Assembly: GCA_003161435.1 (NCBI GenBank)
Contig: PMOS01000012.1
Coordinates: 248,001 to 312,000 of the forward strand
DNA from: Vulcanimicrobiota bacterium
Lineage (GTDB): Bacteria > Vulcanimicrobiota > Vulcanimicrobiia > Vulcanimicrobiales > Vulcanimicrobiaceae
Direction of reading: 5' to 3'
DNA length: 64,000 bases
Below are positions 1 to 64,000 of this stretch, piece by piece (positions within the stretch are counted from its first letter, which is position 1; every line of letters begins with the position of its first letter). The notes under the pieces are model-generated. The model searched no databases. It was not told the origin of the DNA and worked only from the letters and a program-made list of their open reading frames with translations. A program made the translations under genes and the position numbers.

Positions 1-340
1 TCAGTCCGGTTTGATCGAAGACCTCCTCGGCTAGCGCTTCGCAGGCCCAACTCTGATCCGTCGAGATGACGTCGATCGTGCGGCCGTCCTTCGACCACGT
101 AGCGCCGTACGGACCGAGCGTCGCATCGGGAAAGACGAGCTCGTGCTCGTTGCGCCACCCGAGTGCCTCGAGACGCAGGATAGCGTCCGTGTAGCGTTCG
201 TGGGCGACGAGAAAGTCGAGGTCCTTCGTGTACCGTTCCGGCGCGTAGGCGCGAGTCGCGACACCCCCCACGACAACGGCGGGAATATCGCCGAACAGGT
301 CTTCGATCGTGACGAGCAGCGTCGTGCGCTGGAGTTGCAT
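1..340 (-). CDS. Nucleotidyltransferase-superfamily protein, C-terminus missing at window edge
   Basis: The reading frame starts at ATG 340 and runs off the left edge with no stop, giving at least 113 residues. Near residues 25-43 it reads GGVATRAYAPERYTKDLDFL. The GG...R.T.D.D signature is the metal-binding core of the nucleotidyltransferase (MNT/AbiEii-like) superfamily. This suggests transfer of a nucleotide to a small molecule or a toxin/antitoxin role, but the substrate cannot be told. A second in-frame ATG lies at 346; I prefer 340 because a GGGG stretch sits 6 nt upstream. It is divergent from the MarC gene on its right. Confidence 0.6.
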   Translation of the reverse strand, partial: MQLQRTTLLVTIEDLFGDIPAVVVGGVATRAYAPERYTKDLDFLVAHERYTDAILRLEALGWRNEHELVFPDATLGPYGATWSKDGRTIDVISTDQSWACEALAEEVFDQTGL

Positions 341-553
341 GAGCATCCCCAAATTGCTGCCCGAGCCCTCCGGGCGCTTACGCAGGCCGCTCTCGAGATA
401 CGAGCGCCGCCGTCCGCGAGCACTCTCCAAGCGCTGCAACCAGTCCCCGCTCGCTCCCATCCTTCGAAGATTCGCGGCGGGCGCGGCGCCTCCGTCCGGG
501 CCCTTGCACTTCGGCAGCGCAGCAAACCGGGCTCGCGGCGGGTTAAGCTATCC

Positions 554-1186
554 GTGGACCTCCCGTTCGCGGCGACCGCGTTTGCCATTGCCTTCACGAT
601 CATCGACCCGGTTGGGATGATCCCGCTGACGCTCGTCGCGACGGCGGGCGCGGGAGCGCGCCGTCAGCGCATCATCAACGAGGCCGTGCTCGTCGCCGCC
701 GCCGTCATCCTCGTCATGGGCCTGATCGGGCATGCGCTGCTCGCGTATTTGGGGATCACGCTGCCGGCCTTTACGATCGCCGGTGGGATCCTCTTGTTCC
801 TCATCGCGATCGACATGCTTTTCGCGCGGCCGACCGGTGCCAAGCAAACCGAAGAGGAAACGCGCGCGGCTTCGGAAGCGAACAATCCCGCCGTCTTCCC
901 GCTCGCCATCCCGATGATCGCGGGACCCGGCACGATCGCGACAGTGCTGCTTCTCAGCGGCCTCACCCACGGCAACGAGATCCGCATCCTCACCGTGACC
1001 CTCGCCTACGCCGCCGCCCTGGTCGTCACGTGGCTGTGTATGACGTCCGCGCCTCACCTACAACGCATCGTCGGCAAGACGGGCATCCACGTAGTCACGC
1101 GCCTCCTCGGCATCATCCTTGCCGCCCTCGCCGTCCAATTCGTGCTCAACGGCCTCATGGGAACCGCGTTCTTTCGCCACGCCTGA
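554..1186 (+). CDS. MarC family integral membrane protein
   Basis: About 210 residues with six likely hydrophobic membrane segments, starting with a long helix at residues 5-25 and ending with a hydrophobic C-terminal helix. The IDPVG and IPMIAGPGTIAT stretches are typical of MarC (UPF0056), an inner-membrane family of about 200-220 residues whose transported substrate is not established. The open frame extends far upstream to 143, but that part overlaps a minus-strand gene and looks non-coding. I chose GTG 554, which places the first membrane helix at the N-terminus. No strong Shine-Dalgarno is visible, only a GGCGGG about 11 nt upstream. Confidence 0.8.
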   Translation: MDLPFAATAFAIAFTIIDPVGMIPLTLVATAGAGARRQRIINEAVLVAAAVILVMGLIGHALLAYLGITLPAFTIAGGILLFLIAIDMLFARPTGAKQTEEETRAASEANNPAVFPLAIPMIAGPGTIATVLLLSGLTHGNEIRILTVTLAYAAALVVTWLCMTSAPHLQRIVGKTGIHVVTRLLGIILAALAVQFVLNGLMGTAFFRHA

Positions 1187-1235
1187 AGAAGCGGCATGCA
1201 GTTCGCGCGAGGCACGACTACCTTGTGTTGTTGGC

Positions 1236-1303
1236 GTTCCTTCGACTTTGCTCAGGAACGCCAAACGCAGGGCGCGACCGTGCTTCGACAGGCTCAGCAT
1301 GAC
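1236..1303. repeat. Two degenerate copies of the dispersed CTTCGACA-GCTCAG repeat
   Basis: The gap between the MarC gene and the convergent MFS gene (1187-1377) holds CCTTCGACTTTGCTCAGGAA at about 1238-1257 and GCTTCGACAGGCTCAGCATG at 1282-1301. Both match, in reverse orientation, the consensus CCCTGAGCTTGTCGAAGGGC seen at 35.9, 38.2 and 48.9 kb. The first copy is flanked by short inverted repeats (GTTCC...GGAAC), so it could form a hairpin and act as a terminator for either convergent gene. Confidence 0.7.
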
Positions 1304-1377
1304 CGAGAACGGCCGCTGCTCGCGTTACGAGACGGCTACGTCGATTCGCATCGTGAAGACTGTCACGTCAATCCAGG

Positions 1378-2574
1378 TTACGTTGCGATCGCGTCGGCGC
1401 GGCGCAGCGATGGGTTGCGCCAGGTCCAGAGGGCGACGACGCAGAGCGTTGCAAGGCCGCCGGCGACGACGGCGGGGACGGCGCCGACGAACGCGGCGAG
1501 CGTGCCGGACTCGAAGCCGCCGAGCTCGTTGCTGGCGATGATGAAGACGCCTTCGACCGCATTGACCCGGCCACGCATCGCGTCGGCCGTGCCGAGCGCG
1601 ACGAGGCCGTCGCGGATCGCGACGCTGACCATGTCGGCGGCGCCGGCGACCGCGAGCGCCGGGATTGCGATCCAGAGCGATGTCGAGAGGCCGAACGCAA
1701 CCGTCGCCGCGCCGAACAAGGCGACGGCAACCAAAAGGCGCGGCCCCGCGTAACGGCGGATCGGGCGGCGCGCGATCGCGATCGCGCAGATCGCGCTGCC
1801 GACCGCGAGCGATGCGCGCAACGTACCGAAGCCGATCGGTCCGACGTGAAAGATCTGTGCCGCGTAGATCGGCAGCAGCGCGGTGGCGCCGCCGAACAGC
1901 ACCGCGAACAGGTCGAGCGAGATCGCGCCGGCGAGAATCGGCTTGCGCCGCAGAAAAGCGATGCCGGCGAAGACATCGTGCCACGAAAAGGCCGACTCGC
2001 TGCGCACCCGCCGCGCCATCGGGATCGCGAGCACGGTCAGCGCACCGACCGTGAATGCGACCATCGCGGTGCCGTACGCGGAAAGCGGCCCGACCGCGAC
2101 GAGCACGCCGCCCAGCGCCGGCCCGCCGATCGTCACGACCTCACGCACGGCCGATGCGGCCGAGCTGGCCCGCACGTACTCGTTCGCGGGCACGATCGCC
2201 GGCAGCAGCGATCCGACCGCCGGGTACCGGAAAGCGCGCGCGGTCCCGGCGACCGCGAGCACCGCCATGATGAGGGCGAGACCGCGCGGACCGTGCATCG
2301 AGCCGAGCGGGATCAAGGCGCCGCAAACGATGAGCTGCAGCACCGACGCGCAGGCGATGATCGTGCGGCGGTCGACCCGATCGGCGACGAGTCCGGTGAT
2401 CGGCGCGAGCAGCAGCGACGGTGTGAAGAGAACGAGGCCGACCAGGCCGAGGTCGAACGCGCTGTTGCGCACGGAATAGACTTGCCAAGCGATCGCGACG
2501 CTTTGGATCTGCGACGCGAGATCGAAGGCCAGGGAGGCGGCCAGGTAGAGCCGCCAGGCTCGCCCTAGACGGAT
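1378..2574 (-). CDS. MFS transporter (MFS_3/EntS-like exporter family)
   Basis: Nearly 400 residues with about twelve hydrophobic helices. The opening WRLYLAASLAFDLASQIQS, the loop GLVADRVDRRT after the second helix and the repeat of this pattern in the second half are typical of EntS/MFS_3 exporters. Substrate is unknown; the family includes enterobactin and drug exporters. The start is a problem: the frame is open upstream to 3267, yet no ATG, GTG or TTG lies near the conserved N-terminus. Candidates are ATC 2574, CTA 2568 or CTG 2544, all overlapping or abutting the upstream coiled-coil gene whose stop is at 2565-2567. Translational coupling with a non-standard start, or a sequence error, would both fit. 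The given right end is approximate. Confidence 0.75.
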   Translation of the reverse strand: MRLGRAWRLYLAASLAFDLASQIQSVAIAWQVYSVRNSAFDLGLVGLVLFTPSLLLAPITGLVADRVDRRTIIACASVLQLIVCGALIPLGSMHGPRGLALIMAVLAVAGTARAFRYPAVGSLLPAIVPANEYVRASSAASAVREVVTIGGPALGGVLVAVGPLSAYGTAMVAFTVGALTVLAIPMARRVRSESAFSWHDVFAGIAFLRRKPILAGAISLDLFAVLFGGATALLPIYAAQIFHVGPIGFGTLRASLAVGSAICAIAIARRPIRRYAGPRLLVAVALFGAATVAFGLSTSLWIAIPALAVAGAADMVSVAIRDGLVALGTADAMRGRVNAVEGVFIIASNELGGFESGTLAAFVGAVPAVVAGGLATLCVVALWTWRNPSLRRADAIAT

Positions 2575-3122
2575 TCCAGCTCTGCCGTCTCGTGGTCGTT
2601 CTGCGCGTCGAACGCGGCGCGCTTGGACTTGGCGGCTGCGTCGGCGAGCGACGACGCCGGAGCGGCGACGGCGCTCGCAACGCGCGCCGTGGTCAACGCT
2701 TCGATGCCCTTTTTCACCGAGCCCAGCGCGCCGCTCAGGCGAACGTCGAGGTCGGTCAGCACCTGCGCGGCGTAGGCGTCCGCACCTTCGCGCACGCGCC
2801 CCGCTTTCTGCTCGGCCTCGCGCAGCACGATCTCGGCCGTCGCTCGCGCACGGCGCATGATCTCGTTGTCGTCGAGCAGCTGCGACTGCTGTGAGGACGC
2901 CTCGACCACGATCGCCTGCGCCTTCTCCTGCGCCTCCCGCACGAGCCGATCGCCGTTCTTGGCGATCGTGCGCGCGCGGCCGACCTCTTCGGGCAGCGAA
3001 GCGCGCAACTTCTCGATCAGCTCGAGAATGCGTTCCTCGCTGACGACGCGGTATCCGAACGGCAGGACGGTGCCCTGCTTCACGGACGCTTCGAGCTTGT
3101 CGATCACACGGTAGACGGACAT
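2565..3122 (-). CDS. DivIVA/ATP-synthase-B-like coiled-coil protein
   Basis: 185 residues, soluble and strongly helical. Residues about 5-25 (YRVIDKLEASVKQGTVLPFG) resemble the short N-terminal module of small coaD-linked ATPase or DivIVA-like proteins. Residues about 25-130 are charged heptad-like sequence rich in E, R, A and Q, and the C-terminus is Ala-rich. No catalytic motif is seen. It sits 18 bp downstream of coaD and overlaps the next MFS frame. Linkage to coaD and rsmD is common in several phyla, but its function is unknown; a role in cell-envelope or division scaffolding is only a guess. Confidence 0.6.
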   Translation of the reverse strand: MSVYRVIDKLEASVKQGTVLPFGYRVVSEERILELIEKLRASLPEEVGRARTIAKNGDRLVREAQEKAQAIVVEASSQQSQLLDDNEIMRRARATAEIVLREAEQKAGRVREGADAYAAQVLTDLDVRLSGALGSVKKGIEALTTARVASAVAAPASSLADAAAKSKRAAFDAQNDHETAELESV

Positions 3123-3140
3123 TGCAGAGCCTCCTTGGCG

Positions 3141-3656
3141 CTAGGCGGGGCGGGGTTCGGGGCGTTTGGAACGCATGACGTTCAGGACGGCGGGCGGCAC
3201 GTAGTCGGCGACGTCGGCGCCAAGATTGTAGACTTCCTTGACCAGCGTCGAGCTGACGAACGACCACTTCGGATCGCTCGGCAGAAAGACGGTGTCGACC
3301 CCCGACAGCGAGCGGTTCATCAACGCGGTCGACATCTCGCTCTCGAAGTCGGAGACGACGCGCAAGCCTTTCACGATCACCGTCGCACCGGCATGGCGCA
3401 CGAAGTTCGCCAGCAGGCCGCGGAAGTGGGTGACCTGCACGTTCGGCAAGTGGGACACGGCCTCACGGATCATCTCTTCGCGCTCGTCGAGCGTGAACAG
3501 CGGCTCACGCTTCTGCGGGTTGACGACGACCGCGACGACGACCGTATCGAAGATCGCGGCGGCGCGCTCGATCACGTCGAGGTGACCGCGGGTCATCGGA
3601 TCGAACGAACCCGGATAGATCGCGGCGTTGCGCGATTGCGACGGCACGCCGTTCAT
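3141..3656 (-). CDS. coaD: Phosphopantetheine adenylyltransferase
   Basis: 171 residues, slightly longer than the usual 160 because of an N-terminal extension. It transfers AMP from ATP to 4'-phosphopantetheine, the fourth step of CoA synthesis. The N-terminal nucleotide-binding motif is YPGSFDPMTRGH (T/HxGH type) and the C-terminal substrate loop is WSFVSSTLVKE, equivalent to the family ISST motif. The usual N before GH is R here. Its ATG overlaps the rsmD stop (ATGA, 3653-3656), so it is coupled to rsmD within the long minus-strand operon. Confidence 0.95.
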   Translation of the reverse strand: MNGVPSQSRNAAIYPGSFDPMTRGHLDVIERAAAIFDTVVVAVVVNPQKREPLFTLDEREEMIREAVSHLPNVQVTHFRGLLANFVRHAGATVIVKGLRVVSDFESEMSTALMNRSLSGVDTVFLPSDPKWSFVSSTLVKEVYNLGADVADYVPPAVLNVMRSKRPEPRPA

Positions 3657-4213
3657 GTCGTCGCCTCGAGCGGTCGCAGAAACGACAGCGCGACCTCGCC
3701 GTAGCGCTCGGAGCGCTCGGAGCGCATCGCGGCGTCGACCGGTGGCGCTTCGCGCGAGGAGTGCTCGTACACGACCGTCGTGCCGCCGTCGATGGCGCGC
3801 CGCTCGCGCAGCGCGCGCAGCGCGCCGGCGGGATACGGCTGCGCGTACGGTGGGTCGGCGAAGACCACGTCGTACCGCCCGGCGACGATGCGCGCGGCAC
3901 GCTCGGCCGGAACGGCGACGACCTCGACGTGCGCGTCGACGCCGAGCTCGCGCGCGGCTGCGCGCAAGGCATCGGCCGTCGGCCGGTGGCGCTCGACGAA
4001 CGTCACGTGCGCGGCTCCGCGCGACAGCGCCTCGAAACCGAGCGCGCCGCTTCCGGCAAACAGATCGAGAACGCGTGCATCAACGATGCGCATTCCGAGG
4101 ATGGAGAACAGTGCCTCCTTGACTCTGGACGGCGTCGGTCGCGTGCCGCGCCCGGGCGGTGTCGGAACACGCCGGCTGCGCAGCGTGCCGCCGGTGATCG
4201 TCAGCGTTCCCAT
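3653..4213 (-). CDS. rsmD: 16S rRNA (guanine966-N2)-methyltransferase RsmD
   Basis: 186 residues from ATG 4213. It methylates G966 of 16S rRNA using S-adenosylmethionine. The N-terminal ITGGTLRSRRVPTP, the middle RVKEALFSIL, the SAM-binding LDLFAGSGALGFEALSRGA and the catalytic FADPPY are all family hallmarks. The open frame reaches 4330, but the upstream part overlaps the HAD gene and lacks family similarity. The coaD start overlaps its stop, and it begins 5 bp after the HAD stop. The coaD-rsmD pairing is widely conserved. Confidence 0.95.
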   Translation of the reverse strand: MGTLTITGGTLRSRRVPTPPGRGTRPTPSRVKEALFSILGMRIVDARVLDLFAGSGALGFEALSRGAAHVTFVERHRPTADALRAAARELGVDAHVEVVAVPAERAARIVAGRYDVVFADPPYAQPYPAGALRALRERRAIDGGTTVVYEHSSREAPPVDAAMRSERSERYGEVALSFLRPLEATT

Positions 4214-4218
4214 AAGAG

Positions 4219-4917
4219 TTATGGGGCGTAGGTGTTCTCGACCAGCGCCTCGAGCTCCCGCAACGAGGCGCTGCGAAGGGTCGGCGGCGGAACGTCCTGT
4301 GGATAACTCAGCCCTTCCCAGTCGAACCACACGGCGCGCAGGCCGGCGGCGAGCGCGCCGCCGACGTCGCCGCGCGGGTTGTCGCCCACGTACCAGATGT
4401 GCTCGCGCGGCACGCCGAGCGCATCGACGAGCGCGTCGAACGCGGCGCGCTCCGGCTTCACGGCGGCGAGCACGTCGCTGACGAGCACCGGCAAACCGTG
4501 CGCCGCGTCACCGAGCGCGCGCGCGATCTTCTTCTGCTGCAGCGGCGTCCAGCCGTTGGTGAGCACCGCGACCGGGACGCCGCGCGCGCGCAGTTGCGCC
4601 ACGAGCTCAGGCGCGCCGTCGATCGGCCGCACCAGCTCGTCCACCAGCGCGTAGCACAGCTCGCGCCAGCGTTGCGGATCGGCGCCGGCCGCGCCAAGCC
4701 GTTCGGCGAATACTGCGACCATCGTGTCGAGCGTCATCAAGCCGGCCCGAAAATCTGCCAAGAGCGTTTGCACCGCCCCGCGTATCGCGGCATCGTGCGG
4801 ATCGATCGGTCGTCCGAGCTCGTCCGCGTACTCGTAGAGCGCGCGCAGCTCGAGCCCGTGATCGACCCCGAGCGTGTGGTCGAAATCGAAGCCGATGCCG
4901 ATCGAACCGCCCGTCAC
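4219..4917 (-). CDS. HAD family hydrolase
   Basis: 232 residues from GTG 4917, which overlaps the recG stop (GTGA). All four HAD motifs are visible: the DFDHT nucleophile motif near residue 10, LTNGW (motif II), the lysine in VKPERAAFD (motif III) and GDNPRGDVGGA (motif IV). A helical cap lies between motifs I and II, as in subclass I phosphatases such as YjjG or phosphoglycolate phosphatase. The substrate cannot be assigned. Position inside the recG-rsmD operon suggests a housekeeping clean-up phosphatase, which is inference. Confidence 0.85.
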   Translation of the reverse strand: MTGGSIGIGFDFDHTLGVDHGLELRALYEYADELGRPIDPHDAAIRGAVQTLLADFRAGLMTLDTMVAVFAERLGAAGADPQRWRELCYALVDELVRPIDGAPELVAQLRARGVPVAVLTNGWTPLQQKKIARALGDAAHGLPVLVSDVLAAVKPERAAFDALVDALGVPREHIWYVGDNPRGDVGGALAAGLRAVWFDWEGLSYPQDVPPPTLRSASLRELEALVENTYAP

Positions 4918-6935
4918 GCCGTCACCAGCATCGCGCGGGCCGAGGCGTTGTCGTCGAGCAGCACTCGCAACGACCGGTGCTCCGGCTCGCGCAGCTCGGG
5001 GTCGCCGGCGACGATCGCATCGGCGGCTTCCTTGGCACGCATGTACAGCGCGAAGTCGTCGACGATGCTGCCGATCGTGCCGGCGTCGCCGGCCTGTGCG
5101 GTGCCTGCCAGCTCGCCGGCCTTGCGCAGGCGCAGATCCTGCTCGGCGATCGCGAACCCGTCGGTCGTCTCTTCCAACACGTGCAGCCGTTCGACCTCGC
5201 CGGCGTCGTCCGGCGCGACCAGGAGGCAGAACGACTGCGCGACGCCCCGTCCGACGCGGCCGCGCAATTGGTGCAGCTGCGCGAGGCCGTAGCGCTGTGC
5301 ATCGAGCACGACCATGACCGATGCGTTGGGCACGTCGACGCCGACCTCCACCACCGTCGTCGCGGTCAGCACGTCGGTCTCGCCGCGCTTGAAGCGACCC
5401 ATCACGGCGTCTTTCTCGCGCGGCACCATCTTCCCGTGCAGCACGTCGACCCGCAGGTCCGGAAAGACCTTCGTGCGCAGCCGCTCCGCCTCGGCCAGCG
5501 CGCCGGTGAGGTCGGTCTCGGCCTCGTCGATCGCCGGCGCGACGACATACGCCTGCTGCCCCAGCGCGACGTTCTTGCGCACGAACTCGTAGACTTCGTG
5601 CTTGCGGCTCTCGCGGATGACGAACGTGCGGATCGCCGCGCGGCCGGGCGGCAGCTCGTCGATGATCGAGACGTCCATATCGGCGTACTTCGTTTGGGCG
5701 AGCGTCCGCGGGATCGGCGTCGCGGTCATCGCCAGCGTGTGCGGCGCCGCGCTCTTCTCGCGCAACGTCTTGCGCTGGTTCACGCCGAAGCGGTGCTGCT
5801 CGTCGATCACGACCAAACCGAGGTCGGCGAACGTGACGCTCTCGGTGAGCAAGGCGTGCGTACCCACGGCGAGCGCGGCGGCGCCCGATGCGATCCGTTC
5901 CAGGGCGCCGCGGCGCTCGCGCGCACCCTGCGACCCGAACACGGCCTCGACCGTCACGCCGAACGGCAGCAAGAGCGGAGCGAGCTTCGCCGCGTGTTGC
6001 GCAGCCAGGATCTCGGTCGGCGCCATCAGCGCCGACTGCACGCCGGCCTTGTGCGCCAGCACGATGGCGGCTGCCGCGACCAGCGTCTTGCCGCTGCCGA
6101 CGTCGCCTTGCAGCAGGCGGTTCATCGGAGCCGTGCGCGTCATGTCGCGCCACACGCCTTCGATCACGCGGCGCTGCGCGCCGGTCGGTACGAACGGCAC
6201 CTCCGCGGCGAACGCGTCCCAGAGGCCGCCCGGGACCGTCAGCGCGCGCGCACCGCCGGCCGCTTCACGCCGCGCGCGTTTGACCGCAGCCGCCAGCGCG
6301 ATCGAGAAGAACTCGTCGAAGACGATGCGCTCCTTGGCGCGCGCCGCCGCGTCGAGGTCGTGCGGCGCGTGGACCTCGCGCCACGCTTGCGCGAGCGGTG
6401 GGAAACCGAATCGGCGCACCAGCGACGGCGGCAGCGCGTCGACCTGCGCGGCGATCAAGCGATCGAGGTTCTTGGCGATCACCGAGCGGATCACACGCGA
6501 CGGCAGCTCCTTGGTGGCGCCGTACACCGGGACGATCTCGCCCTGCCAGCGTTCGCCGTCGCGCAGCACGCGATGCGTGCCGACGTTGATCTCCGGCAGC
6601 AGCCCGCCGCGCGTCACGCGACCGGCGACGAACAGCCGATCGCCGGGCGCGAGCCGGCCGGAGAGATACCGGCGGCCGAACCATTTCGCCTCGACGACGC
6701 CGGTCGCGTCCTGCAGGGCCGCGGTGACGAGCGGGAAGCGACCCTGACGCTCCTTGACGCGCAACACGTCGCCGACGACGATCGCCTCGCCTTCGCGCAG
6801 CGTCGCGATCGGCATCGGTTCGCGCCAGTCACGATACGCGCGCGGAATGTACGCGAGCAGATCGGCCGGCGTCACGATCCCGATCTCGGCGAGCTTCGCA
6901 GCGGTCTCCGGCCCCACGCCGGAGAGCCCGCTCAT
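4914..6935 (-). CDS. recG: ATP-dependent DNA helicase RecG
   Basis: 673 residues from ATG 6935, close to the family's usual 680-700. RecG remodels stalled replication forks and branch-migrates Holliday junctions. The N-terminal wedge/OB domain (about 1-220) precedes the helicase core with Walker A GDVGSGKT, Walker [10 protein letters not shown], the TATPIPRT motif and motif [11 protein letters not shown]. The C-terminal TRG-like segment is present. The longer open frame to 7043 overlaps hisIE and is rejected: the ATG at 6935 makes an ATGA overlap with the hisIE stop. Confidence 0.95.
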
Positions 6936-7573
6936 TCCGTCGGTTTGGCGCGTCGCGATAGCTCGGCTCCCACTTGATCGAGCGAAACCCCGCGCTCGGC
7001 CAGCAGCACGAGCGCATGGTACAGCAGGTCGGCGGTTTCCCAAACCAGTTCACCGCTGTCGGCGTTCTTCGCGGCGATCACGACCTCGGTCGCCTCCTCG
7101 CCGATCTTCTTGCCGATTCGATCGACGCCGCCCGCGAACAGCTTCGCCGTGTACGAGCCTTCGACCGGATGCGTCTTGCGCGACTCGATCGTGCGCGCCA
7201 GAGCGGAGATCGCGGTTGCGAAGGTCGTTCCGTTCGGCACGTCGGAGCCGTCGAGCGCGATCGCGGCACCGAAGCACGAGGCCGCGCCGGTATGACAGGC
7301 CGGCCCATCGGGGATCACCCGATACAGCAACGCGTCCGCGTCGCAGTCGACCGAGATGGAAACCACCCGCTGCGTGTTGCCCGACGTCTCGCCTTTGTTC
7401 CACAGCGCGCCGCGCGAGCGGCTCCACAGCCAAGTCGAGCGCGTCTCGATCGTGCGCTCCAGCGCTTCGCGGTTGGCGTACGCCAGCGTCAGCACGGCGC
7501 CGGTGGCGGCGTCGGCAATGACGACCGGCGCGAGCCCGTCGGCGTTCCAGCGAATCGGCGGCAGCGCGATCAT
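6932..7573 (-). CDS. hisIE: Bifunctional phosphoribosyl-AMP cyclohydrolase / phosphoribosyl-ATP pyrophosphatase
   Basis: 213 residues. HisI (about 1-110) shows [17 protein letters not shown], the metal/substrate residues around VDCDADAL and the zinc cysteine in [12 protein letters not shown]. HisE (about 115-205) shows [13 protein letters not shown] and the adjacent helices of the MazG-like fold. Together they catalyse steps 2 and 3 of histidine synthesis. The ATG overlaps the hisF stop (7570-7573) and the stop overlaps the recG start, so histidine and DNA-repair genes are translationally chained. Confidence 0.95.
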
Positions 7574-8349
7574 ACCGTCACCGTATCGCGCCGCACCACG
7601 ATCCCCTGCGCGGCGAGCGCGTCCTTCAGATCGCCGATCGCCAGCTCGGCGTAATGGAAGAGTGACGCGGCGAGCGCGGCGTCGGCGTCGGCGACGCGGA
7701 ACACGTCGAGGAAATCGCCGATCGCGCCGGCGCCGCCCGATGCGATCACCGGCAGGTCGCAGGCGTCGCGGACCGCGCGCGTGAGCGGCAAGTCGAAACC
7801 GTCGCGCGTCCCGTCACGGTCGATCGACGTCACCAGCAGCTCGCCCGCACCGCGTTGCTCGCAGGTACGTGCCCAGGCCACCGCGTCCAACCCGGTCGCC
7901 GTCCGGCCGCCGTCGACGACGACCTCGAATCCGGACGGAACGCCGGGCGCGCGGCGCGCGTCGATCGCGACGACGATGCACTGCGCGCCGAACCGGCGCG
8001 CCGCGGCGCGCACGAGATCCCGGTCGCGAACCGCAGCCGAGTTGATGCTGACCTTGTCACAACCGGCCCGCAGGAGGTCGTTGATCCCGTCGACGTCGCG
8101 CACGCCGCCGCCGACGGCGAACGGTATCGTCAGCTCGCGCGCGACGGAGCGCACGACGGCCAGCGTCGCGCGGCGCCCCTCGACCGTCGCGGTGATGTCG
8201 AGAAAGACGAGCTCATCCGCCCCCTCCGCTTCGTAGCGGCGAGCCAGCGCGACCGGGTCGCCGGCGTCGCTGAGGTCGACGAACCGAACGCCTTTGACGA
8301 CGCGGCCATCCTTGATATCGAGACAGGGCACGATCCGGCGAGCCAACAC
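7570..8349 (-). CDS. hisF: Imidazole glycerol phosphate synthase cyclase subunit
   Basis: 259 residues, a (beta/alpha)8 barrel. It makes imidazole glycerol phosphate and AICAR using ammonia passed from HisH. The catalytic aspartates are in [13 protein letters not shown] (N-terminal) and VVAIDARR (middle); the phosphate-binding loops VGGGVRD and [10 protein letters not shown] are present. Start is GTG 8349. hisH is not in this window, so the histidine genes are at least partly dispersed. Its upstream neighbour, the phosphatase, ends 18 bp away. Confidence 0.95.
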
Positions 8350-8367
8350 GATCTTGCAGAGGTTCGT

Positions 8368-9729
8368 TTAGGAGAGCAGCGTTCCGCCCATCGTGCGGAA
8401 CGCCGTCTCCGCGTTCTCGTCTTCGCGGACGATGCGCAACGCGATGATCGCCAGGTCGTCTTGCACGCCCCCGCTGTAGGCGTCCGCCGAGGCGACCAGC
8501 AGGTCGCACAGCGTTTGCGGGTCGGGCGGCGCGTCTCGCAGGATCGCCGCCACGCGCTCCTCGCCGAGCATCTCGCCGTCCTCGCTGCGCGCTTCGCTCA
8601 AGCCGTCGGTCGCGAGCAGCACGAGGTCGCCGAGCGCCAGCGGCACCGTCTCGGTTTCGTACGTGCCCGCGCGGTCGATACCGATGATCGACCCGGTCGG
8701 CGGCAGCCACTCGATGAGCGAGCCGCGCCGGACGTAGGCCGTACCGTGGCCGGCGCTCGCATAGCGCATCGTCTGGGTGCGGGCGTCGAACGTGCCGAGA
8801 AACAGCACCACGAACACCGACGGATCCTCGAACGTGTCGAGGAACAGCCGGTTGAATCGAGCGACGACCTCGGCCGGGTCGTCGGCGTCGGCCGCGAGCG
8901 CGCGGATCGCGTACTGGGTGAAGGCCGCGTGACGCGCCGCCTCGATCCCCTTTCCGCTCGCATCGGCGATCAAGAACCAACCGCGATCCGGCGCCGCGCG
9001 CCACGCGTCGAGGACGTCGCCGCCGACCAGCGCCTCCCGCGTCGCCGAGGCGTACGCCGAGCCCATCTCGGTGGCGGCGAGGCGTTGCCCGCCGACCCGC
9101 AAGGTTCGCTGAAGCGCGTCGACGAGCAGTTGACCCTCGGCCAGCCGGGCGACCGCCGACGCGCGGCCGAGCGCGTACCACAGCGCGACGATCGCGAACA
9201 GCGTGACGAACCCCGCGCTGATCGCCAGCGTCGCGTTGATGCGCCGGCGCAGCGTCAGCTCGACGCCGTCGCTGGCGGCGCCGAGCGCGCCGCGCAAGTC
9301 GTCGGCGTCGCGGCTCATCTGGTCGGTGATCAGCTTGCCGGTCTGTTGCTGCGTGTAGGCGTCACGCGAGTTCGGCCGGCGCAGAAGAGGCTGCTCGACC
9401 GTGTCTTTCCACGTCTTGTGGCGCGCCCCCATGTCTTCGACCGTTGCGACGCCGTCGGTCAGGCCGGCCGCGCGCAAGCGGCCCTCGAGGTCGTGCGCCT
9501 GCAGGTCGAACTGCGGAGTGGAAGGGTTGTCGCTGAGGAAACCCGGATCGTGCGTCGAGAGGTAGCCGCGCAGCGACGCCTCCTCGTCGAGCTGGACGCG
9601 CAGCAAGGCATCGAGATCTGACCGCGACTGGGCTAAGCGCGTCTGCGCGCTCGACGCTGCATCGAGCTGGTGGACGCCGATAAGCGGCCCGGCGATCGCG
9701 GTCGCCAAGAAGGCGGCGACCAGCAGCAC
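8368..9729 (-). CDS. Membrane-anchored SpoIIE/RsbU-type PP2C serine phosphatase
   Basis: About 453 residues. An N-terminal transmembrane helix is followed by a roughly 150-residue helical extracytoplasmic sensor (CHASE3-like by appearance: RLAQSRSDLDALLRVQ, RGYLSTHDPGFL), a second helix (TLAISAGFVTLFAIVALWYA) and a C-terminal phosphatase with metal-binding GGDVLDAW, DASGKGIEAA, SAGHG and ATDGLSEA. Such proteins dephosphorylate anti-sigma-factor antagonists or related switches. The open frame reaches ATG 9792, but that would overlap the whole tRNA-Cys. I start at GTG 9729, 4 nt after the tRNA, with no clear ribosome site. It leads into hisF. Confidence 0.8.
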   Translation of the reverse strand: MLLVAAFLATAIAGPLIGVHQLDAASSAQTRLAQSRSDLDALLRVQLDEEASLRGYLSTHDPGFLSDNPSTPQFDLQAHDLEGRLRAAGLTDGVATVEDMGARHKTWKDTVEQPLLRRPNSRDAYTQQQTGKLITDQMSRDADDLRGALGAASDGVELTLRRRINATLAISAGFVTLFAIVALWYALGRASAVARLAEGQLLVDALQRTLRVGGQRLAATEMGSAYASATREALVGGDVLDAWRAAPDRGWFLIADASGKGIEAARHAAFTQYAIRALAADADDPAEVVARFNRLFLDTFEDPSVFVVLFLGTFDARTQTMRYASAGHGTAYVRRGSLIEWLPPTGSIIGIDRAGTYETETVPLALGDLVLLATDGLSEARSEDGEMLGEERVAAILRDAPPDPQTLCDLLVASADAYSGGVQDDLAIIALRIVREDENAETAFRTMGGTLLS

Positions 9730-9732
9730 GAT

Positions 9733-9806
9733 TGGAGGCGACGCCCAGAATCGAACTGGGGATGGAGCTTTTGCAGAGCTCTGCCTTACCACTTGGCTAC
9801 GTCGCC
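9733..9806 (-). tRNA. tRNA-Cys (anticodon GCA), CCA encoded
   Basis: The minus strand folds as a full cloverleaf: acceptor GGCGACG/CGTCGCC, anticodon stem GAGCT/AGCTC around loop CTGCAAA (anticodon GCA), and T-stem CCCAG/CTGGG. The discriminator is T, as expected for tRNA-Cys, and CCA is encoded at 9735-9733. It lies 9 bp downstream of tRNA-Gly in the same orientation and just upstream of the phosphatase gene, whose open frame runs through it. Confidence 0.96.
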
Positions 9807-9815
9807 CGGCGCCGC

Positions 9816-9889
9816 TGGAGCGGGTGGCGGGAATCGAACCCGCGCATCAACCTTGGGAAGGTCGCAGGCTACCATTACATCACACCCGC
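9816..9889 (-). tRNA. tRNA-Gly (anticodon CCC), CCA encoded
   Basis: Acceptor GCGGGTG/CACCCGC, anticodon stem CGACC/GGTTG around loop TTCCCAA (anticodon CCC, reads GGG), a T-arm containing GGTTCGAATCC, discriminator T and encoded CCA at 9818-9816. It is the first gene of a tRNA-Gly/tRNA-Cys pair that probably shares a transcript. Confidence 0.96.
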
Positions 9890-10133
9890 GCCGGGACGGG
9901 TCGCGCTGTTCGCGCTCCGTGGTGCTAACCCTCGCTCTGGCAACAACGTTCCTCTGGTACGACTTCCCGCCGACGGATTCCGTCGGCCCGGCGAAACGGT
10001 GATACACGCTCACCAACCGGATCGCCCACCAGTTCAAGCGCTGCGTCCGGCATTCGCGTGAACGCAGGCCTCGGCCACGCACCCGTGCAACCCCGAAAGC
10101 CGCTCGGGCTTCCTATTTCTTCCGGAGATCGTC

Positions 10134-12181
10134 GTGCATCCGTTCCGCCTCGCCGTGCGCGCCCTTGGGGCCGCGGCGCTCGTCGCGCTGGCCGCGACCA
10201 CGCTGCCGTCATTCGCCGCAGGCGGCAGCGCGACGGCGCTCGATCCGGCCGACATGGATCCGAGTTGCAACGCCTGCGACGATTTCTATCAATACGCCAC
10301 CGGCGGCTGGCAAAAGACGCATGCCATCCCGGCCGGCCACCCGAGCTGGGGGAGCTTCGACGAGCTCGCGCAACGCAATCGCGAGGCGCTGCACACGATC
10401 CTCGAGGCCGCCGCGAAGACGACCGGCGCGCCGCCCGGCAGCGACGTGCAAAAACTCGGCACGTTCTATCGACCTGCATGGACGAGGCGGGGATCGAACG
10501 GGCGGGAACCGCGCCGATCGAACCGCTGCTCGCGTCGGTCGATTCCGTCGGCGACGTCCCGACGCTGGTCGACGAGATCGCGCGGCTGCAAAGCCGCGGC
10601 GTAAACGACGGGCTGGACTTCTCGTCTGAGCCCGACAGCAAGGACTCGTCGCTCACCATCGCCACGATCGGCTTGGGCGGCCTCGGCCTCCCAGATCGTG
10701 ACTACTATCTGCGCGACGACGAGCGGACGGTCGAGATTCGCGGCGCCTATCATGACTACGTCGCCACGCAACTGCAGAACCTGGGCGACGATCCGGCCGC
10801 GGCCGCAAAGGAAGCCGACGCGATCGTCGCGCTCGAGACAGCGCTGGCGAAGGCGATGCCGACCCGGGTCGAGTTGCGCGATCCCAAGGCGACGTACCAT
10901 CCGACCGCGATCGCGGCCCTGCCGGCGATGGGTCCGCACATCCCCTGGACGAGCTTCTTCTCGCAGTTCGGCGCGCCGGCGTTCGTTACGATCGACATCA
11001 GCGTTCCGGCCTTCGTCACCAGTTACGACGCCCAACTCAGCACGACGCCGCTGCCGGCGTGGAAGACGTACCTGCGCTTCCACGTCGCCGACTCGTATGC
11101 CAACGCGTTGCCCAAGCGCTTCGCCGACGCCGCCTTCGCCTTCCGCAGCGGCGTGCTGTACGGCGTCAAGGAACAGCTGCCGCGGTGGCAGCGCTGCAGC
11201 GCGGCTACCGACACCGCGTTGCGCACGCCGATGGGCAAGGCGTACGTGATGCAGAACTTCCCGCCGGCCGCGAAGGCGCGCGCGAAAGCCCTGGTGGACA
11301 ACCTGCAGTCCGTCCTCGAGGCGGACATTGGGACGCTGGATTGGATGGGACCGCAGACCCGAGCGCATGCGGTCGAGAAGCTGCTCGCCTTCACCAAGAA
11401 AATCGGTTATCCCGACGACTGGGTGGACTATTCGACCCTCACGGTCGCCGACGGCGTCCCATACGCGCAGCTCATCGAGCGGGTGCGGGATTGGAACCAC
11501 GCCCGCGACATGGCGCGCATCGGAAAGCGGACGAACCGCACGCTCTGGGACATGACCCCGCCGACGGTCAATGCATACTACAACCCGACGAACAACGAGA
11601 TCGTCTTCCCGGCCGGGATCCTGCAGACGCCGTTCTTCGACGCGGCGGCCGACGACGCGGTCAACTACGGCGCGATCGGCGCGGTGATCGGCCACGAGAT
11701 GACGCACGGCTTCGACGATCAGGGCCGCCAGTTCGACCTCCACGAAAACCTGCGCGACTGGTGGACGCCGCAGGACGCCGTCAACTTCAACGCACGCGCG
11801 CAGTGCGTCGTCGACGAGTTCGACAACCTCTCACCGCTACCGGGCTTGCACGAAAACGGCAAGCTGGTGCAAGGTGAAGCGATCGCCGACCTGGGCGGAA
11901 CCACGATCGCCTTCAAGGCGTTCGAACGCACGGCCGAGTACAAGGCCCACCGGAAGATCGGCGGCTTCACGCCCGAGCAGCGGTTCTTCCTGGCCTACGC
12001 CCAGGTGTGGCGGTCGCTCCAAACCGAGGCCTACACCCGCCAGCTCGTCGTCGTCGATCCGCATCCGAACGACAAGCTGCGCGTGATCGGGACGCTTTCG
12101 AACATGCCCCAGTTCCGCGCGGCGTTCGCCTGCGCGGCGAATACGGCGATGGTACGGAAGGACCGGTGCCAAATCTGGTAG
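10134..12181 (+). pseudogene. M13 (neprilysin/PepO-like) zinc metallopeptidase, single frameshift
   Basis: The protein begins at GTG 10134 (GGAG 8 nt upstream) with a signal peptide ending near LPSFAAGG, then the M13 opening CDDFYQYATGGWQ. Frame 1 is correct to the codon for R at 10470-10472. The family sequence then continues in the next frame from TGC ATG GAC (10475), so about one base is missing near 10472-10475. Downstream, frame 2 carries the zinc site VIGHEMTHGFDDQG, the third ligand GEAIADLGG and a C-terminal CQIW like other M13 peptidases. Total would be about 680 residues, normal for the family. The single lesion and intact remainder mean it could be a recent inactivation or a sequencing error. 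Predicted location is secreted. Confidence 0.85.
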
Positions 12182-12216
12182 GAAGCTGGCAATCAGCGTC
12201 CGAACGGGTCCGCACG

Positions 12217-13164
12217 ATGAGCCTCAAGCGAATGCGCGTGGTCCTTTTTCTCATCGCGCTGTTCTCGGTGGTTGCCGGCACGGTTGAAACGCCGCGCGCC
12301 GACGCGCAGACGCCGGCTCCCGCGAAGACCCCGGAGCCGACGATTCGCTTCGCGCACGACGTGGTCTTCACGCTCGTGCTCGGCGGCGACCCCTCGACCA
12401 ACGCCAAGATCGCGGTTGCCCTCGCGGCCCGGCTCAAACAAAAGGCCCGAAACGACCAGGGGCTTCCGGTGAAAAACGCGTGGATCGTCCCCGAAGGCAG
12501 TTGGTCGCTGTCGGATTACTTGCAGCAGTGCGCGCAGGACGCGCATACGCAAGGCGCGTTCATCGTGTTGCCGCCGTCGAGCGCAGCCTCCAGCGACAAC
12601 TGGATCGTGCTGCTGCAGAACACGACGACCGTGTCGTTCAGCGTCATGATCGCGCAATGCGATCACAGCGGCGCCCCGCCGGTTCCCGACGGCGTCGCAG
12701 GGCCACCCCCGACCTCGCTGACCCCGCGGCCGGGGGACAATGCCTCCGTCGTGTGGGCCTCCAACCCCGCCAAAGGGAAGTACGGCCGGTCGCAGATCGA
12801 GATCTTCCCGCTGGCCGTGCTGACGTCGATCTACCTCGCGTTCGCGCCGCAGCGCACCTACCAAACGACGACCACCGTCGCATACGCCACGCCGAACCCG
12901 CTGCCGTCGAGCGGCGCGCGCACGAACATCCAGACGCTCCAAGGCTCGGTGCTCGACGGTCAGGGAGCCGGCGCCGTCCAAAACAACGTTCTGGGCGCGT
13001 TCTCCGGAAACGGCCTGGGCAGCACGATCGGCGCGTCGGGTAACGTCGACTTTCACACGGTCCACGCGGCAGACGACGCGATCGGCCACCTGCTCGAGGA
13101 GCAGCTCGACACCTACTGCAAGGACCCCAAGATGCCGGGCCCCCGCGGCTTCTGCGCGTGGTGA
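12217..13164 (+). CDS. Secreted protein of unknown function
   Basis: 315 residues from ATG 12217. A signal peptide covers about residues 1-30 (KRMRVVLFLIALFSVVAGTV, then an ADAQ cut site), followed by a Pro/Ala-rich linker. The mature part has beta-rich, low-charge sequence with Thr and Ser runs and a few cysteines near the middle and the extreme C-terminus. I recognise no domain. It starts 35 bp after the M13 peptidase and ends 39 bp before the next gene, so it may be cotranscribed with either. Confidence 0.65.
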   Translation: MSLKRMRVVLFLIALFSVVAGTVETPRADAQTPAPAKTPEPTIRFAHDVVFTLVLGGDPSTNAKIAVALAARLKQKARNDQGLPVKNAWIVPEGSWSLSDYLQQCAQDAHTQGAFIVLPPSSAASSDNWIVLLQNTTTVSFSVMIAQCDHSGAPPVPDGVAGPPPTSLTPRPGDNASVVWASNPAKGKYGRSQIEIFPLAVLTSIYLAFAPQRTYQTTTTVAYATPNPLPSSGARTNIQTLQGSVLDGQGAGAVQNNVLGAFSGNGLGSTIGASGNVDFHTVHAADDAIGHLLEEQLDTYCKDPKMPGPRGFCAW

Positions 13165-13203
13165 CGTAGAAGAACCACCGCGTCGCCGGGCGAAACCGGC
13201 GGC

Positions 13204-14595
13204 ATGGTCGTTCGTCCGCTCGTGTTCGTTGCGATGCCGTTCGGCACGAAACCCGACTCGATGCGCATCACTTCGATCGACTTCGATGCGATCTACGAGA
13301 AAGGGATCAAGCCCGCACTGACCGGCCTCGACGTCGACTTCATCCGTGCCGACGAGGAGCGGACCGGCGGGATGATCCACGTGCCGATGTTCGCGCGGCT
13401 CCTGCTCGCCGAAGTCGCAATCGTCGACGTGACGATCGACAACGCCAACGTCTTCTACGAGCTCGGCGTTCGGCACGCCGCCAAGCCGCGGTCGACGATC
13501 ATCGTCAGCGGCAAGAATGGCCCGCTTCCGTTCGACATCGCCAACCTGCGCGCGATCCCGTACGAGCTGGAGAACGGCAGCTTGACCGAGAGCGCGGCGG
13601 CGGCATTCGTCAAGGCGCTCAAGGCGCGCGTCACCGACGCGATCGCCTACGGTGCGACCGATCAGGACAGCCCGCTGTTCCAGCTCTTCGCGGACTTTCC
13701 GGGTGTCCCGGTCAAGCCCGAGGACATCGACCCGATGTTCAAGGAGCGCGCCTTGCAGCTCGAGGCGATGCGCGATCGCTTGACGACGTCGCGCACACTG
13801 GGCCGCGACGCCGGCCTCGCCGCGGTGGCGGAGCTGGCCGAGAACGTCGTCTCGGCCAACGGCGTGCAAGCGGAGCTGGTCATGGACGTGATCTTCGCTT
13901 ACCGCGCGCTGCTCGCGTTCGACGAGCTGGTCGCGTTCGTCGAGCGAATCCCCGAGGACTTTCGCCGCACGAGCGTCGCCGTGCGCGAACAGTACGCGCT
14001 CGCCCTCAACAAGCGCAATCAGGTGGGCGACCGCGACGGCGCGATCAAGGCGCTCAAGGCGCTCAAGGCCGAGCGATCCAACAGCTCGTCGGAAACCTCC
14101 GGGCTGCTGGGCAGCGTCTACAAGGGCCAATATTACGAAGCGCTGGCGAACAACCGGCAGATCCTGGCCGCGAACTACCTCGAGAATGCGATCGACAGCT
14201 ACCGCGAGGGATTCGAGGCCGATCCACGCGACTATTATCCCGGTATCAACCTGCTCGAGCTCCTGCTGGTCGACGGCGGTGACGATGCGCTGGCCGAGTT
14301 CAAGCGAACGCTGCCCGCCGTCGCGTTCGCGGTGGCGCGGCTGGGTGGAATCAAGTCGAACGACTACTGGGTCGTCGCCACCGCGTTCGAGCTGGCGGTC
14401 CTAGCGAACGATTGGAGCGCGGCGGCGCGCGGCGTTCCGCGGATGCTCGGATTGACCGAGGACGACAAAGACAAGTTCAAGCTGATGTCGACGCTCGACA
14501 ACCTGACCGCGATTCGCAGCCGGAACCCGGCCGGGATCGATCCGGCGGCGTTCGACGAGATCCTGAGCCAATTGCGCGAGAACCAGACCGCGTAA
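13204..14595 (+). CDS. Deoxyribosyltransferase-like / TPR signalling protein (MAP3K TRAFs-binding-like architecture)
   Basis: 463 residues. The N-terminal domain (about 1-125) has FVAMPFG at 8-14, RADEERTGGMIH in the middle and ANVFYELGVRHA at 81-92. This pattern belongs to the nucleoside 2-deoxyribosyltransferase/TIR-like superfamily, with E86 as the likely catalytic glutamate. Residues about 180-450 are a helical TPR-like array. The combination matches bacterial proteins annotated as MAP3K TRAFs-binding domain, related to the N-terminus of the metazoan ASK kinases and common in nucleotide-centred conflict systems. I infer an NAD+- or nucleotide-processing sensor or effector. Its TAA overlaps the next ATG (TAATG), starting a three-gene coupled operon. 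Confidence 0.75.
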   Translation: MVVRPLVFVAMPFGTKPDSMRITSIDFDAIYEKGIKPALTGLDVDFIRADEERTGGMIHVPMFARLLLAEVAIVDVTIDNANVFYELGVRHAAKPRSTIIVSGKNGPLPFDIANLRAIPYELENGSLTESAAAAFVKALKARVTDAIAYGATDQDSPLFQLFADFPGVPVKPEDIDPMFKERALQLEAMRDRLTTSRTLGRDAGLAAVAELAENVVSANGVQAELVMDVIFAYRALLAFDELVAFVERIPEDFRRTSVAVREQYALALNKRNQVGDRDGAIKALKALKAERSNSSSETSGLLGSVYKGQYYEALANNRQILAANYLENAIDSYREGFEADPRDYYPGINLLELLLVDGGDDALAEFKRTLPAVAFAVARLGGIKSNDYWVVATAFELAVLANDWSAAARGVPRMLGLTEDDKDKFKLMSTLDNLTAIRSRNPAGIDPAAFDEILSQLRENQTA

Positions 14596-16169
14596 TGGCG
14601 GATCATCACGTTGCGGTGCCGCTGGTGCTCGGGCTCGCAGCCGACGATGCGGCCGGCGACCAGGTCGAGTCCTACATCCGCGCGTCGCTCGGCGAGATCG
14701 TCGCCGAGTTGCGCGCCGCGTATCCTCATACGCCCTTGCTCGCCGTGAGCGCGATCGGCTCGACGGCGGAGATGGTCGCGGCGCAAGCTGCCCTCGCGCT
14801 GGGCGTTCCGGTCGTCGCGTGCTTAGCGCATCCTGCCGGCGACGCCGTCGCTTCGCCGCTGCAAACGCTGCTGGCCGCCTGCGCCGACGTCCGGGTCGCC
14901 GACGATGGCTTCCACGCGTACGCGCCGTTCGTCGCCGAAGCGCAAGTGGCGCACTTCAGCGACCTGCTCGTCGCCTTCGGCGCGCCGCCGGAGCCGGGTT
15001 CGCGCCTCGCGGCCGCCGTGACGCTGCGAGAGAACGGTCGATTCCCCGGCAGGCACGCGCGCGGGCGCATCCTGGATCCGCCCGACGTCGGCCCGCTGCG
15101 CCTGGTCGTGCCGCAACCGCTCGGCACGTACACGGTCGAGCGGCGCTATCCGCCGCGCTACGACGGCGACCGCACGAGCGAACGCGACGCCGCCTTCTCG
15201 CTCGACCGCCTCGACGAGTTCAACGCCGACGTCCATGCCGACGCACCGGTCGATGGTGCGCTCCTCTCGGAGCGCATCGAGCGCCGGGCCGATGCGTTCA
15301 CCAACGACCTGCAGCGCAGCTTCGTGTTCTGGCAGCGGTTTCTGTATTGGGCCGCGTTCGTCGCGGCGACGGCGGAGTTCATCCTGCCCAAGACGCTGTG
15401 GGCGACGATCGTCGACTTCGGCGCGGTCGGCCTGGCGTTCGTCGCCTACTTCATCGCGCGGCCGACAAAATTTCAAGGGCGCTACCAGGACTACCGCGCG
15501 ATCGGCGAAGGCCTGCGGGTGCAGACCGCGTGGTCGAAAGCCGGCGTCATCCAGTCGGTCGCCGAAGCCTACCTGCGCATGCAACAGACCGAGTTGCAGT
15601 GGATCCGCAACGTGCTCCGCACCATCGCCCTCTTGCAGGGAGCTCCGACACCTGAAGCGGGTCGCGACCGCGAAGCCGTGATGGAATGGGTCACCGGACA
15701 GCGCCTCTATTTTCGCAACGCGTCGCGCCGCGAGGCCGGCCACGCGCGCACCTTCGAGCGCTGGGCCAAGATTCTGACACCGGTCAACGTCGCGCTCGGA
15801 TTGGGAATCTTCGCGTTCGTCACGATCACCAAGCTCGATCCGGTCATCCCCGTACTGAGCACCACGGACAATCGCTACACGCTCGAGCTCTTGGTCGGAA
15901 CCTTCGCCGGCTGGGCCGCGCTTTCGGCCGCGGTATTGCACAGTTACGCGCGCACCCGGGGCTTCTCCGAAAACGCCAACCGTTACGAACGGATGTTCCT
16001 CATGTTTGATGAAGCCGCGCTTTGGCTGTCGGGCGAAGCCGGGCGCCCGGTGGTCGAAGTGCGCGAACTCGCCATCGAGCTCGGCCGCGAAGCGCTCGCG
16101 GAGCACGCCGAGTGGCTGCTGACGCAGCGCGACCGCCCGCTGGCGATCGTCCATGCTGGTGCGGGATGA
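14595..16169 (+). CDS. SLOG-like plus SLATT-like membrane protein
   Basis: 524 residues. Residues 1-130 form a Rossmann-like SLOG-type domain with a glycine-containing turn, SAIGSTAEMVAAQAAL at 52-67, followed by GVPVVACL; the family usually has GADxLAA here. Residues about 245-290 are a two-helix membrane hairpin (FLYWAAFVAATAEFILP, then VDFGAVGLAFVAYFIA) flanked by long amphipathic helices. A second hairpin sits at about 394-450. This layout resembles SLATT/DUF4231 pore-type effectors. Established work links SLOG nucleotide-ligand sensors to SLATT membrane effectors in conflict systems; assignment here is by pattern only. It overlaps both neighbours (TAATG, ATGA). Confidence 0.65.
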   Translation: MADHHVAVPLVLGLAADDAAGDQVESYIRASLGEIVAELRAAYPHTPLLAVSAIGSTAEMVAAQAALALGVPVVACLAHPAGDAVASPLQTLLAACADVRVADDGFHAYAPFVAEAQVAHFSDLLVAFGAPPEPGSRLAAAVTLRENGRFPGRHARGRILDPPDVGPLRLVVPQPLGTYTVERRYPPRYDGDRTSERDAAFSLDRLDEFNADVHADAPVDGALLSERIERRADAFTNDLQRSFVFWQRFLYWAAFVAATAEFILPKTLWATIVDFGAVGLAFVAYFIARPTKFQGRYQDYRAIGEGLRVQTAWSKAGVIQSVAEAYLRMQQTELQWIRNVLRTIALLQGAPTPEAGRDREAVMEWVTGQRLYFRNASRREAGHARTFERWAKILTPVNVALGLGIFAFVTITKLDPVIPVLSTTDNRYTLELLVGTFAGWAALSAAVLHSYARTRGFSENANRYERMFLMFDEAALWLSGEAGRPVVEVRELAIELGREALAEHAEWLLTQRDRPLAIVHAGAG

Positions 16170-17869
16170 GCGTCTACGAGGTCCCCGACAACGGCTATCG
16201 CCGCAGGGTCCGAGCACCCGGGGCAAAGCGCATGTTGGCGCTCGACGGCGGCGGGATCCGCGGGCTGATCGCGATCGAGATCCTCGCGAAGCTCGAAGAC
16301 CTGCTGCGTGCCGCGCTCGGCCGCGGCGACAGCTTCGTGCTGGCCGATTACTTCGATTACGTCGGCGGGACGAGCACCGGAGGGATTCTGGCGTCGGGAA
16401 TCGCGCGCGGGATGCCGATGGCGCACCTCCGCGACTTCTACCTCGAGGGCACCAAGACGATGTTCAAACGTGCCCCTTGGTTCCGTCAATGGTACTATCG
16501 CAACCTCGCCGAGGACCTGTCGGCGAAGCTGCGCGACGTGTTCGGCGCCGATACGGCGTTCGGCGACCCCGCGTTGCGGACGTTGCTCATGCTCGTGATG
16601 CGCAACGTCACGACCGATTCGCCGTGGCCGCTCTCGAACAACCCAAGCGCCCTCTACAACGCGCCCGAGGTCGACGGCTGCAACCTCGAGCTGCCGTTGT
16701 GGAAGCTGGTGCGGGCGAGCGCCGCCGCGCCGATCTACTTCCCGCCCGAAGACATTACGGTCGGCTCGCAGCGGTTCATCTTCGTCGACGGCGCGATCAC
16801 GCCGTATAACAACCCGGCCTTCCTGTTGTTCCTCATGGCGACGCTGCCGCAGTACCGACTCGGCTGGGAGGTCGGCGAGGACAAGCTGCTCGTCGTCTCG
16901 GTCGGGACCGGCTCGGGCAGCAGCGCGAACGCCAAGCTGACCGCCAACCAGATGAACGTGCTGTTCAACGTGGTGGCGATCCCGTCGGCTTTGATCGGCG
17001 GCGCGCTGGCCGAACAGGATCTGCTTTGCCGCATCGTCGGACGGTGTCGTTTCGGTGCGCCGATCGACAGTGAGGTCGGCGATCTGGTCGACGCCGACGG
17101 CGACCACGCGCACGGGCCGTTCGCGCCCAAGAAGTTCACCTACGTGCGCTACGACCCGCAGATCACGCGCAGGGGTCTGACGGAGCTCGGTTTGCCCAAC
17201 GTCGATCCCGCACACGTGGAGTTGTTGGACTCGGTCGCCCACATCGACGATCTCATGGCCGTCGGACGCGCCTTCGGCGAGAGGCTCGACCTGGCGCAGC
17301 TCGGACCGTTCGAGCCCGCGCCGCACGTCGCCGCGCTCGCCGGCCGCCGCACCGACGCGGAGGGCGCGGCCGAACCGCGTTTTCCCGAACGCTGCAGCGC
17401 CGGCGTGCGCGGCCGCCTCGTCGACGCGTTTCGTGCCGCCGAGGTGCGCACGCTCGTCTGCGCCGCCGCATGCGGCGCCGATCTGCTCGCGCTGTCGGCC
17501 GCCGCCGAGCTGGGGATTCGCCGCCGCATCGTGCTGCCGTACGAGCCCGACCTCTTTCGCCGCCGTTCGGTCGTCGATCGCCCCGGCGATTGGGGCGAGC
17601 TGTTCGATCGCACGATCGCCGACGTCGCCGCTCGCGGCGATCTGCACGTGCTCGGTCTGTCGCCCGACGACCCCGCGTCGTTCGAAAAGACCAACGCGGC
17701 GATCGTCGACGACGCCGCGACGCTGGCCTACGAGACGACGCGCACGCCGCCGATCGTGTTCGCGGTGTGGGACGGTCCGACCGGCGGACGAACGGACTAC
17801 ACCGAGGATTTCGTCCACACAGCGCGCCGCCGCGGCTTCACCTTCGAACCGATCGGGATCTTGGGTTAG
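16166..17869 (+). CDS. Patatin-like phospholipase fused to a C-terminal SLOG-like domain
   Basis: 567 residues. The patatin domain (about 20-350) has the oxyanion loop DGGGIRG at 27-33, the nucleophile elbow GTSTGG at 68-73 (S70) and the dyad aspartate in VDGAIT (D208), so it should be active on lipids. Residues about 388-567 (ALAGRRTD, then AACGADLLALSAAAELG, then RRIVLPYEPDLFRRRSV) look like a second SLOG/DprA-like ligand-binding domain. I infer a nucleotide-gated membrane-degrading effector. ATGA overlap with the SLOG-SLATT gene; its stop overlaps the stop of the convergent YD-repeat gene by 4 bp. Confidence 0.8.
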   Translation: MSVYEVPDNGYRRRVRAPGAKRMLALDGGGIRGLIAIEILAKLEDLLRAALGRGDSFVLADYFDYVGGTSTGGILASGIARGMPMAHLRDFYLEGTKTMFKRAPWFRQWYYRNLAEDLSAKLRDVFGADTAFGDPALRTLLMLVMRNVTTDSPWPLSNNPSALYNAPEVDGCNLELPLWKLVRASAAAPIYFPPEDITVGSQRFIFVDGAITPYNNPAFLLFLMATLPQYRLGWEVGEDKLLVVSVGTGSGSSANAKLTANQMNVLFNVVAIPSALIGGALAEQDLLCRIVGRCRFGAPIDSEVGDLVDADGDHAHGPFAPKKFTYVRYDPQITRRGLTELGLPNVDPAHVELLDSVAHIDDLMAVGRAFGERLDLAQLGPFEPAPHVAALAGRRTDAEGAAEPRFPERCSAGVRGRLVDAFRAAEVRTLVCAAACGADLLALSAAAELGIRRRIVLPYEPDLFRRRSVVDRPGDWGELFDRTIADVAARGDLHVLGLSPDDPASFEKTNAAIVDDAATLAYETTRTPPIVFAVWDGPTGGRTDYTEDFVHTARRRGFTFEPIGILG

Positions 17870-19515
17870 AAGGTCAGCGGCACCGCCGGCGGTTTGATCA
17901 TTCGCATCATCTCGCCGTACATCGCGTCGACCTTCTGCAGGACCGTGTTGCCGTCGTCGCTCGTCTCTTTCAAGAAGTCGCCGTTCTCTTTGTAGAGGAC
18001 GTTGAGTGTCCCCACGCCGTCGACGAGGACTTTCACGAGTTTGGAATTGCGGTCCCACGTCAGATGCATCGTGCCGGTCGTCTTCTCGGCCAGCGTCGAG
18101 ATGTGCCCGTTGTCGTCGTAGGTCACGCTGACCATGTGCCCGGACGAATCGGTTGCCTCGACGATATTGCCTTTCGCGTCGTACGCGAAACTGACCAGGG
18201 TGGTCTTGCCGTCCGCGGTCGTCGTCACGCTGGTGACTTTGCCGACCACGGGGTCGTAGGTGAGCTTGATCGTTTGTGCTGCGGTCTGCTTGAGGGTGAC
18301 GTGCCCGAAGTCATCGTAGGTGAACCGCGTCGTGACGCCGTTCTGAGTGATCGACAGGGGTTCGTGGTCCGAATTGTAGGTCGTGTCGGTGACGCTCCCG
18401 TTGAGCGATTGGACCATGCGAGCGTTGTACATGTCCCCCGATGCGTCGTGTCCGTAGTAGTATTCATACTTGTTGACGGCGATCTTCTTGTCCGTATCGG
18501 TCGTCGTGACTGTCACCGCGTACCGGTCCTCGACCGATTCGTCGTACTGATAGGATAGGGCCGTGCCATCGCGCTCGGCGATCTGCTTGACGGTCGCATA
18601 CTCCTCGAGCGGATAGTACGTAACCTTCAAGTCGGTGCCGTCCGCGTAGTGGATCCCCGTCAGGTAATACGGATACTGCGCGTCGTAGTGATAAAGATAG
18701 GTGTGGCCCTCGCTGTCCACCGACTTCGTCAAGTACGAACCCTTGTACTCATAGCGCGCGATCTGCGTTCCCGAGGCGATGCTCTCGACGTGTCCCTGGT
18801 CGTTGAACGTGAAGACGAAGCGATGACCTCCGCTGTCTTCCATCGTGGAGAGCAGGCCCTTCGCGTTGTAGCGGAGCGCGATGAAATTATGATTCGCGTC
18901 CCAGACGCGCACGAGCTTGCCCTTGAAGTTGAATTCCTCGAAGGTACCGCTGTCGGTGGAACGCTGGTACCCTTCGGGCACGGAGGAGAGCTCCTCACTT
19001 CCGAAGCGGCGGCTGCGAAATTCCTGGCCGATCCCCAGGTACGGAGTCTTCACCAAGCCGAGCTTCCAAAATCGGTCGAACTCGGTTTGGTGATGATCGA
19101 CGACCCATGCGCGATACGCGTCTTTTTCCTTCGCGCTCGCGAACTGGCCCAGTTTCTCGGCTGCTGCCGTCAATTCGTCGCAGATCGCGTCGAGCGAGCG
19201 CGGCTTCGTGGTGACCGGTGCGAATCGGTTCGCGGCACCGCCGCCGTACTCGTGAACCACGATCGAACCGTCGTCCTCAAGCTGCAAATACTCTTCGAAT
19301 TGAAAACTCCAACGTTGGCCGAAGACACCGGCGAAGTCGGCCTTGGAATTGTAGACGCGGTCGATCTTCATCGCGAGGCCGCCCGGTGCCGAGACGTCCG
19401 TAAACTCCGAGTTGAAGTTTCCGTTGCTCAGGGTGACCACGGCCAGCGCCGGTAGGGCCGGCCATACGACGATTGCCGCTACGGCCAGGGCGACCCCCAG
19501 GAGCCGACCGATCAT
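17866..19515 (-). CDS. Secreted YD-repeat (RHS-like) protein
   Basis: 549 residues with a signal peptide at 1-26 (LLGVALAVAAIVVWPALPAL). The N-terminal part, containing FGQRWSFQFEEYLQL, resembles the domain that opens RHS/YD proteins. At least five YD-type repeats follow (YNAKGLLSTMED, FNDQGHVESI, YDDFGHVTLKQ, YDAKGNIVEAT, YDDNGHISTLAE). Such repeats build a beta-barrel shell. Unlike toxic RHS proteins it lacks a variable toxin tail after a core-ending motif and simply stops. It is the last gene of the TIR/nSTAND/WD40 operon, joined by ATGA to the WD40 gene. Whether it is a partner or a passenger is unknown. Confidence 0.8.
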   Translation of the reverse strand: MIGRLLGVALAVAAIVVWPALPALAVVTLSNGNFNSEFTDVSAPGGLAMKIDRVYNSKADFAGVFGQRWSFQFEEYLQLEDDGSIVVHEYGGGAANRFAPVTTKPRSLDAICDELTAAAEKLGQFASAKEKDAYRAWVVDHHQTEFDRFWKLGLVKTPYLGIGQEFRSRRFGSEELSSVPEGYQRSTDSGTFEEFNFKGKLVRVWDANHNFIALRYNAKGLLSTMEDSGGHRFVFTFNDQGHVESIASGTQIARYEYKGSYLTKSVDSEGHTYLYHYDAQYPYYLTGIHYADGTDLKVTYYPLEEYATVKQIAERDGTALSYQYDESVEDRYAVTVTTTDTDKKIAVNKYEYYYGHDASGDMYNARMVQSLNGSVTDTTYNSDHEPLSITQNGVTTRFTYDDFGHVTLKQTAAQTIKLTYDPVVGKVTSVTTTADGKTTLVSFAYDAKGNIVEATDSSGHMVSVTYDDNGHISTLAEKTTGTMHLTWDRNSKLVKVLVDGVGTLNVLYKENGDFLKETSDDGNTVLQKVDAMYGEMMRMIKPPAVPLTF

Positions 19516-22460
19516 CGCCCCGCCTTCGCGGCGGCCTCGAGCGTCTGCAACGCCTGGGTCAGGAGCAAGTCCGTGTTGTTGCCGCTGCGCACGCTCGCCG
19601 CGAGCACCGCGCGAGCGGTCTTTTTCGCCGTCGGCGGAGCGCCGCCGACACGCCATACGTACACGCCGCCGTTCGCCGCGCCGATGATGACGTCGCTCGC
19701 GTCGGGAGTGAACTGCGCGCTGCGCACCTGCGATCCCGGAACCGACACCGACGCCAACTGGCCCCCGCTGTCGCGATCCCACAACTTCGCCGTGCCGTCC
19801 GCCGAGGTCGTCAGGACCAACGCTGCGTCGCCCGGAGAGAACGCGATGGAGGTGATCTCACCCAGGCTCCCTTTGAGCGTCGCGTGGAGCCGCCGGTGCT
19901 CGACGTCCCAGACCTTGCCGAAATGGTCGTCGGCACCCGCCGACGCCAGCCAACGGTCGTCGCCCGAGAAGGACATCGCCGTGACGCGGCCTTCGCCGCC
20001 GGTGAACGTAAACGAATCCTTGCCGGCGTTCTGCAACCCGACTTGTCCGTTCGCCCACCCGAGAGCATAGAAGGGGTGGTCTTGGGATACCGCCGTGGCC
20101 GTTACATACGAGTTGTAGGCAGGCTTCGCGTTGGCGCGAAGCGCGTCGTACGATGTTTCACCCAACGATGTCAAGGTGAGCACGTGACGATCGGAGCTGA
20201 CCTCGATCGTGCGGATCTCGTTCTCCCAGTCCGGTTGCAGGAACAAGGTCGATTTGCCGTCGGGCGAGAGCAGTCGCCAGTGATCCTTCGTGCCGGCCTG
20301 GTTTCCTTGCGGGAACGTGCGCTCTGCGACGAGCAGGTCGTTGCCGACGAACGCCGCGTCGCTGAAATGTTTGTTGGCGGCACTCGGCGCGACCGTCTCG
20401 AGCAGGGAACCGTTGATGTTCCAGACTTTGACCGCCGTGCCGCCGGCAGTGATGATGCGCGTGCCGTCCGCGTTGAAGTGCGCCGCGCTGACCCAGGCGA
20501 CGCCCGGCGCATGCGCGAGCGTGCGGATTCGCGTCAGCGTGTCACCCACGTGCCACAGCGTCGCCGTGCCGTCGCGACTGGCGGTTAGGACGAGCTTGCC
20601 GTTGCGATCGATCGAGATCGCATCGATCGCACCCGTTTGGGCTGCATCGGCGCGAACGAGCAGGATCGGCGGGTGCCAGAGCGCCACGCGGCCATCAGAC
20701 CCACCGGTGACGAGGGTGTCGCCGCTAGCGTCGAACGCAGCGGCGACAGCCCGCCCGTCGCGTGCAAAGCCCGCGACGGGTGCGCCCGCCGCGGTCCACA
20801 GGCGAACCATGCCGTCCGCGTACGTCGTCGCGATCCAGTTGCCGTCCGGACTGAACAACGCGCTCTGGACCGCGGCGACGTTCGCTGTAACGTCGCTCGC
20901 CGTCGGGGGCGCGAGGGACTTGGACCTACCCGAGGCGACATCGATCAGCAACGCGGATCCCGTGTCGCTGGCCGTGAGCAGGCGCGCGCCCGTCGCGTCG
21001 AAGCTCACCGCATTGATCGTTCCGGAGTCGTCGTGGCGCAGACCCAGTTGCTTCTTCGCCGCGAGATCGTAGATGAGGACGCTGCCGCCGATGGTGCCGG
21101 CAGCGATGCGACCCCCGCCGGCCGCGATCGCGACGTGCAGTACCGCGCTATTCGGCGCGACGGGCAGGCTCTCGACGACGCTGCCGCTGCGCGCGTCGAG
21201 CACGCGCACGACACCATCGCTGGCACCGATCACGATCAGCTTGTCGTCGGGCGTAAAACGCGCATCGTACACGGTGGGGGCGCCGCCGCTGAAGTCGCCG
21301 ACCAGCTCGCCGCTCGACGTCGCCCACACACGGACTTTGCCGTCGCTCCCGGCGGTCAAAACGCGCGAACCGTCGTGGCTGAAGACGACCGAGTTGATCC
21401 GGCGCGTGTGCCCTTTGAGCTCGATCGGCGGGTGTGCCGAAGCCGGCGTGATCCCGGCGAGATCGCGAATCTTAGCCGAACCGTCCGCGCCCGCGGTCAC
21501 CAGATGACGTCCGGCTGGGTCGAAGGCGAGCGCCGTTATGACTTCCTGGTCGTCGAACCGGTGAAGCAAGTGTCCTGAGGTATCCCACAGCGCGGATCCG
21601 TCATCGCCCGCCGTTGCGATCCGGTGCTGATCGACCGGGTTGAACGCGAGCGCGCTGATCGCACCGTCCTCGGCGGCGAACGCGCCGGCGCGGATCTTGA
21701 GCTTGTCGAGCGCTTGTCGAAGAATCAGCGCGAGCGCCGGGTTCTTGGGATCTTGCGTGTAGGCCGCGGCCAGCAGCACGGAGGCGTTGTCGTCGTCTCC
21801 GCTGAGCAGCGCCTCCCGGCCCGACTGCATGAAGACCGCGGACCGCTGCTGCTCGGCGACGTGGCGTTGTGCGTTCGCGATCGTTTCCTGCGCCGCGGCC
21901 GCGGCACTCTCGCGCACCGCTTCGCCGCGTTCGCGCACGGCTACCGCGCCTTGGACTTGCGCCGCCACGCGCTCGGTGTCGGCGGAGTGCTTCTGCTTCT
22001 CGGCTTCGGTCCGTTGTTTGAGCGCCTCGGCGCGCTGCGCCAGCGCGATCTTTTCGGCGTGCGTCGCGTTCTCGCCGGCGGCGGCCGCCTTTTCGCGCTG
22101 GATCTCGGCCTGCGTCCGCTGCCCTTCCGCGACGACCTTGGCATCGGCTGCGGCCTGTTCCGCGACGCGCGCGGCATTGGCCTCGACCTCGGCGCGGTGC
22201 GCGGAGAGCCAGCCGTATACGCCCAGGCCGATTGCGATCACCGCGATCCATGCCCACGCCAGCGCGGCGAGCTTCGTGCGATGCATCAGGCGCTGCGCCG
22301 CTTCGGCCCGCATGTGCTGGACCTGCGCCTGGTGCTCGAGTCGCTCGCGTTCCGCGGCGGCCGCGGCTTCGACGCTTCGCCGCTCGGCTTCGCGCTCGCG
22401 CTCGCGCGCGTCGATGCCGGCGTCGAGAAAGGACATCGCGCGCTCGAAGGTTTCCTTCAT
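19512..22460 (-). CDS. Membrane-anchored coiled-coil WD40 repeat protein
   Basis: 982 residues from ATG 22460. Residues 1-60 are a charged helix opening FERAMSFLDAG. A transmembrane helix lies at about 65-85 (LAWAWIAVIAIGLGVYGWLS). Residues about 90-210 are a long Ala/Glu/Arg coiled coil. From about 270 to the end there are many WD40 blades (ALAFDPAGRHLVTAGADGSA and similar), enough for two propellers. In most relatives this region is the C-terminal half of one nSTAND1-WD40 polypeptide. Here it is a separate gene starting with an ATGA overlap at the nSTAND stop. It is likely the sensor/recognition part of the TIR-nSTAND module. Confidence 0.85.
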   Translation of the reverse strand: MKETFERAMSFLDAGIDAREREREAERRSVEAAAAAERERLEHQAQVQHMRAEAAQRLMHRTKLAALAWAWIAVIAIGLGVYGWLSAHRAEVEANAARVAEQAAADAKVVAEGQRTQAEIQREKAAAAGENATHAEKIALAQRAEALKQRTEAEKQKHSADTERVAAQVQGAVAVRERGEAVRESAAAAAQETIANAQRHVAEQQRSAVFMQSGREALLSGDDDNASVLLAAAYTQDPKNPALALILRQALDKLKIRAGAFAAEDGAISALAFNPVDQHRIATAGDDGSALWDTSGHLLHRFDDQEVITALAFDPAGRHLVTAGADGSAKIRDLAGITPASAHPPIELKGHTRRINSVVFSHDGSRVLTAGSDGKVRVWATSSGELVGDFSGGAPTVYDARFTPDDKLIVIGASDGVVRVLDARSGSVVESLPVAPNSAVLHVAIAAGGGRIAAGTIGGSVLIYDLAAKKQLGLRHDDSGTINAVSFDATGARLLTASDTGSALLIDVASGRSKSLAPPTASDVTANVAAVQSALFSPDGNWIATTYADGMVRLWTAAGAPVAGFARDGRAVAAAFDASGDTLVTGGSDGRVALWHPPILLVRADAAQTGAIDAISIDRNGKLVLTASRDGTATLWHVGDTLTRIRTLAHAPGVAWVSAAHFNADGTRIITAGGTAVKVWNINGSLLETVAPSAANKHFSDAAFVGNDLLVAERTFPQGNQAGTKDHWRLLSPDGKSTLFLQPDWENEIRTIEVSSDRHVLTLTSLGETSYDALRANAKPAYNSYVTATAVSQDHPFYALGWANGQVGLQNAGKDSFTFTGGEGRVTAMSFSGDDRWLASAGADDHFGKVWDVEHRRLHATLKGSLGEITSIAFSPGDAALVLTTSADGTAKLWDRDSGGQLASVSVPGSQVRSAQFTPDASDVIIGAANGGVYVWRVGGAPPTAKKTARAVLAASVRSGNNTDLLLTQALQTLEAAAKAGR

Positions 22461-23812
22461 GCGTAGCGCTCCGCCCAGGCGGCGGTGGGCGTGGCCTTTG
22501 CGCGCCAGTCTTCCGCGATCGCCAGATCGGGATCGCGCCACAGGGCCGCGTGTCCTTCGGCGTGCAAGTTGGCGGCCAGCGCGACGCGGCGATAGATCTG
22601 CGCCGAGCGTGCCTCTTCTTTCACCCACTCGTCGAGCCGTGCCCAGACCCGCATCAGGCTCTCGTGCGAGATGTCGACGACCGTATGATCCTTGAGCTCC
22701 ACGCTGACCGGCGGCATGAGGAACGAACGGCCGGGCGCGCGGAACGCCTCGACGACGCGCCGCAGATCCTCGTCGTTCGCACCGGTGATAGCCCGCAGCT
22801 CTTCCAGCTCGACCGCACGCCGGATCCCGCGATTGTCGCTGCCGAGCTCGGTGATCGCGGAGAAGACGCGCCGCGCCGCGTCGTGCAAGTCCTCGGGGAT
22901 CTCCGCGTAGATGCTCTCCGCGTGCTGATCGAGTGCTTTGCCCAGACCCCCCGTCGCTTCGTAGTGGCGAATATCGAGCGGCTCTTTCGGTTTGTGATCG
23001 CTCTCCCAGACCTCCCAGGTCCGCATCAGCGCGTGCTGCAGCACCGGCAGCTGATCGGGATCGTCGCCGACGTCGTTGAGCAGCCGGTTGACCAGCCGCG
23101 GCGAGATCGCGCCTTCGGCGACCATCACCGGACCGGTGATCGCGCGGTCGAGCTGTTCGCGGGTCATGCGCGGAATCAAGAACAGCCCGTCGTTGATGCG
23201 CTCGGGAAGGTCGCGGAACTTGGCGCAGTCGCCCAAGAAGTCGGAGCGCATGGTGAGCACGACGTACAGCGGCAAGTCCGCATAGGCCGTCGCTTCGAGC
23301 AGCAGCTTGACGAACGCCGCCGCGCCGTTGACGTCGAGCTGCGCGAAGCGGAACAGCTCTTCGAACTGGTCGACGACGACGAGCAGGTTCTCGTTGGGCG
23401 CGAGCCGCGCTTGCCGCGCGATCTCGACCAGACCGAGTCCGCCGCGCTCGAGAATCGCGTGCGCTAGGTCGATGCGAAGGTCGGGATCGCCTTCGTCGCC
23501 GAGCACGCCGCCTTTTTCGAGCTCGAGCGCGAGGTTGCCGATCGGATCGTTCCCCGGCCGCATCGCGACGATCCGCCAGCGCGAGCCGGCGCCCGACATC
23601 GTGCCGACGCGCAGCGCCGGAAACAGGCCCGCGCGAACGAGCGACGACTTACCACTGCCCGACGTCCCGACGACGGCGACGAACCGGCGCCTTCGCAGCC
23701 GCCCGAGCAGCTCGTCGACCTGCGCCTCGCGCCCGAAGAAGAGGTGGCCTTCCTCGTCTTCGAACGGCCGCAGCCCCGGGAACGGGTTCTCCGCGACGTA
23801 GTCGTCGATCAT
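22457..23812 (-). CDS. nSTAND1-type NTPase
   Basis: 451 residues. It opens with NPFPGLRPFEDEEGHLFFGR, the usual start of nSTAND1 proteins. Walker A is GTSGSGKSS at 49-57 and Walker B is LLVVVDQFEELFR at 143-155; winged-helix-like sequence follows. STAND ATPases oligomerise on ligand recognition and activate a fused or partner effector. Here the expected C-terminal WD40 portion is encoded by the next gene, and the TIR protein is encoded by the previous gene, each with an ATGA overlap. Confidence 0.9.
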   Translation of the reverse strand: MIDDYVAENPFPGLRPFEDEEGHLFFGREAQVDELLGRLRRRRFVAVVGTSGSGKSSLVRAGLFPALRVGTMSGAGSRWRIVAMRPGNDPIGNLALELEKGGVLGDEGDPDLRIDLAHAILERGGLGLVEIARQARLAPNENLLVVVDQFEELFRFAQLDVNGAAAFVKLLLEATAYADLPLYVVLTMRSDFLGDCAKFRDLPERINDGLFLIPRMTREQLDRAITGPVMVAEGAISPRLVNRLLNDVGDDPDQLPVLQHALMRTWEVWESDHKPKEPLDIRHYEATGGLGKALDQHAESIYAEIPEDLHDAARRVFSAITELGSDNRGIRRAVELEELRAITGANDEDLRRVVEAFRAPGRSFLMPPVSVELKDHTVVDISHESLMRVWARLDEWVKEEARSAQIYRRVALAANLHAEGHAALWRDPDLAIAEDWRAKATPTAAWAERYA

Positions 23813-25305
23813 ACCGCCGTCGCCTGCGCTTGTTGGATCGTGGTGAGGAACGGCCCTAGCGCGTCGGCCGAGAACGCGCCATACATCTCCATCTTCACGA
23901 CGGAATGGCTGCGAAAGCGGTCCTTGTCGGTGGTCTGCGGATCGGCGACGACGACGCCGCGCGCGAGGAACGGCCGCGCTCGGCCGTAGGCGAACGCCTT
24001 TTGCAGGTCGAGCACACGCTGGCGCAGCCAGTCGGCCGGCGCGGCGCCGCAGAACACCAGCACGGCGTCACACTCGACCAGACAGCTCTCGTCGTTCTTG
24101 CGAATCTGCGCCTCGTCGCCCGAGAAGATCGGCTGCAACACCTCGTAGCCGTTCTCGAACAGCCAGTCGTCGAGCGGCTTGACGGCGTCGGAATCCGACG
24201 AATCGAAGACGAGGTACACCGTCACCGCGGCGGCCTCGGCAGCGGAACCGATCTTGACGGGCTCGGGCGCAGCGGCGCGCGGCGCCTCGAGCGCTTGCTG
24301 AACGCTGGTCTTGAGCGTCTCGAACGGCGTTTCGAGGAGCGTCGCTTCATCGCGCAACCGGGCGATGAACTCTTCTTGGAGCGGCTCGTCGGCGGTGATC
24401 CCCGGCGGCGACCACGCAAAGCGCTTCAGCTGCGGCTTCTTCTGTTCGGTGCGGCGCGCGATCTCGTCGCCGGCGATGTCGTATTGGAGCGCGACGACGG
24501 ACTTGTGCTGGCGCTCGGGAACGGAGCCGTACGACGATCCGACGCAGTGGACGCTCACGTCGGCCTTGCCCACGTCGGTCGCGACGTTCTGCGCGTAGTC
24601 CGGCCCGTACGCGTAACGGCCCTGCGGCAACACGGTGTGGCCGTACTGCTGCAGCGCACGGCGGAGCCGCTCGGCGTCCTCGGCGAGATCGGACGTCGTC
24701 TCCGCCAAGTACACCACGCGTCCGGACGGCGCGACGGGATCCGGTCGCGCACCTTCTTCGTCACCCAGCAGCGAGAGCATGTTGCGTATGTCGTACGCGA
24801 GCTCGTTGACGCGCCGCACGAACTCGCGGTGGTCGGGCGGCTCGGCATCGACCTCGCACGGCACCCCGCGCTTGTCCATCTGGTAGAACTCGTGACCGAG
24901 CACGTCGGAGAGATCGACGGTGGCCTGCTTTTCGAGCGCCAGCTCGACCGGCAACTTGACGACCTTGATGATGCGCGACTTCGTGTCGAGCTCCGCGGTG
25001 CTGTGTTCGGGCACCGACGTGCGCGCGAAGAGCTCCAGTTCGGCGTTGCACCAGCTCGAGCGCAGGTAGCCCGGCGAGACGATCGAGATCAAGACTTTGC
25101 TGTCGCGCACCTCGCTCTCGATCTTGGGCGTGAGACGATCGCTCCCGCGCATCACCGCACTATCGTAGAACACGGCGCTCTCGCGGCCGAGCAGTTGGGT
25201 GAGCCGCACTTGGATCGCGCGATGGAAGCGGTCCACCCAACCCAGCTCCTCGTCCGTGAGCGAGAGGTTGTCCTTGTGCGTGTAGCTGATGAAGATGTCT
25301 CTCAA
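23809..25305 (-). CDS. TIR-domain protein with additional TIR-like modules
   Basis: 498 residues. The N-terminal TIR domain (about 1-130) has DIFISYTHKD, FYDSAVMRGSDRL and SSWCNAELELF, whose glutamate (E89) is at the NADase catalytic position. Residues about 190-300 (VVYLAETTSDLAEDAERLR onward) resemble the DUF4062/TIR-like fold, and about 345-498 a third flavodoxin-like domain with VTVYLVFDSSDSD. I infer an NAD+-consuming effector or adaptor triggered by the downstream nSTAND-WD40 pair. First gene of the four-gene operon; about 170 bp upstream are free for a promoter. Confidence 0.85.
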   Translation of the reverse strand: MRDIFISYTHKDNLSLTDEELGWVDRFHRAIQVRLTQLLGRESAVFYDSAVMRGSDRLTPKIESEVRDSKVLISIVSPGYLRSSWCNAELELFARTSVPEHSTAELDTKSRIIKVVKLPVELALEKQATVDLSDVLGHEFYQMDKRGVPCEVDAEPPDHREFVRRVNELAYDIRNMLSLLGDEEGARPDPVAPSGRVVYLAETTSDLAEDAERLRRALQQYGHTVLPQGRYAYGPDYAQNVATDVGKADVSVHCVGSSYGSVPERQHKSVVALQYDIAGDEIARRTEQKKPQLKRFAWSPPGITADEPLQEEFIARLRDEATLLETPFETLKTSVQQALEAPRAAAPEPVKIGSAAEAAAVTVYLVFDSSDSDAVKPLDDWLFENGYEVLQPIFSGDEAQIRKNDESCLVECDAVLVFCGAAPADWLRQRVLDLQKAFAYGRARPFLARGVVVADPQTTDKDRFRSHSVVKMEMYGAFSADALGPFLTTIQQAQATAV

Positions 25306-25477
25306 CGGTCCGCCTGAAAAGCCGACGCGATGACGTCACGAGCGAACGTCACCCCGAAATCGAAAGAGACCCCGTCTGACGAGGTGTGGTAACGCGCGAT
25401 GGGTTCACCTGTGTTCCGTACGCGTCCACGGGAGCCCCTGCCGCCGAACAGCCCGCAGCCGGCGGCGGAGACGCCGG

Positions 25478-26581
25478 CTAGGACCCGCCGGACGCGGCGG
25501 GCGCCTGACGCACGCGGATCGTCTGCGGTTCGTCCGAGTCGTCGACGGTGAGTCCGAACCAACGCTCGAACTGCGCTGCAGAGGCGGCGTAGATACCCAG
25601 CAGCACGGTGCTCGTCCCTGCGACGACGAGCGCCCATCCGACGTGGGGACCGATCAGCCCGTCGTAGAGCCCGTGGAACGTCGCCGGAATGAGGATCGCC
25701 AAGAAGATCAGGCCGGCGCGCGCGGACGGAATGCGCGCGGCGAACCAGATGAGGAACGCCGCGATCCCGGTCCACATCGCATGGAAGAACGGCAACGAGC
25801 TCAACCGCAGCAGGATCTCGAACAGGTACACCGCGACGTTCTGATCCTTCGTGTACTCGGCCGCGTACGGGCCGAGGACGTAGCTGACGCCCTCTTGGAT
25901 GCCGAACCCCAAGCCCGACAGCATGCCGTAGAACATGAACGCCCGCAGCGCGGGCAGTTGCTTGGCCCAGCGCCAAATGGCGAGCAGCACCAGCGCCTTG
26001 GTGAGCTCCTCGGGAAACCCGATGAACAGGATCGACGACGGAATCGAGATGAGCAGGCTCGTGGCGTTGATGAACGGATCGCGAAGCGCTTCGAGGTTGA
26101 GCGAGAGTGAGATCAGCAGCAAGGACATCCCGACGATCGTGGTGCCGAAGTACGTCAGCAGGCTCAGCCGCCAGCTGAGGCCGGCTGCGCGAAAAGCGGA
26201 CGCGAAGAACAGCGCCCAGATCGCCGAGAAATAGAACGCGATCGCCTTGAAGCCGTCGGCCGAGTCGTTGATGCGTCCGATGATCGCGACCAGCGCCAGC
26301 GGATACAGGCCCATCACCGCGGTCAGCGCGATCCACCGCCAGCGGTTCGCGGGGATGGCGTTCAAGTGCCCGAACGGTGCGAACAGGATCGGTAGGAGCT
26401 GGCGAATTTCGTGGGGGGCGCGCCGATACAGCGCCGAGCGGCCGCGTCCCAGATAGATGCCGGCCTGCCAATCGCCGGGCGGCGACGCCAAGTCGCACCC
26501 GCAGTCTCCGCAGAACTTGCCGCCCTCGGTCGCCGCGCATCCGCACGACCAGCAGACCGTTACCGTCGCCGTTGCGGTCAT
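25478..26581 (-). CDS. PrsW family intramembrane metalloprotease with N-terminal zinc ribbon
   Basis: 367 residues from ATG 26581. A zinc ribbon at 10-29 (CWSCGC...CGDCGC) precedes eight or so membrane helices. The PrsW motifs are FIGFPEELTKALVLL (metal-binding EExxK), FFHAMWTG and FHGLYDG with the expected histidines. PrsW cleaves membrane proteins such as the anti-sigma factor RsiW in Bacillus. ATGA overlap with the upstream zinc-ribbon membrane protein. It ends 173 bp before the TIR gene, so a functional link to that operon is possible but unproven. The longer frame 25302-26546 on this strand is a shadow. Confidence 0.88.
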   Translation of the reverse strand: MTATATVTVCWSCGCAATEGGKFCGDCGCDLASPPGDWQAGIYLGRGRSALYRRAPHEIRQLLPILFAPFGHLNAIPANRWRWIALTAVMGLYPLALVAIIGRINDSADGFKAIAFYFSAIWALFFASAFRAAGLSWRLSLLTYFGTTIVGMSLLLISLSLNLEALRDPFINATSLLISIPSSILFIGFPEELTKALVLLAIWRWAKQLPALRAFMFYGMLSGLGFGIQEGVSYVLGPYAAEYTKDQNVAVYLFEILLRLSSLPFFHAMWTGIAAFLIWFAARIPSARAGLIFLAILIPATFHGLYDGLIGPHVGWALVVAGTSTVLLGIYAASAAQFERWFGLTVDDSDEPQTIRVRQAPAASGGS

Positions 26582-27048
26582 TGCGCGCCCGCTTTCGTCG
26601 TTGCGCTCAGCAGCGCGAAGACGTAGACCAGCAGAAAGATCAGCGAGAACGGAAAGGTGATCCAGCCGGCGACCCCCCATGCGCGCTCGACGTTGTGAAA
26701 CTCGGTGACGTCGCGGTAGCGGCGGTGCTGCAGCGCGATGCGGTTCCCGTTGGTGAGAAGGTACAGCATGATCCCGATCGAGATCGGCGGTAGCGGGAGA
26801 AATGCCAGCCAGTACAGCGTTCCGAGCACCGGCGCACCGTGCTTATACGTCCAGAATCCCGGCAGCAGCGCCGCACCCCAGTTGAGCCGGCGCTCCAGCG
26901 CGCGCACTTCGGCGGAGGGCTGCACCAGCGGTAGCGTGAGGCCGGCGGGGTCCGCGCCACATGCGACGCAGAAGTGCGTCGCTCGCGGCGCCCCACAATG
27001 CTTGCAGAGAGGCACCGCTGTTCCAAGAGCAGCGTTGGCGGTGGTCAT
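26578..27048 (-). CDS. Small zinc-ribbon membrane protein
   Basis: 156 residues. Two Cys pairs near the N-terminus (CKHCGAP...CVACGAD) form a zinc ribbon like that of the adjacent PrsW protein. After a linker there are two to three membrane segments (GTLYWLAFLPLPPISIGIMLYL and a C-terminal FPFSLIFLLVYVFALL). Function is unknown. Its stop overlaps the PrsW start, and the shared zinc-ribbon design suggests the two work together. Divergent from the hydrolase gene at 27109, with 60 bp between starts. Confidence 0.7.
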   Translation of the reverse strand: MTTANAALGTAVPLCKHCGAPRATHFCVACGADPAGLTLPLVQPSAEVRALERRLNWGAALLPGFWTYKHGAPVLGTLYWLAFLPLPPISIGIMLYLLTNGNRIALQHRRYRDVTEFHNVERAWGVAGWITFPFSLIFLLVYVFALLSATTKAGAQ

Positions 27049-27108
27049 GCGACTCTCGCTTGCGCTACCGCTGAAGGCAGTTCCTATGGGCCGTACGAAC
27101 CCCGCCGC

Positions 27109-28056
27109 GTGCTGGACCCGCAGGTGCGTGCCTACCTCGACCACGTCGCGGCCTTGAACCGGCCCCCGCTCGAATCGCTGCCGCTGCCCGAAGCGCGGGC
27201 GCTGTTCGATCAGATCTTCACGCAGCTCGGCGGGCCGCCCGTCGCCGTCGGCCGCGTGGAGAACGTCGAGGCTCCGGGCCCACGCGGACCCATTCCGATC
27301 CGCGTCTACCACCCGGAAGGCGACCGCGCGGCCCTCCCGCTGCTGATCTACTTTCACGGTGGCGGCTACACGTGCGGAAGCCTCGACAGCTACGACTCCG
27401 TGTGCCGTCTGCTCACCCGCGAAAGCGGGTTCGTCGTCGCGTCGGTGGACTATCGGCTGGCGCCCGAGTTCCCGGCCCCCGCGCCGGGCGACGACGCCTA
27501 CGCCGCGTTCGTGTGGCTGTCCGCGAACGCGCAAGCGTTGGGTGCGGACCCCTCCCGATTGGCCGTCGGCGGCGACAGCGCCGGCGGTGGGCTCGCCGCG
27601 AACGTCGCGCTGCGGGCACGCGACGCCGGCGGACCGTCCATCATGCACCAGCTGCTCGTGTACCCGGCGGTCGCCTCCGGTGCCGGAAGCGCATCGGCCC
27701 GCGCGTACGGCGAGGGCCATGGCCTGACGAACGCTCGCATGGCGTTCTACTGGAACTGCTACGTCCCGCAACCTGAGCTCGCGGATCTGCCCTACGTCCT
27801 GGCCGACAACGCGTCGTCGCTGCGCGATCTGCCGCCGGCGACGATCATCATCGCGGAGTGCGACCCGCTGCACGATATGGGCGTCGCGTACGCCGAGCGG
27901 CTGCGCTCCGACGGCGTGCCGGTCGAGCTGCGGATCTACGCGGGGATGATCCACGCGTTCTTCTCGTACGTCGCGATCTTCGACCGAGGACGCGAGGCCG
28001 TCGGCGAAGCCGCCGCCGCCCTCCGCAACGCCGCCCAGACTGGTGCAAGAACATGA
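27109..28056 (+). CDS. Alpha/beta hydrolase (hormone-sensitive-lipase family)
   Basis: 315 residues. The oxyanion motif FHGGGY at about residue 83, nucleophile GDSAGGG, and the later ECDPLHD aspartate and IHAF histidine complete the triad of the HSL/GDXG carboxylesterase family. Typical substrates are short-chain acyl esters and lactones. I start at GTG 27109, where the family's LDPQVRAYLD opening begins; no clear ribosome site is seen. It leads a plus-strand chain of four overlapping genes with the ABM, phosphotriesterase-like and FUSC genes. Confidence 0.88.
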   Translation: MLDPQVRAYLDHVAALNRPPLESLPLPEARALFDQIFTQLGGPPVAVGRVENVEAPGPRGPIPIRVYHPEGDRAALPLLIYFHGGGYTCGSLDSYDSVCRLLTRESGFVVASVDYRLAPEFPAPAPGDDAYAAFVWLSANAQALGADPSRLAVGGDSAGGGLAANVALRARDAGGPSIMHQLLVYPAVASGAGSASARAYGEGHGLTNARMAFYWNCYVPQPELADLPYVLADNASSLRDLPPATIIIAECDPLHDMGVAYAERLRSDGVPVELRIYAGMIHAFFSYVAIFDRGREAVGEAAAALRNAAQTGART

Positions 28057-28361
28057 TTCATGTCGTCGCCGTGATCACCGCCAAACCGGGACAGCGCGAC
28101 ACCATTCTTGACGCATTCCGCGCCAACGTTCCGCTCGTGCGCGCGGAGGCGGGCTGCATCGAGTACGGTGCCGCCGTCGACGCCGAAGGGCTCGGCAGCT
28201 TTCAAGCCAAGCTCGGGCCCGACACGTTCCTGGTGATCGAAAAGTGGGAGAGCGTCGACGCGCTCAAAGCGCACGGCGCGTCGCCGCACATGGCGGCTTA
28301 CGGTGCCGCGACGAAGGACTGGGTCGCCAGCCGGCTCATCCACGTGCTCTCGCCGGCCTGA
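28053..28361 (+). CDS. ABM-domain monooxygenase-like protein
   Basis: 102 residues, one antibiotic-biosynthesis-monooxygenase (ABM) fold: VVAVITAKPGQRDTILDAF, EAGCIEYGAAVD, FLVIEKWES and HGASPHMAAYG in family order. Members are dimeric ferredoxin-like proteins that oxidise quinol-like compounds, degrade heme or simply bind ligands. ATGA overlap with the hydrolase before it and TGATG overlap with the lactonase after it point to a small catabolic operon. Confidence 0.88.
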   Translation: MIHVVAVITAKPGQRDTILDAFRANVPLVRAEAGCIEYGAAVDAEGLGSFQAKLGPDTFLVIEKWESVDALKAHGASPHMAAYGAATKDWVASRLIHVLSPA

Positions 28362-29320
28362 TGCCGGCGATCGAGACGGTGCGGGGCCCCGTCGAGGTCG
28401 CGCAACTCGGTCAAACGCTCATGCACGAGCACGTCTTCGTACTCAGCGAAGAGATCCGCCGCAACTCCGGCAACTGGGACGAGGAGGCCCGCGTCGCGGA
28501 CGCCGTCGCGAAGCTGCGCGCGCTCAAGAGCCGCGGCGTCGACACGATCGTCGATCCGACCGTGATCGGCCTGGGCCGGTACATCCCGCGCATCGCGCGC
28601 GTCAACGATCAGGTCGACCTGCACATCCTCGTCGCCACCGGCCTGTACACGTTTCGCGACGCCCCTTTCTATTTTCAGCGCCGGCCGCCGGGGAAGAACC
28701 CGCACGACGTCGATCCGATGACCGCGATGTTCGTGCGCGACATCGTTGAGGGCATCCCCGGGACCAACGTCAAGGCAGCGTTTCTCAAGTGCGCGATCGA
28801 CGTCCACGGCATGACCTCCGACGTCAAGCGCGTCCTGCGCGCGGTCGCGCGCGCGCACGTGAGCACCGGCGCGCCGATCACCGTCCACACGCGACCGCAG
28901 TCCCAGACCGGGCTCGCGGTGCAGGCGCTGTTCCGCGAGGAAGGCGTCGACCTCGCCCGCGTGGTGGTCGGTCACAGCGGAGATTCCACCGACCTCGATT
29001 ATCTCATCGCGCTGATGGAGGCGGGCTCGTTCATCGGGATGGACCGCTTCGGCATCGACACGATCCTGCCGTTCGAGCAGCGCTGCGCGACGGTCGCGGA
29101 ACTCTGCCGCCGTGGGTACGCGGAGCGTATGGTCTTGGCGCACGATGCCTCCTGCTACATCGATTGGTTCGAGGAACGCACGCTCGCGAAGGCGCTCCCG
29201 CGTTGGCACCTCACCCACATTCACGACGACGTGCTCCCCGAGCTGCGTTCGCGCGGCGTGACCGACGCGCAGATCGCGACGATGCTGGTCGAGAACCCGC
29301 GCCGCTACTTCACGGCATGA
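28361..29320 (+). CDS. Phosphotriesterase-family metal-dependent hydrolase (lactonase-like)
   Basis: 319 residues, an amidohydrolase barrel. Ligands in order: LMHEHVF (HxH) near residue 20, the bridging lysine in FLKCAIDVHG, histidines in TVHTRPQ and VGHSGDS and the aspartate in LAHDASC. This is the full binuclear metal set of the PTE/lactonase family, so it should be active. Likely substrates are lactones or esters rather than true phosphotriesters. Coupled to the ABM gene before it and, by ATGA, to the FUSC transporter after it. Confidence 0.88.
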   Translation: MPAIETVRGPVEVAQLGQTLMHEHVFVLSEEIRRNSGNWDEEARVADAVAKLRALKSRGVDTIVDPTVIGLGRYIPRIARVNDQVDLHILVATGLYTFRDAPFYFQRRPPGKNPHDVDPMTAMFVRDIVEGIPGTNVKAAFLKCAIDVHGMTSDVKRVLRAVARAHVSTGAPITVHTRPQSQTGLAVQALFREEGVDLARVVVGHSGDSTDLDYLIALMEAGSFIGMDRFGIDTILPFEQRCATVAELCRRGYAERMVLAHDASCYIDWFEERTLAKALPRWHLTHIHDDVLPELRSRGVTDAQIATMLVENPRRYFTA

Positions 29321-31437
29321 TCGCGACGCATCGGCTCGTCCGCCAAGCGCTGGCCATCGACCCGCGCGGCATCGAGGTGCGCTTCGGGCTGCGCTGCGCG
29401 ATCGGCGTCGCGGTTCCGCTGCTGGTTTCGTACGCCGCGCACCAGCCGCTCGACGGGGTTTCCGCGGCGATCGGCGCAATGGCTGCCGGGTTCGCGTCGC
29501 GTCAAGGCGTATACCGCACGCGCGCCGCGGCGATGCTGCTCACCAGCGCGGCGATGGCGTTTTCGGCGTTCGTCGGCGCGCTGAGCGGACCGTATCCGGT
29601 CGCCAACATCGCGCTGTTCGCGATTTGGGGCATCGCGCTGGGGGTGTTGGGTTCGTTGGGCAGCGCGGCGACGACGGTCGGGGTGAACTCGGCGATCGCG
29701 CTGGTGGTCTGCGGCCACTACCCGTACGTCCCGTCCGACGCGCTGCCGCAGGCGTGCTTCGTCTTCTTGGGCGGTGCCTTGCAGACGGTGCTGCTGGTCA
29801 GCATCTGGCCGCTGCAGCGCTTCACTGCCGAACGGCGCGTGCTGGCCGCGGCGTACCGGTCTCTCTCGGCGTACGCATCGAGCTTACCGGCGACGAATCT
29901 CAGCTCGCCGGCGAGCGGTTCACTCGCGACGGTGAGCGACACGCTGGCGGATCCTCACCCCTTCGCGCGCCGCAGCGAGCTGGTCGCTTTCGAGTCGCTG
30001 CTCGACGAAGGTGAGCGGATACGCGGCGCGCTCGCCGCGCTGGCCACCGACCGTCACCTGCTCGACGACTACGGCGCAGCCGATGCCGCGGACGAAACCC
30101 GGCAGCTTGCGGCCGATGCGCACCCGATCCTCGAAGAGATCGCAGCCGCCGTGGCGGACGGACGTGCGCCGTCGGAGTTGGGTGCCGCCTGGCACGCGGC
30201 CGATCTGCGAGCGAACGCGCTCGAAGAGCTCGCGTCGCTCGTTCCGTTCGGCGGAACGGCCGTCGACGACGCCCGCGCGCTGCTGGCGGCGATGCGCACG
30301 GCCTGGCGAGCCGCCGGCGTTCCAGCCGATCGCTCATCGTCCGCCTCGCCGTCGCGTCCGCACGCGCCGCAGCCGTTCGCGCTATCCGCGCTCGGTGAGG
30401 CGCTCGAAACGCTGCGCGCGAACTGCTCGCCGCGTTCGGTGTTCGCGCAGCACGCGATTCGGCTTGGCGGAATGCTCGTCGTCGCCGGACTGCTGGAACG
30501 CTGGCTGCCGCTGCAGCGCGCCTACTGGATCCCGCTGACCGCGGTGATCGTGCTCCGGCCGGATTTCACCGCGACCTTCACCCGCGGCATCGCGCGCGTC
30601 GCCGGCACGATCGGTGGTGCGGTGATCGCCGGACTGATCACGGCATTGGTCCACCCGGCGGGTGAAGTGTTTCTGATCCTGGCCATCGGGTTCGCCGCCG
30701 CGGGGTACATGCTGTTCAGCGTCAACTACGCGGTGTTCAGCGTATCGATCACGTGTTACGTCGTCTTCCTGCTCGCCTACGCCGGCGCGCCCGAGCACCT
30801 TTCGGCGGTCGACCGTGTCGGCGCAACGTTTCTCGGCGGTGTGCTCGCGCTGCTTTCGTATGCGATCTGGCCGACCTGGTCGCGCGATCACGTCCCGGAT
30901 GACCTGGCGGAACTCATCGAGGCGCAGCGGCGGCAAACCGCGTTGGTGCTGCACGGCTACATCGATCCGGGGACGTTCGACGTGCGCGGCACGCGCGAGG
31001 CGCAGCTCGCATCATGGCGTGCGCGGTCGACGGCCGAAGCCGCGGTCGATCAAATGGTCGCCGAGCCGGTGCGGCCGCGAGGTCTGCGCGTGGACACCGC
31101 GCTCGCACTGGTGGCAGCCGGCCGGCGCTACGGTATCGCGGTGTTGACGCTGTATTCGCGGCTCCCCGCGCACGACGCCGTCGCGAACCCGCAACTCGCG
31201 CTGCTCGCCGCCGAGCTCGACCAAGCGCTCCACGCGATCGCCGAAGCGCTGCGCAACCGCACCCACGACGTCATCGCGATGCCGCGTCTGCGAGCCACGC
31301 AGGTGGAGCTCAAGCGCGCGCTCGACCAAGCCCCCGAACCCAACCTCGCCGCGATCGTCTCCGAAACCGACCTCCTCGTGGAAAGCGTTCAAGCGATGCT
31401 CGACGCCCTGCGCCGCAACGCCGCAGCCGAAGCGTAA
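29317..31437 (+). CDS. FUSC family membrane transporter
   Basis: 706 residues with two blocks of about six membrane helices (roughly 20-170 and 385-520), each followed by a soluble helical region. This duplicated layout, with LQRAYWIPLTAVIVLRPDF opening the second block, is typical of FUSC/YccS-like and aromatic-acid (AaeB-like) exporters. Its ATG overlaps the lactonase stop, so it may export products or substrates of the three upstream enzymes, which is inference. Confidence 0.85.
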   Translation: MIATHRLVRQALAIDPRGIEVRFGLRCAIGVAVPLLVSYAAHQPLDGVSAAIGAMAAGFASRQGVYRTRAAAMLLTSAAMAFSAFVGALSGPYPVANIALFAIWGIALGVLGSLGSAATTVGVNSAIALVVCGHYPYVPSDALPQACFVFLGGALQTVLLVSIWPLQRFTAERRVLAAAYRSLSAYASSLPATNLSSPASGSLATVSDTLADPHPFARRSELVAFESLLDEGERIRGALAALATDRHLLDDYGAADAADETRQLAADAHPILEEIAAAVADGRAPSELGAAWHAADLRANALEELASLVPFGGTAVDDARALLAAMRTAWRAAGVPADRSSSASPSRPHAPQPFALSALGEALETLRANCSPRSVFAQHAIRLGGMLVVAGLLERWLPLQRAYWIPLTAVIVLRPDFTATFTRGIARVAGTIGGAVIAGLITALVHPAGEVFLILAIGFAAAGYMLFSVNYAVFSVSITCYVVFLLAYAGAPEHLSAVDRVGATFLGGVLALLSYAIWPTWSRDHVPDDLAELIEAQRRQTALVLHGYIDPGTFDVRGTREAQLASWRARSTAEAAVDQMVAEPVRPRGLRVDTALALVAAGRRYGIAVLTLYSRLPAHDAVANPQLALLAAELDQALHAIAEALRNRTHDVIAMPRLRATQVELKRALDQAPEPNLAAIVSETDLLVESVQAMLDALRRNAAAEA

Positions 31438-31461
31438 ACGCACGTTCAAAGGAAAATCTGA

Positions 31462-32067
31462 TTGCGCCGACCTATCCGCGTTTCGATGCACACGTTGAGA
31501 GTCGGGGCACTTATCGTCGCAGTCGTTCTTGGCACGACGGTCGCAATAGCGCGGCCGGCAGCGCCCGTCGATGTCGCCATCCAGACCTCGGCCGGCACGA
31601 TCGTCGTGCGGCTCGACCCGGCGCATGCGCCGAACACGACGAAGAACTTTCTGCACTACGTCGATACCGGGACGTACAACGGGGCGACGTTCTATCGCTC
31701 GGTGAGCAAGGCGCACGAGCCGCAATCGAACATCGAGGTGATCCAGGGCGGCCTCAACCCGCAGGGATCCGATCCGATGATCCATCCGATCGCGCTCGAG
31801 CCGACCAGCAAGACCGGGTTGCACAACGTCGACGGCACGATCGCGATGGCGCGCACGAGCGACCCGAACTCCGCGACGACCGAGTTCTTCATCGACATCG
31901 GCAACGACGCGTTTCTCGACTCCGGCGGTCCGACCGGTCCAGGCTACGCCGCGTTCGGAAAGGTCATTCGCGGGATGGACGTGGTCCGCAAGATCCAGCG
32001 CGCGAACGCGAACGGCGAGATGCTCAGCCCGCCGATTCGGATCGTCAAGATCTCGCGCTTGCGCTGA
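31462..32067 (+). CDS. Exported cyclophilin-type peptidyl-prolyl isomerase
   Basis: 201 residues. An N-terminal signal peptide (VGALIVAVVLGTTVAIA) precedes a cyclophilin domain with IQTSAGTIVVRLDP, NFLHYVDTGTYNGATFYRSV, IQGG and FFIDIGNDAFLDSG, the core of the family. It should catalyse proline isomerisation during folding of exported proteins. Start TTG 31462 has AAAGGA 8 nt upstream; the in-frame ATG 31486 has none, so I prefer TTG. Follows the FUSC gene by 24 bp. Confidence 0.88.
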   Translation: MRRPIRVSMHTLRVGALIVAVVLGTTVAIARPAAPVDVAIQTSAGTIVVRLDPAHAPNTTKNFLHYVDTGTYNGATFYRSVSKAHEPQSNIEVIQGGLNPQGSDPMIHPIALEPTSKTGLHNVDGTIAMARTSDPNSATTEFFIDIGNDAFLDSGGPTGPGYAAFGKVIRGMDVVRKIQRANANGEMLSPPIRIVKISRLR

Positions 32068-32076
32068 GCGTCGCTC

Positions 32077-32364
32077 TCAGGTCCCCGTTCGCAGCGCGAG
32101 ACGACGGTCGAGCGAAACGTGGTCGGAGCACGCGATCAACTCGCAGGCTCCTTTGCATTCGCGCGCCGCGCAGCCGCATCGCCACACGTGATCTTCGATG
32201 TTCGGCGCGCCGCTGTCGACGTATCGAAACGTGCGAGCCGGCGGGCCAAGCGACGCGCGAAGATAGGCGAAGGGATAGTCGAACACCAGCGTCCTCCATG
32301 ACGAAACGGGACGGACGCCATACGAGGCTCCGCCGCTTTTCGACCATTGTACGCTAGGTCCCAC
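32077..32364 (-). CDS. Small Cys-rich hypothetical protein
   Basis: A 95-residue frame from GTG 32364 on the minus strand, just beyond the rplL terminator. The sequence has protein-like composition and five cysteines in CGCAARECKGACELIAC, which could bind metal. No family recognised and no clear ribosome site. Two other frames overlap it on the same strand, so it may not be real. It lies tail-to-tail with the cyclophilin gene. Confidence 0.35.
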   Translation of the reverse strand: MGPSVQWSKSGGASYGVRPVSSWRTLVFDYPFAYLRASLGPPARTFRYVDSGAPNIEDHVWRCGCAARECKGACELIACSDHVSLDRRLALRTGT

Positions 32365-32408
32365 ACGCGCGCAAGCGACTCGCGCCCGTCCGCGACATAG
32401 CTTAACGC

Positions 32409-32447
32409 AATGAGAAGAGCCGCGCCATAAGCGCGGCTCTTCTCATT
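32409..32447 (-). terminator. Long perfect hairpin after rplL
   Basis: A 17-bp perfect inverted repeat (AATGAGAAGAGCCGCGC and its complement) around a 5-nt loop. It lies 65 bp beyond the rplL stop on the minus strand. There is no strong T-run, but the stem is long enough to terminate or to protect the rplJ-rplL transcript 3' end. The symmetry means it could act in both directions. Confidence 0.7.
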
Positions 32448-32450
32448 GCT

Positions 32451-32510
32451 CGCCGCAGCGAAGCGAAGGCATTCAACCCTCCTCCTCGCCGTAGCGAAGC
32501 GGAGGCGATG
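32451..32510. repeat. Two copies of CGCCGYAGCGAAGCGRAGGC
   Basis: CGCCGCAGCGAAGCGAAGGC at 32451-32470 and CGCCGTAGCGAAGCGGAGGC at 32487-32506 are near-identical tandem copies between the hairpin and the rplL stop. A third, more diverged copy lies at 47298-47321. Each contains GCGAAGCG-type partial dyads. This is a second short dispersed repeat family in the window. Confidence 0.6.
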
Positions 32511-32511
32511 A

Positions 32512-32880
32512 CTACTTGACGCTGACCTTGGCGCCGGCTTCCTGCAGCTTCTTGGCGATGGCGTCCGCCTCGTCTTTGGGGATGCCTTCCTTGACCGGCT
32601 TGGGCGCGCTCTCGACGAACGCCTTGGCCTCGGTCAAGCCGAGCGACGTGACTTCGCGGACCGCCTTGATGACCTTGATCTTCTCGGCGCCCGCCTCTTC
32701 GAGGATGACGTCGAATTCGGTCTTCGCCTCGGGCGGCGGGGCGGCGGCGGCGGCGGGCGCGGCGGCAGCTGCCGGCGCGGCGGCGCTCACGCCGTACTTC
32801 TCTTCGAGCTGCTTGACGAGGTCCGAGAGCTCGAGGACGGTGAGTTTGTCGATCTGATCGATGAGTTCGGCAAGTGCCAT
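32512..32880 (-). CDS. rplL: 50S ribosomal protein L7/L12
   Basis: 122 residues, normal length. N-terminal dimerisation helices ([20 protein letters not shown]), an Ala/Pro-rich hinge at about 36-55, and a C-terminal factor-binding domain with [20 protein letters not shown] and ALEGAP-equivalent [11 protein letters not shown]. It recruits translation GTPases to the ribosome stalk. 19 bp after rplJ. Confidence 0.97.
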
Positions 32881-32899
32881 GATGACGTTCTGCTCCTAG

Positions 32900-33436
32900 T
32901 TACGCAGCGGGCTGATCGGCGGAGCTCTTCTGCTCGCGGATCGCATTGAGGACGCGGACGAGGCCGCTCTGGTTGCCGCTGAGGACGTAGACCAGTCCGT
33001 ACAGCGGGCTCTTGAGTGACCCGACGAGTCTCGCGAGCAACTCTTGCTTGGGGGGAAGTGCGGCCAGCGCCATGACCTGCGCGGAGTCGACGATCTTGCC
33101 GTCGATGTACGCAGCCTTGACCTGGACCGCTTTGGTCGAATCCGAAAAGGTCTTGATAGCCTTCGCCGGTGCGACGGGATCGTCGCCGGCGAAGACGACG
33201 CCCGTGGGGCCGGCGAGGATCGCGTCGAGTTGCGCCGCGAGCTCGTTGCTCGCCGCACGCTTGAACAGCGTGTTCTTCACCACGCCGTAGGTGCTGCCGT
33301 CCTTGCGAAGCTCGTTACGGAGCTTCGTGATCTGTTCGACGGACAGGCCCGCGTAGTTCGTGAAGAACAGGTTCTTCGCGCCCGCGATCTTCTCGCGGAG
33401 TTCTTCGATCGTCGCTTCTTTTTTCGCGGTCGGCAT
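32900..33436 (-). CDS. rplJ: 50S ribosomal protein L10
   Basis: 178 residues from ATG 33436 (GGAG about 7 nt upstream). The N-terminal rRNA-binding domain has LREKIAGAKNLFFTNYAGLS and YGVVKNTLFKRA; the C-terminal helix binds L7/L12 dimers. In other bacteria L10 with L7/L12 represses its own leader. It is transcribed from an upstream leader with an attenuator-like hairpin. rplK-rplA, normally directly upstream, lie 3.5 kb away. Confidence 0.96.
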   Translation of the reverse strand: MPTAKKEATIEELREKIAGAKNLFFTNYAGLSVEQITKLRNELRKDGSTYGVVKNTLFKRAASNELAAQLDAILAGPTGVVFAGDDPVAPAKAIKTFSDSTKAVQVKAAYIDGKIVDSAQVMALAALPPKQELLARLVGSLKSPLYGLVYVLSGNQSGLVRVLNAIREQKSSADQPAA

Positions 33437-33612
33437 CGTGCTCTCCGAGGGAAACAAAAACGCCTCCGCCGACGAGGCGAGGCGCACGGACCGCGAGGGC
33501 AAATATGCCTGAACGGTGAGAGTTGTTCTCGATTCCGCGTCCTCGGCAGGCGAGCGTTCGTGAGAACGCACATTATCGACGCGGAGGTCGACCTGCGGTC
33601 ATTGGAGCCAAA
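33437..33612 (-). ncRNA. L10 leader region with attenuator-like hairpin
   Basis: About 175 nt of untranslated leader precede rplJ. At 33479-33456 the minus strand has stem CGCCTC/GAGGCG followed by TTTTTGTTT, a good intrinsic terminator only 20-45 nt before the rplJ ATG. Position matches the ribosomal-protein L10 leader family, where the L10-L12 complex or an alternative fold controls readthrough. I see the hairpin directly; the regulatory role is from family knowledge. Confidence 0.6.
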
Positions 33613-33617
33613 GCACG

Positions 33618-33646
33618 TTGTATCACGCGGCGTGACGCCGAGTCAA
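33618..33646 (-). promoter_or_regulatory. Candidate rplJ promoter with palindromic spacer
   Basis: On the minus strand TTGACT (33646-33641) is followed after 17 bp by ATACAA (33623-33618), a fair sigma70-type pair about 180 bp before rplJ. The spacer contains the odd palindrome CGGCGTCACGCCG, which could be an operator. The -35 overlaps the ribosome-site region of the divergent GNAT gene that starts at 33649. Confidence 0.45.
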
Positions 33647-33648
33647 GG

Positions 33649-34416
33649 ATGAACGCCGGCCGCGCCGAGGCGGCCTTCTGGGCGGCCTTCCTGCACAACC
33701 GCAACGTCGACGCGGTCACCGCAGGCGACGGAGCGGTCGCCGTCGCCGGGGGCTACGCGCTGTTCGTCGGCAACACCGCGATCAACCGCGTCTTGGGCGC
33801 CGGGTCGACCCGGCCGCTGCGGGCGGACGATTGCGACGTGGTCGAGGCCTTCTATGGAAACCGCAACGCGGTGGCCCGATTCGAGCTCGACGACGACGTC
33901 CTGGAACGTGACGAGGCACTGCTGCGCGACCGGGGCTATATCGACGAGGGCGATACGCTGGCGGTCCTCGAGGCTTCGACCACCGGATCGACGGCCGCCG
34001 GATCGACCGCCGGCATCCCCGTCCACCGGACGACCGATCGCCGCGGCTGGGCGGACCTGGTCGCCCGCAGCTTCGAGGACGCGGCGAACGAGACGATTCG
34101 GCAGACCCTTCAGACGAATGCCGCCGCGGCCCACGTCTTGGTCGTCGCCTCGATCGAGGGCACCGAGGTCGGAGCTGCGGCGCTCGGTATCGCCGGCGAC
34201 ACGGCGATCCTCTACTGTGCCGGCGTCTTGCCCGGCTTCCGGCGCCGCGGCGTCCATCGTGCGCTGATCGCCGCCCGGCTGAGTCTCGCGTCGGCCCGTG
34301 GGGCCGGAAGCGCGGTCCTCAAGACCGTGCCGGATTCGCCCGCCGAGCATTCCGCCCTCAAGCACGGGTTCGTGCGATCCGCGCTGCGCCGGCGCGTGCT
34401 CCGGGCAACCGTGTAA
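33649..34416 (+). CDS. GNAT family N-acetyltransferase
   Basis: 255 residues. The C-terminal half has the acetyl-CoA-binding beta-strand and loop LYCAGVLPGFRRRGVHRALI, the Q/RxxGxG/A signature in relaxed form. The N-terminal half (GGYALFVGNTAINRVLGAG) looks like a second, degenerate GNAT-type domain. Substrate unknown. Divergent from rplJ across a shared control region. Confidence 0.8.
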   Translation: MNAGRAEAAFWAAFLHNRNVDAVTAGDGAVAVAGGYALFVGNTAINRVLGAGSTRPLRADDCDVVEAFYGNRNAVARFELDDDVLERDEALLRDRGYIDEGDTLAVLEASTTGSTAAGSTAGIPVHRTTDRRGWADLVARSFEDAANETIRQTLQTNAAAAHVLVVASIEGTEVGAAALGIAGDTAILYCAGVLPGFRRRGVHRALIAARLSLASARGAGSAVLKTVPDSPAEHSALKHGFVRSALRRRVLRATV

Positions 34417-34480
34417 ACCAAGGCGAGCCGACTCTTTCCGCTTGCTTTACACCCACGGCAAGAAAGCGCTTTGCCTTGGT
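34417..34480 (+). terminator. Imperfect inverted repeat after the GNAT gene
   Basis: ACCAAGGC (34417-34424) pairs with GCCTTGGT (34473-34480), with an inner CTTGC/GCAAG pair. It starts at the base after the GNAT stop and could terminate that transcript. No T-run follows, so this is tentative. Confidence 0.35.
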
Positions 34481-34530
34481 CGATGATATAACGTACGCGG
34501 TCGGGTAACGCGCGTTTCGGTTTTGCAAGG

Positions 34531-35922
34531 ATGCGCTGGATGATCATGGAGGATCTCGCGCCCGCTTTTGTCGAGCGGCGCAACCCGTACACGCGGCTCG
34601 CCATCGCGCTCCAAGGGCGCTGGGCGATCGCCGCTGCCGGTACGATCATGATGGCGTGCCTGGGCACCGTGTACTCGTGGAGTCTGTTCGCGCGTCCGCT
34701 GATCGCGTCGTTCCACTGGTCGGTGACCACGATGATGTCCACGTTCTCGATTTCGATCTTCTCGCTGGGGGTCGGCGCGGTGATCGGTGGCCGCTGGCAG
34801 GATCGCGTCGGGCCGCGCAACGTCGCCGTGTACGGCATCCTGCTGTGGTCGTTCGGCAACGCGCTGGCCGGCATGTTCACCCCGATGTTTGGCGCGTGGT
34901 GGCTGTACGTCACGTACGGCGTGATCGGCGGCCTCGGCCTTGGAATGGGCTACGTGTCGCCGGTGGCAATGGTGACAAAGTGGTTCCCCGACCATCGGGG
35001 TCTGGCCGGCGGCCTCGTGCTCACCGGCTTCGGGCTGGGCGCGTTCGTGTACAACGCGGTGCTGTCGCACGTCAGCGGGTACGCGCAGGCGACCGCGAAC
35101 GCGAGCACCTACCTCGCCACGGGCGGCGGAATGCACGATGCCGACGTGCGCGCCGTGATGCTCACCTTCGTGTGGTCCGGCGTCGCCTATCTCGCGATCG
35201 GGGGCGCATGCGCACTCGTGCTGCGCGATCCGCCGCCCGGGTACGGCCGGCGCAGCACCGATGCGGAAGTGGAGAACGTGCGTCACTACCGGCCTGCGGA
35301 GGCGCTGCGGACGCCGCAATTCTACCTGCTGTGGATGATGCTGTTCTTCAGCGTGACCGCCGGGATCTTAGTCATCAGTAACGCGGTGCCGATCTTTTGC
35401 GATCTCACCGGCGTCACGGCCGCCGCGGCCGCTCTGATCGTCGGCGTGCTGGCGGTGTTCAACGGCGTCGGACGCGTGCTCTGGGGAGGCATCTCCGATC
35501 GCGTGGGCCGCAACGTCGCATACGGCCTGATTCTCGCGATCCAGGCCGCGATGTTCTTGGCGATGCCGCGGCTCCATCAACCGATCATGGTCGCGGTCGC
35601 GTTCGGTTTGGTGCTCCTGTGCAACGGCGGCAGCTTCGGCACGATGCCCGCGTTCAACGCCGATTTCTTCGGCACGAAGTACATGGGACTCAACTACGGC
35701 CTGCTCATCACGGCCTGGGGCTGCGCAGGCGTCGCGGGGCCGCTGCTGGCGGCCCGCGTGAAGGACGTGACCGGCTCGTACACGTCGACGCTCGTCCCCG
35801 TGGCGATCATGCTGATCCTGGCGACGATCCTGCCGTGCATCGCTCGCAAGCCCGGTGAACGGCGCGCGCGCGCGAACCTTCGCCTGGTCGCGCCGGTCAG
35901 GATACCCTCCCGTTCACGTTGA
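34531..35922 (+). CDS. MFS transporter, oxalate/formate antiporter (OFA)-like
   Basis: 463 residues, twelve membrane helices. Early features GTVYSWSLFARPL and, after helix 2, GGRWQDRVGPRNV, then KWFPDHRGLAGGLVLTGFGLGA in helix 4-5, are typical of the OFA family, which exchanges small carboxylates. The C-terminal FGTKYMGLNYGLLITAWG is also characteristic. In-frame ATGs at 34531, 34540 and 34546; AAGGA lies too close to the first, so 34540 may be the true start. Confidence 0.88.
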   Translation: MRWMIMEDLAPAFVERRNPYTRLAIALQGRWAIAAAGTIMMACLGTVYSWSLFARPLIASFHWSVTTMMSTFSISIFSLGVGAVIGGRWQDRVGPRNVAVYGILLWSFGNALAGMFTPMFGAWWLYVTYGVIGGLGLGMGYVSPVAMVTKWFPDHRGLAGGLVLTGFGLGAFVYNAVLSHVSGYAQATANASTYLATGGGMHDADVRAVMLTFVWSGVAYLAIGGACALVLRDPPPGYGRRSTDAEVENVRHYRPAEALRTPQFYLLWMMLFFSVTAGILVISNAVPIFCDLTGVTAAAAALIVGVLAVFNGVGRVLWGGISDRVGRNVAYGLILAIQAAMFLAMPRLHQPIMVAVAFGLVLLCNGGSFGTMPAFNADFFGTKYMGLNYGLLITAWGCAGVAGPLLAARVKDVTGSYTSTLVPVAIMLILATILPCIARKPGERRARANLRLVAPVRIPSRSR

Positions 35923-35952
35923 ACTCCAACCCGCAGCCGCCGTCATCGTACG

Positions 35953-35992
35953 CCTGTCGAAGGATCGCCGTCATCCTGAGCCTGTCGAAGGA
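35953..35992. repeat. Dispersed repeat, one full and one partial copy
   Basis: GTCATCCTGAGCCTGTCGAA begins at 35970 and CCTGTCGAAGGATCGCCG at 35953; the GGATCGCCG tail is shared. This is the same family as at 1.2, 38.2 and 48.9 kb. It sits in the gap between the convergent OFA transporter and serine hydrolase genes. Confidence 0.75.
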
Positions 35993-36048
35993 TCGCCGCG
36001 CCGCGCGTTCGTCGTCTCTGAGCTCGACGAAGAGACGACGATCGTGCC

Positions 36049-36819
36049 CTAGCCGAGTTCGCGGTACACGGTACGTGAGATCCGGTTGATCCCCGCCACG
36101 CCCGCAGCCTGATCGCGCAAGTCGCCTTCGAGCACGACGAGCACGTACGGGTTCGCCCCGTACGGATCGACGATCCCCGCATCGTGACGGACGCCGGGAA
36201 GCTCGCCGGTCTTGTTGGCGAGCGGCACGCCCGGCGGCAGACCGCGCGCGATCTTCTCACGGTCCTCTTGGCCCAACAACGTGTCGACCATCGCCCGGCA
36301 CGAACGCGCCGATGCGATCGCCGTCGTTTCACCCCGTGCACCGCGTGCGATGGCGAGCAGCAACATGCCGACGTCGGCTGCGTCGGTTTCGTTCTCGTGC
36401 GTCTTCGAGAAGTGGAGGAAGTAGCGGCGCAGATGCGTCTTCTTCAGCCCCGCCCGAGCGGCGACATGGTTGATGGTCGCGAAACCGAACCGGTCGATCA
36501 GCACGTTGGCCGCCGTATTGTCGCTCTGTCGGATCATCGCGCGCATCAACGCGCCGATCGTCGCGGTCGCGCGCGGCCGAGCCGTTGCGAACGTCTCCGA
36601 TCCGCCGACGATGTCGTTCGCGTCGAACGGAGCCGGCGAATCGAGGTGAATCTCTCCACGATCGACGGCCTGATACGCGGCCACCATGATCGCGAGCTTG
36701 ATCACCGACGCGGCCGCGAAGACGGCGGTCGGTGCGATCGCAATCGCCGGCCGCGTCTCGCTCACGCGCTGCGCGAACACCGCGGTGCGGCCCGGGATCG
36801 CGGCGACGAGCGCGTCCAC
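36049..36819 (-). CDS. Class A beta-lactamase-related serine hydrolase
   Basis: At least 256 residues. Motifs in class A order: SVIK (SxxK nucleophile) near residue 39, SDN in [12 protein letters not shown] and KTG in [10 protein letters not shown]. It acts on beta-lactams or peptidoglycan-like amides in the periplasm. The GTG 36819 start leaves no signal peptide, but the frame continues upstream as [20 protein letters not shown], a convincing exported leader, back to a CTG at 36894 with GGA 5-6 nt before it. A CTG start seems likely; there is no ATG/GTG/TTG in that stretch. It follows rplA directly. Confidence 0.85.
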
Positions 36820-36904
36820 CGAAGACTCGCGAGCCGCGCTCGAAACCGGCGAGCCGGCGACGAGCGCCGCGCTCGCGGTCCCGAGGAAGTGCAGGCGGTC
36901 CGTG

Positions 36905-37612
36905 TTACGCGGTCGAGGCCGTGACCTTGATGCCGGTCGGGTCGACGCGCACGCCGGGCCCCATCGTCGACGCGATGGTGATCGAGCGCAGGTACGTGCC
37001 CTTGGACGCCGCCGGCTTCGCGCGCAGGATCGCGTCGAGCAGCACGCCGACGTTCTCGGTCAGCTGGCTCTCCTCGAACGACGCCTTGCCGACGATCGTG
37101 TGCACGATCCCGCTCTTGTCGAGACGATACTCGACCTTACCGGCCTTGATGTCGCGCACCGCGTTTCCGATATTCGGCGAGACGGTGCCCGACTTGGGAT
37201 TGGGCATCTTCTGCGCCAGGATGCGGCCGAGCTCTTTGCCGATCGACGGCATCATGTCGGGCGTCGCGACCGCAATGTCGAAGTCCGCGAAGCCGCCCTT
37301 GACGCGCTCGATGAGGTCCGCTTCGCCGACGATGTCGGCGCCCGCTTCCTGCGCCGCCTTTGCGGCGTCACCGCGCGCGAACGCGATGACGCGCACGATG
37401 CGGCCCGTGCCGTGCGGGAGGTTGACGGTGCCGCGCACGTTCTGATCGGACTTCTTCGGGTCGACCCCGAGCTTGATGTGGATCTCGACGGTTTCGTTGA
37501 ACTTCGCGGTCGCGTTGCGCTTGACGATCTGCGTCGCCTCGGCGGCGTCGTAGAGGCGGTCGTGGTCGAACGCCGCGACGAGGTTCTTGAACCGCTTGCC
37601 GTGCTTGCGCAT
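36905..37612 (-). CDS. rplA: 50S ribosomal protein L1
   Basis: 235 residues, normal length. [11 protein letters not shown] at the N-terminus, [20 protein letters not shown] and the C-terminal [13 protein letters not shown] are family signatures. L1 binds 23S rRNA at the L1 stalk and often represses its own operon. Its ATG shares one base with the rplK stop (TGATG). Confidence 0.97.
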
Positions 37613-38034
37613 CAGGCGACCTCGACGCCCATCGAGCGGGCGGTGCCGGCGACGATCTTCATCGCCGCGGCTTCATCGTTCGCGTTGAGGTCGGGCATCT
37701 TGGCTTGCGCGATCTCGCGCACCTGAGCCTGAGTGAGCTTCCCGACCTTGTTGCGGTTGGGTTCCTTCGATCCCGACTCGATCCCGAGCGCCCGCTTGAT
37801 CAGAAACGACGCCGGCGGCGTCTTCGTGATGAAGGTGAACGTGCGGTCTTCGAAGACCGTGATCTCGACCGGGATGATGAAGCCCTCTTGGGCCTTCGTG
37901 CGTTCGTTGTACTGCTTGCAGAAGTCCATGATGTTGAGCGAATAGGGGCCTAACGCCGGACCGACGGGAGGTGCAGGGGTCACCTTCCCGGCGGGAAGAG
38001 CGAGACCGATCTTCCCGACGACTCTTTTAGCCAT
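37612..38034 (-). CDS. rplK: 50S ribosomal protein L11
   Basis: 140 residues from ATG 38034. The N-terminal [22 protein letters not shown] and C-terminal [20 protein letters not shown] are hallmarks. L11 forms the GTPase-associated centre. secE and nusG, the usual upstream neighbours, are absent; the upstream gap instead carries four copies of the dispersed repeat. The frame to 38151 is an artefact of that gap. Confidence 0.97.
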
Positions 38035-38154
38035 GGTGTTCCTTTCGACAGGCGGCGGATCGCGAGCGACCGACGCCATCTCCCCCACGAGTGAACGTAC
38101 CGGCAGCTGGGGTAGGCAACCGAGCACGGCCCCGGGCATCCCCGAGGGCAACGC

Positions 38155-38193
38155 CCCATATTACCACGCCCCGGGAACCCCCGTCACTTCCCT
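38155..38193 (-). promoter_or_regulatory. Possible rplK promoter
   Basis: On the minus strand a TAATAT hexamer (around 38162-38157) lies about 18 bp after GTGACG. The -35-like GTGAC comes from the edge of a dispersed-repeat copy. It is about 120 bp before rplK. Weakly supported. Confidence 0.25.
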
Positions 38194-38318
38194 GAGCCCG
38201 TCGAAGGCCCGCTCCGTCACCCTGAGTTTGCCGAAGGGCCGCTCCGTCACCCTGAGCTTGTCGAAGGGCGGGGCCGCGCCACGCATCGGTCACCCCTGAG
38301 CTCGGCGAAGGGGTGACC
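38183..38318. repeat. Array of four dispersed-repeat copies upstream of rplK
   Basis: Copies start at 38183, 38216, 38246 and 38289; the second and third are spaced exactly 30 bp and share the linker GGCCGCTCC or close variants. The third matches the consensus CCCTGAGCTTGTCGAAGGGC perfectly. The fourth extends to an inverted repeat, GGTCACCCC...GGGGTGACC. The array fills the gap between the polysaccharide deacetylase stop and the rplK upstream region. Confidence 0.85.
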
Positions 38319-38328
38319 CGCACCAGCG

Positions 38329-39054
38329 TCACCCAGGTGAGGACGCGACCAACTCGTCGAGCGTGACGAAGCGGTAGCCGCGCGCGCGCAGCGCGGCGAT
38401 CACGAGCGGCGCGAGCGAGGCTTCGTAGGCGCGCTCACCGGCGTCGTCGCGTCCTTGATCGCCGTCGTGCAGCACGACGATCGCGCCGTCGCCGACCTGC
38501 GCCAGCAGCCGGCGCGCGAGCGCATCGGGCGACGCGTGCGGCGACGTCTCGTCGAGCATCGCGCTCCACAGCGCGACGCGCATCCCGTGCCGAGCGGCGG
38601 CGTCGAGTACCGCGGCGTTGCGCGCGCCGAACGGGGGTCGCAGCCAACGCGCGTGCCGGCCGGTCGCGGCGGTGATCGCGTCGTCCGCATCCGCGATCTG
38701 CGCATCGAGCGCGCCGGGTGCGAGCAGCGCGTTGAGGTGCGCGTGCGTCTGCGAGTGGTCCTCGACCTCGTCGCCGTCGGCGACCATCCGGCGCAGCAGG
38801 GCGGGCTCGCGGCGCGCCGCGCGGCCTACTACGAAGAACGTCCCGGGGACGTGCTCGCGCTCGAGCACGCCGAGCAAACGATCGGTGACGCCGCGCGTCG
38901 GCCCGTCGTCGAAAGTCAGCGCGACGACGTGACCGCGACCATGCGTGACGACGGGTTGGAAGGCGCCGGCGCGCGGCGACTCGACGAGCTCGTACAAGCC
39001 GAAGCAACCCGCCGCGAGCAGCACGAGCGCCGCGACCGCGCGCAGCGGCGTCAC
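38329..39054 (-). CDS. Exported polysaccharide deacetylase (NodB domain)
   Basis: 241 residues with an N-terminal membrane/signal segment (AVAALVLLAAGCFGLYELV). NodB motifs: LTFDDGPT (motif 1), DHSQTHAHL (metal histidines), RPPFGARN (motif 3), and C-terminal VLHDGD. It should remove acetyl groups from N-acetylated cell-wall or surface glycans. ATGA overlap with the preceding membrane-anchored protein. Confidence 0.9.
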   Translation of the reverse strand: MTPLRAVAALVLLAAGCFGLYELVESPRAGAFQPVVTHGRGHVVALTFDDGPTRGVTDRLLGVLEREHVPGTFFVVGRAARREPALLRRMVADGDEVEDHSQTHAHLNALLAPGALDAQIADADDAITAATGRHARWLRPPFGARNAAVLDAAARHGMRVALWSAMLDETSPHASPDALARRLLAQVGDGAIVVLHDGDQGRDDAGERAYEASLAPLVIAALRARGYRFVTLDELVASSPG

Positions 39055-39698
39055 GAGCGCAGCAGCTTCTCCCGCGCCGCCGCGACCGTCTTCTTGAACT
39101 GCGGCGGGCCGAACGACGCGAAGTCGTCGACGACTTGCTGATAGCGCGGATCGGCGGTCGACGTCGAGTTGAGCGTAATCAAGTCGGGGACCGGCTTGTT
39201 CTTGTCGAGATGGATCTCGTACTGGCGGCCCGCCGTCGTCGCGAGGTAGTGCGGATCGGCGAAGGAGAACTTGTGCGTCCCGCTGCGACCGCCGTCGACC
39301 TGCGCGACCGACACCGTATAGATGTTGCTGGTATCGCCGCGCAACGGACGCGTCTGCAGTTCCCAGAGGCCGTCTTGCACGAGCTTCTGGAACGCGAACG
39401 TGACGTCATAGCCTTGAATCGGCGAGGTGAACTTGGCGATCCGCGTCCCCGCGCGGTTCTCCGCGGTGTAGGACGCGCTGGACCTGCCGTTGTCGTTGTC
39501 CAGCCGCCACTCCTCACGGGCGATCGGTCCCTTGTCGTGGGTGATCGCTTCGTCGACGTGCAGCTCCGAACGCTGATTGCGCACGGAGTTGACCGCCTGG
39601 TACCGCTGGGACTCAGCCGGCCAGAAGATCTTCCAGCCCGCGATGAGCCCGGCGATCGCGACGATCACGATCAGGAGCGTGGTGGGAAAGCGACGCAT
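39051..39698 (-). CDS. Membrane-anchored protein of unknown function
   Basis: 215 residues. One N-terminal helix (TTLLIVIVAIAGLIAGWKIF) then a beta-rich extracytoplasmic domain with many charged and Thr/Ser residues. No recognised family. Translationally coupled to the deacetylase, so a role in envelope glycan processing is plausible. Confidence 0.7.
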   Translation of the reverse strand: MRRFPTTLLIVIVAIAGLIAGWKIFWPAESQRYQAVNSVRNQRSELHVDEAITHDKGPIAREEWRLDNDNGRSSASYTAENRAGTRIAKFTSPIQGYDVTFAFQKLVQDGLWELQTRPLRGDTSNIYTVSVAQVDGGRSGTHKFSFADPHYLATTAGRQYEIHLDKNKPVPDLITLNSTSTADPRYQQVVDDFASFGPPQFKKTVAAAREKLLRS

Positions 39699-39734
39699 CT
39701 GCTCTTCTACAACTGCGATCGGGCCGGCAAAGTG

Positions 39735-40154
39735 TCAGCGGTTCGCGTCGAGGACCTCATTGACGACGGCATCCGCAGCCTTGTTCTGCTCACGGCGCAC
39801 GTGTTGGACGTCGGTCCGTCCGAACTTGCGCAGCAGTGCTTTCGCTTGCGCGTGCAGCGGGATGAGCCCCGGGTGCTTCACGCGATAGGCTCCGCTGAGC
39901 TGGCGCACGACCAGCTCGGAGTCCATGCGCACGGAGATTTCGTCGACCCCCCGTGCCAGCGCGGCCTTGAGCCCCTCGAGGAGGCCCGTCCACTCGGCGA
40001 CGTTGTTGGTCGTGACGCCCAAAAACGTCCCGACCTTCTCGAGTACCTCGCCGTCTTCGGCGTACAGGACTGCCCCGGATGCGGCCGGACCGGGATTGCC
40101 GCGAGATCCGCCGTCGGCGTAGAGCGTTGCCTTCACGTCCAGGAGGGGAACCAC
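39735..40154 (-). CDS. RNase HI family protein
   Basis: 139 residues. The catalytic residues are D in YADGGSRGNPGPAA, E in NVAEWTGLLEGL, D in VRMDSELVVRQL and D in NKAADAVVNEVLD, giving the DEDD set. It lacks the basic protrusion of E. coli RnhA, like the YpdQ/Rv2228c-type group. It degrades RNA in RNA-DNA hybrids. Divergent from tRNA-Pro. Confidence 0.9.
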   Translation of the reverse strand: MVPLLDVKATLYADGGSRGNPGPAASGAVLYAEDGEVLEKVGTFLGVTTNNVAEWTGLLEGLKAALARGVDEISVRMDSELVVRQLSGAYRVKHPGLIPLHAQAKALLRKFGRTDVQHVRREQNKAADAVVNEVLDANR

Positions 40155-40202
40155 ATCGAACGGCTTATTACCTCTCGGGCCATCGCGCGGATGGCGTGGT
40201 CT

Positions 40203-40276
40203 CGGGCAGTAGCGCAGCTTGGTAGCGCATCAGTCTGGGGGACTGGGGGTCGCAGGTTCAAATCCTGTCTGCCCGA
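40203..40276 (+). tRNA. tRNA-Pro (anticodon GGG), CCA not encoded
   Basis: Acceptor CGGGCAG/CTGCCCG, D-arm AGCGCAGCTTGGTAGCGC, anticodon stem TCAGT/ACTGG around loop CTGGGGG (anticodon GGG), T-arm GCAGGTTCAAATCCTGT and discriminator A, as usual for proline. The 3' neighbour is TAC, so CCA must be added enzymatically, unlike the two tRNAs at 9.8 kb. Confidence 0.96.
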
Positions 40277-40287
40277 TACGTGGAAAC

Positions 40288-40318
40288 GCCGGATTCCTCA
40301 AGCAGGGTCCGGCTTTTT
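40288..40318 (+). terminator. Intrinsic terminator of tRNA-Pro
   Basis: GCCGGA (40288-40293) pairs with TCCGGC (40308-40313) and is followed by TTTTT. It lies 12 bp beyond the tRNA 3' end. Confidence 0.85.
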
Positions 40319-40673
40319 CTATGTCCCGTGGTTTCGGTCGCTCGCGAGCTTTCGTCCCGGCTTAGGAAGCAATTTGAGGGGCACCGAGGGGTACTGGCGG
40401 GGGTACAGATCCGAACCGCGCCGCAGCTTGGACGTGTCGCTCGCGAATCCCATGGGACTTCGCCTGGACCAGGTTCGAAGAACTCGAAATGTGCCGCTGC
40501 TCCTGAAGGGCTGATTCGATGGTGCCACCGCACCAAGCGACGTTCCTTAGAGAGTCTCATTCGTAAGCTACGATTCCGATGTAATTAGTCGATCAATCAG
40601 CCACGGCGCCAGATCCTTCGCGATCTCGTCGCCAATAAATTTCCCGGGCGATAGAATGCTGTCCCCGTGGTCT
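40319..40673. other. Gap after tRNA-Pro with no convincing gene
   Basis: Overlapping short frames exist on both strands but none has a start with a ribosome site, recognisable domain or consistent composition. Base composition falls toward 40.6 kb. I looked for a second copy of the tRNA-Pro 3' end that would mark an integration site and did not see one by eye. Confidence 0.5.
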
Positions 40674-40949
40674 TCACGCCGGTCCGAAGACCGAGCGCCT
40701 CGTTAAACCCCTGACACCTTCGGCACGCTTAGCGTTTCGGATCTTTGCGACACTCTCTTTGATACACTCCTCCGCGGAGAAGTGACTCCATCCCAGTACG
40801 CGCGTCTCAATTCCGAGCGACTCGCCTACGATATAATCTGGAAGGATTTCTTCGTCGCGGCGCTCGTACGGAATCGACGCTCCGTCGAGGCGGCTCGTCA
40901 AGGCATTCCACACACGCTGACGGTACTTTGACACGCGCGATTGTACCAT
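40674..40949 (-). CDS. Small hypothetical protein
   Basis: 91 residues from ATG 40949: a basic N-terminus (SRVSKYRQRVWNALTSRL), then an acidic middle (RRDEEILPDYIVGESLG) and a helical C-terminus ending in a basic tail. Composition looks coding. No family recognised. It lies in the sparse patch after tRNA-Pro with lower GC than its neighbours. Confidence 0.5.
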   Translation of the reverse strand: MVQSRVSKYRQRVWNALTSRLDGASIPYERRDEEILPDYIVGESLGIETRVLGWSHFSAEECIKESVAKIRNAKRAEGVRGLTRRSVFGPA

Positions 40950-41168
40950 CGGTCGACGAATTCGGACTCGCCTTCGTCCGACGACAGCGGCGCCGCAAAA
41001 CCTTACGAGAACCGCTCTACGGAGCGGTTTTTCGTTTTTTGGCGCCGGTTTCCGGATCGAGCCAACGAAGGCGCCAAGCCCGCGTTGTGGCCCAATCGCG
41101 GATACGCGCGGCGTCGACAGATCGGTGTGCGTCAGATCGCCGATCACGACCGGCCGCGGGTTTCGCAG

Positions 41169-42014
41169 TTAACCTGTGGCTTGCATCGCGAGCGCGTAGA
41201 ATTTCGAAAGACCGGCAAAGGCGTTCCCATAGCCTCGTCTCATGAGAGGCGTTCGGTCCGTTACGTGTAGGCCGACTGCTGAAAGCCAACCCGTGAACGG
41301 GCCAACCTCTGGTACGTCGATGCGAATGCGTGCCATCCGGCCCTGCCCTGCAAGGGCACCAACTACGGCAAGGGCTCCGGACTCGGTGTCAGCCACGACC
41401 GGTCCGATATGGACGATATCGATGTTTCGCCAGGCAATTGCAAACGACAGGTTATTATTCGCTCGGTGCACCGCAACGCCGGACGCTCTGCGGAGGAGTC
41501 CGCGCATGAGCGATTCGCGTCTGGATCCGAATGCCTGCGCGTCTGCGGCAACAAGCTGATCGAATAGGCCGGCGGAGAGTTGCGCCGGCGTAAAACACTG
41601 CGCAGTCTTCGCCGGCATCTTTGACTGCCACCGACCTTCATAGGTCGTTGCAGCAGCATGTTCTGTGAAGCCGAGACGCTCGTAAAGTGGACGACCTTCA
41701 GCCGTGGCGTAAAGCAGTACGGTCGCTGGACCCGCGCGTTCCAGAGCCACAGCCATTAACGCTCGCCCGAAACCGCGCCTGCCGAGGCGCGCCCTAACCA
41801 GTAGCATACCGATAAACGCAACGTCGTCGTAGCGCATCAAGATGACGGCGCCCCCTAACTCGCCATCTCGATCGTCGAATCCCCAACCCTCACCGACGTC
41901 AAGTAAAACGTTCCATTTCGTTCGCTCGCACGCCCAACCACGGTCAAGCGCGAGCCGCAAGCAATGGTCTACATCGGCTCGATCGAGTCGGCGAATCTGT
42001 GCGCTACCGTCCAC
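41169..42014 (-). CDS. Two-domain GNAT acetyltransferase
   Basis: 281 residues. The N-terminal GNAT domain has FIGMLLVRARLGRRGFGRALM (acetyl-CoA loop) and PLYERLGFTEH. The C-terminal half (VHIGPVVADTESGALAVVGAL onward) is a second GNAT-like domain of the kind found in YitH/HolE-type proteins. Substrate unknown. It stands alone in the low-density patch. Confidence 0.85.
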   Translation of the reverse strand: MDGSAQIRRLDRADVDHCLRLALDRGWACERTKWNVLLDVGEGWGFDDRDGELGGAVILMRYDDVAFIGMLLVRARLGRRGFGRALMAVALERAGPATVLLYATAEGRPLYERLGFTEHAAATTYEGRWQSKMPAKTAQCFTPAQLSAGLFDQLVAADAQAFGSRRESLMRGLLRRASGVAVHRANNNLSFAIAWRNIDIVHIGPVVADTESGALAVVGALAGQGRMARIRIDVPEVGPFTGWLSAVGLHVTDRTPLMRRGYGNAFAGLSKFYALAMQATG

Positions 42015-42436
42015 GGCAGCCTTTTATACGCACTTTACGGCCAAAGCGCTGACGAAGGCACAAGAAATAACGTGCACGCGTCACACCACAACGTCGATCA
42101 CATTCGTCGTCGCGCCGCCCGATTGGAAGCCAGGAAACATCAGACAGCGATCCTTCCACCCACGAGAACCTCCGCGCAGCTAAGCGCTTTTCCCAGTTGC
42201 TTCGGCGAGCGTTTTCGGATTCTTCTGTGCCCATCAGATATCGTGCTTTTCCGACGTACTGCCGGAGGATGTGCTGAATGAGGTTGCGCTCGAGGAGTGA
42301 TGCGCTAAGACGAACCGAGACGGGAGCCAGCGTCGCGCTGCCGGTTTCTTGGCCTTGACCTGCAAGCCGGGAAACGCGAATCCGTCAGCGAAGGCGCCTC
42401 TGCCATCTGGGCATACCGGCTGAAAGGATCACGCAC
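42015..42436. other. Intergenic region with no convincing gene
   Basis: 422 bp between a minus-strand GNAT gene and a plus-strand MFS gene, so it should hold both promoters. I see no long coding frame with sensible composition and no clear hairpin. AAAGGA at 42423-42428 is the ribosome site of the MFS gene. Confidence 0.5.
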
Positions 42437-43831
42437 GTGACCACCGCCACCTTCGGTACGCCGACCATCGCCGCGCGGCTCGACCGCCTGCCGGCCTCGA
42501 ACTTCTTCAAACGGCTCGTCATCCTGATCTCGCTCGGCGGGCTCTTCGAGTTCTACGATCTCTTCATGACCGGCTACATCGGCGCCGGCCTCATCGGAGC
42601 GAAGATCTACAGCTCGACGACGCCCAATCCGTTCGACCTGGGCGGCTTCGCGAGCTTCGCCGGCGCTTCGTTCGCCGGGATGTGGATCGGGACGCTGATC
42701 TTCAGTTGGGTTTCCGACCGCTTCGGCCGCCGGGCCGCGTTCACGTACTCACTCTTATGGTACTCGGTGGCCACGCTCGTGATGGCGTTCATGAGTACGG
42801 CCGTGTGGATCGACGTGTGGCGGCTCCTGGCGGGGATCGGCGTGGGCGTGCAGCTCATCACGATCGATGCGTACATCACCGAGATCACGCCGAAACAGTC
42901 GCGCGGACGCTACATCCAGCTCACGCAGGCCGTGACCTACTGCGCCGTTCCGGTCGTCGCGCTGGTCGCGCGGTTCGCGATCCCACAAGTGATCCTCGGT
43001 CTCGACGGCTGGCGTTGGGTCGCGATCGTCGGTTCGCTCGGCGCGCTCGTCGTGTGGTTCATCCGGGCACGACTTCCCGAATCGCCGCGGTGGCTCGAAA
43101 CCCACGGACATCAGGCTGAGGCGGAGCTGGTCATGAGCCGCATGGAAGAGGCCGTGCGCGCCGAAACCGGCCGCGAGCTCCCGCCGCCCCAGCCGCTTCC
43201 GGACGAAGCTGCCGCGACCAAAGGCGCCTGGACCGAGATCTTCAGCCCGGCCTACCGGCCTCGCACGATCATGCTGAGCATCTTCAACTTCTTTCAAACG
43301 ATCGGATTCTACGGCTTCGCGGCCTGGGTACCGGTGTTGCTGTTGAGCGAAGGAATTACGGTGACCAAGTCGCTCACCTACGTCCTCATCATCGCACTGC
43401 TCAATCCGTTCGGACCCCTGATCGCCTATTCGTTCTTCGCCGAAAAGATCGAACGCAAGTGGCAGATCGTCGGCCTCGCGCTCATCATTGCGATGTGCGG
43501 TCTCATTTGGTCGCAGATGCGCGAAGCCGCCGGCATCATCATCCTGGGCGGACTGATCACGCTTGCCAACAACGCGTTCTCGGGTGCGTTCCACGCCTAT
43601 CAGGCGGAGCTCTATCCGACGCGGATTCGTGCGCAGGCGGTTGGATTTGCCTACAGCTGGAGCCGCTTCAGTTCGATCTTCATCGGCTTCGCGATCGCCG
43701 CGGCGCTCGCACGGTACGGCGTTACCGGCGTGTTCGTCATCATCGCGATCGCGATGGTCATCGTAGCTTGCGTGATCGGATTCTTCGGACCAAAGACCAA
43801 CAACGTGCGGCTGGAACAACTCTCCCGTTGA
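42437..43831 (+). CDS. MFS transporter (sugar/organic-acid porter type)
   Basis: 464 residues from GTG 42437 with AAAGGA 8 nt upstream. Twelve helices. LFEFYDLFMTGYIGAGLI in helix 1, WVSDRFGRRAAF in loop 2-3 and LPESPRWLETHG before the central loop are sugar-porter/aromatic-acid:proton symporter features. The central loop is acidic and Pro-rich. A small organic acid or niacin-like substrate is likely but not provable. Confidence 0.88.
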   Translation: MTTATFGTPTIAARLDRLPASNFFKRLVILISLGGLFEFYDLFMTGYIGAGLIGAKIYSSTTPNPFDLGGFASFAGASFAGMWIGTLIFSWVSDRFGRRAAFTYSLLWYSVATLVMAFMSTAVWIDVWRLLAGIGVGVQLITIDAYITEITPKQSRGRYIQLTQAVTYCAVPVVALVARFAIPQVILGLDGWRWVAIVGSLGALVVWFIRARLPESPRWLETHGHQAEAELVMSRMEEAVRAETGRELPPPQPLPDEAAATKGAWTEIFSPAYRPRTIMLSIFNFFQTIGFYGFAAWVPVLLLSEGITVTKSLTYVLIIALLNPFGPLIAYSFFAEKIERKWQIVGLALIIAMCGLIWSQMREAAGIIILGGLITLANNAFSGAFHAYQAELYPTRIRAQAVGFAYSWSRFSSIFIGFAIAAALARYGVTGVFVIIAIAMVIVACVIGFFGPKTNNVRLEQLSR

Positions 43832-43885
43832 AACGTTCGGCTCGGGAACGGATTTAGCGTCCTGCCTGACCAAAGGGCTCGCTCA

Positions 43886-44674
43886 ATGAATCGTTTAGCG
43901 GGGAAGACCGCGATCGTTACGGGAGCTGCCAGCGGGATCGGGAAGGCGGCGGTGGAGCTCTTTGCGAGCGAAGGCGCGCGCATCGTGGCGGTCGATGTGT
44001 CGCCGAACGTCGATGCGGTCGTACGCGGCATCGTCGAGCGAGGATCGCAGGCCGTCGCCCTTACCGGCGACGCCGCCGATCCGGCGTTCGTCGGCGACGT
44101 CGTCGATACCGCGGTGAAGCGTTTCGGCACGCTCGACGTTGCGTTCGCGAACGCGGGGATCTCCGGCGGGCTCGTTCCGTTCTTCGACCTCACGCTCGAC
44201 GATTGGCAGCGGATTCTGCGCGTCAATCTGCTCGGCACGTTTCTCCTGGTGCAGAGCACCGCGCGCGTAATGGTGAACCAAGGCCGCGGTTCGATCATCT
44301 GCACGGCGTCGGTCGCGGGTTTGCGGTTCGGTGCCGGCGGCATGCCGTACAGTGCCAGCAAAGCGGGCGTGATCAGCCTCGTGCAGACCGCCGCGAACCA
44401 GCTGACGGGGACCGGCGTGCGCGTGAACGCGATCTGCCCCGGCCTCACCGAAACGGGGATGACGCAGCCGGTCTTCGACTACGCGCGCGCCAAAGGCAGC
44501 GGCCACAAACTCGGACAGCTGAATCCGCTCAAGCGCGCAGCGGTCCCCAGCGAGATCGCACACGTCGCCCTCTTCTTGGCGTCCGACGACGCGTCGTACG
44601 TCGACGGCCAGGCGATCGCGGTCGACGGCGGCCTGTCGAGCTCGCACCCGGTCGTACCCGGCAAGATGGCGTGA
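43886..44674 (+). CDS. Short-chain dehydrogenase/reductase
   Basis: 262 residues, classical SDR. NAD(P) site TGAASGIG, acidic residue in VAVDVS suggesting NAD preference, FANAGISG, catalytic serine in ICTASVAG and YSASK. The C-terminal YVDGQAIAVDGG is typical. Substrate unknown. GTGA overlap with the following YdcZ-type gene and 54 bp after the MFS gene, so the three may form an uptake/oxidation operon. Confidence 0.92.
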   Translation: MNRLAGKTAIVTGAASGIGKAAVELFASEGARIVAVDVSPNVDAVVRGIVERGSQAVALTGDAADPAFVGDVVDTAVKRFGTLDVAFANAGISGGLVPFFDLTLDDWQRILRVNLLGTFLLVQSTARVMVNQGRGSIICTASVAGLRFGAGGMPYSASKAGVISLVQTAANQLTGTGVRVNAICPGLTETGMTQPVFDYARAKGSGHKLGQLNPLKRAAVPSEIAHVALFLASDDASYVDGQAIAVDGGLSSSHPVVPGKMA

Positions 44675-45123
44675 CCACGCTGCGGTTTCTTCTGCTCGCG
44701 CTGCTCGCAGTCGCGGCGGGCGTGAGCTTCGTCGTGCAGGCCAGCGTCAACGCGAAACTGCGCGCCGACCTCGCCTCACCGTCGTGGGCGGCGTTTTGGA
44801 GTTACGCCGGCGGTACGGTCACGATGGCGGTGGTGTTGCTCGTAACGCGCACGCCGTGGGTCGCGTCGACCGCGTTCGCGAAGAGCGCATGGTGGGGATG
44901 GACGGGCGGCTTCTTCGGCGCCGTCTACATCATGATCTCGATCGTTTTACTGCCTCGCCTCGGCGCCGCGACGGTCGTCGCGCTCATCGTCGTCGGCCAG
45001 ATGCTCGCCTCGGTGGCGTTCGACAACGCCGGCGCCTTCGGGCTCCCGCGCCATTCCATCGACGTCCCGCGCGTCGCCGGCGCGCTGCTCCTGGTGGCCG
45101 GCGTTTTCCTGATCAGGCGGTAG
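44671..45123 (+). CDS. DMT-superfamily YdcZ-like membrane protein
   Basis: 150 residues from GTG 44671. Five hydrophobic helices with FVVQASVNAKLR in helix 1, GWTGGFFGAVYIMISIVLLPRLGAA and a C-terminal GALLLVAGVFLIRR, the DUF606/YdcZ pattern. Presumed small-molecule exporter. Its end overlaps the convergent bactofilin-like gene by 11 bp. Confidence 0.85.
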   Translation: MTTLRFLLLALLAVAAGVSFVVQASVNAKLRADLASPSWAAFWSYAGGTVTMAVVLLVTRTPWVASTAFAKSAWWGWTGGFFGAVYIMISIVLLPRLGAATVVALIVVGQMLASVAFDNAGAFGLPRHSIDVPRVAGALLLVAGVFLIRR

Positions 45124-45559
45124 AGACGCCGCGGTTCGTGAACTCGCCGCCCGGCCGTACGACGAAGTCTCCGCCGACGTCACCCGCGATCATCAGCGCT
45201 CCGTCGATCGTCGCGTCACCGCTGACCGCACCGGCGACATACGCGGCGCCTCCGGCGCGTACGACGATGTCACCGCCGAGATCGCCGTCGATGCGCAGTT
45301 GCGCGCCGGGCTCGACGACCACGTCGCCGCCGACATCGCCCGCCACGTGGGCGACCGAGCGAGAGCGCGCGCTCAGGTCGCCGCCGACCTCTCCGTTGAC
45401 GCGCAGCGCCGCGCCCGGTTCGACGACGACGTCGCCCTCGACGTCACCGTGGATCTGCGTTTCGGCGCAGGCGGTAGCGGCCGAGCGCGCAGGGGCGTCG
45501 GCGCCGCGCGAAGCGCGGTGCAAGTAACGTTCGAAGAACTCGTCGACGTGAGACGGCAT
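45113..45559 (-). CDS. Bactofilin-like beta-helix protein
   Basis: 148 residues from ATG 45559 (GGAG about 7 nt upstream). After an N-terminal tail, residues about 35-148 are regular turns of the form GDVxGDVVVxxGAxLxVxG, predicting a right-handed beta-helix as in bactofilins or polymer-forming cytoskeletal proteins. The repeats are unusually perfect and Gly/Asp-rich. It may self-assemble. It lies between HU and the convergent YdcZ gene. Confidence 0.65.
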   Translation of the reverse strand: MPSHVDEFFERYLHRASRGADAPARSAATACAETQIHGDVEGDVVVEPGAALRVNGEVGGDLSARSRSVAHVAGDVGGDVVVEPGAQLRIDGDLGGDIVVRAGGAAYVAGAVSGDATIDGALMIAGDVGGDFVVRPGGEFTNRGVSTA

Positions 45560-45675
45560 GCGCACTCTCCTCGCTTCGCGGATACGTACGCGCGAGAGAA
45601 AGCCGATGTTTCGCCGCGGAAACGAAAACGGGCCCTCGTCGTCGAGAGCCCGCCTTCGCCGTGCGCTCGAGTGCG

Positions 45676-45993
45676 TTACTTCTTGCGGCTGCTCTTCTTC
45701 GCGGCACCGCCGCGCTTTGGTCCGCCGACCGCGTCCTTGAGGCCCTTGCCCGCCGAGAACGCCGGAACCCGACGTGCGGCGATCTTCAACACCGCGCCCG
45801 TCTGCGGGTTCCGGCCGGTGCGCGCCTTGCGCTCGCGGACGACGAAGCTGCCGAACGGTATCAACTGGACTTTGTCACCAGCTTTGAGCGCGCCGGTGAT
45901 TTCGTCGAGGATCAAATCGACGATCTCTCCGGCTTGACGCTTCGACAGCTCGTGTTCGTTGGCCAAGGTCTCGACGATATCGGCTTTGGTCAC
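45676..45993 (-). CDS. hup: HU family DNA-binding protein
   Basis: 105 residues from GTG 45993 with GAGGTG 10 nt upstream. TKADIVETLANE at the start, FGSFVVRERKARTGRNPQTG (DNA-binding arm) and a basic C-terminal tail rich in K, R, G (GGAAKKSSRKK) beyond the usual 90 residues. Nucleoid-associated protein that bends DNA. The extra tail resembles those of other high-GC lineages. Confidence 0.95.
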   Translation of the reverse strand: MTKADIVETLANEHELSKRQAGEIVDLILDEITGALKAGDKVQLIPFGSFVVRERKARTGRNPQTGAVLKIAARRVPAFSAGKGLKDAVGGPKRGGAAKKSSRKK

Positions 45994-46152
45994 GGTTTGA
46001 TTGCACCTCGAAAAAACGTCGGATCGTAACGGCTCCGAACGCATTCGCTGCCGCTCACAAAGAGAAGGATACGCTTGCACGCGGCCCGCTCCTCCCCGCC
46101 GTCGCGAAATTGGCCGCAACGGCAAATCGGCGCGAACGGTTATTAGGAGAGA

Positions 46153-47034
46153 ATGGATCGAATCGTCACCGCCTCGGCCGCGCGCGGCACCGTCTCGCTC
46201 GTGGCCGGCATCACGTCGGGCCTGGTGCGCGACGCCCGCGAACGGCACGATTTGGCACCCACCGCGAGCGCAGCGGTCGGCCGCCTACTCACGGCCGCGG
46301 CGCTGCTCGGGGCATCGCTCAAGGGCCGCGAGCGCCTGACGTTGCAGATCGTCGGCGCCGGCCCGATCGGGGCGATCACCGCCGATTCCTGGAGCACGGG
46401 CAGCTACGCGGTGGGCGCCCGAGCGTACGCGCGCAACGGGCGCGCCGACCTTCCGCTCAACGAGCTCGGGAAATTCGACGTCGCCGGCGTGGTCGGTGCG
46501 GGGAAGCTCCAAGTCACCAAGACCTACGAAGTCGGTCAACCGTACAGTGGGATCGTCCCGCTCGTCAGCGGCGAGATCGGCGACGACGTCGCGGCCTACC
46601 TCGCCAACTCAGAGCAGATACCGAGCATCGTGGCGCTCGGCGTGCTCGCCGATCCCGACGGAATCCGCGCGGCGGGCGGGGTGATCGCGCAGGTTCTGCC
46701 CGGCGCCGACGACGCCGTCGTCAGCGCGCTCGAGCGCAACGCGGCGTCGATGGCCCCCGTCACGACGCAAATTGCCGATGGTGCAGACGCCGAGGCGCTG
46801 TTGCGCGCCGTCGCCGGTGACTTGGACGTCAAGCTGTTCGACACGTACGATCTCGCGTTCGACTGCCGCTGCACGCGCGAGAAGGTCGAGACGGCGCTGA
46901 TGGGGCTCGGGAAGGACGAGCTCGCCAAGATCGCACGCGAGCAGCCGCACACCGAGGCGACGTGCGACTTCTGCGGTGAAACCTACGTGCTCAGCGCCGA
47001 CGACGTTCGCGGGCTGGCCGAGCGCCTAGGCTGA
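46153..47034 (+). CDS. hslO: Redox-regulated chaperone Hsp33
   Basis: 293 residues, normal length. C-terminal zinc/redox switch DCRCTRE and CDFCGE (CxC...CxxC). AGGAG precedes the ATG. When oxidised, the zinc is lost and the protein binds unfolding proteins. Its stop overlaps the convergent zinc-ribbon gene by 9 bp. Confidence 0.96.
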   Translation: MDRIVTASAARGTVSLVAGITSGLVRDARERHDLAPTASAAVGRLLTAAALLGASLKGRERLTLQIVGAGPIGAITADSWSTGSYAVGARAYARNGRADLPLNELGKFDVAGVVGAGKLQVTKTYEVGQPYSGIVPLVSGEIGDDVAAYLANSEQIPSIVALGVLADPDGIRAAGGVIAQVLPGADDAVVSALERNAASMAPVTTQIADGADAEALLRAVAGDLDVKLFDTYDLAFDCRCTREKVETALMGLGKDELAKIAREQPHTEATCDFCGETYVLSADDVRGLAERLG

Positions 47035-47286
47035 ACCGCGTTCGGCAGCCTTCTCCGGTCCGGACGTCGCCGCGCCGCCGATGCGCGGCCGAAACTCCTC
47101 GATGATGCGGCCATGGCCTTCGTTCGTGTACCACCAGCCGCACTCGCAGCGCACCGGCGCTCCGTGGTCTTGGGGATACGGATAGACCCGCTCGCACCGC
47201 GGGCAGGTGAAGGTCGGCCCGTCGATCGGGCCGGCGTCGGTATACGTCACGGCGGCCGGCGAGGCCGCGGGCTTATGGGTTGCCAT
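47026..47286 (-). CDS. Small zinc-ribbon protein
   Basis: 86 residues from ATG 47286 with AAGGA just upstream. One zinc ribbon in the middle (CPRCERVYPYPQDHGAPVRC then CGWW) between flexible tails. No known function. It lies downstream of tyrS and tail-to-tail with hslO. Confidence 0.7.
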   Translation of the reverse strand: MATHKPAASPAAVTYTDAGPIDGPTFTCPRCERVYPYPQDHGAPVRCECGWWYTNEGHGRIIEEFRPRIGGAATSGPEKAAERGSA

Positions 47287-47297
47287 ATCTTCCTTAT

Positions 47298-47321
47298 CGC
47301 CGTAGCGCAACGGAGACGATG
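47298..47321. repeat. Third copy of the CGCCGTAGCGAAGCGGAGGCG repeat
   Basis: CGCCGTAGCGCAACGGAGAC at 47298-47317 is a diverged copy of the pair at 32451-32510. It sits between the tyrS stop and the start of the small zinc-ribbon gene. Confidence 0.5.
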
Positions 47322-47328
47322 CTTCCTT

Positions 47329-48528
47329 CTAGGGGACGATTCGAACGAACTTGCGCGAGCCGACTTGGAGTACCGCCGGCCCGGCGACGGTCCAGCGCGC
47401 CGCGGGGTCGGTGACCGGCACGCCGTCGATCTTGACCGCCCCTTCGGCGATCAAGCGCTGTGCGGCCCGCTTGGACTCGGCGAATCCCGCAGCGACGATG
47501 ACGTCGACCAGCTTCTCGCGGCCGGCGAGCGGGAGTTCCGGCATCTCGGTCGGGATCTCACCGCGCTGAATCGTGCGCTCGAACCAGTCGCGCGCCGCTC
47601 CAGCGGCTTCGCGGCCATGGTACAGCGCCACCACCTCCTCGGCGATCCGCTTTTTCTCGTCCATCGCGGCTAACGTCCCGGCGCCGAGCTCGCGCTGCAG
47701 CCGATCGACCTCAGCCGCCGGCCACCACGCCGCGAGCTTCGCGTAGCGCGGGATCAGCGAATCCGGGATGCGCATCGTCTTGCCGAACATATCGTTCGGG
47801 GACTCGGTCAAGCCGATGTGGTTGCCGAGCGACTTGGACATCTTGTGCTCGCCGTCGATTCCTTCGAGCAACGGGACCGTAATGCAGATCTCAGGCTGTT
47901 GACCGGCATGGATCTGGTACGGGCGGCTGATCAGCAAGTTGAAGAGCTGATCCGAGCCGCCGAGCTCCACGTCGACGTTCATCGCGACCGAGTCGTACGC
48001 GACCGCGACCGGGTATACGAACTCGTGCAGCGCGATCGGCACGCCGCCCTCGAACCGCTGCTTGAAGTCGTTGCGATCGAGCATCTGCGCGACCGTCGTG
48101 AGCGAGAGCAGCTTGTAGATCTCGCTGAAGGTCAGCTTCGAGAGCCACTCGCTGTTGTAGCGCAGCGTCACCCGTGACATGTCGAGCACCTTGCCGGCTT
48201 GCGCCGCATAGGTCTTCATGTTGGCTTCGATCTGCTCGTCCGACAGCGCCGGGCGCAGCGCGTTGCGCCCGCTCGGATCGCCGATGCGCGCGGTGAAGTC
48301 GCCGATCAGCAGGATCACGTCGTGGCCGTCTTCGACGAACCGCTGCAGCAGCCGCAGCACCACGGCGTGGCCGAGGTGCAGATCCGGTGAGGTCGGATCG
48401 AGTCCGAGATACACACGCAGCGGCCGCCCATGCCGGATCCGCTCGACCAGCTCGGAAAGCTTCTCGACGTGATCGCACCCTTCGACGAGCGCCGCGGCGC
48501 GTTCGCGCGCCGAAAGAGGAGCGCTCAC
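47329..48528 (-). CDS. tyrS: Tyrosyl-tRNA synthetase
   Basis: 399 residues from GTG 48528. Class I motifs HLGH (HIGH) in LDPTSPDLHLGHAVVL and KMSKS in GEHKMSKSLGN; a C-terminal S4 RNA-binding domain (FAESKRAAQRLIAEGAVKID). It belongs to the longer TyrRS type (TyrZ-like, about 400 residues). The upstream frame to 48624 is non-conserved. It follows mutS2 by 70 bp. Confidence 0.95.
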   Translation of the reverse strand: MSAPLSARERAAALVEGCDHVEKLSELVERIRHGRPLRVYLGLDPTSPDLHLGHAVVLRLLQRFVEDGHDVILLIGDFTARIGDPSGRNALRPALSDEQIEANMKTYAAQAGKVLDMSRVTLRYNSEWLSKLTFSEIYKLLSLTTVAQMLDRNDFKQRFEGGVPIALHEFVYPVAVAYDSVAMNVDVELGGSDQLFNLLISRPYQIHAGQQPEICITVPLLEGIDGEHKMSKSLGNHIGLTESPNDMFGKTMRIPDSLIPRYAKLAAWWPAAEVDRLQRELGAGTLAAMDEKKRIAEEVVALYHGREAAGAARDWFERTIQRGEIPTEMPELPLAGREKLVDVIVAAGFAESKRAAQRLIAEGAVKIDGVPVTDPAARWTVAGPAVLQVGSRKFVRIVP

Positions 48529-48598
48529 GATAACCCAGTCGATGACGTCCCGCCGACGCCGCGGTCGGCGGCGCCGCGGCCGATGTTGTGTTTGGCGA

Positions 48599-51046
48599 TC
48601 ATGAAGTCGGCGACCGAAGTTCAAACACCGTTACGCCGCCGCCTCCCTCGTCGGCGTGCCCGTAGCGGACGTTCTGGACGAACGGGTGCGCTTTGAGATA
48701 TTGCTGCAAGCCCTTTCCTAAGAGCCCCGTCCCCTTGCCGTGGATCAGCCGCAACGGAGAGTGCCCGAGCATGACCGCGTCGTCGATCCACCGGTCGACG
48801 ATCGGCTCGGCCTCCACGAACCGCTTCCCTCGAACATCGATCTCCGTCTGCGCGGTAGTCGCTGCCTCGAAAGCCGCCGCCCCTCCGTCGTCACCCTGAG
48901 CTTGTCCAAGAGCGTTGTCACCCTGAGCTTGTCGAAGGGCGCCTCCACTTTGGTTGCCGCGGCCACGACGCCCGTCGCCCTGAGCCTGGCGAAGGGCGAC
49001 GCCCCGCCGCACCACGTCGCTCTTCGCCGCCGTCATCCGCATAGCGCCGATCTGCACGAGCACGTTGTCGCCGAGATCCTCCAACACGGTCCCGTCCTGA
49101 GCCCACGACGTCACGTGCACGCGATCGCCCGCCGCGATCGGCGCCGGCGTGTCGCCCTCCGCGTTCGAGCGCGGCAGCACGTCGAGCCCGAGATCGCGGT
49201 GCATCTGATCGAGCGTGCGCGCCAACAGCTCGGCCTGCCCCGACGTGACACGCGGCGCACGGGCTGCGCGCTCGCCGCTCTCGGCAGCCCGTCTTTCCAA
49301 TTCGGCGCTGAAGCCGCGCAACGCCTCGGCGAGTTGCGCGTCGGCGCGCTTGGCGAGCTCGCGCCGCTCCCGTTCCAGCGTCTCCGCGCGGCGCCGCGCG
49401 TTGTCCTCGAGCGAACGGAGATGCTGCCGCTCGCGCTCGAGCTGTTCGCGCTCGCGCGTCGCACGAATCCGCTCCTCGGCGACCTCCGCGAGTGCCCGCT
49501 CGTAGTCGCGTTCCTGCGTCGAGAGCAATGCTTCGGCGCGCGCCACGACGTGCGGATCCAAGCGCATCCGGCGCGCCAGCGCGAACGCGAGCGACTGGCC
49601 CGGCGAACCGATGTCGAGCTGATAGGTCGGCTCGTATGTGTCGGGGTCGAAGCGCACGCTGGCGTTGGCCACGAACGGATGATCGGCGCCGAACAGCTTG
49701 AGCTCCGTCGCGTGCGTCGTCGCCACCACGCGCGCGCCGCTCTCCAAGAACCGCTCGAGCAGCGCGACGGCGAGCGCCGCGCCCGAGTTCGGCTCGGTTC
49801 CGCTGCCGATCTCGTCGATCAGGATCAACGTTCGGTCGTTGGCAGCGTCGACGATTTCCGCCAACCGCCGCAAGTGCGCCGAGAACGTCGAGGCGTTCTG
49901 CGCGATCGACTGCTCGTCGCCGATGTCCGTGCAGACGCGTTCGAAGCGACCGATCGTCGCGGCCGCCGCGGGCACGTGCATCCCGCATGCCGCCATCGCT
50001 ACGGCCAGTCCGACGAGCTTGAGGCTGACGGTCTTTCCGCCCATGTTCGGGCCCGACACGATCAGGATGCGAATCTCGTCGTCGAGCCGGATCGACTGCG
50101 GAACCGCCCGCTCGTCGAGCAGCGGATGCCGCGCGTCGACGAGGTGAATCACCGCGTCGTCGGTGAGCTCCGGTGCGACGGCCTGCATGCGATGCGCGAT
50201 CGCCGCGCGCGCGGCGGCCAGGTCCAGGTCGACGTAGACGTCGACGTCGACGTCGACTTGCCCCGACTCGGCGCCGACCAGCGCCGACAGTTCGGCGAGA
50301 ATGCGGGCGACCTCGACCTCCTCCTGCACGCGCAGCGCGCGCACCCGGTTGTTGGCCTCGAGGCTTTCGAGCGGCTCCACGAAGAGCGTCTGTCCGCTCG
50401 AGCTCGTGTCGTGCACGATGCCGGGGATCTCGCCGGAGAACTCCGCCTTCACCGGCACGACGAAGCGGCCGTTGCGCACGGTCACGATCGCGTCCTGGAT
50501 GGCGCGCGCGTAGCGCGCCGAACGCGTGATCGCGGCCGCGCGGTCGCGCGCGTCGTCCTGCGCCTGATGCATCTGGCGCCGGATTCGCGCGAGCGCGGCC
50601 GATGCGCGATCGAGCACCGTGCCGCGCTCGTCGATCGCGTCGGTGATGCGGTTGACGATCTGCGGCAACGCGCGAAATGGCGCACAGCGCTCGCGCAGCA
50701 ACGGCACGCCGATTTCGGCCTCGCGAACCGCGCGCACCGCGGCTCCGGCGGCGGCCAGCGCATCGGCGATCGCACGCAGCTCGCGCGGCGGCAGCGGCAC
50801 GCCGCGCGCAGCGGTCGCCACCGCATCGTCGACGTCGTCGATGCGCTGCATCGAAAAGCCCGCGTCCGCCACGAGCGCCCGCATCTCGGAGGTTTCGCCG
50901 ACGAGCCGCCGCACTAACGCGAAGTCGGCCGCCGGCTCGCAGGCGATCGCCCGCGCCTCGGATCGCGGCGCATGCGTCTGCCCCGCATACCGCTCGCGAA
51001 TGCGCCCAAAATCGAGAACCTCGAGCCCGCGCTCGTCGATCAGCAT
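48599..51046 (-). CDS. mutS2: Endonuclease MutS2
   Basis: 815 residues, slightly long for the family. Walker A GPNMGGKTVSLK, Walker B LILIDEIGSGTEPNSG, the long coiled-coil clamp at about 510-620 and a C-terminal Smr nuclease domain (EIDVRGKRFVEAEP, LIHGKGTGLLGKGL). MutS2 suppresses homologous recombination or rescues stalled ribosomes. A low-complexity insert of about 40 residues at 682-719, just before Smr, is made of three in-frame copies of the dispersed repeat, read as LRQAQGD or LGQAQGD. Confidence 0.96.
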   Translation of the reverse strand: MLIDERGLEVLDFGRIRERYAGQTHAPRSEARAIACEPAADFALVRRLVGETSEMRALVADAGFSMQRIDDVDDAVATAARGVPLPPRELRAIADALAAAGAAVRAVREAEIGVPLLRERCAPFRALPQIVNRITDAIDERGTVLDRASAALARIRRQMHQAQDDARDRAAAITRSARYARAIQDAIVTVRNGRFVVPVKAEFSGEIPGIVHDTSSSGQTLFVEPLESLEANNRVRALRVQEEVEVARILAELSALVGAESGQVDVDVDVYVDLDLAAARAAIAHRMQAVAPELTDDAVIHLVDARHPLLDERAVPQSIRLDDEIRILIVSGPNMGGKTVSLKLVGLAVAMAACGMHVPAAAATIGRFERVCTDIGDEQSIAQNASTFSAHLRRLAEIVDAANDRTLILIDEIGSGTEPNSGAALAVALLERFLESGARVVATTHATELKLFGADHPFVANASVRFDPDTYEPTYQLDIGSPGQSLAFALARRMRLDPHVVARAEALLSTQERDYERALAEVAEERIRATREREQLERERQHLRSLEDNARRRAETLERERRELAKRADAQLAEALRGFSAELERRAAESGERAARAPRVTSGQAELLARTLDQMHRDLGLDVLPRSNAEGDTPAPIAAGDRVHVTSWAQDGTVLEDLGDNVLVQIGAMRMTAAKSDVVRRGVALRQAQGDGRRGRGNQSGGALRQAQGDNALGQAQGDDGGAAAFEAATTAQTEIDVRGKRFVEAEPIVDRWIDDAVMLGHSPLRLIHGKGTGLLGKGLQQYLKAHPFVQNVRYGHADEGGGGVTVFELRSPTS
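48890..49000. repeat. Three dispersed-repeat copies inside mutS2
   Basis: Copies start at 48890, 48917 and 48974 (all CCCTGAGC cores). The middle one is a perfect match to the consensus. All keep the mutS2 frame and fall in the linker between the clamp/KOW-like region and the Smr domain. Confidence 0.85.
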
Positions 51047-51151
51047 GGACGGGCCGGGTTTCGGCCCGCAACCCTGCGCCTCCGTCCGCCCGGCGGACCG
51101 CGCGTCAGAGTGGACCGGCTGCCTGGTCGCCTGCAGTGGCCGTGCATCGAC

Positions 51152-52540
51152 TCACCGGCGCATGCCGTCGGCCGACCGAGCGTTCACAAGGTAGAACGGT
51201 ACGAACGTCAGCACCAAGAGGATGCCGACGATCATCACTTGCGGGCCCCACTGCAGACCTCCCACAACGAACAGGACCACGTTGAACACCATGATTGCAA
51301 TCGCGACCGGAATCATGAACGCGGGCAAGGCGAACGCTGCGGCTGGCTGACCCGCGCGGGTCTTTGCCATGACGTAGGACACCGGAAGCAGCACGAATAC
51401 GAGCAGATAACCGACATTTGCTGCCGCTACGACATTGACGATGTTGTCCTTGAAGATGAGCAGTAGCGTGAGCGTGAGCAATGCGTCCCAGCCGACGGAC
51501 CCCACCGGAGCGCCGTATCGGTTGAGTTTGGCGTATCCCTTGATCGTCAATCCATCCTTGCTCATCTGGTACAGCGCGCGCGACGAGCTGATGATGAAGA
51601 GCTGGGCGCCGATGATGAGAGCGGCTATGAGCATGATGCTCACGATCGTCGCACCGGACGCGGGAAAGATCTCCTTCATCGCGGTCAGGAACACCACGTA
51701 CGGGTCCTGCGCGAGCTTGCCCGCGCCGACGACGCCGACCAGCACGGTGGGTACGATCGCGAAGGCGAGCAGCGTCGCCGTCGCCGCTAGGCCGACCACC
51801 TTCGGGATATCCTTCTCGGGATGGCGCAACTCACCGATTACCGTGGCGATCATCTCGGCGCCGTACGACGACCATACGGCGACGAACATCCATTTCGCGA
51901 ACAGCAGCAGCATGGGCGGCGAATACCACGGTGCGCCGCCGGGGAGAAGCGGCCACAAGTTTGCACTCTTCCAGAGCGAGGTGTAGAACAGCGGCGAGGT
52001 CAGAACGACGAGCAACGGGACCACCGCGCACAGCGCCATGATCCCCGACGTCCAAACGCTGAATTTCAGTCCGAAGAAATTCAGCACGTATAAGGCGACG
52101 CCGAGCCCGGCAGCCAACGCGATAACATTGACACCGGGGAAAAAAGCGGCCTTGATGTACGTTGCCGCGAGCGTGAGGTTGACGGCAACGCCGGGGATCC
52201 AACCGACCCAGTACGCCCAGGTCGAAACAGCACCGAAGAGCGGTGAAATGTGCTTGAGGCCTTCGTGATTATATGCGGGTGCGCCACCGACTTTGTGGGG
52301 GTACCGGCTGGCAAGCTCCGCGATCAGCAGACACTGCAGCAATCCGATGACCGCGGTAATTATCCAGACGACGACCAACGACGGCCCGAGCTCGGCGCCC
52401 ATCGGTCCGAGTGAAACGGTAACGAGCAGCGCGCTGCCGAGGGAGAGCACGAGCGCGGACCGCCAGGCGAGCAGCGGACGCAGGCTCGGGACGTTCAGCT
52501 GGCTCGTCGCCGGAAAAGCACCGGCGCGTTCTTGATCCAT
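51152..52540 (-). CDS. APC family amino acid/polyamine permease
   Basis: 462 residues, twelve membrane helices. Helix 1 has LVTVSLGPMGAE, helix 2-3 AELASRYPHKVGGAPAY, and loop sequence IGELRHPEKDIPK is characteristic of APC transporters. It lies 114 bp downstream of the glycosyltransferase gene on the same strand. It may serve that operon or act independently. Confidence 0.88.
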   Translation of the reverse strand: MDQERAGAFPATSQLNVPSLRPLLAWRSALVLSLGSALLVTVSLGPMGAELGPSLVVVWIITAVIGLLQCLLIAELASRYPHKVGGAPAYNHEGLKHISPLFGAVSTWAYWVGWIPGVAVNLTLAATYIKAAFFPGVNVIALAAGLGVALYVLNFFGLKFSVWTSGIMALCAVVPLLVVLTSPLFYTSLWKSANLWPLLPGGAPWYSPPMLLLFAKWMFVAVWSSYGAEMIATVIGELRHPEKDIPKVVGLAATATLLAFAIVPTVLVGVVGAGKLAQDPYVVFLTAMKEIFPASGATIVSIMLIAALIIGAQLFIISSSRALYQMSKDGLTIKGYAKLNRYGAPVGSVGWDALLTLTLLLIFKDNIVNVVAAANVGYLLVFVLLPVSYVMAKTRAGQPAAAFALPAFMIPVAIAIMVFNVVLFVVGGLQWGPQVMIVGILLVLTFVPFYLVNARSADGMRR

Positions 52541-52654
52541 CGAGGTACACCCGTGTATGTGCGTGCGTTCTAGCGGCGCGGACCGCGCCTACGGTAGGCC
52601 GCGGCCCGAGCGTGTGCCGTTTGAGCCGAGCCCCACGGGCCGGCAGTTGCCGTT

Positions 52655-53866
52655 TCAACCACAACCGCTCGCGGTCGCGCCCGCACCGGCGGCCTGCGCG
52701 ACACGGCGCCGAACCAACGGAGGGGCGGCGGATTCCACCAAGTCGCAGGTCGCGGCGATCCCGTCGACCCGGCGGCACCGATCGGCCAGGTCCTTACAAC
52801 GCCGCGCCACACCTGACGAACCGAGGAGCGGCTGCAGCTTCGCTGCCACGGCTGAACCGCTTACGTCAGCCGGTGCGAGCCAATCACCGACGCCGAGTTG
52901 CTTCATGCGCGCCGCGTTGTCCGGCTGATCCAGACAGAACGGCGTCGCCAACTGCGGGACGCCGCTGGCCAGGCCGACGCCGACGCTGCCTATGCCGCCG
53001 TGGTGGACGAGTGCTGCGCAACGCGGCAGGATGCTCGTCAGCGGAGCGAACCGCGCAGCGTGCATCGATGACGGGAGGTCGGGCGGCGTATCTCGGAGGT
53101 TCAGCAGAAGGCCGCGTCGTCCGAGGGACGCACACGCCTCCACGGCGGCCCGCACGAACGCGTGCTGATCGGCATCCGTCCCGAGCTCCACCGGCGGACC
53201 AGGTCGGAAGACGATCGGTGGGGAGCCCGCAGCGATAAACGCATCGACGTGGGCCGGCACGGGCTCGATCGTGTCGAAGAGCGGAAACCCCGTGACTCGT
53301 ACGCACTCGGGCCAGTCCGGCTCAGCCGGCGCGAACCAGGCCGGGAAAAGCGCGACGGTGAGGAGTGGTGAGAAACTCCATCCCATGCTCACCGGCAACC
53401 GCGGCGATCCAAGCTGCGGGACGAGCATCTCGGGATCTGCCACGTACTCGTCGGCGAAGCGGAAACCCATCGGCGAGCCGACGACCGTCACGGTGGGCAC
53501 TTGGCGCCGTTCGCGCAAGAACGGCGATGCCAGGTCGAGGTAATGCGCGACGACGACGGTGCGGGCCGGCTCGATCGTTCGCTCGAGCAGATCGTACAGT
53601 TCGGGTGCGAGGCCGGTGCAGCATGCGGCAACTTCCGGCCATGCTTCCTGCGCATCCCAGATGGCCGGATTCGCGCTGAGGCATTCCAGGTATTCCTTTT
53701 CCGGACCGACTTGGACGAAGTCGAGGCCCGCCCCGCGCACGTAATCGGCGAACGGCGCGTGCGTGATCAGCGTGACGTCGTGTCCGCGCGCCTGCAGCCC
53801 GGCGCCCAAACCGATGAAGGGAAAAACGTCGCCTCGCGTGCCGATCGCGGTAAGAACGCATTTCAT
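52655..53866 (-). CDS. GT1-family glycosyltransferase (MGT/UGT-like)
   Basis: 403 residues from ATG 53866. N-terminal TAIGTRGDVFPFIGLGAGLQ (acceptor-side Rossmann domain) and C-terminal ALVHHGGIGSVGVGLASGVP with FCLDQPDNAARM, the donor-sugar-binding signature. Transfers a sugar from UDP/dTDP donors to lipid or polyketide-type acceptors. ATGA overlap with the P450 stop couples it to P450 and the acyl-ACP reductase-like enzyme. Confidence 0.9.
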   Translation of the reverse strand: MKCVLTAIGTRGDVFPFIGLGAGLQARGHDVTLITHAPFADYVRGAGLDFVQVGPEKEYLECLSANPAIWDAQEAWPEVAACCTGLAPELYDLLERTIEPARTVVVAHYLDLASPFLRERRQVPTVTVVGSPMGFRFADEYVADPEMLVPQLGSPRLPVSMGWSFSPLLTVALFPAWFAPAEPDWPECVRVTGFPLFDTIEPVPAHVDAFIAAGSPPIVFRPGPPVELGTDADQHAFVRAAVEACASLGRRGLLLNLRDTPPDLPSSMHAARFAPLTSILPRCAALVHHGGIGSVGVGLASGVPQLATPFCLDQPDNAARMKQLGVGDWLAPADVSGSAVAAKLQPLLGSSGVARRCKDLADRCRRVDGIAATCDLVESAAPPLVRRRVAQAAGAGATASGCG

Positions 53867-55185
53867 CGAAACGCCTCTTCGGCGGGCCGCACGCGAACGC
53901 GAATTCCATCCGCGAGGCACTGCACGACCCCCTCCATCTCGACGACGTCTTGGCCGGGGATGGGCGTAAGGCGGTAGCGGCGCCGAACGTGCGCGACCAA
54001 AGCCTTGACTTCCATCTGCGCGAAGTGGAAACCGAGGCACATCCGCGGCCCGCCGCCGAACGTCAGCAGGGCGAACGGATGGCGCTTGTGTTCCTCGCGC
54101 GGCGGCGCAAAACGGGTGGGGTCGAACGTGTCGGGGTCCGCGAATATCGTCGACAGCCGATGACCCGCGGCAACCGCCAGAAACGCCGGCGTCCCGGCCG
54201 CTACAGAGTAGCCTTCGAACTCGAAGTCCGCGACCACCCCGCGCGGCAAGAACATGACGGGCGGATGCAATCGCCCGGCTTCGCGAATGACGTTCGTCAG
54301 TGCGGGCGAGCCGCGGACCGCGTCGCGGTCGGCGGACGCACCCAATGCCGCCGCCAGCTCGTCGTCCACCTGTCGCCCGAATTGCGGATGGATGGCGAGC
54401 AGGTAGAGCACCCATGCCGCAAGGTTCGTCGTCGTCTCGTGACCCGCCACGAGAAGGATGTTGACGTGGGCGAGAATCTGCTCATCCGACAGCGCGTTGC
54501 CGCCCTCATCCCGGGCACGCGCCAGCATGTCGACCACGCTGCGGGCCGGACGTTCGCGGGAGGCCCGGCGGCTGGCCGCGATCAGTTCCAGCAGATGACC
54601 CTCTAACGCTTGGTGCTCGTCGCCGAACCCGCGCAACAGCGCGTAGAAGCGGTCGCGCATGAGGTCCACGTCCGCGCCCATCTGCAAACCCAGCAGCGCC
54701 GCCGCGGCGACGTCGAACGCGATCGCCCTCGCTTCCTCGGCCAGATCGATCTCACCGCGCGCCGCCCACGAGCGCGTGCGCGCTTCGATCACGTTTCGGG
54801 TGACCGGCAAATACCGGTCGACGCATTCCGCCGTGAACGCCGGGCTCATCATCGCGCGGTGGCGCGGATGCTCGGGCCCGTCCATGTTCGCAAGCCCCTT
54901 GCCGAGTGCTTCGCCCAAGACCGGCGTCCAGCCGAGGTCGTTGCTGAAGTGCTCTCGGTGCGTCAGCAAAACGAATCGGCTCGCCTCCGGCCCCACGAAA
55001 TACACGACGTCCGAGCCGGCAAGCGGACCCGAGTCCGGAACCACGCGGAAGATCGGTCCGTGATCGAGCGCAATCTGCGCCATCAACGGCGCGAGCCGGC
55101 CCGTCCCCAAGATGTCGTCGGGGATGGAAACCTGCGGCGGCCGGGCCGGTGCACGCGTCGTGATCGCGATGTCCGAGAGTCTCAT
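53863..55185 (-). CDS. Cytochrome P450
   Basis: 440 residues, soluble bacterial type. I-helix oxygen motif LVAGHETTTN, ExxR in IREAGRLHPP, and heme loop LTFGGGPRMCLGFHFA with the cysteine ligand. Hydroxylates a hydrophobic substrate with electrons from an external ferredoxin. No ferredoxin gene is adjacent. Coupled by ATGA to both neighbours, so its substrate is probably made by the reductase upstream and glycosylated by the enzyme downstream. Confidence 0.94.
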   Translation of the reverse strand: MRLSDIAITTRAPARPPQVSIPDDILGTGRLAPLMAQIALDHGPIFRVVPDSGPLAGSDVVYFVGPEASRFVLLTHREHFSNDLGWTPVLGEALGKGLANMDGPEHPRHRAMMSPAFTAECVDRYLPVTRNVIEARTRSWAARGEIDLAEEARAIAFDVAAAALLGLQMGADVDLMRDRFYALLRGFGDEHQALEGHLLELIAASRRASRERPARSVVDMLARARDEGGNALSDEQILAHVNILLVAGHETTTNLAAWVLYLLAIHPQFGRQVDDELAAALGASADRDAVRGSPALTNVIREAGRLHPPVMFLPRGVVADFEFEGYSVAAGTPAFLAVAAGHRLSTIFADPDTFDPTRFAPPREEHKRHPFALLTFGGGPRMCLGFHFAQMEVKALVAHVRRRYRLTPIPGQDVVEMEGVVQCLADGIRVRVRPAEEAFR

Positions 55186-56240
55186 GACCCTGCGGCCACA
55201 AGCTGCGGCGCCAATCCTTGCGGGCGCGTGATGTCGAGCGCCATGGGAGCGACGCCATGTTTACGCGCGAGACGTTCGAGATGGAGCGCGAACTCCGCGC
55301 CCGGGCGCCCGACCGAGTGCTCGCGGATGCCCTCACGCGCGAACAGATAGGTTTCCGCCATGCACGCGAAAGCGCCGCGCGCCGGCATGTTCATCTCGTA
55401 GCTGCAACGGTAACCGGGAATTTCCACGATCCCACCCTGCACGACGTCGATGCCGCGCCGCCGGAAAGCCCCTCGGTGCTCGGGCGCGATGTTGAGCGGC
55501 TGGGCGACGTCGATGACGATCGCACCCGCCGAAACCATCTCGGGAACAAGTTTAGCCGACGGGTCGCTGGTCAGAAGCAGAACGATCTCCGCACCGCGCA
55601 CCGCGGCCAGATCTCCCGCGAACGTGGCTCGGTCGGCGAGCGAGCCCAGCAGAGTCCGGGCGCGACTGGCGCTGCGACCCACCAACAGCAGGTCGAAACC
55701 CGCGTCGGCCAAGAGCTTGGAGGTCGCCACACCGACGGACCCTGTGCAGCCGACCACGGCGACACGGCACGTCGGAGGTGTGTGCTGCAGGATTGCGCAC
55801 GCTTCCACAACGTTGTGTTTCGCAACCGCGGCCGTATACGCGTTGCCGTTGGTCACCGTCACGCTCGGGGGGAGCTCGTCGAGCAGCAGCGCTCCGCCGC
55901 CCGTGGCAGGGGAAGCCAGTGCGCCCAAGCCGAGCACCCTCGTGCCGCGCTGCGCGGACATTTGCGCTGCGGCGATGACTGCGCGCTGGCCCGCCCGCGA
56001 CATGATATCGCGCGGCAGGCACATCGCGACGACGAGCTCGCCCCGAACGGCGTTGCTCCCGACCGCTACTTCGCCGACGACGAGCGGCGGCAGCGAGCAG
56101 GATTTACGCTGGAAGTCTTCCTCGCCCTCGCTGTACTCGCGCAGAACGGAACCCACGCCGGCGAGCATCAGATCGCTCGGATCGCGAGGGTGCACCAGAA
56201 ACGTGAACCACGGTGCGCGAGCCGTTAGATAGGGCAGCAT
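55182..56240 (-). CDS. Acyl-ACP reductase (AAR)-like oxidoreductase
   Basis: 352 residues, close to the 340 of cyanobacterial AAR. Shared features: TNGNAYTAAVAKHNVVEA near 130-147, NAD(P) loop VAVVGCTGSVG at 160-170, VVQGGIVEIPG at 266-276, and NMPARGAFACMAETYLF with C293 at the position of the catalytic thioester cysteine. AAR reduces fatty acyl-ACP to fatty aldehyde. I infer an aldehyde-forming role here. First gene of a coupled operon with P450 and glycosyltransferase. About 215 bp upstream hold any promoter. Confidence 0.75.
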   Translation of the reverse strand: MLPYLTARAPWFTFLVHPRDPSDLMLAGVGSVLREYSEGEEDFQRKSCSLPPLVVGEVAVGSNAVRGELVVAMCLPRDIMSRAGQRAVIAAAQMSAQRGTRVLGLGALASPATGGGALLLDELPPSVTVTNGNAYTAAVAKHNVVEACAILQHTPPTCRVAVVGCTGSVGVATSKLLADAGFDLLLVGRSASRARTLLGSLADRATFAGDLAAVRGAEIVLLLTSDPSAKLVPEMVSAGAIVIDVAQPLNIAPEHRGAFRRRGIDVVQGGIVEIPGYRCSYEMNMPARGAFACMAETYLFAREGIREHSVGRPGAEFALHLERLARKHGVAPMALDITRPQGLAPQLVAAGS

Positions 56241-56276
56241 CGCCGACTGTCTGTGCCGAACGGCATCGCCCGGCGC

Positions 56277-56897
56277 TCAACTCGACGCTAGGAGCGGGAC
56301 CAGCAGCATCGTCCCCTGGAAATCGACGTTTACGCAGCCGCCGCCCAAGTGCTCAGGCCAGTTGATGAGAAACGTCGTATCGAAGACGACGGCTGCCGAC
56401 ACACCTTGTGCCAAGACGGACAGGCTGTCTCCAAGACCGGAGACAATGCGGCCGTCTCAACCGCCTGTCGCGCCGGCCCACACGGAGCCGGGCAAGAAGT
56501 CCAGGCACCCCAGAGCGTGCCACCCGGAACGATCCGCCGTCAGCGTACACTCATCCGTGGCGACGATGCGAACGGGATAGAATAGCGTTGGGTCATGGCT
56601 TCCAGATCTGACGAGATCGTAAAGTCCGGGAAACACCGCTTGTACGGCGTAGCGCACTTTGAGCTTACCGCCGCAATCAGCGCGTTCGGTGTAGTCGATG
56701 ACTCCGATGTTGCCGTCGCCGCTCGCCTCAGGGTCGATCGTCACGCAGATCTGACCGGAGTCGATGGACTGCTTCTTGCTGAGCGGCATCCGCACGCTCT
56801 CGCGCGAGAGCCCGTACAGAGCCTTCACGCTGAACATCACGCGCTCAACCGGTTCTTGGCTTTTGCGCCGGCCGGCGATCGCTTCCATCGACAACAT
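56277..56897 (-). CDS. Candidate new selenoprotein (one in-frame TGA at 56457-56459)
   Basis: From ATG 56897 the frame runs 146 codons, meets TGA at 56459-56457, and then continues in the same frame for another 59 sense codons to TGA at 56279-56277. Both sides have protein-like composition, and the second part (VLAQGVSAAVVFDTTFLINW, GGGCVNVDFQG) is not Arg-rich like local shadows. Directly after the internal TGA the RNA can form a SECIS-like hairpin. selD in the same locus uses a Sec codon. Read through, the product has 206 residues with Sec at 147 (TGGUDGR). No family recognised; no signal peptide. A nonsense-disrupted gene is the alternative. Confidence 0.6.
56426..56459 (-). promoter_or_regulatory. 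SECIS-like element after the internal TGA
   Basis: Eleven nt after the TGA the minus strand has TGTCTCC (56445-56439), loop GGTCTT (56438-56433) and GGAGACA (56432-56426), a perfect 7-bp stem with a 6-nt loop. The loop starts 18 nt after TGA, within the bacterial range. The E. coli fdhF SECIS has loop AGGUCU, a similar distance, and ACGGCC just after UGA, as here. Confidence 0.6.
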
Positions 56898-57038
56898 GAC
56901 GGTACACCCTTCACGAATCGGCGCGACGAAACACGCCTACGATCGGCTTGGACCTTACTTTAAAACGCACCCCGGCGCAGCCCGGCGAGAGGAGCCGGGC
57001 ACCACCCGTTTCGAGATAGAACCCGACCCGCCGGGCAG

Positions 57039-57362
57039 TTAGCCGTAACGATCCAGTTTTTCGATCCGGTTCGACGACGCGACGAGCGCCGCGACTTTTT
57101 CGGATGGAAAAACCTTGATCCCAAACCCTGCGTCCGCGCATCCGGCTTCAAGGTTATGGGCCGCAAACGTCTGAGCGCAGCGTTCGGTGAGATGCGGTTT
57201 GTCGCTGAGACAGCCGCTGACGCTCGCACACTCGATCACCTTTCTCAGACAGCTGGCGAGGAGTGCACCGTTGAACTGAATCTCTTTGGTGCCGGCGAAT
57301 ACGATCGACCATGCGTGGGTCGAAACTGGCTCTTCCGACGCGCTAATTGCGAAGCTGGCCAC
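57039..57362 (-). CDS. Hypothetical protein
   Basis: 107 residues from GTG 57362, chosen because GGAGG lies 5 nt upstream; the frame itself opens at TTG 57416. Mixed alpha/beta composition with five cysteines (SCLRKVIECASVSGCLSDK, LTERCAQ, LEAGCAD). No family recognised. It lies between lysR and the candidate selenoprotein on the same strand and may belong to the selenium locus. Confidence 0.6.
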   Translation of the reverse strand: MASFAISASEEPVSTHAWSIVFAGTKEIQFNGALLASCLRKVIECASVSGCLSDKPHLTERCAQTFAAHNLEAGCADAGFGIKVFPSEKVAALVASSNRIEKLDRYG

Positions 57363-57426
57363 GATCACCTCCGACTGGGAGGACTCTAGAAAACCGCATC
57401 CCGGCGCGTTTGTCAAGGTACACGAA

Positions 57427-58326
57427 TCAAGGAGCGTCGAAAACGAACGAACGAAACTGATCGGCTAGGCGATTTTGCGTCCCTTGAACGCGGCTGAGGT
57501 AGAACGTGCGCTCGCAAGACCAGCGTCGCACGCGGACCGGCGCGAGGTAACCGTCGGCGACGCTGCGTTGAATGGCGCGCCCGGACAGAATGCCGATGCC
57601 GAGGCCGGCCTCGACGAGCTGGATCACGGCTTCGTTCGTCGACACGCTCATGAGGTGCACCGGTGTGACGCCGAGCACCGCCAAGGCGCGCAGCCCGTGT
57701 GCGCGGGTTGCGGAGTCCGGCTCGCGGACGACGAACGTCGCTTCGCGCAGCCGGTCGAGGCGCACGACGCGACGGTCGTAGCGCGAACCGGCGACCACGA
57801 ACAGTACGATCTGTTCCGTGAGGATCGGTTCGCAGACGACTCCGGCGAGCTCGGGGCGTTCGCCGACGACGGCAATGTCGACCAGTCCGTTCGTGAGACG
57901 CTTGAGAGTCGTCCGCGAATTCGCGATCCAGAGGCGCACGTCGACGCGCGGGTGTGCCGCATGGAACCGTGCGAGCCATACAGGCGCGTAATATTCGCCC
58001 GGAGTGGTGCTCGCGCCGACGTTCAACGTCCCGGCTCGACCGGAGTCGACGTCCGCGATCTCCGCTAGCAAGGCCCGCTTGAGAGCGTGCTTGCGATGAG
58101 CGTACGCGAGGACGGCGTCGCCGATCGTCGTCGGCCGGAGGCCCTCACGCGTCCGGGTGAAAAGCGCCGCACCCAGCGCGCGCTCCGCCGCTCGAACTTG
58201 CGCCGTGACGGCTGGCTGACTCAGGCCAAGCGCCGTCGCCGCGGCTGTGATTCCGCCGTGCTCCGCGATGGAGACGACGAGCGCGAATTGATGTTCCGAG
58301 GGGAAGGCCGACCCGTCACTTCCCAT
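57427..58326 (-). CDS. LysR-type transcriptional regulator
   Basis: 299 residues from ATG 58326. N-terminal winged helix (HGGITAAATALGLSQPAVTA), linker helix, and a substrate-binding domain with TLNVGASTTPGEYYAPVWLA, the CbbR/CysB-like opening. Divergent from the encapsulin gene, so it likely controls the encapsulin-rhodanese-selD operon in the usual LysR manner. The effector may be a sulfur or selenium compound, which is inference. Confidence 0.92.
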   Translation of the reverse strand: MGSDGSAFPSEHQFALVVSIAEHGGITAAATALGLSQPAVTAQVRAAERALGAALFTRTREGLRPTTIGDAVLAYAHRKHALKRALLAEIADVDSGRAGTLNVGASTTPGEYYAPVWLARFHAAHPRVDVRLWIANSRTTLKRLTNGLVDIAVVGERPELAGVVCEPILTEQIVLFVVAGSRYDRRVVRLDRLREATFVVREPDSATRAHGLRALAVLGVTPVHLMSVSTNEAVIQLVEAGLGIGILSGRAIQRSVADGYLAPVRVRRWSCERTFYLSRVQGTQNRLADQFRSFVFDAP

Positions 58327-58362
58327 ACACTGCACCCTATGAACCCGACTGGAAAATTGTAT

Positions 58363-58391
58363 TTGACGTTATGGCAGAGGACGCCTATGGT
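58363..58391 (+). promoter_or_regulatory. Candidate promoter of the encapsulin operon
   Basis: TTGACG (58363-58368), 17-bp spacer, TATGGT (58386-58391). It lies about 95 bp before the encapsulin ATG, inside the 159-bp lysR/encapsulin divergent region. Confidence 0.5.
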
Positions 58392-58485
58392 GAGGTGGTA
58401 CGAATTGTGGCCTTCGCTGCAACCGCGCAGATCGAGAGGCCGCCGAGCACGTCCGTGCCCCGGTTCGCTTTTCAGGAGATCTTGC

Positions 58486-59469
58486 ATGGAACGAGGCCGC
58501 CTTGACGAGCCCACGGAGTTGAATGCCCTCACGAGCGAGGGCGCGCGAGTTCTCTCCAACCCGACGTTATCGCCGCCGATCTGGTCTCCGCGCTCGCCAC
58601 GCTGGCTCCTCCAGTGCCTCGGAGCTTGTGACGGATACGTCATGGTCCAGGGTGGCGCATATCGAGTGAACAAGGTCGCGGACGATTCCTTCGGCGTGAG
58701 CGTTACGCCCGAGGGTGATCGTTCGAATCTGTCGAGCGCGACGTTTGGTGTGAGCCACTCGCATTCCGAACTCCAGGCGGTTCAGGCGAGCTACGCCCGC
58801 TACGAAAGTACGCCGCGAGAGATCCGCTTGGAGCCGATACAGTCGGTCGTAAAGATAAGCACGCGAGTACCTCAGCTTTACTCGAACAATCACGATCAGC
58901 TGAAATTGCAGCTTGCGCTCACCGCGGAATTCATCTACGAGACGAAGGAGAACCTCTGCTTCAACCATCCGGAGTACGGGCTGCTCAACAACGTTCATTC
59001 GGATATGAAAGTGCGTGCTTCCGGCCCGCCGACGCCCGACGTTTTGGACGACCTGCTCGCCCGCGTCTGGAAGCGGCCGGACATGTTCGTACTCCATCCC
59101 CAGGCGCTGGCTGAGTTCCGAAAGCAAGCCACCGCGAACTCGATCACGCTGGACGAGGTCCGGATGTTCGGGTCGTCCTTCAGTTGCTTCCGCTGCGTGC
59201 CGCTGGTGCCGTCGAACAAGCTCGGACTCTCCAGCGGGGCCGGCGGGTCACAAGTGACGGACGTGCTGCTGATGCGGCTCGGTCTGGAAAAGCAAGGCGT
59301 GATCTGCCTGTGCCAGGACGGCCTTAAAGCAAGTCCGATGCTGCCGTACATTACGGTTGAAGAGATGCGAACGGACGATAACTCCGTGGCGAACTATTTG
59401 TTGACGACGTACTGCGCCATGGCGGTTCTTTCGCCGGGGGCGCTCGCGAGCGCCGAGGTTTCCGTCTGA
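58486..59469 (+). CDS. Family 2A encapsulin shell protein (SrpI-like)
   Basis: 327 residues with AGGAG 7 nt before the ATG. The sequence runs SPRWLLQCLGACDGYVMVQG, GGAYRVNKV, then YSNNHDQLKLQLALTAEFIY and KENLCFNHPEYGLLNNV, WKRPDMFVLHPQALAEF and SSFSCFRCVPLVPSNKLG, the order and wording of SrpI/MMP-I family 2A encapsulins with the HK97 fold. There is no inserted cNMP-binding domain, so not family 2B. It should self-assemble into a protein nanocompartment. Family 2A shells usually load a cysteine desulfurase; here the partner is a rhodanese, joined by TGATG. Confidence 0.9.
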   Translation: MERGRLDEPTELNALTSEGARVLSNPTLSPPIWSPRSPRWLLQCLGACDGYVMVQGGAYRVNKVADDSFGVSVTPEGDRSNLSSATFGVSHSHSELQAVQASYARYESTPREIRLEPIQSVVKISTRVPQLYSNNHDQLKLQLALTAEFIYETKENLCFNHPEYGLLNNVHSDMKVRASGPPTPDVLDDLLARVWKRPDMFVLHPQALAEFRKQATANSITLDEVRMFGSSFSCFRCVPLVPSNKLGLSSGAGGSQVTDVLLMRLGLEKQGVICLCQDGLKASPMLPYITVEEMRTDDNSVANYLLTTYCAMAVLSPGALASAEVSV

Positions 59470-60461
59470 TGGAACTGCGCGGACGGGTGGAAATGCTCGC
59501 CGACGCATTGCCGGATCTGCGTTTTCTTCTCGAAGAGGCCGCGAACACGCCGGTCGAGCGCCCAGGCGGCTCTTCCGCGTCGACGGCTCCTGTAACGTTC
59601 GCTGCGCAGGCGACGACGGATCGAACTCCGGTCGCCATCGAGCCGATCCTGACCGCGTTGGCCGGCTCCCTAGCGTCACCCGGCGTGCAACTGCTGCTTG
59701 GCGCGCTCGCCGGATTGAGCGGAGGCGCGCCGTCGCAGTTGCTTCAGTTCGCACCCGGCGTCTACGAGGCGACGCTGAACGAGGCGAACCAGCAGACCGG
59801 CGAAGTGAGCACGGGGGAACTGCGCCGCATCCTCAACGACAAGAGCGCTGTCGTGTTCGACGCCCGCACCGCTTTGGAATATGCCATCGGACATATTCCG
59901 GGCGCGCTGAACACCGCGCCGAAGCCCGGCACGCCCATGTCGCAGTACGTGAGCGACGCAGCCGAGATCGCGCGCATCGTCCCGAATCAGCGTGCGGCGA
60001 TCGTCGTGTATTGCAACGGACCGTTCTGCGGAAAGAGCAGGCGCCTGGGCGAGGCGCTGGTGCAGGCAGGGTACTCCAACGTTCGGCGTTATCAGCTCGG
60101 AACGCCGATGTGGCGCGCGCTGATCGGACCGATGGTGATCGAAGCGGCCGGTTGCCGGTATGTCCTCGAGCAGGACCGCACCGCCGCGTTTCTCGACGCT
60201 CGCACGCCGCAGGAGTTCGCGATCGGCAGTCTTTCGGCGGCGCAAAACGTACCCGTGAGCGACGTGATCAGAGCCAAAGACGACGGCCGGCTGCCGATGG
60301 ACGACTTCAACACGCGCGTGATCGCGTTCGGCGCCGACGGCGCGCAAGCGAAAGCGCTTGCCGAAGCCCTCGCGCACAACGGTTTCGTCAACGTGAAATA
60401 CTGCGACGACACGTTCTCGGGGCTTCTCACGAACCTGCGAGGTCTTGCTGGTGCCTGGTAG
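59469..60461 (+). CDS. Tandem rhodanese protein, probable encapsulin cargo
   Basis: 330 residues. Residues 1-30 form a Leu-rich helix, followed to about 100 by a Ser/Ala/Pro/Gly-rich flexible stretch, like cargo-loading regions of family 2 encapsulin cargo. Rhodanese domain 1 (about 112-217) has VVFDARTALEYAIGHIPGAL and catalytic loop YCNGPFCGKS (C182). Domain 2 (about 222-325) has FLDARTPQEFAIGSL but its loop reads FGADGAQAKA with no cysteine, so it is inactive. Transfers sulfane sulfur or possibly selenium. ATG overlaps the shell stop; its end overlaps selD by 11 bp. Confidence 0.85.
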   Translation: MELRGRVEMLADALPDLRFLLEEAANTPVERPGGSSASTAPVTFAAQATTDRTPVAIEPILTALAGSLASPGVQLLLGALAGLSGGAPSQLLQFAPGVYEATLNEANQQTGEVSTGELRRILNDKSAVVFDARTALEYAIGHIPGALNTAPKPGTPMSQYVSDAAEIARIVPNQRAAIVVYCNGPFCGKSRRLGEALVQAGYSNVRRYQLGTPMWRALIGPMVIEAAGCRYVLEQDRTAAFLDARTPQEFAIGSLSAAQNVPVSDVIRAKDDGRLPMDDFNTRVIAFGADGAQAKALAEALAHNGFVNVKYCDDTFSGLLTNLRGLAGAW

Positions 60462-61515
60462 CGTCGATATCGGGTCATCGGACGCCATCAAGCTGACGCA
60501 ATTCTCGCACGGAGCAGGTTGAGCGTGTAAGCTCGGCTCGGCCGAGCTGGCGCAGGTCCTGCGCTTTCTGGCCCCGATCACGGACCCGAACGTGCTGGTC
60601 GGAACGGCGACCAAGGACGATGCCGCCGTCTATCGCCTTTCGTCAACGCAGGCGATCGTCTCGACGCTCGACTACTTCACGCCGATCGTCGACGACCCGT
60701 ACGCGTTCGGCGCCATTGCAGCAGCGAACGCGCTCAGCGATGTCTACGCGATGGGCGCGCGCCCTCTTTTCGCGCTCAACATCGTCGGATTTCCGCGCGA
60801 TACGGTCCCCCTCTCCGTGCTCGGAGAGATCCTCCGGGGCGGATCCGAGAAGGTCGCGGAAGCCGAGATCTTCGTCGTCGGGGGACATAGTATCGACGAC
60901 GCCGAGATGAAATACGGCATGGCCGTAACGGGGATCGTTCACCCGGACCGGATCATCCGGAATGTGGGCGCTCGCCCGGGCGATCAACTCTTCCTGACCA
61001 AGCCGGTCGGTACCGGGATCGTGAGCACCGCGATCAAACGGGGTATCGCCACCGCGAGCGATGTCGACGAAGCTGTCGGCGTCATGGCGGCGCTCAACAA
61101 AGGGGCGGCTGACGCGATGTTGGAGGTCGGCGTGCACGCGGCGACCGACGTAACGGGATTCGGCCTCCTGGGCCACTTGGCCGAGATGACCACGGGCAGC
61201 GGCGTCGGTGCGCGCGTTCGGGCTTCCGCCGTGCCGCTGTTGTCATCGGCGCACGCCTTGGCCCGCCAAGACGTCTTGCCGGGCGGCACGCGGCGCAACC
61301 AGACAGCCATCGAGCCGATGGTGCGATGGGACGAACGCGTCGAAACCGCCTTACGAGTTCTGCTCTGCGATGCGCAAACGTCGGGCGGCATGCTGATCGC
61401 GGTCGCGCCCGACCGCGCAGACGCACTGGAAGAGGCGCTGCGGGCCCACGGTACGCGCGAGGCGGCGCGGATCGGCGAAATCGTCGCCGAAGAGACGCTC
61501 GATGTCGTGCCGTAA
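60451..61515 (+). CDS. selD: Selenide, water dikinase SelD, itself a selenoprotein (TGA at 60520-60522)
   Basis: 354 residues from GTG 60451, with GAGG 8 nt upstream. Reads KLTQFSHGAG, TGA, ACKLG: the TGA (codon 24) takes the place of the catalytic Cys17 of E. coli SelD (GAGCGCK), with the essential lysine three residues on. Downstream are TKDDAAVYRL, IVSTLDYFTPIVDDPYAFG, GGHSIDDAE, TDVTGFGLLGHLAEM and LLCDAQTSGG, all family signatures. It makes selenophosphate for Sec tRNA and selenouridine. A caller stopping at TGA would begin at 60592 and lose the active site. Confidence 0.93.
60520..60548 (+). promoter_or_regulatory. Sec codon and SECIS-like hairpin in selD
   Basis: TGA at 60520-60522 is followed, 7 nt on, by AGCTCGGC (60530-60537), loop TCG, and GCCGAGCT (60541-60548), a perfect 8-bp stem. 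The distance to the loop (about 15 nt) is at the short end for bacterial SECIS elements; an alternative pairing leaves a CTCGG loop. Confidence 0.6.
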
Positions 61516-61550
61516 TAGGGTCCGTCGCGTCGTGCGCTCCGCGGGCGTGC

Positions 61551-62750
61551 TTACATGAAGTTGCGCGTATGCAGCCCGGAGAGTTCCATCGCCTCTCGTT
61601 GGTCGAAGCCGAGGCGCGCCAGGCGTTTTTGACGGCCCTCGTCCATGTCGCGAGTCAACTGCATCACACGCTGGAATCCACGCCGGATGGCCGCGTGTTC
61701 CCAAGAGCCGGCAGCGAGGATGATGAGCGCGTCGAATACCTCGGCATTGAGCCCCGCCGTGTGCCGAAGAGCGTCGCTGCGGCGCCGTACGCCGGCGGCA
61801 AGGCGTGACCGCGCGGCCGGGTTTCGCTCGAGATGTTCGCCGATGTGGGCGAGCCCGAACGCAACGTGACGCGCTTCGTCCTGAGCCGCAAACCGCGCCA
61901 CCGCTGCGGTGATCGGATCCGAAGCGTGCATTTCGATGAAGCGCAAGAGGTTGAGGAACGTGCCTTCGCCCAGGACGGAGAGCAGGAAGGACGCGACTGC
62001 GTAGTCGGGTTCCTCGATGAGCGTCTTCAGCGAGGCTTGTCCGCCGGAGGTCGACAAGCCGAGCTTGTCGCGCTTCAGCAGCGCGCGCCGCGTGAAAATC
62101 TCGATGTGTCGTGCTTCGTCGGCCGCCTGTAAGGCCAGAACCTGCATCACCTCGCGAAAGTGGGGGTGGAGTTGCGCGATGAACCGGCTCGGCACCATGA
62201 GGGCCGCGGTTTCGTTCTCGATCAAGTACGTCATGATCTGGACGATCGCGTCCTCGACGTCGTCCGGGACGTCGCATGGAGCGTCCCAAGGGATCGCAGT
62301 TTGAGGATCCCATTGCGCAGCCGCTCCCTGAGCATAGAATCGCGGCGCTTGTGCCGACCACACTTCGGTCTTGTCTACGAGCGTGAAGCCGTATTCGGGC
62401 GCGCCCACCTCGACCGTTGCACCACGTGCGGCCAGACCCCACGTCCGCGGCGGCTGTTCGACGACCGCCGCCGGCTCCGAGCCGCGCGCCCCTCCGCAGC
62501 TCTCGGCGCCGGCCCACCGATCGCTCTCCGCAGCGCTGCGGATGATCGCCGCGGAAGCATCGCCGCCGCGCCCCGACTCGAGACGGAAGGCGCTTCCCTC
62601 GGATCGGCACCAAACGCGGAGATGCGTGAACAGCTCGGGAGCATTTCCGGTGACGTGCATCTCCTCGCCGAGCGAAAGCTGACGAGACGCCCGCTTGACC
62701 AGCAGATGAGCGCCTTCGTCAAAGCCTAGGTCGCCAAGATCTAGGCGCAT
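61551..62750 (-). CDS. Ferritin-like di-iron protein with N-terminal degenerate TusA-like domain
   Basis: 399 residues from ATG 62750. Residues 1-57 (LDLGDLGFDEGAHLLVKR, TGNAPELFTHLRVWCRSEG) match TusA/YedF in pattern, but the CPxP active site is replaced by FDEG. After a low-complexity linker, residues about 160-399 form a ferritin-like four-helix bundle with YLIENETAAL and two EARH motifs (ADEARHIEIF, QDEARHVAFG), a di-iron site. It may oxidise or store metal or a substrate. Overlaps the PhnD-like stop by 10 bp; convergent to selD. Confidence 0.75.
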   Translation of the reverse strand: MRLDLGDLGFDEGAHLLVKRASRQLSLGEEMHVTGNAPELFTHLRVWCRSEGSAFRLESGRGGDASAAIIRSAAESDRWAGAESCGGARGSEPAAVVEQPPRTWGLAARGATVEVGAPEYGFTLVDKTEVWSAQAPRFYAQGAAAQWDPQTAIPWDAPCDVPDDVEDAIVQIMTYLIENETAALMVPSRFIAQLHPHFREVMQVLALQAADEARHIEIFTRRALLKRDKLGLSTSGGQASLKTLIEEPDYAVASFLLSVLGEGTFLNLLRFIEMHASDPITAAVARFAAQDEARHVAFGLAHIGEHLERNPAARSRLAAGVRRRSDALRHTAGLNAEVFDALIILAAGSWEHAAIRRGFQRVMQLTRDMDEGRQKRLARLGFDQREAMELSGLHTRNFM

Positions 62751-63604
62751 GTTCGCGCAGACGCGAAGAGTACGAACTCGTCGACGGTGCCGAAGCGGTC
62801 CAATGCGGCGCTGAGCGCACCGTATCCCGCGGTGCGGCCCGGCATCCACCGTTTCAGTCCTTCCATGTCGAGAAGCGGGCGAACGTCCGGATCTGAATAC
62901 GACATTGCGAGGAGCAACTCGCGAAAACGCTGAACGGATCCGGCCGGCGCGCCGTCGAGGACGGTGAAGTTGCAGTGATCGTACGCCGGCGTGTGCGCCA
63001 GAACGCGGGTACTGCCCGACGGCAGCGTCGCTTCTTGCGCGAACAACAAGACGTTGCTGTCGATCATGCACGCGGCATCGACATCGCCTCGGAGCAGCGC
63101 ACGAGCCGCTTCGCGCTCGCCGCCGATGTGGTCACCGTGCTTGCCGACCAGCAGGTCGAAGTACCGGACCTCGAAGTCTCGGCCGGGGATCAGCCCGCCG
63201 TCGGCGATAAAGTCGAGCGGGATTAGGGTCGCTTGCGGCGAGTCATGCGCACCGACGGCGACGCGTTTACCCTTCAGATCGGCGACCTTCTGCAGTTCTC
63301 CATCGGAGCGGACCAGGATCGCCGAGGTGAGATCCCGGTCGGTGTCTCGCATGCAGACAGCCTCCACGCGCCGGCCGAGCGCGGCGGCGATTCTTTCTGC
63401 TTGGAGCCACGCCAGCGGTGAGTTCCACGCGATGTCGATCTGACCGGCGAAGTGCGCCTCGACCTGACGTTCGTAGTTCGTGAAGAGCACATAATCGAAG
63501 GCCAGACCGTTACGCTCGAAATAGCTCTGAAAGCCGTCCCAGATCGCAACGACTTTCGGGTCGTAGGCGACAGCGCCGAGCACGAAGGCGCCTCGTTCGC
63601 GCAT
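62741..63604 (-). CDS. PhnD-like substrate-binding protein lacking a signal peptide
   Basis: 287 residues. The type II periplasmic-binding fold of the PhnD/PtxB group: LGAVAYDPKVVAIWDGF, FAGQIDIAWNSPLAW, LKGKRVAVGAHDSPQATLIP and VDAACMIDSNVLLF. Binds oxyanions such as phosphonate, phosphite or, conceivably, selenite-type compounds. The N-terminus has no export signal, so it may be cytoplasmic or part of a sensing step. It overlaps the ferritin-like gene and starts 10 bp after the dehydrogenase stop. Confidence 0.8.
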   Translation of the reverse strand: MRERGAFVLGAVAYDPKVVAIWDGFQSYFERNGLAFDYVLFTNYERQVEAHFAGQIDIAWNSPLAWLQAERIAAALGRRVEAVCMRDTDRDLTSAILVRSDGELQKVADLKGKRVAVGAHDSPQATLIPLDFIADGGLIPGRDFEVRYFDLLVGKHGDHIGGEREAARALLRGDVDAACMIDSNVLLFAQEATLPSGSTRVLAHTPAYDHCNFTVLDGAPAGSVQRFRELLLAMSYSDPDVRPLLDMEGLKRWMPGRTAGYGALSAALDRFGTVDEFVLFASARTCA

Positions 63605-63613
63605 GTAGCCTCC

Positions 63614-64000
63614 TTAGAAGAGCGGCAGCCCGCAAACCGCCTTACCAATGAAATCGTACAGCACGTCGGTCGTCGGTGCCATCACGCCGCCGGCGCGCGC
63701 GTCGCGAAAGTAACGCTCGACGGCAACGTCTTTGCGAAAAGCAGCCCCGCCGCATACGCGCATCGCCAAGTCCAGGACCTCCGTCGCGGTTTCCCCGGCC
63801 CCTGCCTTACACTCCAGCACCCGCAGCATCGCGTCGGGGCGCGCAGCGGCAAGCGCGCCGATCGTGTCGTCGAGCAGTGCGCGTGCCATATCGGTCTTGA
63901 GTCTCATGCGGGCGATGTAGCTGCGGATCGTCGGTAAGTCGGCCAGCCTGGCGTCGGTATCGCTGTGCCGCGTGGCGCCGGCGTGCGCGGCCGTCCTCCG
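63614..64000 (-). CDS. Acyl-CoA dehydrogenase-like protein, N-terminus missing at window edge
   Basis: At least 128 residues, open at the right edge. Only the C-terminal helical domain is visible: RSYIARMRLKTDMARALLDD, then CKAGAGETATEVLDLAMRVC, GGAAFRKDVAVERYFRDARA and GGVMAPTTDVLYDFIG, the acyl-CoA dehydrogenase/desulfurisation-enzyme (DszC-like) end. The RDARAGGVMAPTTDV ending is typical. First visible gene of the three-gene minus-strand operon. Confidence 0.75.
   Translation of the reverse strand, partial: RRTAAHAGATRHSDTDARLADLPTIRSYIARMRLKTDMARALLDDTIGALAAARPDAMLRVLECKAGAGETATEVLDLAMRVCGGAAFRKDVAVERYFRDARAGGVMAPTTDVLYDFIGKAVCGLPLF

Follow-up and report, generated by a model that had tools for sequence, protein, structure and literature searches.

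A putative selenoprotein of an undescribed family encoded beside an acyl-ACP-reductase-like gene

Introduction

In selenoproteins of the E. coli FdhF/FdnG/FdoG type, the UGA codon is followed by a hairpin whose loop starts 18-19 nt further on and has G-U near the loop start, and SelB and tRNA-Sec are present. The locus described here is similar in these respects, SelB and tRNA-Sec being found in the genome that carries its homologue. Unlike in those systems, the encoded protein is not related to formate dehydrogenase, and the read-through protein had no match to any sequence or model in Pfam, NCBIfam, PHROG or PDB. The hairpin may also resemble the fdhF element in detail.

Hypothetical selenoprotein families without a known domain have been described, including DG, DW and DF from deep-Sep (PMC12013277) as well as GOS_B and GOS_C, and were inventoried recently (PMC13188914, 2026). 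The family reported here shares with them a conserved UGA, a SECIS-like hairpin and the lack of any known domain, but their NCBIfam models (NF049953, NF041197, NF049942, NF041374 and NF045500) do not match its protein. The deep-Sep families have cysteine (Cys) homologues in many organisms (PMC12013277), whereas none was found for this family. The rules for bacterial SECIS (bSECIS) elements are a loop of 3-9 nt, a stem of 4-16 bp, a distance of 16-37 nt from the UGA, a G within the first two loop positions and an energy of -7.5 kcal/mol or lower (PMC13188914).

Here we analysed a 64-kb stretch of DNA with 67% GC, referred to as the window, and conclude with high confidence that the gene at 56277-56897 encodes a 206-residue selenoprotein of an undescribed family, in which UGA codon 147 stands for selenocysteine (Sec).

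Results

The minus strand of the window carries a frame of 206 codons (56897-56280) with a single in-frame TGA, after which 59 codons remain open in the same frame up to the terminal TGA. The frame, its coordinates, the single TGA and the 59 further codons given in the initial annotation were all reproduced from the sequence. The features of the gene are as follows.

56277..56897, minus strand: putative selenoprotein gene, 206 codons (Sec147) plus terminal TGA, based on frame and translation, homologue, codon usage and dN/dS
56457..56459, minus strand: in-frame UGA, codon 147, context GG-UGA-GAC, inferred to be read as Sec; the TGA is kept in the homologue (L079:4068-4070)
56277..56279, minus strand: terminal stop TGA; the end of the homologue differs by one codon (..PLLAS*)

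In the 59 codons after the TGA, codon usage resembled that of the host. The stretch scored +0.31 bits per codon, which places it at the 27th percentile among true coding windows and at the 97.6th among off-frame windows. Among the six frames, only the 206-codon frame was consistently coding-like in codon usage across the region, and it was so on either side of the TGA.

Phage, plasmid and viral-contig sequences gave no match to the read-through protein. A search of 198 related genomes gave no homologue apart from one spurious match (G052, E=2e-4), which was rejected; its alignment leads from the antisense strand of a TetR-like gene through a TAA to the beginning of a membrane protein that is unrelated, and the homologue described below did not match it either. 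The direct GTDB scan with the read-through protein also gave nothing, because the scan requires exact peptide words; as it missed the homologue too, this negative has little meaning. The homologue was located when GTDB genomes were scanned with the protein of the neighbouring acyl-ACP-reductase-like (AAR-like) gene as query, in a locus of an uncultured 'Acidobacteria' metagenome-assembled genome (MAG), here called L079.

The L079 homologue (L079:3627-4244) is 54% identical to the read-through protein in a full-length alignment across the TGA, and its codon aligned with codon 147 of the window gene is also TGA; the shared stop codon is TGA in both genes, never TAA or TAG. Amino-acid identity was 54% before the TGA (141 residues) and 57% after it (58 residues), while the third codon positions agreed at only 45-47%, near saturation. 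The dN/dS was 0.33 before the TGA (bootstrap 0.18-0.53) and 0.30 after it (bootstrap 0.11-0.64), and the pieces after the TGA matched each other on their own at E=6e-26. C51, C117, C131, H101, H127 and H183 are invariant between the two proteins, and the motif around Sec147 is GCLDFLPGSxWxGAxGG-U-DGRI, C131 lying 16 residues upstream of Sec. The comparison shows that purifying selection acts at the protein level on the frame after the UGA in both of these divergent bacteria, and that both keep the UGA at this position. In each lineage, protein synthesis must on this evidence run on beyond the UGA without a change of frame. Given the identity, the dN/dS values, the match of the pieces after the TGA and the shared TGA, chance, decay and sequencing error are not reasonable explanations. 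The family consists of these two members only, both from MAGs, and no deep alignment is available. According to the initial annotation, the reading would be refuted if all homologues ended at residue 146 or aligned a random residue with the TGA, and homologues with Cys or TGA at residue 147 were to be sought. The sole homologue found continues beyond the TGA and has TGA at the aligned codon, and the proposal of an undescribed selenoprotein gains its support from it. Cys homologues were found neither in about 200 genomes of the wider group of the host, viral contigs, phages and plasmids, nor in some 790 genome draws around the genome of the L079 homologue.

The RNA following the UGA was compared between the two genes. 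In the window, the leader GACGGCCGCAT stands directly after the TGA and is followed by the hairpin UUGUCUCCG-GUCU-UGGAGACAG.

56446..56456, minus strand: the 11 nt directly after the UGA (GACGGCCGCAU), the same in the window and L079 genes, third codon positions included
56425..56446, minus strand: SECIS-like hairpin of 7-9 bp, apical loop GUCU/GGUCUU, the loop 18-19 nt after the UGA

In its 7-bp form the window hairpin has the stem UGUCUCC/GGAGACA and the loop GGUCUU 18 nt after the UGA, and in its 9-bp form the loop GUCU at 19 nt. The leader, the 7-bp stem and the position of the GGUCUU loop are thus as initially annotated. The fold energy was -11.3 kcal/mol (z = -3.7), stronger than that of 99.7% of synonymous recodings (P = 0.003 against amino-acid-preserving recoding), and the hairpin satisfies all four bSECIS rules (PMC13188914), energy included. 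The L079 hairpin has 6 bp and, 19 nt after the UGA, the loop GUU; it reached P = 0.06 against amino-acid-preserving recoding and z = -0.3 in a longer context. Its energy was -6.4 kcal/mol when the bare stem was taken, -7.5 with nt 9-34 and -8.9 with nt 1-35, which is borderline against the limit of -7.5. The bSECIS geometry, i.e., loop, stem, G position and distance, is satisfied in both genes alike. A core of 4 bp and a 6-nt loop is common to the two hairpins at the same position; the loop is GGUCUU in the window and AGUUUG in L079, and both have G-U at nt 20-21 after the TGA. No SECIS family of Rfam matched either locus, and a Pyrobac-1 match of 20.7 bits, far under threshold, was taken as chance. 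The hairpins of the selD genes of the clade have loops nearer to the UGA and no close resemblance to the window hairpin, and as a template they neither support nor exclude it.

How much such a hairpin is worth alone was estimated within the window. Sixty-seven frames of at least 100 codons run into a TGA and are then open for 50 or more further codons, and 12 frames meet the full set of criteria (at least 100 codons, a TGA, at least 50 further open codons and a bSECIS-like hairpin). A hairpin obeying the bSECIS rules also lies downstream of 18% of all TGA stops in this GC-rich window. Since 12 frames meet similar criteria, the combination of frame, TGA and hairpin is weak evidence by itself, not above chance, and is significant only together with the homologue. 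The hairpin on which the initial annotation had relied is therefore real, but it is weaker evidence than was presented; the selenoprotein reading holds despite this because the homologue is independent evidence.

SelB (288 bits against a cut-off of 242) and tRNA-Sec (69 bits against a cut-off of 47) are both present in the genome of the L079 homologue. In the host MAG, which is 83% complete, selA, selB and a convincing selC were not found. A tRNA-Sec match of 47.7 bits, just over the threshold, was not accepted as selC, because sister genomes show a similar match beside the true one (73-77 bits). TypA, an otherwise common GTPase, was not found among the host GTPases, which were identified by eye. 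In a genome of the same genus (G001), a stretch of about 30 kb holds the tRNA-Sec gene together with those of TypA, SelB and SelA. SelB was over the cut-off in eight of ten genomes of the genus of the host, tRNA-Sec reached at least 73 bits in eight of ten, and most relatives carry both selB and tRNA-Sec. The simplest reading is that the lack of selA, selB and selC is likely an assembly gap, because the MAG is incomplete and TypA, clustered with these genes in the sister genome, is missing as well. The window itself carries a further gene with an in-frame TGA.

60451..61515, plus strand: selD with its own in-frame Sec-TGA (60520-60522), which shows that the host genome carries a Sec-encoding gene

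This TGA sits in the active-site motif GAG-U-ACK and confirms the Sec-encoded selD noted at the same locus by the initial annotation, from which it was inferred that the host is likely to decode Sec. The inference is favoured by the Sec-type selD and by the relatives with selB and tRNA-Sec, but remains incomplete, as selA, selB and selC are unseen in the host MAG. The absence of selB and selC had been named as grounds for refutation; they are indeed absent from the assembly, yet the assembly is incomplete and lacks TypA too, and the relatives are mostly positive. A second host selD, of the Cys type, is located on another contig (G000:C35:142471-143355), and most sampled relatives have a Sec-type selD.

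The putative selenoprotein gene is followed on the same strand by two genes.

55182..56240, minus strand: AAR-like gene, 36 nt downstream of the putative selenoprotein gene; the L079 counterpart is 52% identical
53863..55185, minus strand: cytochrome P450, overlapping the stop of the AAR-like gene, probably of the same operon

A macrolide-type glycosyltransferase gene comes after the P450. The AAR-like protein aligns with TIGR04058 over most of its length (67.4 bits, curated cut-off 449.7 bits) and with NF053554, the PigE N-terminal reductase, over residues 78-335 (98 bits, cut-off 850), yet stays far under both cut-offs, and is named AAR-like only. In L079 the homologue lies upstream of the reductase-like gene with an FeoB-like gene between them, and the AAR-like gene is the only gene besides the selenoprotein gene common to both neighbourhoods. 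The FeoB-like GTPase/transporter (L079 4311-7101), in the operon of the homologue, is not among the common genes. Against the 52% identity to its L079 counterpart, the AAR-like protein reached mostly about 30%, and at most 39%, with proteins of its own clade among the matches listed. Judging from this much closer relationship to L079, the selenoprotein and AAR-like pair appears to travel as a unit.

Several other genes adjoin the locus. A selenium-flavoured cluster lies at 57427-61515. It includes a LysR regulator that, within NCBIfam, matches the model for LysR proteins of selenium metabolism best (182 bits against a cut-off of 250). Three further members stand in line on the plus strand: the genes for an SrpI-like type 2 encapsulin shell protein and for a rhodanese protein whose N-terminal extension is long, and the Sec-type selD. 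An encapsulin next to rhodanese and selD suggests a compartment for selenium or sulfur; nothing relevant combining encapsulin, rhodanese and selenium was found in the open-licence literature. A small cysteine-rich ORF (57039-57416, minus strand), flanked by the genes of the LysR regulator and the putative selenoprotein, has GGAGG ahead of GTG as a possible start and no Pfam match. A ferritin-like/AurF-like diiron protein (weak match) is encoded at 61551-63071 on the minus strand, convergent with selD.

Discussion

The points that count against a selenoprotein are that the family has two members only, that the host MAG did not show selA, selB and selC, that the L079 hairpin is weak, that the selD hairpins of the clade have no close resemblance to that of the window, and that the searches gave no Cys homologue, whereas selenoproteins usually have one. 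An ordinary stop, by which the protein would end at residue 146 and the later frame and hairpin would be chance products of GC-rich DNA, agrees with the 12 window loci fulfilling the same criteria and with the first scans of relatives and GTDB, which gave no homologue; it is very improbable, since the divergent homologue shares the TGA codon and, after it, shows 57% identity, E=6e-26 and dN/dS of 0.30. That the TGA at codon 147 marks a pseudogene, a recent nonsense mutation or a sequencing error deserves even less credit. The coding-like codon usage on either side of the TGA would fit it, as would the origin of the sequence from a single-genome MAG, but an independent MAG in which the gene is only 54% identical has TGA at the same codon, and two genes would not have a defect of this kind in common when selection continues on either side of it.

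Programmed UGA readthrough without Sec, in which Trp or another residue is inserted by near-cognate decoding to give a C-terminally extended minor product, is unlikely. In its favour, the sequence conserved beyond the TGA is proof that translation crosses it but does not tell which residue is inserted, and the L079 hairpin is modest. Opposed to this are the Sec machinery in the L079 genome and in the relatives of the host, the Sec-type selD of the host, the bSECIS-conforming hairpin at the right distance, the use of TGA rather than TAA or TAG in both genes, and the equal identity before and after it. That the inserted residue is selenocysteine, and that the hairpin is a SelB-binding element, are inferred; incorporation of selenium is unproven.

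If the gene encodes a selenoprotein as proposed, the ribosome would read UGA 147 as Sec delivered by SelB and tRNA-Sec, which would recognise the hairpin. This begins 11-12 nt after the UGA and has GU at the start of its loop, 20-21 nt after the UGA. Sec147 would be the reactive residue, possibly together with the invariant C51, C117 or C131. More speculatively, the adjacent AAR-like enzyme may have the selenoprotein as its redox or nucleophilic partner. AlphaFold2 gave no usable fold model (pLDDT 35 with the two-row alignment, 30 with the single sequence), and because the structure could not be modelled, the functional proposal rests on the gene neighbourhood alone. A specialised lipid or secondary-metabolite pathway is suggested because the pair in the window stands in a probable operon with the P450 and the glycosyltransferase, and partnership with the reductase in such a pathway is only a tentative possibility. 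Also tentative is the wider idea of a Sec-only selenoenzyme family which moves between phyla with a dedicated acyl-thioester-reductase-like partner, employs Sec147 in one step of such a pathway and carries out an undescribed selenium-dependent reaction. The open-licence literature held nothing relevant on acyl-ACP reductase with selenocysteine. We conclude that this is a new, rare selenoprotein family without an NCBIfam model (release 20.0, June 2026), although a prior description is not fully excluded.

Our results also carry a warning for hairpin-based selenoprotein prediction. With a dozen such frames per 64 kb and nearly one in five TGA stops of the window carrying a bSECIS-rule hairpin, it is unsafe to rely on SECIS-like hairpins alone where GC content is high, and finding a homologue through a neighbouring gene can settle selenoprotein cases where hairpins cannot. 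With neither a known Cys homologue nor a domain, this family would probably be missed by selenoprotein pipelines. The finding enlarges the selenoproteome of two lineages that are poorly represented in culture and raises the question of what chemistry requires Sec beside an AAR-like enzyme.
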